Shown: piece after piece, positions 1 to 30,880 of the stretch | Layout of the letters: each line of letters begins with the position of its first letter | How positions within the stretch are numbered: position 1 is the first letter of the stretch | Virus record (IMG/VR): IMGVR_UViG_3300023184_003700 | Location: 1-30,880 of that record | From: a virus | DNA: 30,880 nucleotides | Reading direction: 5' to 3' (one strand) | Made by a program: the position numbers and the translations under genes | The notes under the pieces: model-generated | Seen by the model: only the letters and a program-made list of their open reading frames with translations | What the model was told of the DNA's origin: nothing | Database searches by the model: none

Positions 1-513
1 ATTGATGACGTGTACAAACCAATATGGTTAAAGTCAATAAATGAATATGTTAAAATTTATCCAGACACTGATATCTTTTTACCAATTATAAAAGATATAA
101 ACAGTGAAGGTAAATTTATAAGTTTTACAAATGAAGCATCTTGGGCATATGGATTTTCTGATATACAAGGATACGTTGATAATGAAGTATTATTAGAATT
201 CCAAAATTACCAAACTAGTGGTGGATTATATAGAACTAATGTAATTAAAGAAAATGGTGGTTTTAAAGAAAATATCAAATTAACATTTACATATGAATTC
301 TTTTTAAGAATGACACATAATGGTGTTAAAGTTATGACTGTTCCTCGTGTTGGGTACCAACATGTTAATTTTAGAGAAAACTCACTATTCTGGTCTTATA
401 AAAATGACGAAAAATCTCTCTTGTCAGAAAAAGAAGTGAAATTTTGGTTGGACACTGCGAAAAAAGAATTCTTTTTCAAAAATAAACGAGATGTAACTTA
501 TACCGAAGCTTAA
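1..513 (+). CDS. Glycosyltransferase-like protein, C-terminal part (cut by window edge)
   Basis: The reading frame is open from base 1, so the true start lies to the left; a GTG at 10 is only an internal codon. About 170 residues are visible. The segment running GGFKENIKLTFTYEFFLRMT and on to VPRVGYQH resembles the C-terminal half of GT-A fold (GT2-like) glycosyltransferases, where an acidic/aromatic stretch and a late His follow the nucleotide-sugar site. The DxD region would lie upstream and is not seen, although an Asp-Asp pair sits at the very edge. The role is inferred: sugar modification of DNA, a virion protein or a host surface. The stop overlaps the next start (TAATG), so it is probably translated together with the sigma factor gene. 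It could also be an unrelated alpha/beta protein. Confidence 0.5.
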   Translation: MDDVYKPIWLKSINEYVKIYPDTDIFLPIIKDINSEGKFISFTNEASWAYGFSDIQGYVDNEVLLEFQNYQTSGGLYRTNVIKENGGFKENIKLTFTYEFFLRMTHNGVKVMTVPRVGYQHVNFRENSLFWSYKNDEKSLLSEKEVKFWLDTAKKEFFFKNKRDVTYTEA

Positions 514-1211
514 TGCCGAGAAAACGAACCCAAAAGATATACTTTGGTGAGGATCAAGAAAAAGCCGTCGTTAAGTACTTAGAAAGTACCGACGAAGACG
601 AAAGAAATAAAATATTCAATGAGTTTTTAAGAGAACCATTAATTATTATGGTTGAATCAATTATTCGCCGTTATAAACTCTATAGAAAAGACATGGAATT
701 TGAAGAAATTCATACCGACACAATGTCTTTTTTAATAACCAAAATTAGTAAGTTTGACCATACAAAGAATACTAAAGCTTATTCGTATTTTGGTACAATC
801 TGTAAAAACTACCTTATGGGAGCAATACAGAAGGATACCAAAGAACAAAATAGACAAGTATCTTATGATGATATTTCTTCAGATATTGAAGATAGGAAAG
901 ACTTATCTTACGTCATTGACGAACATATTATTGACTATAGAGACGTTATTATTAAACTTACCATAAGTTTGGAGGATTTCATTGAGAAGGAAACTTTAAG
1001 TGAAAATGAACAAAAATTAGGGTACGCACTATTAGAGATTTTTACTAACATAGATAAAATATTTCAAGTGGGGGACGGTAACAAATTCAACAAAAACCTC
1101 ATTTTACTCTCTTTAAGAGAAATGACCTCACTATCAACCAAAGAAATTAGGATTTCATTAAAACGTTTTAAAAAGATGTATAATGGAATTTTGACAGGAT
1201 TTTTAGAATAA
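513..1211 (+). CDS. 55: Late-transcription sigma factor, T4 gp55-like
   Basis: A 232-residue protein. Residues about 60-115 look like a sigma-70 region 2: an acidic helix, then KFDHTKNTKAYSYFGTICKN and a basic tail, the part that binds the RNA polymerase coiled coil and melts the -10 element. There is no clear region 4. This matches gp55 of T4 (185 residues), a minimal sigma that works with a sliding clamp and a co-activator at late promoters. It is longer than T4 gp55, with an extended helical C-terminus. It starts on the TAATG overlap with the gene before it. The structural genes elsewhere in the window carry a shared AT-rich element that may be its target. The family call is fairly secure; the promoter it reads is inferred. 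Confidence 0.8.
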   Translation: MPRKRTQKIYFGEDQEKAVVKYLESTDEDERNKIFNEFLREPLIIMVESIIRRYKLYRKDMEFEEIHTDTMSFLITKISKFDHTKNTKAYSYFGTICKNYLMGAIQKDTKEQNRQVSYDDISSDIEDRKDLSYVIDEHIIDYRDVIIKLTISLEDFIEKETLSENEQKLGYALLEIFTNIDKIFQVGDGNKFNKNLILLSLREMTSLSTKEIRISLKRFKKMYNGILTGFLE

Positions 1212-1225
1212 ATCTATTTATTGAT

Positions 1226-1615
1226 ATGAGAACACAAAGAAACAATATTACTTTAGATGTTGATTCAGCCTTAGCTTTAATGCAGGAAATTTATAACGAT
1301 GTCGTTGAAAATAGAAACACAGCATCCACCATTTTGAGAAAAATGATGAGTTTTATGAAGGATGCTGAAGATATGAGTACTATTGGTCCCGTTATTAAGG
1401 AACAACAAAAAATCTTAAATGATTGTACAGAAAAGAAAATTTCATTAGTTAAATTACAAAGTGTTTTACTTAAACAAACCACCGGCGGTTCTAATGGAGG
1501 AGGTTCTATGGGTAAATTAACTTTATCTGACGAAGACCGTGAGATTTTAGATAGATTGGTTAATGATACTGACGACGGTAAAAAAGAAAAATATCAATTA
1601 AAAAGGCAAATTTAA
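1226..1615 (+). CDS. Hypothetical helical phage protein
   Basis: A 129-residue protein I do not recognise. Residues 1-85 are predicted helical and charged, then comes a Gly/Ser linker (GGSNGGGSMG) at about 87-96 and a second helical piece (LSDEDREILDRLVND). The start ATG has the motif TATTTATT three bases upstream, the same spacing as seen before the portal and terminase genes. Its last codons overlap the open frame of the next gene, which lacks an ordinary start; the two could be one protein joined by a -1 frameshift. Its place before baseplate genes suggests a virion or assembly role, but nothing in the sequence proves it. Confidence 0.6.
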   Translation: MRTQRNNITLDVDSALALMQEIYNDVVENRNTASTILRKMMSFMKDAEDMSTIGPVIKEQQKILNDCTEKKISLVKLQSVLLKQTTGGSNGGGSMGKLTLSDEDREILDRLVNDTDDGKKEKYQLKRQI

Positions 1616-3471
1616 ATGAACTAAAAAAAAATGTCAAATCAAAAATTGATGTTGTTAAAAATATTAGCAGCGAACCTCAAAATTTTTTAGACTCACAAAG
1701 AGATAAATTAGTTTCGGGGGTATCATCTTTTAAACCATTTGGGGCGAAAACATTTGACAGTTTTATACCTAAAAAAGGTAGTAAAAAAGAAACCCATAAT
1801 GATGTCTTTTCACAGTTAATTGATACTGTTGAAGGATTTTTAGGTGTGGCTAAAAAAACAAATATTGACATTACCAATAAAGCATTTTCGAAACAAAGAT
1901 TAAGACAAATTGCTGAAGAATCAATTAGAGAAACTGTTAAAAGTTCTAAAACAATAATTTTAGATTCCGTATCACAAGTTTTATTTGCGGGAGATGGTAT
2001 TTGTGGTTCACAAAAATCATTCACTGGAGATACTATAACTTTAAAACCGTCTGAGTTTGATTTTTTAAACATATTAACAGTAAACCCAACTTCAAATACC
2101 GGAAAAATTTTATATGAAGATTCAACAACGAATCCTGATAAAATTAAAATGAATAGTATTTTATATAGTGGTTTTAGTTCAAGTCAAACAATAAAAACTA
2201 ATGATGGAAAAACTTTATTTAGTTTAAATTGGGATCAAGGGAACCAACAGTATAATGTTAGTGGATTACAAGGTGTAAATCCTTTAAGTGCTCCAACTCA
2301 AGTAAGAGAATTTATTAGTGATTATTATAGTAATATACATTTTGTTGATTATAATAATGTTGTTAATACAGCAATGTTAATGGTTTTAAAAGGTGACGGT
2401 ACCGAACCACCTTTATTTGATGTTGGTATTAACGATTTAAACAGGTTGTTGGCAAAAATTTGTGGTTTTTGTGGTAATCCAAATACAGGATTAAAACAAA
2501 ATTCAAATCAACAATTTAATGAAAATGATGAAGAACCTGAATTTTATTTTGATTTTAACGATACCGAAGGAATTGATTTAGATGATGAAGCAAATAGATT
2601 AGATAAGGTGTTAAAATTTAGAGATTGTAACGATTTTAAAATTCCAATAAACCCGACTCATTTTGAAGATTTTGTTTACTTTTCAAATAAAAACATAAAT
2701 GATAGAGTTTCAAAAACATTATACAACGCTGCGGCAGATGCTCATAATCAAACAAACGATACTATACCGGTAGATAATTTTCATTTATCATTATTAAATT
2801 CCTTTATTTTAAATTTACCTAAAGCTTTAATGGGTACTGTTTTAGCTCCAAAATATTTCTTACCAATTGTTATTATTTATAAACAATTAGTGTCTTTTGG
2901 TGGAAATGCCGTGACCCAAGTTAAAGAATTAATGAGTAAATTAAATAAATTATTTAAATTGATTTTAGAAAAACTACAATGGAAATTTTTATCTGAAGCG
3001 TGGAAAAGAATTAAAAAAGATTTAAGTGAATTTTTATTATTGTTAGCTTCTAGAATTATAAAAAATAAAGTAGCAAAATATGTTTTAATTATTTCATCTT
3101 TAATAAGTTTATTAAATAAACTTTTACAAAGTATAGGTGATTTTGATAATTGTGATGCGTTATTTAACGCTATTAATAAAGCTATAGATTTTGCTTTAAT
3201 GGGTGGTGGGTCAATACCTATTCCGTCTCCGTTATTATTATTAGCGGCAAGTAGAGATGGATATAGTGCCGATAGAGCACATATGAATGCCATGGAAGAA
3301 ATAAAGAGTAGTGGTATTGATACTGGTCCTAAATTTGGAGTACCAAGTAAAATTGGTGGAATGGTAAAAGGAATAATAGACGGTCACACTAAGGAACATG
3401 ATACTAATGCTAAAGTATCGGTATATGGTTTAAATCCTTTAGCGGGTCCATCATTTGGTATATCACATTAA
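1597..3471 (+). CDS. Large phage structural protein with hydrophobic region; start codon unclear
   Basis: The frame is open from 1582 to 3471. Coding-like sequence begins well before the first GTG at 1846 (for example VKSKIDVVKNISSEP and RDKLVSGVSSFKPF), yet no ATG, GTG or TTG lies between 1582 and 1846. An ATT at 1597 is the most plausible rare start, giving about 624 residues. A -1 frameshift from the preceding frame near 1600-1606 would instead fuse it to the 129-residue protein. The C-terminal third has long hydrophobic helices (around 2785-3150) and a Pro/Leu-rich patch, then a Gly-rich tail. I do not recognise the family. Neighbouring genes point to a baseplate or tail protein, possibly one that contacts membrane; that is inference. 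Confidence 0.65.
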   Translation: MKKANLNELKKNVKSKIDVVKNISSEPQNFLDSQRDKLVSGVSSFKPFGAKTFDSFIPKKGSKKETHNDVFSQLIDTVEGFLGVAKKTNIDITNKAFSKQRLRQIAEESIRETVKSSKTIILDSVSQVLFAGDGICGSQKSFTGDTITLKPSEFDFLNILTVNPTSNTGKILYEDSTTNPDKIKMNSILYSGFSSSQTIKTNDGKTLFSLNWDQGNQQYNVSGLQGVNPLSAPTQVREFISDYYSNIHFVDYNNVVNTAMLMVLKGDGTEPPLFDVGINDLNRLLAKICGFCGNPNTGLKQNSNQQFNENDEEPEFYFDFNDTEGIDLDDEANRLDKVLKFRDCNDFKIPINPTHFEDFVYFSNKNINDRVSKTLYNAAADAHNQTNDTIPVDNFHLSLLNSFILNLPKALMGTVLAPKYFLPIVIIYKQLVSFGGNAVTQVKELMSKLNKLFKLILEKLQWKFLSEAWKRIKKDLSEFLLLLASRIIKNKVAKYVLIISSLISLLNKLLQSIGDFDNCDALFNAINKAIDFALMGGGSIPIPSPLLLLAASRDGYSADRAHMNAMEEIKSSGIDTGPKFGVPSKIGGMVKGIIDGHTKEHDTNAKVSVYGLNPLAGPSFGISH

Positions 3472-3472
3472 T

Positions 3473-3673
3473 ATGGAAAAGAATAAAATAATTGAAATAG
3501 CAACCGATGTAAAAAATAAATCAAATAAAGATTTAATTAGTGCGTTGGGTGAGTTATATAGTGAACATGGAAAAACAAAAGATTTAATAATAGATTTAAC
3601 AAGACATTTAGAATCTATTGAAGAATTATATGATAAAGTAAATAACGAAATTGGTAAAAGAAAAATTAACTAA
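3473..3673 (+). CDS. Small hypothetical helical protein
   Basis: A 66-residue, very charged, all-helical protein with coiled-coil character (LTRHLESIEELYDKVNNEIG). A longer version from a TTG at 3455 is possible, but the ATG at 3473 lies directly after the stop of the upstream gene and is the better choice. Its stop overlaps the start of the OB-fold baseplate gene (TAATG), so the two are probably translationally coupled. A small chaperone or assembly partner for the baseplate protein is a reasonable guess only. Confidence 0.65.
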   Translation: MEKNKIIEIATDVKNKSNKDLISALGELYSEHGKTKDLIIDLTRHLESIEELYDKVNNEIGKRKIN

Positions 3674-5277
3674 TGAAACTAATTGATATTGCGATATGTG
3701 TCGATAATATAGACCCAAAACACATGGGTAGAATTCGTTGCGTAAGATACAGTTCATACACAGGGGAACAAGAAAAGGCTGTCGATTATGACTCATGGGA
3801 CGATAAAGATTTATTTACCGCTAGTCCTTTTTTACCGACAAATATTAATTTTATACCTGAAATTGGTCAAACAGTAAAACTTATTGAATATAACACCGAT
3901 AAAGAGTTTGATAACGTAGAATATATTGCCGGTCCATTCACCACCATGCATGATTATAATTCACAAACACATTCAGCCCAAGTAGAAAATACAACATATG
4001 GTATAGCCGCAAAACACAGTCCAGATATTAACAAAAAGGGTGTTGATGAATTAAAAGAAAATGATGGGGCCTTTGCTAAACATACAGATTATGGTGTTTA
4101 TGGAAAATACGGTTCAGATGTTATTTTTACTGAAAATGGTTTAATAATGAGAGGTGGTAAATTAAAATCTAAAAAAGCCGCTTCAAAAAAAGAAAAACAA
4201 AAATTAACCACTCAACCAATTTTGGCTGATAAAAGTTCAACAATTCATCTTAAAAAATTTGACAAGAAAACTACTAAAATTACCGAAACCGTGGAGGTAG
4301 ATGTTTTAGATTCTAAACCATTAACTTCAATTATTGAATATTCAATAGAAGATTTTGGTGGTAGTGGATCAACAATTGATTTTTATGTTTACACTATAAA
4401 AGAATTAGATAAAACAACTAAACATCATTATGGTGAAAATTTATATAAAACTGACAATACAAATCTCGCCAATGTAGATATTTTATCGGGACAAACAATT
4501 TTAAATAATATCAATAACGATACTAATCCTACATTTTCATTAACATCCCAAGATTTTGAAGGTATTCCTAAAATAATTAGAAATGTCGTTAAAACTATAC
4601 ATTCAGATTTAAATTTAAAATCAATATATGATAATTTTACTACTGAGTTATTATACAAAGACGGAGGTGGATATCAAAGTTTTAAAGATAGTAAAAAAAT
4701 ATTACCAAATTCAGAAATAGATTTACATCCTTTTTATTTTAGACCCACAAAAGAGTGTATTACAAGAGAATTAACTGACGAACAAACTACAAATAGACAA
4801 ACTATTTTTAGTGGAGTCACACCAGCAAAAGGGATAGTACAAAGTGGGTTAATTTTTTCATCACAGTCAATTGAGGTAAAACCTAAAAAAGTTAAGAGGA
4901 CACAAACTTATTTAAAAAATCAGGCAGAGGGTGAAGAACAATCTTTTGGTTTACTTAAAACAGACAAATTATATATTCTATCTACAGACGAACCAGCACC
5001 AAAATATGGAAATAAGAAACCAATAGACTTTAAAAAATTAGGTAGTTACGATTTATCACAAGAAAACTACTTGGAGGATATAGACCCAAATAGTTACGCG
5101 TTAGTTAGAGGTGAGGTTTTATTAGATGTCTTATACACAATGGCTAACTTATTCGCTAGTCATATACATTTATTAGAGAGCCCGTTAATTCAAGAAGACC
5201 CAAATTATATTGAATTAATGACTAAAATTTCAAATTTGGAGAATGACATGTTAAATAAGTCAATTAGAATGAACTAA
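3673..5277 (+). CDS. 5: Baseplate hub/spike protein with gp5-like OB fold
   Basis: A 534-residue protein. Residues 1-100 open with AICVDNIDPKHMGRIRCVRY and continue through PFLPTNINFIPEIGQTVKLI, the pattern of the N-terminal OB fold in T4 gp5 and VgrG-type hub proteins (a 'DP...GRIRCR' strand, then 'P..G..V.'). No lysozyme domain as in T4 gp5 follows. The middle is beta-rich and unrecognised. The C-terminus (YALVRGEVLLDVLYTMANLF, then SHIH) resembles ends seen in other phage baseplate proteins. It would sit in the central hub or spike of the contractile tail. The OB-fold call is fairly firm; the exact counterpart, hub or wedge, is not. Confidence 0.65.
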   Translation: MKLIDIAICVDNIDPKHMGRIRCVRYSSYTGEQEKAVDYDSWDDKDLFTASPFLPTNINFIPEIGQTVKLIEYNTDKEFDNVEYIAGPFTTMHDYNSQTHSAQVENTTYGIAAKHSPDINKKGVDELKENDGAFAKHTDYGVYGKYGSDVIFTENGLIMRGGKLKSKKAASKKEKQKLTTQPILADKSSTIHLKKFDKKTTKITETVEVDVLDSKPLTSIIEYSIEDFGGSGSTIDFYVYTIKELDKTTKHHYGENLYKTDNTNLANVDILSGQTILNNINNDTNPTFSLTSQDFEGIPKIIRNVVKTIHSDLNLKSIYDNFTTELLYKDGGGYQSFKDSKKILPNSEIDLHPFYFRPTKECITRELTDEQTTNRQTIFSGVTPAKGIVQSGLIFSSQSIEVKPKKVKRTQTYLKNQAEGEEQSFGLLKTDKLYILSTDEPAPKYGNKKPIDFKKLGSYDLSQENYLEDIDPNSYALVRGEVLLDVLYTMANLFASHIHLLESPLIQEDPNYIELMTKISNLENDMLNKSIRMN

Positions 5278-5282
5278 TTGGA

Positions 5283-5290
5283 TATTTATA
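5283..5290 (+). promoter_or_regulatory. Candidate late element TATTTATA before the DNRLRE-like gene
   Basis: The octamer is ten bases before the ATG at 5301. It overlaps TATAAATA (5287-5294), so this copy also contains the T4 late consensus in sense orientation. Confidence 0.45.
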
Positions 5291-5300
5291 AATAAAAAAG

Positions 5301-6686
5301 ATGTCATATTTCCGTTCATATTTTGAAAAGAATAATACTTTATTAAAGGATTCTTCTGTTAATACAGCCAAAAACCCAAATACTGAATTAGTATATGGTT
5401 CAACTTTTTCCAAGTTTTTATTTAAAGTTGATTTTAATACTTTAAAAGAAAAGGTTAATAATGGAGATTTAGTTGTAAATTCAAATACAAGACATACATT
5501 ACATTTAACAAATACAATTTTTGGTGATGAAAGCTTTAGAGGTGGAGACTCCCCAAATGGTGGTTTTAGAACTAATTCACTTGATTTAATTGTTTTTAGA
5601 ATACCCGAATTTTGGGATGAGGGTGTTGGGTTTGATTATAAAAATCCAGTATATGATTTTTCAATTGGTAATTTAACATACGACGAAAGAGCCTCAAATT
5701 GGTTTTATAGAACAACCTTAAATGAATGGACAACATCGGGTGTTTATGATACTACTCCGACTATTATTACAGGATATTCAGGTTCTGAAATTCACATGGA
5801 CAATGGTAATGAAGATATTGATTTCGATGTTACCAATTATGTAAATGGAGTTTTATCGGGAACTACAGACCACGGATTAGGTATTGCGTTCGCTTTATTA
5901 TATCAAGATTTAAAACCGGCGTCTGACCAAAGTGTAGCGTTTTTTACAAAATACACACAAACATTTTTTGAACCTTATGTTGAGTCAAATTTTGACGATA
6001 TCATAAGTGATGATAGACAAAGTTTTACCGAAAAAATTAATCAAAATTTATATTTGTATATCACAAAAGGTACAAATTATTATAATTTAGATAATTTACC
6101 TACAGTAGATATTACAGATTCTTTAGGTCAAGTAATACCGGGTTTATCAGGATTAACATCTACTCATGTTAAAAAAGGAATTTATAAAGTTACATTTGGA
6201 TTAGATGGAGTAACGTGTGACGGTAAAAGATTTTTTCATGACAAATGGAAAAATTTATCTGTAAATGGAATTCCAATCTCAAACGTTATTCAAAAATTTA
6301 TACCAAAACCATTTTCATCTGAATTTACAATTGGTGAAAACCCAACTGAATTACAAAGATACTCTATACAATATTTTGGTATTAAACAACTTGAAAAAAT
6401 TAAAAGAGGTGAAATTAGAAAAGTTGTAGTTACATTTAGGTCAATAGACGCTCCAAAAACAATATTATTTGATGAGGTGTTTTATCGAATTTATGTCGAG
6501 GAAGGTAGAACTCAAGTTATTATTCATGATTGGACTAAAATTGATAAAACCAATGAAAATTCGTTCCATTTAGATACTTCGTATTTTATACCAAGACAGT
6601 ATTATATGGAAATTAAGGGTAAAACACATACAGAAGAAATTTTCTATAAAGAATCAATAAGTTTTGAAATTGTTTCTGAAAAATAA
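5301..6686 (+). CDS. Phage tail/virion protein with DNRLRE-like beta domain
   Basis: A 461-residue, beta-rich protein. At about residues 120-235 it has the layout of DNRLRE-type jelly-roll modules: a Trp/Tyr-rich strand, then DFDVTNYVNGVLSGTTDHGL, then a strand ending near FFEPYVES. Such modules are found in extracellular adhesins and in tail proteins. The remainder looks like further beta domains with a late YFIPRQYYMEIK strand. There is no signal peptide, as expected for a virion component. It follows the OB-fold baseplate gene by 23 bases and has TATTTATA ten bases before the ATG, so it may begin a late unit. A receptor-binding or baseplate-peripheral role is inferred. Confidence 0.6.
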   Translation: MSYFRSYFEKNNTLLKDSSVNTAKNPNTELVYGSTFSKFLFKVDFNTLKEKVNNGDLVVNSNTRHTLHLTNTIFGDESFRGGDSPNGGFRTNSLDLIVFRIPEFWDEGVGFDYKNPVYDFSIGNLTYDERASNWFYRTTLNEWTTSGVYDTTPTIITGYSGSEIHMDNGNEDIDFDVTNYVNGVLSGTTDHGLGIAFALLYQDLKPASDQSVAFFTKYTQTFFEPYVESNFDDIISDDRQSFTEKINQNLYLYITKGTNYYNLDNLPTVDITDSLGQVIPGLSGLTSTHVKKGIYKVTFGLDGVTCDGKRFFHDKWKNLSVNGIPISNVIQKFIPKPFSSEFTIGENPTELQRYSIQYFGIKQLEKIKRGEIRKVVVTFRSIDAPKTILFDEVFYRIYVEEGRTQVIIHDWTKIDKTNENSFHLDTSYFIPRQYYMEIKGKTHTEEIFYKESISFEIVSEK

Positions 6687-6689
6687 AAA

Positions 6690-6697
6690 TATTTATA
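6690..6697 (+). promoter_or_regulatory. TATTTATA element before the DUF5872-like gene
   Basis: The octamer ends four bases before the ATG at 6702. Confidence 0.4.
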
Positions 6698-6701
6698 TAT
6701 T

Positions 6702-7121
6702 ATGGCACAAATTATTAAATTAACCGAAGAACAATTAAAAAAAGTAGTTTCCAATCTTATTAATGAAAATTTAATAACTGAAAAATGTTGGGAGGGGTAT
6801 AAGGCCGTTGGTGGTAAAATGAAAAATGGTAAAAGAGTTCCTAACTGTGTACCAGTTAAAGAAGCTTCAAGTCCTGCTCAACAAGCCGCTATCGCGATTA
6901 ATATGAAGAAATTAGGTAAAAAACCTAAAAATGAAGAAAAGGAAATGTATGAATCTATGGAAATAGACGAAAGTAAAAATTGTCCTACAGACCCAGGTAA
7001 ATGGGCAGCATCTAAAGCTGCCGCTAAATCTAAATTTAAAGTTTACCCCTCAGCTTATGCGAATGGTTGGGCAGCAAAAAACTATAAAGCTAAAGGTGGT
7101 GGTTGGAGAAAATGTAAATAA
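6702..7121 (+). CDS. Small basic capsid-associated protein, DUF5872-like
   Basis: A 139-residue basic protein. The N-terminus (residues 1-27) is a helix ending in two I/L-x-E sites, LINE at 19-22 and LITE at 24-27, of the kind cut by T4 gp21. Then comes a Lys/Cys module (GYKAVGGKMKNGKRVPNC). The C-terminal 45 residues (PGKWAASKAAAKSKFKVYPS, then AYANGWAAKNY and GGGWRKC) match the conserved module I know as DUF5872, found in T4-like phages and large DNA viruses. The family call is from memory and should be confirmed. By analogy with T4 internal proteins it may be packaged and processed in the head and bind DNA. Confidence 0.65.
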   Translation: MAQIIKLTEEQLKKVVSNLINENLITEKCWEGYKAVGGKMKNGKRVPNCVPVKEASSPAQQAAIAINMKKLGKKPKNEEKEMYESMEIDESKNCPTDPGKWAASKAAAKSKFKVYPSAYANGWAAKNYKAKGGGWRKCK

Positions 7122-7122
7122 T

Positions 7123-7884
7123 ATGAAAATAATTGTTAGTGAAGAAGATAAACAATATATTGAGGAATCAATAAATTCAGGTGAAGTTCTTAAAGAAGAT
7201 TTAAGAAGATGGTTTAAAGAAAAATGGGTTGATGTAAGTAAAAAAGTTAATGGTAAACATCCTCCATGTGGAAGAAAACAAGCCAAAGACGGTAGTTACC
7301 CTAAATGTAGACCTTCAAAAAAAGTTTCAAAAGAAACACCTAAAGTGGCTTCTTCATACAATAAAAAAGAAAAAAAAGCAATGACTAATCAAAAAAGAAA
7401 CGCAGAAAAAAATCACCCTAAAAGTGGTACAGGTAACTCACCAAAAATGACTCATTATGACGAAAGTATTAATGAAAGTCAAATTATTAAATTAACTAAT
7501 TTAATAATGGAAAAAATTAAAGTAATGGAAGTTTCTGAAGAACAATTTGATAGATTATTTGAATATCAAGACGAACATGGTTCAGTTGAAACCACAGATT
7601 TTGAAGAAGTTGGTTTAATTAATGAAGCCGAATACCAAGGACGTAAGGTTCAATTAGGTAAAATAATGCAAGGTGACATTAAGAAATTTAAAGTATATGT
7701 TAAAAACGACAAAGGTAAAGTCGTTAAGGTTAACTTTGGTTTTGGTGGTAAATCCGCTCACGGAAAGGTTATGAAAATTAAAAAAAATAACCCAGCAAGA
7801 CGTAAATCATTCAGAGCAAGACATCATTGTGAAAATCCTGGTCCACGTTGGAAACCTCGTTATTGGGCTTGTAGAACTTGGTAA
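7123..7884 (+). CDS. Two-module basic phage protein, possible head protein
   Basis: A 253-residue protein starting at the ATG just after the previous stop; a start at 7057 would only add an overlap. It has three parts. Residues 25-70 hold a basic Cys module (RRWFKEKW, then PPCGRKQAKDGSYPKCRP) akin to the gene before it. Residues 114-170 hold SINE and LINEAE, I/L-x-E sites like that of the capsid protein. Residues 171-253 (KKFKVYVKNDKGKVVKVNFG, then NPARRKSFRARHHC and RYWACRTW) form a conserved module common in T4-like phages but without known function. The stretch QIIKLT at 120-125 repeats the start of the previous protein, so this gene may be a fusion. Its stop abuts the end of the convergent gene. 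Confidence 0.65.
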   Translation: MKIIVSEEDKQYIEESINSGEVLKEDLRRWFKEKWVDVSKKVNGKHPPCGRKQAKDGSYPKCRPSKKVSKETPKVASSYNKKEKKAMTNQKRNAEKNHPKSGTGNSPKMTHYDESINESQIIKLTNLIMEKIKVMEVSEEQFDRLFEYQDEHGSVETTDFEEVGLINEAEYQGRKVQLGKIMQGDIKKFKVYVKNDKGKVVKVNFGFGGKSAHGKVMKIKKNNPARRKSFRARHHCENPGPRWKPRYWACRTW

Positions 7885-8181
7885 TTAAATTAATTTTTGA
7901 CTAGATACAAAGTATATTCTATCTGACGCATACAGACCTTTAGGGGACGCCTCTTTCTTTTCCACTAACTTACCCATCTGTAATAAATGGGAGGTATTTT
8001 TAAGGTCTATACCCACCAAATAACGACCTTCATACTTTTCGTACGTAGTTTCACGTACATACTTACCCTCATCATCCATTTTGAGGTGTTCAATCATTAC
8101 ATCTTTCTTATTTTTACATGTAATTCCCCTCTCATCAATAAGTTTGGTTAAAACGTCCAATCGTAGGTTTTCGTATTCCAT
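7885..8181 (-). CDS. SAP-domain-like small protein
   Basis: A 98-residue protein. Residues 1-40 (LRLDVLTKLIDERGITCKNK, then KDVMIEHL) fit the SAP helix-extension-helix motif, which binds DNA in many nuclear and phage proteins. The rest is a small alpha/beta domain without a clear match. A TTG start 15 bases upstream is possible, but the ATG at 8181 is preferred: the host-type promoter just upstream would put the transcript start only a few bases before it. That suggests a leaderless or near-leaderless message. The gene is on its own between a convergent gene and the capsid terminator. A DNA-binding early protein is plausible; a small regulator is the alternative. Confidence 0.6.
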   Translation of the reverse strand: MEYENLRLDVLTKLIDERGITCKNKKDVMIEHLKMDDEGKYVRETTYEKYEGRYLVGIDLKNTSHLLQMGKLVEKKEASPKGLYASDRIYFVSSQKLI

Positions 8182-8185
8182 AGGA

Positions 8186-8217
8186 CAAATATACAAAGTA
8201 TTTTTGAATTAACCAAA
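8186..8217 (-). promoter_or_regulatory. Host-type promoter (TTTG-N20-TATATTTG)
   Basis: On the minus strand TTTG (8217-8214) lies 20 bases before TATATTTG (8193-8186), matching the Bacteroidota -33/-7 consensus TTTG and TAnnTTTG. The -7 element ends four bases before the ATG of the SAP-like gene, so the message would have almost no leader. Confidence 0.7.
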
Positions 8218-8219
8218 AT

Positions 8220-8249
8220 AAAAAACCCCCGATTTCTCGAGGGTTTTTT
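8220..8249 (-). terminator. Rho-independent terminator after the capsid gene
   Basis: The stem pairs AAAACCC and CGA with TCG and GGGTTTT around a TTTC loop, with one C/A mismatch, and on the minus strand it is followed by a T-rich run. It lies 18 bases past the capsid gene stop. A 23-base core is shared exactly with the terminator at 22362-22392. Confidence 0.75.
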
Positions 8250-8267
8250 CTATGATGAATCCTAAGA

Positions 8268-10001
8268 TTATCTTAAAGTATCCAAACCGAATGTAGTAAT
8301 ACCTTTTGCTGTAATTACACCAAAGTAACGGTTGTTCACCATTTTCTTTGCGTAACGAGTCATGATACCTTTGATAGGAGTCATTGTGAAAGGGTTATAC
8401 ATTGTTGGAGTTAATTGTAAAGGTACATATGGAGCGTAGATGTAACCAGCGTCCAATAATGATTTACCTTTATGTCCAATCAAGATTTTGTTAGCAGGGA
8501 AGTAAGGATCACGGTAAACTTGGTATCTTCCACCTAATGTACCGATTTTCTCAATACCCATGTTGTATTGATCTTGTTCTGGTTGTGCGTTTGAAACGTG
8601 GAAATATTCCAAGTCATCAAATACAGCAGAAACTTCTGAAGAAACTACAACCCAGTTAGCACCACCTCTTAAAGTAGTTTTGTGGATTTGAGCAGAAATT
8701 TGGTTGATTTTTGTAACCAATGTTTGGTTCCAATCTTTTTGTGTGTAACCTTGTAAAGTTGCACCACCTGTTCCACCATATTTCCATTCGTTGTAATCCC
8801 ATTTAGCCGTCCAAGCAGCACCTTTACGTAAGTCACGTAAGATTTCACGGTCAACTTCAGCAGCAATTTGCTCTGATAATAAAGCTGTTAATTCAGCTTC
8901 AGCATCGATGTTGTGGAACGCACTAACGTCTTGAGCCAATTCAGGAGACCATGTAGCTCTTAATTTTCTTTCAGTTACAGAAACTGTTACTGATTGTAAA
9001 TCAAAAGATACCTCACCAATTTGATCTTCGAATTCTAAAGTGTCATAAACACGATAAGATAAAACGAAATCAGATAAAGCGATGTTACCTAAAGTTGGGT
9101 TAGAGAAACCAGCAGTTGATGAGTAGTTTTGTAAATCTACAGAGATATACATTGTACCTTCTTGGTCTACTGTATCTTGATAATATCTACCTGAAGGGTA
9201 GTTAGCAGTTGTTTGTTTAGAACCGTATTCAACAATACCTTTACCGTATTTTTGAGTAACAACGTTGAAGTTTTTAGATGCTCCAGTTAATGTAACTGTA
9301 GCAGAAGCTAAAAATTCTTCAGTATCCATTGCGTTACCGTTTGGTCCGATTAATTTACCTTCACCATCTTTAGTGAAACCTGTAATCTTAAGAATAACTG
9401 AAGATTGTGCAGTACCTGTGATAGAAGATAAAGTTACGTTTGAAGTAACACCGTTAGCGAATGTAACGATATTTGCTGGACTTAAAGTTACAGCAGAGAA
9501 TTGTCCTTTAGAGTAATCAAAAAGACCTGTTGCTGGATCGTTTCCGTCTCCACCATCATTCTCGTAGAATCTGTCATAAAGATTTGTACCAGTATATCCA
9601 GTGTTTGGATCTGTGTTTGTATCAGGGAAACCATAAGGATGGTAATGTGAGTTACCAGCTCCTCTTTCCTGAATTTTAGGAATGAAGAAGAATAATTTAC
9701 CGATTGGTAAGTTCATAGCTTGTACAGACACGATGTCGTTAGCTAATAATTTAGAGAATACACGACGAATGATAGGGAATACCACTGTCTCAAAAGAACC
9801 AGATGAATCAGCTACAGCTGCTTCATTGATTAAGTGTGACGCTTGGTTTTCATATAATTGCGCGATGTTATCTTTTTGGTGACCTTCTAGACCTTCTAAG
9901 AATCCTAGTTCGTCCCATTTTTTGATGGTATCTTCTTTGATCACACGTAAGTGCTTAAGACCAATGTTTCCTACCATACCTGATTCTAATAATGCTCCCA
10001 T
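8268..10001 (-). CDS. 23: Major capsid protein, T4 gp23-like
   Basis: A 577-residue protein that assembles the hexamers of the head. The signature block follows the propeptide: FPIIRRVFSKLLANDIVSVQ and then AMNLPIGKLFFF, as in T4 gp23 (521 residues). The N-terminal 60 residues form a helical propeptide that ends LINE before AAV (residues 57-60), a good I/L-x-E site for the gp21 protease, close to the T4 cut after residue 65. A large middle insert (about residues 120-300), rich in Gly, Thr and Asn, accounts for the extra length and may be a surface domain. It is the last gene of the head block and is followed by a strong terminator. The assignment is secure. Confidence 0.95.
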   Translation of the reverse strand: MGALLESGMVGNIGLKHLRVIKEDTIKKWDELGFLEGLEGHQKDNIAQLYENQASHLINEAAVADSSGSFETVVFPIIRRVFSKLLANDIVSVQAMNLPIGKLFFFIPKIQERGAGNSHYHPYGFPDTNTDPNTGYTGTNLYDRFYENDGGDGNDPATGLFDYSKGQFSAVTLSPANIVTFANGVTSNVTLSSITGTAQSSVILKITGFTKDGEGKLIGPNGNAMDTEEFLASATVTLTGASKNFNVVTQKYGKGIVEYGSKQTTANYPSGRYYQDTVDQEGTMYISVDLQNYSSTAGFSNPTLGNIALSDFVLSYRVYDTLEFEDQIGEVSFDLQSVTVSVTERKLRATWSPELAQDVSAFHNIDAEAELTALLSEQIAAEVDREILRDLRKGAAWTAKWDYNEWKYGGTGGATLQGYTQKDWNQTLVTKINQISAQIHKTTLRGGANWVVVSSEVSAVFDDLEYFHVSNAQPEQDQYNMGIEKIGTLGGRYQVYRDPYFPANKILIGHKGKSLLDAGYIYAPYVPLQLTPTMYNPFTMTPIKGIMTRYAKKMVNNRYFGVITAKGITTFGLDTLR

Positions 10002-10027
10002 TTTAAAATTGTATTTTTGTTTTTAGT

Positions 10028-11422
10028 TTATTTTATTTTACCCATTAAATCTTTCATTCTTTTGAATTGAGGATTTTCGTAAGCCTTAGCTTCAGATAAT
10101 ACCTCAGTTGAAGAACTTGATGGAGTGTTAGAGATTTTAGTCGCTACTGATTCAGTTACTGTTGTTTTATTACTTAATTCAGATGCGATTGAACTATATA
10201 AGCCCTTAGACTCATTTAGTGTAGAAACTGTATCAAATCTCTTTAATATATTCAATTTCTCTTGTTTTGTAGTTGAGTGTTCAGTGAACAAACGTGTAGC
10301 GTAAGCTAAGTTTGCGTTGAATACAGCAACTTCGTTTAATTTATCTTTGAATAATACTAACGCCTTTTTATATTCAGCATTTTGTTTTTTCAAAGTTTCA
10401 ACTTCTTCATTGATAGACCCAGAACCTGCTTTATACATCTTTTTAGATTTTAAACCAGCTCTATCTTGTCCACCTTTATCCCCGTGTATGTTAGATTTAG
10501 TTCTTCTAGCCTCAGTGAATTCTTCTTCACCTACTTCAACCTCTTCTTTAGGTTCAACTTTTTTAGCAGATTTTAAACCAGGAAGAGCTTCCTCTTTTGG
10601 TTCTACTTTTTTAGCTGATTTAAGACCAGGTAAAGCTTCTTCTTTAGGTTCAACTTTTTTAGCAGATTTTAAACCAGGAAGAGCTTCCTCTTTTGGTTCT
10701 ACTTTTTTAGCTGATTTAAGACCAGGTAAAGCTTCTTCATTAACTTTATCTTCAAACGGAGCATCTTCATCTTCATCTAACTCGATTTCATATAAAGATT
10801 CTTCCTCCATAGGTGATTCTTCTTCCATGTATGATTCCTCATCCATAGGTGATTCCTCTTCCATAGACGTTTCTTCACCGTCATCATCAAGTTTGATGAT
10901 ATATTCGTTATCACCGTCGTTAACTTCGAGTTTGTTTCCGTCTTTTTTAACTACTATACCATCTTCTGGTTTCATAGCTTTGAATACTTTAAGAACTTCA
11001 TCGTCTGAAGCACCTGTCATATCCATAACGTCGTCGTCTTCACTACCTTCTTCTGATTCAGGAGATTCGTCACCAAATCCACCGAAAGATGGTTCAGCTT
11101 CTTCATCACCTTCTTCAGAATCCATAGATTCGTCGTCAGTTGTCTCGTCGTTGTTATCAAGGTTGTCTACATTTTCATCGTCAGAAGTTTCAGCATCTGC
11201 TGTTTCTTCTTCGCCTGACATATCGTCTTTTTCCTTTTCTTCAGGTTCAGTACCTTCTTCGTCAGAAGTTACGTCTTCCTCATCTTCTAATGATTCTTTA
11301 AGCAAGTCGCTTAGTTCTTGTTTCATTGTTGAAGCAAGTATACCTTTTGCGTTGTGCTTAACTGCTTCTTCAAGTGTATTAATTTGAAGTAACGCTTGTT
11401 CTAAAATTGATTTTTCGCTCAT
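10028..11422 (-). CDS. 22: Prohead core scaffold protein, T4 gp22-like
   Basis: A 464-residue protein in the gp22 position between protease and capsid genes. Residues 45-215 are extremely acidic and low in complexity. Four identical 16-residue repeats (EALPGLKSAKKVEPKE) follow at about 231-294. The C-terminal 140 residues are helical (EEVETLKKQNAEYKKALVLF onward), the part that resembles scaffold cores. Many I/L-x-E sites (SINE, KLNE, TLNE) fit degradation by gp21 during maturation. The end, RMKDLMGKIK, resembles the end of gp21. It is longer than T4 gp22 (269 residues), mostly because of the acidic part and the repeats. Function follows from position and composition more than from direct similarity. 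Confidence 0.8.
   Translation of the reverse strand: MSEKSILEQALLQINTLEEAVKHNAKGILASTMKQELSDLLKESLEDEEDVTSDEEGTEPEEKEKDDMSGEEETADAETSDDENVDNLDNNDETTDDESMDSEEGDEEAEPSFGGFGDESPESEEGSEDDDVMDMTGASDDEVLKVFKAMKPEDGIVVKKDGNKLEVNDGDNEYIIKLDDDGEETSMEEESPMDEESYMEEESPMEEESLYEIELDEDEDAPFEDKVNEEALPGLKSAKKVEPKEEALPGLKSAKKVEPKEEALPGLKSAKKVEPKEEALPGLKSAKKVEPKEEVEVGEEEFTEARRTKSNIHGDKGGQDRAGLKSKKMYKAGSGSINEEVETLKKQNAEYKKALVLFKDKLNEVAVFNANLAYATRLFTEHSTTKQEKLNILKRFDTVSTLNESKGLYSSIASELSNKTTVTESVATKISNTPSSSSTEVLSEAKAYENPQFKRMKDLMGKIK
10545..10736 (-). repeat. Tandem repeat, 2 x 96 bp (4 x 48 bp) in the scaffold gene
   Basis: Four 48-base units lie in the order A-B-A-B. The two A units are identical to each other and so are the two B units. 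A and B differ at eight positions, all synonymous, so all four encode the same 16 residues. This points to an old 48-base duplication followed by a recent 96-base one. Confidence 0.9.
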
Positions 11423-11447
11423 TTGGAAAATTTTGTTTTTATTACCT

Positions 11448-11455
11448 TATAAATA
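11448..11455 (-). promoter_or_regulatory. Candidate late element TATTTATA before gene 22
   Basis: The sense-strand octamer is 25 bases before the scaffold ATG. The same octamer precedes several other virion genes, always in this orientation. Confidence 0.45.
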
Positions 11456-11509
11456 GTAGTGAAAATGGAAAAATTCACCATTTCAATATTATAATCGGTA
11501 TTTTATTTA

Positions 11510-12196
11510 TTATTTAGATAAAAAAGTATCTAGTTTACCCATTAATTTCTTCATTCTGTCGTCAATTACGGGTTTTTCTTGTTCGATAGATTCTTGGTAT
11601 TGGTCTCTATCAGATGGGTCACTAAACACATAAGCACCAGGAGTAGATGGTGATGATACTAAATCAAAACAAACCAATTCAAAATCCTCTTGTACTACGT
11701 TTTCTCCCTTAACTTGTTTAAGGGAACCAACACCGCGTGAAGAGATACCAAGAGTTGCTCCGTTCATTATTAACATAGCGGCTTGGTCACCTTTAGTAGA
11801 AACAATACCCATTTTCTTCCAACCAGGAGAAGTGAATAATTTGATTTTACCCATTAACATCTTACCATCCCACCATGTTTCAAGAATAGAGTGTGAAACT
11901 CTATCTAAATCAATTAGTGATGATGAAGGGTGGTTTAATTCATTTAAGGCACCACCTTTTCTAATAACATTTTGATATTTTTCGTTTTCTCTCTTAAGAA
12001 TTAATTCGGGATATATTCTACCGTTCTTATTTGGAGTGTCGTATTTTTGTAAAACAGCATAAAGGATAAGGTCTTTAGAAAAGTCCATATCCTTCATTTC
12101 CTGTATGATTTGCTTATTATCGTCTGGAGATACATGACCAGCGTCGTATTCAATTAAAATTCCACGTCCTGTCTCTTTGGGTCCTAATACCTTCAT
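11510..12196 (-). CDS. 21: Prohead core protease, T4 gp21-like
   Basis: A 228-residue serine protease of the herpesvirus-assemblin-like fold (peptidase family U9/S77 type) that cuts scaffold and capsid propeptides at I/L-x-E. The catalytic His is in ELNHPSSS (His 89) and the catalytic Ser in GISSRG (Ser 152 or 153), with the conserved FDLVSSPSTPGA block after it. The length matches T4 gp21 (212 residues). The C-terminus RMKKLMGKLDTFLSK shares RMKxLMGK with the scaffold protein, a possible core-binding tag. It lies directly upstream of gene 22 in T4 order and has a TATTTATA element 16 bases before its ATG. The assignment is firm. Confidence 0.93.
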   Translation of the reverse strand: MKVLGPKETGRGILIEYDAGHVSPDDNKQIIQEMKDMDFSKDLILYAVLQKYDTPNKNGRIYPELILKRENEKYQNVIRKGGALNELNHPSSSLIDLDRVSHSILETWWDGKMLMGKIKLFTSPGWKKMGIVSTKGDQAAMLIMNGATLGISSRGVGSLKQVKGENVVQEDFELVCFDLVSSPSTPGAYVFSDPSDRDQYQESIEQEKPVIDDRMKKLMGKLDTFLSK

Positions 12197-12212
12197 TTAT
12201 AGTTTTTATTAC

Positions 12213-12220
12213 TATAAATA
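12213..12220 (-). promoter_or_regulatory. Candidate late element TATTTATA before gene 21
   Basis: The sense-strand octamer lies 16 bases before the protease ATG, in the same orientation as in the other late genes of the window. Confidence 0.45.
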
Positions 12221-12234
12221 CATCAATATATAAG

Positions 12235-12660
12235 TTATTTCTTGCTTTTGTAAAAATTGAATAACTTTTTGTCAGATAAACCACTATCGACAATTGTTTC
12301 AATCAAATCTTTTATTATTGATTTGACTTCTTTTGATTTAACATCAAATTGTTTGTCGACGTATAATGTGATTTCTAAATTCATAAAAGACCTTTTTTCT
12401 AACTTAATTCCTTTTGTTCTTATATCTAAATCAACTATAGATTGTTGTTTAAAGTAGGAAGTTTTTAAATTGTAAATTATTTCTTTTATCTTTCTTCTTG
12501 ATTTATGTATGGTAGAATTAAAATCCTCCGTTTCATTTTCGGGCTGAACCCAAGAATTAAGTTTCAAATATATAGTTTTAAGATTTTTAAAATCTACGGT
12601 ACCGTAACCCATTTTTACATCGTTGTACGTTCCTAAAGGAATATACTTACCAATTTTCAT
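12235..12660 (-). CDS. Hypothetical protein in the gp67/gp68 position
   Basis: A 141-residue basic alpha/beta protein I cannot assign. It starts MKIGKYIPLGTYNDV; the middle is charged (IHKSRRKIKEIIYNLK) and the C-terminal part looks like a beta-strand followed by helices ending in a Lys-rich tail. In T4 the small core proteins gp67 and gp68 lie between portal and protease; this gene and the 248-residue one occupy that interval here, so a prohead core role is possible. No similarity to gp67 or gp68 can be seen by eye. The bS21 gene lies between the two on the other strand. Confidence 0.6.
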   Translation of the reverse strand: MKIGKYIPLGTYNDVKMGYGTVDFKNLKTIYLKLNSWVQPENETEDFNSTIHKSRRKIKEIIYNLKTSYFKQQSIVDLDIRTKGIKLEKRSFMNLEITLYVDKQFDVKSKEVKSIIKDLIETIVDSGLSDKKLFNFYKSKK

Positions 12661-12716
12661 TAATTTTTCATATTATTTTTATTTTATGGTGTTTTATAAA
12701 AAATAAAGAAAAAAAA

Positions 12717-12747
12717 TTAGAATTCCAAAAATATTTTAGTATATTTG
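12717..12747 (+). promoter_or_regulatory. Host-type promoter for bS21
   Basis: TATATTTG at 12740-12747 fits the Bacteroidota -7 consensus. The -33 position shows only TTAG (12717-12720), a weak match, 19 bases upstream. The start codon is 18 bases after the -7 element. Confidence 0.5.
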
Positions 12748-12756
12748 TAATATATT

Positions 12757-12764
12757 TATTTATA
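12757..12764 (+). promoter_or_regulatory. TATTTATA element directly before bS21 start
   Basis: The octamer ends one base before the ATG at 12766, and an overlapping TATTTATT lies at 12753-12760. It is too close to give a leader, so it could be an AT-rich initiation element rather than a promoter. Confidence 0.35.
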
Positions 12765-12765
12765 T

Positions 12766-12957
12766 ATGATTATAATTGATTTATCAAAAGAAAAAACAAT
12801 TGAGAGTGCTTTAAGAACTTACAAAAGTAAAGTTCAGAAAACAAAGCAAATTCAGAAATTAAGGGAAAGACAACAATTTGTAAAACCCTCCGTAAAAAAG
12901 CGTGGTGAAAGATTAAAAGCTATTTATGTAGAACAAAAAAGAAATGGACTTAGTTAA
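12766..12957 (+). CDS. rpsU: Phage-encoded ribosomal protein bS21
   Basis: A 63-residue basic protein. It follows bacterial bS21 along most of its length: a short strand (MIIIDLS), a helix with ESALRTYKSKVQKT, then LRERQQFVKPSVKKRGERLK, which is the FxKPSxxKRxxRxKA pattern of Bacteroidota bS21. In these bacteria bS21, with bS18 and bS6, helps hide the anti-Shine-Dalgarno end of 16S rRNA, so a phage copy may shift which messages are translated. No Shine-Dalgarno sequence is seen before its ATG. It is inserted on the opposite strand inside the head block, with its own host-type promoter, and its last codons form half of a terminator shared with the convergent gene. Phage bS21 genes are known; the placement here is notable. 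Confidence 0.88.
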   Translation: MIIIDLSKEKTIESALRTYKSKVQKTKQIQKLRERQQFVKPSVKKRGERLKAIYVEQKRNGLS

Positions 12958-12968
12958 GTCCATTTTTT
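12942..12968. terminator. Bidirectional terminator made from overlapping gene ends
   Basis: AAATGGACTTA and TAAGTCCATTT pair perfectly over 11 bases with a two-base loop, followed by TTTTTT on the plus strand and a T-rich run on the minus strand. It contains the stop codons of both bS21 and the 248-residue convergent gene, whose ends overlap by eight bases. Confidence 0.85.
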
Positions 12969-13696
12969 AATTCATTTAATCTGTAGTAGTTGTATCTCGA
13001 CGGGAACATTTGAGTTACCTCATCCTTTACCGCCTTTAATTTATTGGATAAATCCGTTTCTTTAGATTCACTTATAAGTGTTGATACTTTATTAATTATA
13101 GATTCTTGTAATTCACCAGTTTTTATGATTAAATCTTCATAAGGTATAGATAGAATATTTTTCAATTCTTCTTTTTGTGATTCTGATAATGTGTTAGAAT
13201 ATAATACGTTAAAATTGTTTGCTAAAACAGCATTTAATAATGTTTCGTTAGGGACTAAAGTAGTTTCTTTAGATTCTGTAATTTCTTTTTTGGTTGTTAA
13301 ATGTTCAACTAATTTCTTTTTAGCTATAACTTTCTTTTCAATATTTGATAATGAATCTTTTTCAGATAACATATCTAAAGACTCATATAATTCGTTAGTG
13401 TTAATTTCAATATCACCTAATTTATTATTTAAAGATTCACAAAACATATTAAACTTGTTAATATTTCCTATTGGTTCACCAAAATATAAACTTAAACCTT
13501 CAACGTATAATTTTGCGGTTTCTTTATCCTCAATAAATTTGTTTTCAATTTCTTCGTAAAACAAATACATCTCTTTAAAATGTTTGTCTTCTTTAATTGT
13601 TGTTAAAATATCTTTAATTTCCGCTTTGTTTTCATTAGCGTAGGATTCCGTTAACTTATTTAATAATTTACTTTTTATTACTCCAAATTTTTTCAT
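12950..13696 (-). CDS. Hypothetical helical protein, possible prohead core component
   Basis: A 248-residue, almost wholly helical and acidic protein that I do not recognise. It contains repeated S/T-E-S-x motifs (LTESYANE, CESLNNKL, LYESLDML, ITESKETT, LSESQKEE, ISESKETD). The end MFPSRYNYYRLNELKNGLN is the most conserved-looking part. It begins four bases after the portal stop, so the two are almost certainly co-transcribed, and it sits where T4 has gp67/gp68. A prohead core or scaffold-like role is inferred from position and composition. Its stop codon lies within the terminator shared with bS21. Confidence 0.65.
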   Translation of the reverse strand: MKKFGVIKSKLLNKLTESYANENKAEIKDILTTIKEDKHFKEMYLFYEEIENKFIEDKETAKLYVEGLSLYFGEPIGNINKFNMFCESLNNKLGDIEINTNELYESLDMLSEKDSLSNIEKKVIAKKKLVEHLTTKKEITESKETTLVPNETLLNAVLANNFNVLYSNTLSESQKEELKNILSIPYEDLIIKTGELQESIINKVSTLISESKETDLSNKLKAVKDEVTQMFPSRYNYYRLNELKNGLN

Positions 13697-13700
13697 TTTC

Positions 13701-15536
13701 TTAATCGTTTAAAATATCTTTTAATTTTAGTTCCATTTCATAAATACTATCTTGTGCTTTTTTCATATCAACAACATTAGCAAAATCTATAACATCTTCA
13801 TCAAGAATTTCAGATAAATTTCTTTTTTTCTTTTTAGATTCACTTAATGGACCTTCTCCTCCTGCTTCACCACCTGCTGGCGGCGGTGCTGCTGGTACCG
13901 AACCTCCACCTCCCATTCCACCCATTGCTCCACCTTCGGTTCCCGCATTAAGTGCTCCCGACGCTTCAAGTTTTTCTCTTTCTTCTTCAGGAATACCATA
14001 CTTTGAATCCACTTCATCAAATACTCCTGAACGTTTAATAATATTAGGTGTTGCCGTTAATTCAGCACCAATACCTCTTTCAAGACGTTGTTGTTGTAAA
14101 TCCAATAACACTTCATTATCACTAAATCCAAGAATATTCTTTTTAGCCCATGTATGTGATACGGGAAGAATACCAACTTGTGATTGGTCGGATGTTGCGT
14201 CTTTATAAAGTGTGATTTTTTCTTTCCACATTTCAATCTTTAATAAATCAGATTGAGATGATGGATTAGTTAAAGATAATGTAAAGTTATTTAATTCATC
14301 TTCCATACCTAAAAGGTATAAATGAATCAAGGCAACTTTATTTAATTCTTGTATTAATGATTTTTGAATTTTATTAATTGTTCTTGCGAAACGAATATCC
14401 ATTAAGGCAAGATTCTTACCATCACCAACAACTTCTTCAAAACCTAAAAATGCTTTAGGTATACGAAGTGCCGCTAACATTTTCTTTTGAATATATTCAA
14501 TATCCGCAATCTCACCAAGATTTTGTGCTCCCGGTAATGTTTCAATTGGCATTGTTTGACCTGGGTCACGAACAGGTACAAAATAATCTTGGTCAACCGC
14601 CATTTGATTATATCTCATATCCACCTGACCATTTGTTGGGTCTGATATTGGTTGCCTCTTAAATTTATTTGCTACTTTTTGTACGTATGGTTCGATATCT
14701 TTATCATCCATATTACCTACGAATATTTTGAATACACGTCTTTCAGGTGCTCTTGAAGTTCTATAGATTAACATAGCATCTTCAGCAAGTAAAAGTTGTT
14801 TCCAAATTCTTCTAATCTTATCTAACATAGAAGTACCGTAAGGTAACTTTCTATCATCACCTAATAATCTAAAATGAGCAACTTCCCATGCTTGGAATTC
14901 CAAATCTTTATTCTTCCATTGAAAACGTAACTCTCTTGTTGGAACTTTAGTATCTCTTTGGTTCATCACTTTAGATGAAGCACCTTCCATTCTTTCAATT
15001 TCAATATTTGGTAATTGTTGACATCCAACAATTCCCTTTTCTTGGTCTAATTTAAGATAAACAAAATCATCACCGTATTTACACAAACCACGAGCCCACA
15101 TTTGTAGGTTAGTGTTGATGTCTAACTTATGATGAAACAATTCTGTTAATATTTTTACTATTCTATCCGATTCAGAATATATTGTTAGGATTTCTCCTTT
15201 CTCAGACATGGTTGTTGATTCTTCCGCATATATGTCTAATGCGGCCGAAATTTCAGGAGTAAACTCCATAGATTCATAATCATAATATGCTGCTAATCTA
15301 TTGGGTTCATAATATACCGATTGATTGTAAAGTGATTGGTCTAATTTAGCCCATTTATCAGCAATAAACTGACTTTGTTGAGCCTGTAATTTGGCCTTTT
15401 CATATTCTTCTCTACTATCTGTTTTTAATAATTCATCTTTGTTAAAATTAAAAGAAGGAGCCTTACCCTGTTGTACTTGGCCAGGAAAGCCGAACATTCT
15501 AGTTAATTTCTGAAAGACAGTTGGATTTTGTGCCAT
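13701..15536 (-). CDS. 20: Portal vertex protein, T4 gp20-like
   Basis: A 611-residue protein that forms the dodecameric DNA entry ring and nucleates head assembly. T4 portal features are visible: ESMEFTPEISAALDIYAEES near residues 90-110, the LPYGTSMLDKIRRIWKQLLL helix region, then RRVFKIFVGNM, and KKMLAALRIPKAFLGFEE in the C-terminal half. A Gly/Pro/Ala-rich stretch (GGAMGGMGGGG and PAAPPPAGG) near residues 545-575 is unlike T4 gp20 (524 residues) and accounts for part of the extra length. It is 53 bases downstream of the terminase stop and has TATTTATA three bases before its ATG. Confidence 0.95.
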   Translation of the reverse strand: MAQNPTVFQKLTRMFGFPGQVQQGKAPSFNFNKDELLKTDSREEYEKAKLQAQQSQFIADKWAKLDQSLYNQSVYYEPNRLAAYYDYESMEFTPEISAALDIYAEESTTMSEKGEILTIYSESDRIVKILTELFHHKLDINTNLQMWARGLCKYGDDFVYLKLDQEKGIVGCQQLPNIEIERMEGASSKVMNQRDTKVPTRELRFQWKNKDLEFQAWEVAHFRLLGDDRKLPYGTSMLDKIRRIWKQLLLAEDAMLIYRTSRAPERRVFKIFVGNMDDKDIEPYVQKVANKFKRQPISDPTNGQVDMRYNQMAVDQDYFVPVRDPGQTMPIETLPGAQNLGEIADIEYIQKKMLAALRIPKAFLGFEEVVGDGKNLALMDIRFARTINKIQKSLIQELNKVALIHLYLLGMEDELNNFTLSLTNPSSQSDLLKIEMWKEKITLYKDATSDQSQVGILPVSHTWAKKNILGFSDNEVLLDLQQQRLERGIGAELTATPNIIKRSGVFDEVDSKYGIPEEEREKLEASGALNAGTEGGAMGGMGGGGSVPAAPPPAGGEAGGEGPLSESKKKKRNLSEILDEDVIDFANVVDMKKAQDSIYEMELKLKDILND

Positions 15537-15539
15537 GTA

Positions 15540-15547
15540 TATAAATA
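15540..15547 (-). promoter_or_regulatory. TATTTATA element three bases before gene 20
   Basis: In the sense direction TATTTATA is followed by three bases and the ATG, exactly as before the terminase gene. Confidence 0.4.
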
Positions 15548-15589
15548 CTTTTCTTTATAATATAAACTAAAAAATTAGTATTTCAAAGG

Positions 15590-17365
15590 TTATTTACTCC
15601 TCCCAAATAACCAATTATATTGTTTATAAGCCTCTTTAGGTATGTTAGTTGGATTGTCTTTATGATATATTAAATTATTATCAATACCCATTGAACCTAT
15701 TTGGTCAAAAGATGTACCATATGAGTATAATGTTTTTTCAGGTTCATAAGTTCTTTCAGACAATGCCCATGATTCAATCATTGCTTTATTTTTTGAATCA
15801 TTTCTTTGTAATTGATTGAAACATATATCTCCGGCGTAAAGAGCCATTGACATACTCATAATTGAATCATCATGAGCACCCTTCATGTGGTCAGGTCTTC
15901 CATTCATATAAACAAACGTATTAAGTTCATTTAATAACCTACTTGATCTAACCAAAAAGTCTTTTCTTAATTGTTCTTCAAATGCCGCAACAATTTGAGT
16001 TCTTTTATTATTGAAATTTAAACCTGGAATTTTCTCCATTGCCTTTTTATTATACTCCCAAATGTTTTGAGTATTAACTCCATCTATATATAAATTTTTA
16101 TAATTTAACTCTTGTAATTTTCTTGATGTTGCCACTCCCATACCACCAGTAATATCAATAACAATAAACGCGTCATATAATATTCCCCATTTGTAAGCAA
16201 TATTAGCCAAATCGTCTGGTGGTATCTTACCTATGTACTCTACAACTTGTTCTCTATCATCAAAATCAACAATGTTAATTGATGAATAATCCTCACTGTC
16301 ACCTCTACTAACATCCACACCCATAATGTAACGATGTCCTTGTATTGGTTCCTTCCATTGCCAAAAAGTACCTTGCATGTATTTTTCTTTAGGGACCCTT
16401 ATATGATTTTTAGCAATATGATCTTGTATATCACTAGGTATAACGCCATCTCCTGAACCTAAAAAGTCACACTCCAACTCCTGAGCAATCTTACGTCTAT
16501 CATATTTGAATTTTTTAGACATAGATTCAAACCAAGAAGAAAATGGTTTATAACCATCCTCAATTAGTTTATTGTACTCTTTCATGTCAAAATCGTGTAG
16601 AACAACCTCATCGTCATTATATTGTTCTCTATTCAACATATAGTGACAGATATCTTGACATTTAATCCAACGTAAATCTTTGGTGTAACGAGGGTCTTTA
16701 AACCATCTTAAATCTGTGATGTGGAAATCATTAATACCACGTAATGCTTGGTCGTAAACACCGTAATAGATAGCGTCATAACCGTTTGGGGTGGAGATTA
16801 GGATAATCTTACCACCTGTTGACAATGACGCCATAGATGCTGCCCAAAAATCATCTCCAGCTTCAATGTATGCGGCCTCATCAAAAACAAGTATTGTAGG
16901 TGTATAACCACGTAAGGCATCCGCCGATGTTGCAACCGCCTTTACCTCACAACCATTATTTAATCTAAATCTACTCTCTGAATTTTTATCGGGTGAAAAC
17001 CCAACATTAATCCAATCAGGCCATTGCTCTATGAAATGTCTAACCTTATTAGCCATCTCTACCGCAGTATCACGTTTGTTAGCGATAAGTAGAACCCTTT
17101 CAGGATTATCCGGTTTGGCTAATTGTAATTTTTTAGACAACCATGCTGCGGTTACCGTAGTAACTCCGGCTTGTCTATATTTTCTTGTAATGTTTTCATT
17201 ATAATCCTCGTAATCCTGAATCAATTGAATTTGGTCCTCAAACAAGTCCATTGGGACATATTTCTTCTGTGTATTGTCAAATGTTTGAAGGTATGTTCTT
17301 AAGGCGTAAGGAGTATCTTTCATAATCCTCGCCAATTCTTTTAACTGCTCTATTTTTGAACTCAT
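15590..17365 (-). CDS. 17: Terminase large subunit, T4 gp17-like
   Basis: A 591-residue DNA-packaging motor. The N-terminal ATPase has the Walker A-like RKYRQAGVTT at 61-70 and the Walker B TILVFDEA at 157-164, with coupling motif ISTPNG after it. The C-terminal RNase H-like nuclease shows IMGVDVSRGDSEDYSS, with its first acidic residue in VDVSRGD, FIVIDITGGMG as the second acidic strand, and HDDSIMSMSMAL as the third. The length is near T4 gp17 (610 residues). It has TATTTATA three bases before the start. The next gene in T4, the tail sheath, is not here; the portal gene follows directly. The assignment is firm. Confidence 0.95.
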   Translation of the reverse strand: MSSKIEQLKELARIMKDTPYALRTYLQTFDNTQKKYVPMDLFEDQIQLIQDYEDYNENITRKYRQAGVTTVTAAWLSKKLQLAKPDNPERVLLIANKRDTAVEMANKVRHFIEQWPDWINVGFSPDKNSESRFRLNNGCEVKAVATSADALRGYTPTILVFDEAAYIEAGDDFWAASMASLSTGGKIILISTPNGYDAIYYGVYDQALRGINDFHITDLRWFKDPRYTKDLRWIKCQDICHYMLNREQYNDDEVVLHDFDMKEYNKLIEDGYKPFSSWFESMSKKFKYDRRKIAQELECDFLGSGDGVIPSDIQDHIAKNHIRVPKEKYMQGTFWQWKEPIQGHRYIMGVDVSRGDSEDYSSINIVDFDDREQVVEYIGKIPPDDLANIAYKWGILYDAFIVIDITGGMGVATSRKLQELNYKNLYIDGVNTQNIWEYNKKAMEKIPGLNFNNKRTQIVAAFEEQLRKDFLVRSSRLLNELNTFVYMNGRPDHMKGAHDDSIMSMSMALYAGDICFNQLQRNDSKNKAMIESWALSERTYEPEKTLYSYGTSFDQIGSMGIDNNLIYHKDNPTNIPKEAYKQYNWLFGRSK

Positions 17366-17368
17366 ATA

Positions 17369-17376
17369 TATAAATA
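17369..17376 (-). promoter_or_regulatory. TATTTATA element three bases before gene 17
   Basis: In the sense direction it reads GTATTTATATAT and then ATG. It lies just past the terminator of the preceding gene, so a transcription start here would be useful. Confidence 0.45.
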
Positions 17377-17381
17377 CAAAA

Positions 17382-17404
17382 AAAAGGGAGTTAAACTCCC
17401 TTTT
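17382..17404 (-). terminator. Rho-independent terminator upstream of gene 17
   Basis: AAAAGGGAGTT pairs with AACTCCCTTTT around a single base, with a run of T on the minus strand after it. It begins four bases past the stop of the 451-residue gene and separates that gene's transcript from the terminase. Confidence 0.85.
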
Positions 17405-17407
17405 GTA

Positions 17408-18763
17408 TTATCTTAAGACTGGTTCACCTCCATCGTCTTCATCTTCGTCGTCGTAACCGTCAGGTAAATCAATACCTAAATTATTTAAAAATCCTTTTAA
17501 TTCGTCGTCATTTTCATTATCGGTAAGATTATCCAAATCATCCATAAAGACATCATCTTCAATAGGTTCGTCATTAAATGTTTTATAAATGTTACCCATT
17601 AATTCATCCAATAATCTTTTACCATTTTGAGATTGTGATACCACTTCCTTCATGAATACTAAAAACTTTTTAGCGGGAAGTTTAATAATTTCAACAAACA
17701 AATAGTTTTGTAATTCAACTTTATTTTCGTCTGTTAAAATATCATCAGGGAATTGTGAACGAACTCTATCCCAAATAGCCGGTCCTAATCTTAAATCCCA
17801 AACTTCTTTTTCTAAAGTATCTTCCAATTCAGAAACACGTTGATTTAATTCTTCATCTTCAGAATCTCCTTGGTATGAAAATACTTCCATTATACCTTTA
17901 ATAATTTCATGAACACAAATTGGGAAATTCACCGCTCTTACTTTAATTGTTGGAGGGTTGGTATTTCTATCTGTTTCTTCTTTACCGCCAATTCCACCAC
18001 CACCCATCATTCCTTGCATCATTTGATCACTTACTTGCCAATATAACGTATCGTTAATTGACATCAATAAACCATAATCATTTAATAGGGTGTCTGAACC
18101 TGTTATTTGTCTAATTCTATCAGGAACTAAATGGTACATATAATGTCCTTTTTTAGAAGCACCTTGCATCATAGCATTGATAAATCTTCTTTTAGCTCTT
18201 TCTAAATTTAATTGTTCTAAATCGTTATACAATTCAACTTCAAGTTCGGTGTTTTCTATTTCAGGAGCACCCATTTGAGGTTCATCTTGATTTTGTTCTC
18301 TATTAAAATTATCAGTATTAATTTCACCCATACCAACTATTTTAACATCAAATTGAAAAGCACCTTCAGGTATACCCATTTCTTTTGTTACCAATTCAAC
18401 AGCCAATTGTTCCAATTCTTCTCTATGATTTCTTTCAGCCGCAACAATATTGTTATGAGCGGACATCATAGATTGAACCAAAGGTCCAATATTAGAATCT
18501 GCGTTCATAGGTCTATTATTACCTGTGTATTGTCTAACTTTTTGAACTACTTGTCTATATCTTTCAGACGCTAAAACTTCTTGGAAATTCTTGTTTGGTT
18601 CTTCACCTGTTGTGGGTAAAGGTAATTTCTTTAATGGAGTTTCTCCACTTGCCAATTTTCCCGTTACATCATCATGTGGTCTATCGGGCGTATCATAATC
18701 CATTGCCATTTCATTAATGTTTTCTTGGATTAAAGATAGTAAATTTTTTTTAGAAAACTTCAT
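17408..18763 (-). CDS. Head-associated protein of unknown function, 451 residues
   Basis: I do not recognise this acidic protein. It begins MKFSKKNLLSLIQENINEMA, a short basic helix followed by IQE (12-14) and INE (16-18), like the capsid-targeting peptides that T4 gp21 removes from internal proteins. The middle is helical; a Met/Gly run (QMMQGMMGGGGIGG) lies near residues 247-260, and the last 50 residues are very acidic with DDEDEDDGG near the end. It lies directly upstream of the terminase gene, after three other genes of similar character, and is closed by a terminator. A packaged or core-associated head protein is inferred. A tail or neck component is possible as well. Confidence 0.65.
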   Translation of the reverse strand: MKFSKKNLLSLIQENINEMAMDYDTPDRPHDDVTGKLASGETPLKKLPLPTTGEEPNKNFQEVLASERYRQVVQKVRQYTGNNRPMNADSNIGPLVQSMMSAHNNIVAAERNHREELEQLAVELVTKEMGIPEGAFQFDVKIVGMGEINTDNFNREQNQDEPQMGAPEIENTELEVELYNDLEQLNLERAKRRFINAMMQGASKKGHYMYHLVPDRIRQITGSDTLLNDYGLLMSINDTLYWQVSDQMMQGMMGGGGIGGKEETDRNTNPPTIKVRAVNFPICVHEIIKGIMEVFSYQGDSEDEELNQRVSELEDTLEKEVWDLRLGPAIWDRVRSQFPDDILTDENKVELQNYLFVEIIKLPAKKFLVFMKEVVSQSQNGKRLLDELMGNIYKTFNDEPIEDDVFMDDLDNLTDNENDDELKGFLNNLGIDLPDGYDDEDEDDGGEPVLR

Positions 18764-18769
18764 TTTACT

Positions 18770-19858
18770 TTATTTATTTTCCGCTAAAGCCTTAGGGTTA
18801 TGATTTGGTCCTGGTTTTGGAGTGTATGGTGTCGATGGTTTCGTACCTGGCTTTGTACCTGGTTTAGTCGTTGGTTTTGGTTTTGTTGGTGCAGTAGCAG
18901 GACCTGAAGATGTTATTGCGTCGTAAGACATAAACTCAGGAATACCGTTGTGACCTTGATTAACCTTAGGTCCAAATTTATGTGTCATTGTTTCAGACTC
19001 ATTTAATTTAGTTTGAATAAGTTCCATAATTTCGTTTTTAGATGTAAAACTATGATATAAATTGCTTTCAGCCAAATTATTTACCCACTCTTTAACTTCT
19101 TTCTTTTGACCTTTTAATATTTTGAAATCCTCAGCATCAATTTTACCGTTGTGGTTTTTATCAATATTTTTTTGTTTTCCTTTTAACTCCTCACCTAAAT
19201 GGCTGTCATCACATGAACATTTAGACATTTCTTTATCACAATGTTGACATTTTTTAGGAGAACTTGATTTAGAACTTTCTAACGATAAACCCATGTCACC
19301 TTCTTTTACTTCTTCTTTTTTACACTTACATTTTAAATTTGGTTTACCACATTCTTTACAGACCTTCATACCTTCTTTATTCTTTTCTAACCAAGATTTT
19401 GCTTCATATTTTCTTTTATCGTGATTATCACCTTCTTTTACGTCATATTTTTTACCATCAACATCAAATGAATCTTTGTGTTGTGATTTAGCTTTAGCCA
19501 ATTCGCCACTAAATTTATTACCTTCTTTAGTTTCTTTTGGGGTTTGTTGTTTTTCTTTATTTAAAATTTTAAAATCCTCAGCATCAATTTTACCGTTGTG
19601 GTTTTTATCAATATTTTTTTGTTTTCCTTTTAACTTTTCACTAACCTGACCTTCACTTTCATATGTAACAAAAGTTTGTTTACCCTGTTGTGCTTTAATA
19701 ACTTGATCTTTTTTATCTTTTGGAATGTTCAATGTTGGAGATTGTTCTCCCAACATTCTTTGAGCCAATTGACCAATTTGTTTGTCAGTTAATTTAGATA
19801 AAGTTGTTTCAGATAAACCTTCTTTAATAAGTTTCTCAACAATTATATTTCTTTTCAT
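18770..19858 (-). CDS. Phage protein with two EF-hand-like loops and two Cys knuckles
   Basis: A 362-residue, Lys-rich protein of unknown function. Two identical segments (LKGKQKNIDKNHNGKIDAED at about 76-95 and 225-244) contain DKNHNGKIDAED, a calcium-binding loop of EF-hand/dockerin type. Between them are two small Cys groups, CKEC...CKC (167-179) and CQHC...CSC (204-216), which could hold a metal ion. The C-terminus is Pro/Thr/Lys rich. The N-terminus MKRNIIVEKLIKEGLSE resembles a capsid-targeting helix. Its start overlaps the upstream stop by four bases (ATGA). A metal-binding protein in or on the head is inferred. The pairing of EF-hand loops with Cys knuckles is unusual. Confidence 0.65.
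   Translation of the reverse strand: MKRNIIVEKLIKEGLSETTLSKLTDKQIGQLAQRMLGEQSPTLNIPKDKKDQVIKAQQGKQTFVTYESEGQVSEKLKGKQKNIDKNHNGKIDAEDFKILNKEKQQTPKETKEGNKFSGELAKAKSQHKDSFDVDGKKYDVKEGDNHDKRKYEAKSWLEKNKEGMKVCKECGKPNLKCKCKKEEVKEGDMGLSLESSKSSSPKKCQHCDKEMSKCSCDDSHLGEELKGKQKNIDKNHNGKIDAEDFKILKGQKKEVKEWVNNLAESNLYHSFTSKNEIMELIQTKLNESETMTHKFGPKVNQGHNGIPEFMSYDAITSSGPATAPTKPKPTTKPGTKPGTKPSTPYTPKPGPNHNPKALAENK
19125..19188 (-). repeat. 64-bp direct repeat, copy 1
   Basis: Identical over 64 bases to 19572-19635. It encodes the second EF-hand-like segment of the 362-residue protein. Perfect identity, including silent positions, suggests recent duplication or gene conversion. Confidence 0.9.
19572..19635 (-). 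repeat. 64-bp direct repeat, copy 2
   Basis: Matches 19125-19188 exactly and encodes the first EF-hand-like segment. Recombination between the copies would remove the Cys knuckles and keep the frame, as the spacing of 447 bases is a multiple of three. Confidence 0.9.
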
Positions 19859-20256
19859 ATATTTTTGATTTTAATTTCTTCTTTTAATAATATAAAACCT
19901 CTCGATTTTAGTTTCTTTGTAACACTTTCAATGGGTTCGGCAAACCTAAATGTTAATCTTTCTTCAACATTATCAAAGTTAAATTTTTCCCAAGCCATTG
20001 CTATTACACCATCCACAGCATCAATAACTCCGAAATAATCGGAGTTTTGTATAAGTTCTAATTGTAAATCTGTATTTTTTAGTAAACCAACTACATCAAC
20101 ATATTCGATGTCAGGAGATTTAGTTTGTTGGTTAGACGATGCAGGAATAACAAACCATTCACCCATATCAATTTCAGTGGTCTCACTGAATACGAATTCG
20201 TATTGTTTTTGACCCTTGTAATCTTCTCCGATTTCATTGACATATATAAGATGCAT
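19855..20256 (-). CDS. Hypothetical protein in the head cluster
   Basis: A 133-residue alpha/beta protein without a recognised family. It begins MHLIYVNEIGEDYKGQKQYE, followed by FVFSETTEI, and looks like a small beta-rich domain; the C-terminus is a Lys-rich tail. It is four bases from the upstream stop and overlaps the next start by four bases (ATGA), so it is translated as part of the operon. The compact, globular look and place among head genes suggest a virion or assembly protein, but the sequence gives no direct functional hint. Confidence 0.65.
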   Translation of the reverse strand: MHLIYVNEIGEDYKGQKQYEFVFSETTEIDMGEWFVIPASSNQQTKSPDIEYVDVVGLLKNTDLQLELIQNSDYFGVIDAVDGVIAMAWEKFNFDNVEERLTFRFAEPIESVTKKLKSRGFILLKEEIKIKNI

Positions 20257-20260
20257 TTTA

Positions 20261-21238
20261 TTATTTAAAATATTTGCTCAATGTCTCACCAACAGCTTGG
20301 CTGATATTATTTTTTATTTCGTCTAAATCTATTTCTTTCTCTTCGTCAGTTTCCTTTGGTAAATAACTGTCTAAACTAACTTCATCTAAATCAGAACCAA
20401 GATTTGGAGCATTTATAAATTCATCTAATTTATTCATTGCTTCTTCACCTAAATCTGTATCGGGTGTAGGTTCTTCAGCTGGAGTTTCTTCTCCTGATGG
20501 AATTTGTTCCTCACCATCTTCTTCATCTCTTTCAAATTTCTTACCAATTTCTTCAATGTCTTCATCAGATAATTTTTCTAAATCGACAGCTGAAATAATC
20601 ATATTAAGAACATACTTAATATCATCACTTTCCATTCTATCATGTAAATCTCTTAATTCTTGTCCTAATTTACCAGCGTATTTTTGAACTTCAGCCATGT
20701 AATCGGAACGTTTACTTGGTTCTTCACCACCCGTAGCATCACCATCCATTTGTGGAGCTGGTGTTGCGTCACCCATATCAGGAACTCCAGCAGCATCTGT
20801 AGGTACTTCTGGTGCTTGAGCATCAGGAGCCGCGGGTACTTCAGGAGCATCCATTGAAGGGTCAGCCATAGGAGCCTCATCTTGTGATGGTTTAGGTGCT
20901 TGTTTTAAAACATATTTTGTTGCCTCTTGTAATTCTTCTTGTCCTTTTAATAAGTCCAATCTTTTAAATGCTTCCGCATATGAAGAAAATCTATTTTTGT
21001 TTTTCATGAACATTCCACCGATATAATCAAGTGATGATTCATTTAAACCTCTTTTTACATAATACCCGTCTTTCTCTTTAACGATGCCAAAAATACCGCC
21101 GGTTTTAGATTCTTTCACTAATTCCGCCTTAGATGACGTTGTAGATTTCTTATTGTTATAGTAGGTTAATTCAAGGATTCTTTTTAATTTGTCGTCCCCG
21201 TTTAATTTTTCACTACCTAGTGGTTTGTATTCTGCCAT
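20261..21238 (-). CDS. Acidic, Pro/Ala-rich head-cluster protein
   Basis: A 325-residue protein I do not recognise. The N-terminal 110 residues are mixed, with GIVKEKDGYYVKRGLNESSL, which has a small repeat-like 'kdGyYvk' element. Residues 115-175 are Pro/Ala/Asp rich without order (APEVPAAPDAQAPEVP). The rest alternates helical and acidic parts (LSDEDIEEIGKKFERDEEDG). It contains possible gp21 sites such as GLNE and LQE. A TATTTATA element lies 34 bases before the ATG, so this could be the first gene of the late unit that runs to 17408. A prohead core or internal head protein is inferred. Confidence 0.6.
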   Translation of the reverse strand: MAEYKPLGSEKLNGDDKLKRILELTYYNNKKSTTSSKAELVKESKTGGIFGIVKEKDGYYVKRGLNESSLDYIGGMFMKNKNRFSSYAEAFKRLDLLKGQEELQEATKYVLKQAPKPSQDEAPMADPSMDAPEVPAAPDAQAPEVPTDAAGVPDMGDATPAPQMDGDATGGEEPSKRSDYMAEVQKYAGKLGQELRDLHDRMESDDIKYVLNMIISAVDLEKLSDEDIEEIGKKFERDEEDGEEQIPSGEETPAEEPTPDTDLGEEAMNKLDEFINAPNLGSDLDEVSLDSYLPKETDEEKEIDLDEIKNNISQAVGETLSKYFK

Positions 21239-21272
21239 TTTATTAAATTGTTAAATAAACTTATTCTTATCC

Positions 21273-21280
21273 TATAAATA
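21273..21280 (-). promoter_or_regulatory. Candidate late element TATTTATA at head of the operon
   Basis: In the sense direction it reads TGTATTTATAGG, 34 bases before the ATG at 21238. It stands in a 71-base gap after the nucleotidyltransferase gene and is a good position for a promoter. Confidence 0.5.
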
Positions 21281-21309
21281 CATAGATATATAGAAAAAAA
21301 TAGGTGTAG

Positions 21310-22089
21310 CTATTGTGTTATGGACAATTTTTTATCTAATATGTCCGTTTTTAATTTTAAAAGTTTCTCAATGTACCCGTTTCTTCGTAATAGTTTGAAT
21401 ACTAAATTTTCATAACTGTATTCACCTCCAGACTCAAGACCACATTGTCTAAACTCTTTAATTTTAAGTCTTAATTTTTCGATTTTTGGTACTATATCTC
21501 CGTTATTCCCGTTTTTAACTAAAGAATCAATCTTTTTAGCATATTCTTCAGCCTTACCTAATATTTTATTATCGTCAATATTCGGGGTTTCTCGTTTTGG
21601 TTCAACTTCCCATTTATCATGTAAGACTGAATATACCCCTGAGGAAACATGTGGTTCGTCAACATCTTGAACATACAATTCAACATCATAACCTTTAATT
21701 ACAATTTCATGTTTTTCATTCCAAACATTCTTTTTGGCGTCGAAAAATTCTTTAATAATTGTATGTAAAGCTACGGAATCCTTTTTGTGGTTTTTATTTA
21801 TTTCTTCAAAATCAATAAGAATGTGTAAATCAACGTCCGAAAAATTGGACCAATTATAATTTGCTAATGAACCTGTTAAAACAATATCATGTACAAAAAA
21901 CTCAACTCCAAGAGTTCCGATAAACTCATCAGATATTTCTAATAGTTTTTCTCTAATTTCAGAACGCATCTTTATACCGTCCTCTCCTTCTTCAAAAATT
22001 TGTGTAGATAGAGTATCTTTAGGTTTAAAAGAATTAACAATCTTCTTATCCCCTTCTTTGTCTTCAATTAATTCCTCGAAAAGACTCAT
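21310..22089 (-). CDS. Nucleotidyltransferase-fold protein
   Basis: A 259-residue protein. LTGSLANYNWSNFSDVDLHI at 71-90 is the pol-beta/MNT-type signature: GS (73-74), then the two metal-binding Asp in DVD (85-87). A third acid is likely in GYDVELYV (about 137). This fold transfers NMP or AMP groups to nucleotides, RNA or proteins; the target is not known here. It lies downstream of a KTSC gene and overlaps it by four bases (ATGA). Homologues in T4-like phages are common and uncharacterised. Toxin-type and RNA-end-modifying activity are both possible. Confidence 0.8.
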   Translation of the reverse strand: MSLFEELIEDKEGDKKIVNSFKPKDTLSTQIFEEGEDGIKMRSEIREKLLEISDEFIGTLGVEFFVHDIVLTGSLANYNWSNFSDVDLHILIDFEEINKNHKKDSVALHTIIKEFFDAKKNVWNEKHEIVIKGYDVELYVQDVDEPHVSSGVYSVLHDKWEVEPKRETPNIDDNKILGKAEEYAKKIDSLVKNGNNGDIVPKIEKLRLKIKEFRQCGLESGGEYSYENLVFKLLRRNGYIEKLLKLKTDILDKKLSITQ

Positions 22090-22331
22090 TTGATTTTTTT
22101 ATATTTATGAACTTTAGCGATATTCTCGTTAAAGTGTTTTCCGTGGGATTCGGCAAGTCTAAACTTGGTGAACTTAGTCCAAGGAACTTTATTATACTCA
22201 TAAATAGAGCCGTTATTGAAAGTAACGGTTAAGTCTTCGGTTTCCGTATTAAAATGTGCGGATTTTAAATTAGATGAGTTTATGTCTACCATAATCATCT
22301 TACCATCAATTTTTTCTGATACTATTGCCAT
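22086..22331 (-). CDS. KTSC-domain protein 1
   Basis: An 81-residue protein. IYEYNKVPWTKFTKFRLAES followed by HGKHFNENI fits the KTSC domain: a beta-hairpin with 'Y.Y..VP', then a helix 'F..A.S.G..fn..I'. The domain is named for its C-terminal residues; in phages and bacteria it is often next to DNA or RNA enzymes. The stop overlaps the start of the nucleotidyltransferase gene, so the pair is probably co-translated. A close paralogue is just upstream, across a terminator. The element TATTTATT lies about 16 bases before the ATG. Confidence 0.75.
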   Translation of the reverse strand: MAIVSEKIDGKMIMVDINSSNLKSAHFNTETEDLTVTFNNGSIYEYNKVPWTKFTKFRLAESHGKHFNENIAKVHKYKKIK

Positions 22332-22361
22332 ATGTTAAATTATATACAATAAATATCAAAA

Positions 22362-22392
22362 AATAAACCCCCGATTTCTCGAGGGTTTATTT
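22362..22392 (-). terminator. Rho-independent terminator between the two KTSC genes
   Basis: AATAAACCC and CGA pair with TCG and GGGTTTATT around a TTTC loop, just past the stop of KTSC gene 2. The 23-base core is the same as in the terminator after the capsid gene. Confidence 0.75.
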
Positions 22393-22396
22393 AAAG

Positions 22397-22648
22397 TTAA
22401 ATACTTTTAACTCGTCTTGACTTGTAACGATTTACAATGTTCAAGTTTAGGAACGTACCTTGTGATTTTGCCAATCTAAACTTTGTAAAAATTGTAGATG
22501 GAACTCCTTGATACTCATAAGATTTACCTGTTGTAAAGGTTACTCTCATGTTTTCTTTTAAAGTGTCGTAAGATGCGGCCTTTAAACTTGTGGAAGAGAT
22601 TGAAACTTCAATCATCTTACCATTGATTTTTTCTTTTTTAACTGACAT
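22397..22648 (-). CDS. KTSC-domain protein 2
   Basis: An 83-residue paralogue of the gene downstream. SYEYQGVPSTIFTKFRLAKS followed by QGTFLNLNI matches the KTSC pattern. The N-terminus MSVKKEKINGKMIEVSISSTS lines up with that of paralogue 1 (KIDGKMIMVDINSS), so the two arose by tandem duplication. The ATG at 22648 is chosen instead of the one at 22681, as an inverted repeat sits exactly between. This gene has its own terminator. The function of KTSC domains is not established to my knowledge. Confidence 0.75.
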   Translation of the reverse strand: MSVKKEKINGKMIEVSISSTSLKAASYDTLKENMRVTFTTGKSYEYQGVPSTIFTKFRLAKSQGTFLNLNIVNRYKSRRVKSI

Positions 22649-22649
22649 G

Positions 22650-22679
22650 GTGTAATATTTTAATAGTATAAAATTACAC
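22650..22679 (-). promoter_or_regulatory. Inverted repeat next to the KTSC 2 start codon
   Basis: GTGTAAT-AT-TTTA (left arm) pairs with TAAAATTACAC (right arm), 11 base pairs with a two-base bulge. It ends one base before the ATG, so it could be an operator or an RNA hairpin that blocks initiation. Confidence 0.5.
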
Positions 22680-22718
22680 AAAATAATTCAAATAAAAAAA
22701 TTTTACGGAATTATTTTT

Positions 22719-23087
22719 TTAATTTAATGAAATTAAACGTTCCAAAGACTTTTTCTTGTCAATCGGTAATGTCAATGTTAGAACACCGTTTTCTACTTTA
22801 CCTTCAATGTCTTTTTCTTTTACATCGTCAGGAATTGTATAGGATTTCACAAAACTACCAACAAAATGATGAACTTCGTCCTTTTCATTTTTTTCAAATG
22901 AAATTCTTAATGTTCCTTCTTTAGTTGAAATTTTTAAGTCGTCCTTAGCTAATCCTGGTACAGACAATGAAACTGTATATTCAGTTTCGGTCTTGTTAAT
23001 TTTAGTTTCAGGAGTTCTAAGGAATTTCGATGACTCTAATAGGTTATCAAAATTCTGAAAAAATGGGTCTTTAAATAATGTAATCAT
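22719..23087 (-). CDS. hsp20: Small heat-shock protein, Hsp20 family
   Basis: A 122-residue holdase of the alpha-crystallin family, which binds unfolded proteins. The core domain covers about 28-115: TVSLSVPGLAKDDLKISTKE, then GSFVKSYTIPDDV and VENGVLTLTLP, all typical of Hsp20. The N-terminal arm is short and the C-terminal tail is only a few residues (ERLISLN), with I-S-L as a weak form of the IxI anchor. It diverges from the ClpC gene across 155 bases with two matched dyads. Hsp20 is known in T4-like cyanophages; here it may help keep viral or host proteins soluble for the unfoldase next door. Confidence 0.92.
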   Translation of the reverse strand: MITLFKDPFFQNFDNLLESSKFLRTPETKINKTETEYTVSLSVPGLAKDDLKISTKEGTLRISFEKNEKDEVHHFVGSFVKSYTIPDDVKEKDIEGKVENGVLTLTLPIDKKKSLERLISLN

Positions 23088-23141
23088 AGTTTTATATTTT
23101 TATTCACTATAAATCAAATTTTTTGCCATTTGTTATTTTTA

Positions 23142-23152
23142 GACAATATGTC
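23142..23152. promoter_or_regulatory. Operator-like dyad 1, GACA-N3-TGTC
   Basis: GACAATATGTC is a near-perfect dyad in the divergent hsp20/clpC region. Its centre lies 31 bases, about three helical turns, from a second dyad of the same type. Confidence 0.5.
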
Positions 23153-23172
23153 AGTATAACAAATATTTTTTT

Positions 23173-23183
23173 GACATTTTGTC
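23173..23183. promoter_or_regulatory. Operator-like dyad 2, GACA-N3-TGTC
   Basis: GACATTTTGTC is the partner of dyad 1 and ends five bases before the -33 box of the clpC promoter, a place where a bound repressor could block polymerase. Confidence 0.5.
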
Positions 23184-23188
23184 TTTGT

Positions 23189-23220
23189 TTTGTTTTTTAG
23201 AATAATTTATGTTATGTTTG
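23189..23220 (+). promoter_or_regulatory. Host-type promoter for clpC
   Basis: TTTG (23189-23192), 20 bases, then TATGTTTG (23213-23220): a full match to the Bacteroidota -33/-7 pattern. The leader is about 15-20 bases and shows no Shine-Dalgarno sequence. Confidence 0.75.
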
Positions 23221-23242
23221 TATTGAAATAAACTTATAACAC

Positions 23243-25258
23243 ATGTCAGTAGATTTTTTTGAAGATGGACCAACAACAAATCCTAAAAAATTAAGGAAAG
23301 GGTCAAACACACCAATATTAGATAACTTCTCAAGAGACCTAATTAAATTGGCGGAAGAAGGTAAAATAGATCCTATCATTGGTAGAGATAAAGAAGTAAA
23401 AAGAATTGCTCAAATTCTTTCTCGTAAAAAGAAAAACAACGCAGTTATTGTAGGAGAAGCTGGTGTAGGTAAATCTGCGTTAGTGGAGAAATTAGCATTA
23501 ATGATTGTTAAAGGAGATTGTCCAACAAATTTATTAGATAAAAGAATTATGTCGTTAGATTTAACTTCATTAGTTGCCGGTACAAAATATCGTGGTCAAT
23601 TTGAAGAGAGAATTAAAGCGATATTAACTGAATTACAAGAAGCTCCTAATGTAATTGTCTTCATTGATGAATTACATACTATGGTTGGTGCGGGTAATGC
23701 TAGCGGTTCTATGGATGCTGCTAATATTTTAAAACCAGCATTAGCAAGAGGTGAGATGCAATGTATTGGGGCAACAACGTTAGATGAATACAAAAAAAGT
23801 ATTGAGAAAGACGCGGCTCTCGTTAGAAGATTTCAAAAAATAATCTTAAGTGAACCTACAGCGAATGAAACAATTGAAATATTAAAAAATATTCAAGAGT
23901 CATATGAAACATTTCATAGAGTTCAATATGAACCTGAGGTAATTGAAACTATTGTTAAATTATCTTATAGATATATTACCGATAGACAATTTCCCGATAA
24001 GGCAATTGATGTTTTAGATGAATTAGGTTCAGAAAAAAGAGTTTCAACTAGAGTACCCGAATCGATTGAAAAATTAAAAAAACAAATCGATGAAGTAAAA
24101 GAAAAAAAATTACAAGTTGTTAAACAACAAATTTATGAACAAGCGGCTAAATTAAGAGATGAAGAAAAAAAATTGTTTGATAAACTTGAGAAAGAAAAAT
24201 TAAATTGGACCGAAAAACAAAAAAGTAATAAAATTCCAGTTACAATTGATGATGTATATGAAATAATTTCACAAATAACCGGCGTACCGATTACAAAATT
24301 AGATAGTAAAGAAACACAAAAGTTATTAAAAATGGAAGAAATTATTTCTTCAAAAGTAATTGGACAAGAAGAGGCTATTTCATCAATATCAAAAGCAATA
24401 AGAAGAAATCGTGTCGGTATTAAAGACGCAAATAAACCAATTGGTTCATTTATCTTTTTAGGTTCCACTGGTGTTGGTAAAACATTTTTAGCTAAAACAT
24501 TGGCGGACACATTATTCGGTGACCCTGATAAAATCATTCGTGTTGACATGAGTGAATATATGGAAAAACATAACGTATCTAAATTGATTGGTTCTCCTCC
24601 AGGTTATGTTGGGTATGATGAAGGAGGTCAATTGACTGAGAAAGTTAAAAATAACCCATTCTCTGTGATTTTATTTGATGAAATTGAGAAGGCACATAAA
24701 GACGTGTTTAATATCCTACTTCAAATTTTAGATGAAGGACATTTAACGGATTCATTTGGTAGAAAAATTAATTTTACAAATTGTCTTGTTATTATGACAT
24801 CTAATATTGGAGCAAAAAAAGTTTCTGAATTTGGAGGAGGAGTTGGGTTTAACACTTCGTCAAGTGAACAACAAAAATATGAAGTGAGAAAGACAATGAT
24901 TCAAAAGGCCCTTAAACAACAATTCAATCCTGAGTTTTTAAATCGTATCGATGATATTGTTTTATTTAATTCTTTAAGTGAAGATGTTTTAAAACAAATT
25001 ATCAACATTGAAATTTCTAAATTAATCAGTAGATTAAAAGATAAAAATTATAAAATTAATTTTGATAAAACGGTTATTGCTAGAATTTTTGAATTAAACT
25101 CACAGGAAGAATATGGTGCCAGACCAATAAAAAGAATCATTCAAAATTTATGTGAAGACTTCTTAAGTGAAGAAATATTAAGAGGTACTATTTTAGAAAA
25201 TGAAAACATTACTTTAAAATATAAAGACGAGAAATTAACAATTACCAAAAAAAGTTAA
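23243..25258 (+). CDS. clpC: ClpC-like AAA+ unfoldase lacking the N-terminal domain
   Basis: A 671-residue protein with two AAA+ rings. D1: Walker A GEAGVGKS (71-78), Walker B VIVFIDE (137-143). D2: Walker A GSTGVGKT (407-414), Walker B VILFDE (475-480), pore loop GYVGYDE. The middle domain is short and holds a UVR-like helix ([16 protein letters not shown], 296-311), as in ClpC and not ClpB. The loop before the last subdomain carries VGF (534-536), the tripeptide ClpC uses to dock on ClpP, absent from ClpB. The usual two-repeat N-terminal domain for adaptors is missing; only about 25 residues precede D1. It would thus unfold proteins, perhaps for host ClpP, with altered target choice. It is divergent from hsp20. 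Confidence 0.9.
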
Positions 25259-25289
25259 TAAATATTTTACTTTTTACTAAAGTTATATA

Positions 25290-25297
25290 TATTTATA
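25290..25297 (+). promoter_or_regulatory. TATTTATA element downstream of clpC
   Basis: This copy is not followed by a start codon but by about 75 bases of pairing-prone sequence and a terminator. Confidence 0.35.
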
Positions 25298-25302
25298 TTC
25301 TC

Positions 25303-25402
25303 ATAGGTTCTCTTTGTCGATTACCTTTTCGTTTTTTTCAAAAGTAAGTGGGGTTGAACCCATCGAAAGACCTTAAACCCCGACATCTCGTTGGGGTTTT
25401 TT
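25303..25402 (+). ncRNA. Possible structured small RNA or 3' untranslated element
   Basis: The 188 bases between clpC and the lipoprotein gene hold no ORF starting well. Bases 25306-25374 can fold as a three-way junction: AGGT, CTTT and CGAT pair with ATCG, AAAG and ACCT; TACCTTTT pairs with AAAAGTA; and TGGG pairs with CCCA. A terminator follows, and TATTTATA lies upstream. It fits a small RNA of about 100 bases, but the folding was done by eye and the stems have bulges. A 3' untranslated region of clpC is the plain alternative. Confidence 0.3.
25375..25402 (+). terminator. Rho-independent terminator after clpC
   Basis: AAACCCC and CGA pair with TCG and GGGGTTT, with two unpaired T on the 3' side, followed by TTTTTT. 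It separates clpC from the lipoprotein promoter. Confidence 0.85.
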
Positions 25403-25409
25403 ATTGGAT

Positions 25410-25440
25410 TTTGTTTTATCATTCATTTTTCGTATATTTA
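25410..25440 (+). promoter_or_regulatory. Host-type promoter for the lipoprotein gene
   Basis: TTTG (25410-25413), 19 bases, then TATATTTA (25433-25440), one mismatch to TAnnTTTG. The ATG follows only six bases later, so the message is nearly leaderless. Confidence 0.6.
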
Positions 25441-25446
25441 CTATAT

Positions 25447-25650
25447 ATGAAAAAATACACATTTATTTTAGCTCTTGGTGTGGCACTAACACTAACAGCA
25501 TGCGGTTCAGGGTCGACAGCAACAGAAACAAAAGACTCAACAGTGGTATCTACCGATACTACAGCTAAACCAACCGATTCAACAACATCTGTTGTTGAGC
25601 CAGTAACTGAAGTTGGTGGTGGCGCTAAAACAGAAGTTCCTGTTAAATAA
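25447..25650 (+). CDS. Small secreted lipoprotein
   Basis: A 67-residue protein. MKKYTFILALGVALTLTAC is a lipoprotein signal peptide with lipobox LTAC, so Cys 19 would be lipidated after cleavage. The mature part is about 49 residues, rich in Thr, Ser and Val, without folded-domain features. No acidic export signal directly after the Cys is seen, so it may stay on the inner membrane face of the periplasm. A start at 25348 is rejected, as it would put a terminator and promoter inside the gene. Phage lipoproteins often block superinfection or act as outer spanins; the low Pro content and lack of a partner spanin gene favour the former, without proof. Confidence 0.75.
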   Translation: MKKYTFILALGVALTLTACGSGSTATETKDSTVVSTDTTAKPTDSTTSVVEPVTEVGGGAKTEVPVK

Positions 25651-25656
25651 GAAATT

Positions 25657-25686
25657 GGGGTTGTGAAATACCAACCCCTATTTTTT
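25657..25686 (+). terminator. Rho-independent terminator after the lipoprotein gene
   Basis: GGGGTTG pairs perfectly with CAACCCC around eight bases, followed by TATTTTTT. The kinase gene begins 18 bases later. Confidence 0.85.
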
Positions 25687-25703
25687 AATCCTAAATCTCT
25701 CAA

Positions 25704-26129
25704 ATGGATACAGTCGAAAAACAAGGTGAATTAATATTATTACGAGGATTACCTGGTTCAGGTAAATCAACATTAGCAAAAATTATATTACAAGTTAGAA
25801 GTACAGATGAACCTGAGGTTTTATCTGCCGACGATTTCTTCATTAATGAAAATGGTGAATATGATTTTGATTCACAAAAAATAAAAGAAGCACATAACTA
25901 TTGTCAATTTAGATGTTCAGAAAGAATGAGACAACAAAAAGTAAGAATAGTTGTGGCAAATACTTTCACGCAAGAATGGGAAATGGATGAATATTTCAAA
26001 ATGGCAGAAAGGTACAATTACAGAGTTCATACCGTAATTGTTGAGAATAGACATGGTAATGAAAATATTCACGGGGTTCCCGAAGATAAACTCCAACAAA
26101 TGAAGAATAGATTTCAAATAAAACTTTAA
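25704..26129 (+). CDS. P-loop polynucleotide kinase-like protein
   Basis: A 141-residue kinase. GLPGSGKST (15-23) is the P-loop; SADDFF (41-46) holds the acidic residues that activate the 5'-OH; AH at 63-64 and VANTFTQEWE (84-93) are typical of the PNK-like/NEDD4-binding-protein-2-like group. T4 Pnkp has a C-terminal phosphatase domain; this one ends at the kinase. Its likely reaction is phosphorylation of RNA 5'-OH ends so that a ligase can seal them. The stop overlaps the next start (TAATG), tying it to the ligase operon. It could act on DNA or on a small molecule instead. Confidence 0.8.
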   Translation: MDTVEKQGELILLRGLPGSGKSTLAKIILQVRSTDEPEVLSADDFFINENGEYDFDSQKIKEAHNYCQFRCSERMRQQKVRIVVANTFTQEWEMDEYFKMAERYNYRVHTVIVENRHGNENIHGVPEDKLQQMKNRFQIKL

Positions 26130-26371
26130 TGAGTCAATTTATTTCTTCTTTTATTGAATCCGTAAATCCAAAACCAAAGATGAAATTTCACGCAAACCTA
26201 CATAAAAACCAATGGTCATTTTATCCATTACCATTTGCTTATTTATATTTTGAAACTTGTAATCCCGATTCTCATGTTCCTTTTTTAAAAAACAAAATAT
26301 GTGGAGTATATTTGTCTTTTAATTGGTTAAAGTGGACTTACAATATTGGATTACACAAAACAATAAACTAA
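26129..26371 (+). CDS. Small conserved-looking protein in the RNA-repair operon
   Basis: An 80-residue protein rich in aromatic residues (FYPLPFAYLYFETCN, then YLSFNWLKWTY). No domain is recognised. It overlaps both neighbours by one base (TAATG twice), so kinase, this protein and ligase form one translationally coupled set. This argues for a working link to RNA repair, such as a partner or a substrate-binding subunit. The frame does not look like a shadow: both real genes around it are in other frames and its ends fit exactly. Confidence 0.65.
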   Translation: MSQFISSFIESVNPKPKMKFHANLHKNQWSFYPLPFAYLYFETCNPDSHVPFLKNKICGVYLSFNWLKWTYNIGLHKTIN

Positions 26372-27441
26372 TGTTAGAAATTTTAGAGAAATATTATATT
26401 GATGGTTTGTTACATAAACAAACACATCCTACTAAAGATTTGACTATATGGAATTATTCTCCTAAAGTTCAATACGAAAGATTGTGGGATGAAATAACTA
26501 TTCAATGCCGAGGGTTAGTTACTAATTCTAAAGGTGACATTGTGGCAAGACCATTTAAAAAATTTTTTAATTACGAAGAACATAAACCTGAAGATATTCC
26601 AAATGAAGATTATGTTGTCTATGAAAAGATGGACGGATCATTAGGTATTCTTTTTAATTATGAGAATGAATGGATAATGGCAACTCGTGGTTCGTTCACA
26701 TCACCACAAGCAATTAAAGGAAAAGAAATTCTTGATAGACACGATATCAGTTCTTGGAGAAAAGATAACACATATTTGTTTGAAATTATTTATCCTGAAA
26801 ATAGAATTGTTGTTGATTATGGTAATGAAGAAAAATTAGTTGTTCTTGGTGCTTTTCATACTGAAACTGGTTATGAAATACCAGATAGTAGTTTGTTTTG
26901 GACACAAGACTCAGGATTTGAAGTTGTTACAACATACAAAACATGGGGAGAATCATATGACTTACTCAAAGAAGAAATAAGTAAAGATAGAGAAGGATAT
27001 GTAATTAAATTTAAGAATGGTTTTCGTATGAAAATCAAAGGAGAAGAATACAAAAGATTACATAAAATTTTAACAAACATATCTAATCGTGATATATGGG
27101 AATATTTGAAAGATGATAAATCATTTGATGAATTACTTGAAAGAGTTCCCGATGAATTTAACGATTGGGTTAAAACCACAATTAGAGATTTAAAATATGC
27201 TTGTTTTCAATTAAGAGAAACCGCAGGAAAATTACATGATGGTTTTAGATATGGAAAGTTTGGTGATAGAGACCCTGAACCAACAAAAAAAGAATTTGCG
27301 GAATTTGTAATGAAACAACAAGAAGTTTTAAGACCAATTATGTTCGCTATGTGGAATAATAATAATGAAACAGTTGATAAAATAATTTGGAAATTGATAC
27401 GACCTAAATTTGAAAAACCATTTAAGAATAATGAAAATTAA
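26371..27441 (+). CDS. rnl1: RNA ligase, T4 Rnl1-like
   Basis: A 356-residue ATP-dependent ligase that joins 5'-phosphate and 3'-OH RNA ends. Motif I is YEKMDGS with the nucleophile Lys at 86; motif IV is EGYVIKFKNG and motif V RMKIKGEEYKRL. A C-terminal helical domain follows, as in T4 Rnl1 (374 residues), where it gives tRNA specificity. The start is the ATG at 26371, on the TAATG overlap, in preference to a non-ATG start at 26323. With the kinase upstream it forms the T4-type pair that repairs tRNA cut by host anticodon nucleases. The last 11 bases overlap the next gene. Confidence 0.9.
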   Translation: MLEILEKYYIDGLLHKQTHPTKDLTIWNYSPKVQYERLWDEITIQCRGLVTNSKGDIVARPFKKFFNYEEHKPEDIPNEDYVVYEKMDGSLGILFNYENEWIMATRGSFTSPQAIKGKEILDRHDISSWRKDNTYLFEIIYPENRIVVDYGNEEKLVVLGAFHTETGYEIPDSSLFWTQDSGFEVVTTYKTWGESYDLLKEEISKDREGYVIKFKNGFRMKIKGEEYKRLHKILTNISNRDIWEYLKDDKSFDELLERVPDEFNDWVKTTIRDLKYACFQLRETAGKLHDGFRYGKFGDRDPEPTKKEFAEFVMKQQEVLRPIMFAMWNNNNETVDKIIWKLIRPKFEKPFKNNEN

Positions 27442-27913
27442 TAATAAACTTCGTCTTTATCTAGACGATATAAGAACTCCAATTGCGAACGATTGGATAG
27501 TTGCAAGAAACTATGACGAATTTGTTTCGCAAATAAAATTACATGGATTAGGTAATTTTGAAGTTATTTCCTTAGACCACGATTTAGGTGAAGGTGCCAT
27601 GGTGGAGTATTACACAAATGTTAAAAATAATTACATATTAGATTATAATAATATAAGTGAAAGAACTGGTATGGACTGTTGTAGGTATTTGGTGGCTGAA
27701 AGTATGAATGAAAGAATACCCCTACCCCAAATTTACATACATTCAGCAAACCCGATTGGGTCGGCTAATATGATGGGATATATTAACAATTATTCAATGA
27801 ATTGTAGTTTACCCCAAACTTGTATACGAGTAAAAATTGAACATACAATAGATGATAGTCACATGTTATCACCAGAGGAAAGGAAAGCTAAATGGGACAA
27901 AAGTCAGAAATAA
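27431..27913 (+). CDS. Cyclic-phosphate processing receiver-like (cpRec) protein
   Basis: A 160-residue protein. LYLDDIRTP (9-17), SLDHDLG (47-53) and HSANPIGSANM (104-114) form the pattern of the cpRec domain, a receiver-like fold described from genome context as handling 2',3'-cyclic phosphate RNA ends. The acidic pocket (Asp 12/13, Asp 49/51) and the His are kept. It overlaps the ligase gene by 11 bases, so the operon ends with it. As the kinase here has no phosphatase domain, this protein could supply the missing end-healing step. That is inference; a sensor role is the alternative. The ATG at 27431 is preferred to a TTG at 27410. Confidence 0.75.
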   Translation: MKINNKLRLYLDDIRTPIANDWIVARNYDEFVSQIKLHGLGNFEVISLDHDLGEGAMVEYYTNVKNNYILDYNNISERTGMDCCRYLVAESMNERIPLPQIYIHSANPIGSANMMGYINNYSMNCSLPQTCIRVKIEHTIDDSHMLSPEERKAKWDKSQK

Positions 27914-27917
27914 TTTT

Positions 27918-27949
27918 TTTGTTTTTTTTAGATAAAAATCTTAATTTAG
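27918..27949 (+). promoter_or_regulatory. Host-type promoter for the UVR-like gene
   Basis: TTTG (27918-27921), 20 bases, then TAATTTAG (27942-27949), one mismatch to TAnnTTTG. The ATG is 28 bases downstream. Confidence 0.5.
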
Positions 27950-27976
27950 TGTTCTTATTAACACAACCCAATTCAT

Positions 27977-28327
27977 ATGACTTACAACAAAAAAACGCGC
28001 ACGCCGTACAGAAAACTCTACATCAAAGGAAAATACGAAGACTTCAATGATTTTTATGATGAAAATAAAGAAAAAGTTTATAAAAATATTATAGAAGTTT
28101 TTGAAGGTTTTACTAACACAAATAAAAGAGTTTTAAGTTTATACGTTCAAGCAATCATAAACGGGGTTGAATGGGATAGTGAATTTATTTTTAAAAAAAA
28201 TGAAACAAATGTTTTAAATGATGATATTTTACCATTTTTTTTAAAAAGAGAAGATTACGAAACATGTGCTCAAATAAAAAAATTATCGGAACAGTTGACA
28301 AATAAAAGAGAATTAGTTAAATTATAA
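27977..28327 (+). CDS. Small protein with a UVR-like C-terminal helix pair
   Basis: A 116-residue protein. The N-terminal 85 residues are an unknown alpha/beta domain (VLSLYVQAIINGVEWDSEFI). The end, FFLKREDYETCAQIKKLSEQ, fits the UVR pattern 'EdYE.aA.lrd.i..L', the helical hairpin found in UvrB, UvrC, McsA and the ClpC middle domain. The usual second Ala is Cys. As the phage ClpC also has a UVR-like helix, this may be an adaptor for it, but the motif is short and the link is only suggestive. It has its own promoter and a terminator shared with the convergent gene. Confidence 0.6.
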   Translation: MTYNKKTRTPYRKLYIKGKYEDFNDFYDENKEKVYKNIIEVFEGFTNTNKRVLSLYVQAIINGVEWDSEFIFKKNETNVLNDDILPFFLKREDYETCAQIKKLSEQLTNKRELVKL

Positions 28328-28363
28328 TTGTATCAGGAGAGAGGTACATTTATTTTTTGTCAT

Positions 28364-28395
28364 ATCCTCGGAGTTCTTACTTCGGGGATTTTTTT
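28364..28395. terminator. Bidirectional terminator between convergent genes
   Basis: ATCCTCGGAGT pairs with ACTTCGGGGAT (11 pairs, some G-T) around TCTT, followed by seven T. It closes the UVR-like gene and touches the stop codon of the minus-strand secreted protein. Confidence 0.85.
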
Positions 28396-30010
28396 ATAAT
28401 ACCATTCTACTACCAATCAAGAAGTTACTTAAGAAATCTGAATTAGGTTTAGTATTTCCACTTAATTTATAATTGAAACTAAGTCCGAATCTTTTACTTA
28501 ACTTATAATCAAATGAACTACCAATTAAAAATCCCATATGTCTATTAACTGTGGATACTCCTGTAACACTATTCCAAGACAATGGTGAGAACATCGTAAA
28601 CACTTGTGGAGATATTGTTAGTTTCTTTGAATATACGTAAGGTTTGGTCCAAAACGCAATTGCTGAAGATGCCATATTATAATCAAATCCACCATTATCA
28701 TTTTTAAGGAATAAGTTAATTACACCGACATTGTAACCAAACGTCCCCTTTTTTGGTGTTGGTTTAATCCAAGTATATCCTAATAAATTCATGTAATTTC
28801 CCGCCAAATAAGCAAATGCGGTTCCATATGAATGTATAGCATCTAATTGACCATCTTTGGTCATTGCCATTTTAGTATATCCACCAGTAGTAACAATTGA
28901 ACTCAAATTACTATTCACCACCAAACCCGCACTATAACTTTCATCACCAGCCATAGATGATTTACTAATACCTAACGATATTGATGCCAAATATTTACCC
29001 ACACTAGCCTCAGCAACAGTTATATCTGACGCTAATAATGTTGGGTTTGTTACTTCTTGTTTTTTCTTTTTTTCTTCTTCTTTCTTTTTCTTTTCTTCCT
29101 CTTTTTTCTTTTCCTCGTCTTTCTTTTCTTCCGATTTCTTTTCTTCTTTTTTTTCTTCCGTTTTCTTTTCTTCTGATTTTTTCTCCTCAGTTTTACTTTC
29201 TTCTTTCTTTTCTTCTTGTTTTGTTTCAGTCTTTTTTTCTTCTTGTTTTTGTTCGGTTTTAGATTCAGTTTTGGATTCTGATTTTTGTTCAGTTGACCCT
29301 CCTCCACTTTTACTTTCACTACTTGAAGATGAACTACCACCACTACTACTTCCTGAAGAAGATGAACTTCCACTTGCCGGTGGTGGAGATGATGATGACC
29401 CACCACTGGCAGGTGGAGGTGGTGGTGGAGCACTTGCTGGTGGTGTAGGTGGAGCCGCCGCAGAACTTGCGGCACTACTTGCCGCTCCACTAGCAGCACC
29501 ACTTGCCGATGAACTTGCGGCAGACGATGCAGCACCACTTGCGGCGGAACTAGCAGCAGACGAAGCAGCACCACTTGCGGCAGAACTTGCGGCACTACCA
29601 GCAGCATTTGACGCAGCACTTGCGGCAGCTTTAGCGGCAGCATCTGAGGCGGCCTTTGCTGCGGCATCGGCGGCGGCTTTGGCCGCGGCGTCAGCAGCTG
29701 CTTTAGCGGCAGCATCAGCGGCAGCTTTAGCTGCAGCTTCTTGTGCTAATCTTATCGCATCGTTTTGTGGACATGGTGTAGCAAATATAGAATTAACCCA
29801 TACTTGGAAAGCACCACTATTCATATCTGCTAATGTAACTATTTTTGATTTACCTCTAATAACGGCTATAGTTTGATTTTGACCGAAAGGAATTGTAACC
29901 ACGTAAACTTTATTGTCACATGGGTCAATGTATGTTTGTGTTATGGTACTTTGGCCAAATGATTTAACACAAAAAAATAATATCAGGAGAGAGATAATAT
30001 ATTTTTTCAT
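28394..30010 (-). CDS. Exported protein with Ala-rich linker and predicted beta-barrel
   Basis: A 538-residue protein. A signal peptide (1-19, ending SFG before Gln) is followed by a small domain (21-88, with Cys 31 and Cys 80). Then comes a very long low-complexity part: AAAKAAAD repeats (91-185, rigid helix), Pro/Gly/Ser (186-240) and Glu/Lys (240-320). Residues 325-538 are alternating amphipathic strands (ASISLGISKS, GYNVGVINLFL, FGLSFNYKLSG), like an outer-membrane barrel of 8-10 strands. Local G+C is far above the surrounding sequence in the Ala region. It overlaps the upstream gene by one base. Such a protein is uncommon in phages; it may alter the host envelope or act in lysis. Confidence 0.7.
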   Translation of the reverse strand: MKKYIISLLILFFCVKSFGQSTITQTYIDPCDNKVYVVTIPFGQNQTIAVIRGKSKIVTLADMNSGAFQVWVNSIFATPCPQNDAIRLAQEAAAKAAADAAAKAAADAAAKAAADAAAKAASDAAAKAAASAASNAAGSAASSAASGAASSAASSAASGAASSAASSSASGAASGAASSAASSAAAPPTPPASAPPPPPPASGGSSSSPPPASGSSSSSGSSSGGSSSSSSESKSGGGSTEQKSESKTESKTEQKQEEKKTETKQEEKKEESKTEEKKSEEKKTEEKKEEKKSEEKKDEEKKKEEEKKKKEEEKKKKQEVTNPTLLASDITVAEASVGKYLASISLGISKSSMAGDESYSAGLVVNSNLSSIVTTGGYTKMAMTKDGQLDAIHSYGTAFAYLAGNYMNLLGYTWIKPTPKKGTFGYNVGVINLFLKNDNGGFDYNMASSAIAFWTKPYVYSKKLTISPQVFTMFSPLSWNSVTGVSTVNRHMGFLIGSSFDYKLSKRFGLSFNYKLSGNTKPNSDFLSNFLIGSRMVL

Positions 30011-30843
30011 TATTTGTTATTCAAACCTATTCCTATTTGTGTGTATCCTCTTATTGGGTCGGTATCTATTTTTAATGTAACAAATTTAAAATCTCTTATA
30101 ATACCAACTTTAAATGTGGTATATGTTGAATTTGATTTTGGAAATGATATACCACCTATAGCATCTTTACCTTGCCATCTAATAACTTCATTACCAAATC
30201 CTATCATACCGTGTATTCCTATTTTACCAATTCTTTTACCACCACCAACATAAAAAGTTGATTCTTTTTTCCAATCGTTTTTACTTAATGGGAAATCAAC
30301 ATTGTTAATTTGACCATATGGAAAATAACTATTTTGATCTATGGCATAAGTCATTACATAATCTATAATAAAATATGATTTATTCCCACCAATCAACCCC
30401 CAATAGGACATTTGTTTGTTATTTGTATGTCCTACACCAGCCGAAAATAATACAGGTGTTGACGCAACCGTATCTCTTCTTCCATTTTCATAAATACGAA
30501 CTACACTTCTTTGTCTCCATCCGTAGTCGTCATACCAAATATAAGGATATGGTTGATACCATCCCCATACGCCATATTGTAAACCATAAGGATTTGTATT
30601 TCTATATCTATATGTTCTTGTTAAAGGTTGTCCGTTAAAGTTGTCACCAGGTCTTATTGGTGCGGTTTGTGTTCTCCATTGACTCACATTATTTTGTTGT
30701 GGTACAGATGGTTGAACTCTTGGTGCCGATTGTGATTGTTGAGGAGGGTTTGTTCTCCAAGAACTAACTTGTGCATTCAACATTATTGTGCAGAATAATA
30801 TTAATATTAATATTAAACCTGTAACTAATAAAATCTTTTTCAT
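30010..30843 (-). CDS. Exported, probably outer-membrane, protein
   Basis: A 277-residue protein with a signal peptide (about 1-24, ending LNA before Gln, as usual in flavobacteria). A Gln/Pro-rich stretch follows with two copies of S-x-WRT (SSWRTN, SQWRTQ). Next is a Tyr/Trp-rich part (YGLQYGVWGWYQPYPYIWYD) and then alternating strands (TFYVGGGKRIGKIGIHGMIG, FKVGIIRDFKFVTLKI) like a beta-barrel. The function is unknown. It is the first gene of a two-gene unit, coupled by TAATG to the Ala-rich gene. The element TATTTATT lies 24 bases before its ATG. A host-derived gene is possible, but base use is like the rest of the window. Confidence 0.7.
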   Translation of the reverse strand: MKKILLVTGLILILILFCTIMLNAQVSSWRTNPPQQSQSAPRVQPSVPQQNNVSQWRTQTAPIRPGDNFNGQPLTRTYRYRNTNPYGLQYGVWGWYQPYPYIWYDDYGWRQRSVVRIYENGRRDTVASTPVLFSAGVGHTNNKQMSYWGLIGGNKSYFIIDYVMTYAIDQNSYFPYGQINNVDFPLSKNDWKKESTFYVGGGKRIGKIGIHGMIGFGNEVIRWQGKDAIGGISFPKSNSTYTTFKVGIIRDFKFVTLKIDTDPIRGYTQIGIGLNNK

Positions 30844-30880
30844 ACTGTTTCAGTTAAAATTGTGGTTAATAAATAACCGG

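Follow-up and report, generated by a model that had tools for sequence, protein, structure and literature searches.

Phage RNA repair by a ligase, a kinase, and a cyclic-phosphate processing receiver (cREC) protein is, as an overall idea, already in the literature. Iyer and co-workers gave the cREC domain its name and predicted its activity (PMC7824862), and the protein is predicted to resolve cyclic ends so that ATP-dependent RNA ligases can act (PMC7824862; PMC9503650). In the V5/Mydo-type neighborhood, described in 2022, a T4-like tRNA ligase lies with cREC, a nucleotide kinase, a sirtuin, and MazG (PMC9503650, section 3.7.3), and a calcineurin-like phosphoesterase is sometimes added (PMC9503650). 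Klebsiella phage KB57 carries ligase, cREC, and kinase in that order, followed by Sir2; the arrangement in Escherichia phage PMBT16 differs from it and reads ligase, cREC, Sir2, and kinase-phosphoesterase. Moreover, the ligase adjoins the kinase in Pseudomonas phage K8, Vibrio phage 5P1b, and Acinetobacter phage Liucustia, the last of which also has a phosphoesterase beside them. The T4 pathway is organized differently, as T4 Pnkp (PseT) combines the kinase and the phosphatase in a single polypeptide, and pseT does not adjoin rnlA.

The operon described here lies in a 30,880-base virus record (the window, meaning the whole stretch of DNA analyzed) with T4-type capsid, portal, prohead protease, and terminase genes. 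The terminase shares no more than about 28% identity with those of isolates, among which Microcystis phage Mel-JY01 and Flavobacterium phages come closest, and the phage that carries the operon is a large T4-like phage of an uncultivated T4-like group. Four successive genes overlap by 1, 1, and 11 bases (Table 1), and together with a 116-aa ORF they make up a stretch bounded by two terminator-like hairpins; 5 such sites were found by pattern scan versus 1.0 expected. The four genes with their coordinates and overlaps held on recomputation, and the gene families were those guessed in an initial annotation made from the bare sequence. The 116-aa ORF had no family match in Pfam and PHROG searches. 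The overlaps probably couple translation, such that the enzymes are made together.

Table 1. Features of the operon and its boundaries in the window
Feature	Coordinates	Strand	Basis
Terminator-like hairpin, directly upstream of the operon	25657..25678	+	pattern scan
Kinase, polynucleotide-kinase-like, stand-alone, 141 aa	25704..26129	+	AAA_33, PHROG 2071, PHROG 505
Small accessory ORF, 80 aa, leader plus core	26129..26371	+	conservation among related contigs
Rnl1-type RNA ligase, 356 aa, catalytic K86	26371..27441	+	PF09511, PHROG 562, PDB T4 Rnl1
cREC protein, 160 aa	27431..27913	+	PF20274
116-aa ORF, possible fifth member	27977..28327	+	3' of cREC in most relatives
Terminator-like hairpin, closes the unit	28364..28389	+	pattern scan

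The same gene order is kept in about 45 related IMG/VR contigs; indeed, all those with the small ORF preserve it as far as the contig reaches, a few insertions excepted. Median pairwise dN/dS was 0.21 for the small ORF; the kinase had 0.14 and cREC 0.17. The conserved order and the purifying selection acting on the small ORF show that the four-gene set goes beyond chance. The window resembles the V5/Mydo type in that the three enzyme families share one neighborhood and the kinase subfamily is identical. It differs in gene order, in having no coupled sirtuin, in an extra optional small protein, and in belonging to another, uncultivated T4-like phage group. Nor is the arrangement itself novel, as neighborhoods of ligase, cREC, and kinase are published (PMC9503650) and one is present in KB57. 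Thus, the grouping was already known, and what we describe is a variant without sirtuin in a new phage group. Like T4, the window pairs an Rnl1-type ligase that has the same catalytic residues with a 5'-kinase-like protein; unlike T4, it has a stand-alone kinase from a divergent subfamily, along with cREC. A split RNA-repair set unlike that of T4, as the initial annotation proposed, with the kinase separate from any phosphatase, is well supported by family membership, fold, synteny, and the fact that the three enzyme families also occur together, independently, in unrelated phages; the answer to host anticodon nucleases that it attached to the set is a prediction.

The kinase is a polynucleotide kinase by its modeled fold and its context, with a predicted acceptor. 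Its sequence matches Pfam AAA_33 (2e-15), PHROG 2071, named "ATPase" (1e-40), and PHROG 505, the T4-type polynucleotide kinase (2e-9). The AF2 model (pLDDT 76.5) found the polynucleotide kinases of Clostridium thermocellum and T4 as its top PDB folds, with an E value of 2e-5 and a query TM of 0.59 to 0.64. The fold, P-loop, and catalytic Asp of a 5'-OH polynucleotide kinase are all present, and the P-loop residues K21/S22 as well as D43 and R116 are invariant in the alignment of relatives. The phosphatase half of T4 Pnkp had been called missing, and this is so: the 141-aa protein aligns only to positions 3 to 140 of PHROG 505 and does not combine kinase and 3'-phosphatase in one chain. The sequence may also bear some likeness to the human N4BP2-type PNK domains. 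N4BP2 has a PNK domain (PMC6598757).

The acceptor site of the kinase stands apart. In T4 polynucleotide kinase, R38 and D85 are what we take to be the acceptor-site residues, and in the window kinase they are replaced by F46 and N86, a pattern common to the whole PHROG-2071-like subfamily. The acceptor may differ because the counterparts of R38 and D85 are missing. Moreover, the kinase model also matches the folds of O-phosphoseryl-tRNA kinase and APS kinase. Perhaps, then, the substrate is not a 5'-OH RNA end but, for example, a small molecule or a different group on RNA. We consider this unlikely, as polynucleotide kinases rank first among the fold matches and kinases of this family adjoin RNA ligases in several unrelated phages.

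The ligase matches PF09511 (3e-20; 73.6 bits versus a cutoff of 28.3), PHROG 562 (7e-70), and, as a solved relative, T4 Rnl1 (PDB; 5e-14), and it keeps the Rnl1 catalytic residues R47, K86, E138, E208, K221, and K223. Its score of 75.2 bits against TIGR02308, the T4 RnlA equivalog, lies below the cutoff of 242.25. The catalytic core is near-constant among close relatives, and at least three unlike types of C-terminal domain are attached to it; some relatives carry a 43-residue insert. To judge from these sequences, the C-terminal variety may reflect changing RNA specificity. The T4 RnlA annotation lists both RNA repair and tail-fiber attachment, and PHROG 562 bears both names, such that the set could maintain or process phage or host RNA, or the ligase could aid tail-fiber attachment, rather than reverse nuclease damage. 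The names of PHROG 562 derive from T4 only, however, and tail-fiber attachment leaves the coupled kinase and cREC unexplained. Moreover, some relatives have lost the operon or keep a reduced form of it, as expected for a defense-dependent function. We therefore regard these housekeeping and structural roles as very unlikely.

The ligase gene is interrupted or replaced in some relatives. In L014 to L017 and L058 to L060 (L058, 6247-7068 and 7523-8368), it is split directly after the FEIIY motif by about 1.1 kb with a GIY-YIG-like ORF, and a LAGLIDADG-like ORF lies just 5' of the gene. On this pattern, an intron or a homing element is predicted to have inserted at a site that is conserved; a group I intron was considered, and Rfam found none there. 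The ligase of L149 (2740-4001) has been replaced, with about 25 first codons left and joined to an ORF that by eye is SGNH-hydrolase-like and is followed by one that is oxygenase-like, and the kinase and cREC are retained. Extra ORFs in L056 (7302-8132), L079 (6200-6994), and L063 (7788-8516) are SGNH-like, GIY-YIG-like, or of no recognized kind. As extra ORFs have entered there in relatives, the ligase-cREC junction and the junction downstream of cREC appear to be insertion spots.

The last enzyme matches PF20274 (5e-22) and has the conserved acidic receiver residues of the cREC family. Residues D12, D13, D49, D51, H104, and N107 are invariant, and these together with H50 are kept in relatives down to 36 to 40% identity. 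A literature search found no experiment on cREC activity, and we know of none. The family has been termed experimentally uncharacterized (PMC9503650). Those who described it also proposed cyclic ADP-ribose (cADPR) or a 2',3'-cyclic nucleotide as substrate (PMC7824862), and cREC might act mainly on such small signaling molecules, including cyclic ADP-ribose derivatives, to blunt host immune signaling, sharing an operon with RNA repair only as a fellow counterdefense gene. When the best 80 cREC loci were surveyed for neighbors within about 4 kb, 43 had no detected kinase or ligase. These loci, together with three that keep kinase and cREC but no ligase, indicate that cREC can act outside ligation. 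Moreover, a macro-domain gene lies about 3 kb from cREC in Cellulophaga phage phi17:2_18. Against a main role in signaling, cREC directly overlaps the ligase gene in the window and its relatives and adjoins both ligase and kinase in KB57, and we think that role improbable here.

We favor a function in RNA-end healing and sealing, and the operon probably mends host-cut tRNA. A host defense nuclease would cut RNA, most likely in the tRNA anticodon loop, and leave a 5'-OH and a 2',3'-cyclic phosphate. The kinase would phosphorylate the 5'-OH, and cREC would open or remove the cyclic phosphate, possibly with a calcineurin-like phosphoesterase that is encoded elsewhere in most of these phages, for example at 1501-2250 in L088. 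The Rnl1-type ligase would then self-adenylate on K86 and seal the break. From the enzyme families and their company, we infer the reactions at the RNA ends, tRNA as the target, and the role in counterdefense.

Other end-healing genes were sought in 8 longer contigs from this phage group, whose completeness as genomes is not established, such that absences from them are weak evidence. Calcineurin-like phosphoesterases were present in 7 of the 8, about 20 to 25 kb from the cassette in those with coordinates compared, and on a 335-kb contig four tRNA genes lie near the phosphoesterase at 87.8 kb. Sirtuin (PF02146) was found in none of these possibly incomplete genomes, nor in the operon, and KptA, 2H, and RlaP likewise had no match in the 8 contigs. 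The phosphatase half of T4-type Pnkp was also absent from them, as PHROG 505 matches cover the kinase part only. Because 2H, KptA, sirtuin, RlaP, and the Pnkp phosphatase went unmatched, the candidates for end healing are cREC and the phosphoesterase. The overlap of cREC with the ligase gene in phages with no detected 2H, KptA, or sirtuin makes this a clean set for testing the predicted cyclic-phosphate processing.

The phosphoesterase also appears within a cassette. In L147, kinase, phosphoesterase (PHROG 547, 2e-43), ligase, and cREC are separate genes in that order, and the calcineurin-like phosphoesterase occupies the slot of the small ORF between kinase and ligase. PHROG 8238, which may be compared with bacterial Pnkp (TIGR04075), is matched at its two ends by the kinase (4-109) and the ligase (428-711), and its middle (195-252) is weakly matched by phosphoesterases, as expected for a natural kinase-phosphoesterase-ligase fusion. 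Unlike such fusions, the window operon has no phosphoesterase.

The small ORF is conserved in about 45 related contigs, with 42 loci in viral contigs at 64 to 86% identity, always between kinase and ligase, and this conservation indicates that it is a real gene. It divides into a 17-aa leader (26129-26179; MSQFIxSF...) and a 63-aa core (26180-26371) that begins at an invariant Met18. The leader, MS[QK]F[IF]xS[FY], overlies the stop codon of the kinase gene and is still present at loci without the core; conversely, L079 and L082/L083 encode the core as a gene of its own, and L141 has a core with no leader. The protein had no Pfam, PHROG, or NCBIfam match, either alone or with 18 or 3 further members, and no match among isolate phages or in GTDB genomes. 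Its AF2 model is weak (pLDDT 58), with four beta strands at low confidence, and a structure search with this weak model gave no significant fold match. Two identities were discarded. The protein has no similarity to T4 PseT.1, the small gene product encoded beside pseT, and zinc binding through C44, C58, and H49 does not agree with the divergent L141, L160, and L162, which lack both cysteines.

The 80-residue protein had been proposed as a new member of the pathway, and the survey weakens this view. The full set with a recognizable core was found at 14 of the best 80 cREC loci and a truncated remnant at one (L156), kinase, ligase, and cREC without the core at 12, and kinase and cREC without the ligase at three. 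The core is thus absent from many otherwise intact cassettes, and leader and core are separable. On the kinase tree, parsimony gave six changes in core presence, at least three of them forced by well-supported branches; at least three gains or losses of the core thus occurred while the kinase stayed. We regard the small protein as an optional accessory, not as a required step. The core might still be a new kind of accessory to RNA repair, such as an adaptor that binds RNA or the ligase, determines the substrate, and is swapped in and out of the slot between kinase and ligase, in a cassette whose cREC heals cyclic ends in phages without 2H, KptA, or sirtuin, a combination that we hold to be quite unlikely. 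Taken with the leader and the variable C-terminal domain of the ligase, the optional core suggests that the cassette is re-tuned, perhaps to different host nucleases.

Core-less loci keep a short leader ORF (L156, 2889-3002; also L145, L150, L137, L142, L161, L140, and L151) just 3' of the kinase stop, which overlaps the ligase start in another frame, and the ligase of such loci seems to start at GTG or another nearby codon. A conserved protein tail in these leader-only ORFs was considered and dropped, as its motif IRKIL.RWF is the other-frame shadow of LEKYY..G in the ligase. Because that motif mirrors the ligase frame, only the MS[QK]F[IF]xS[FY] start counts.

A chaperone pair, Hsp20 (minus strand) and a ClpB-like ATPase (plus strand), adjoins the operon at 22719-25258 and lies beside it in all relatives with enough flank, with Hsp20 absent in a few. 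Upstream are two KTSC-domain proteins (22086-22331 and 22397-22681, minus strand); KTSC possibly supports translation or ribosome rescue in jumbo phages (PMC7824862). A polymerase-beta-type nucleotidyltransferase (PHROG 36119; 21310-22089, minus strand) is conserved near the operon on the opposite strand, and we rejected it as RlaP, since it had no PF10127 match and the strand is opposite. Between the capsid and protease genes lies an acidic protein (10028-11422, minus strand) with repeated EALPGLKSAKKVEPK units. Finally, the protein at 28394-30010 (minus strand) has long Ala/Ser, Pro/Ser, and Lys/Glu low-complexity stretches, and by eye its start is signal-peptide-like and its C terminus beta-rich.
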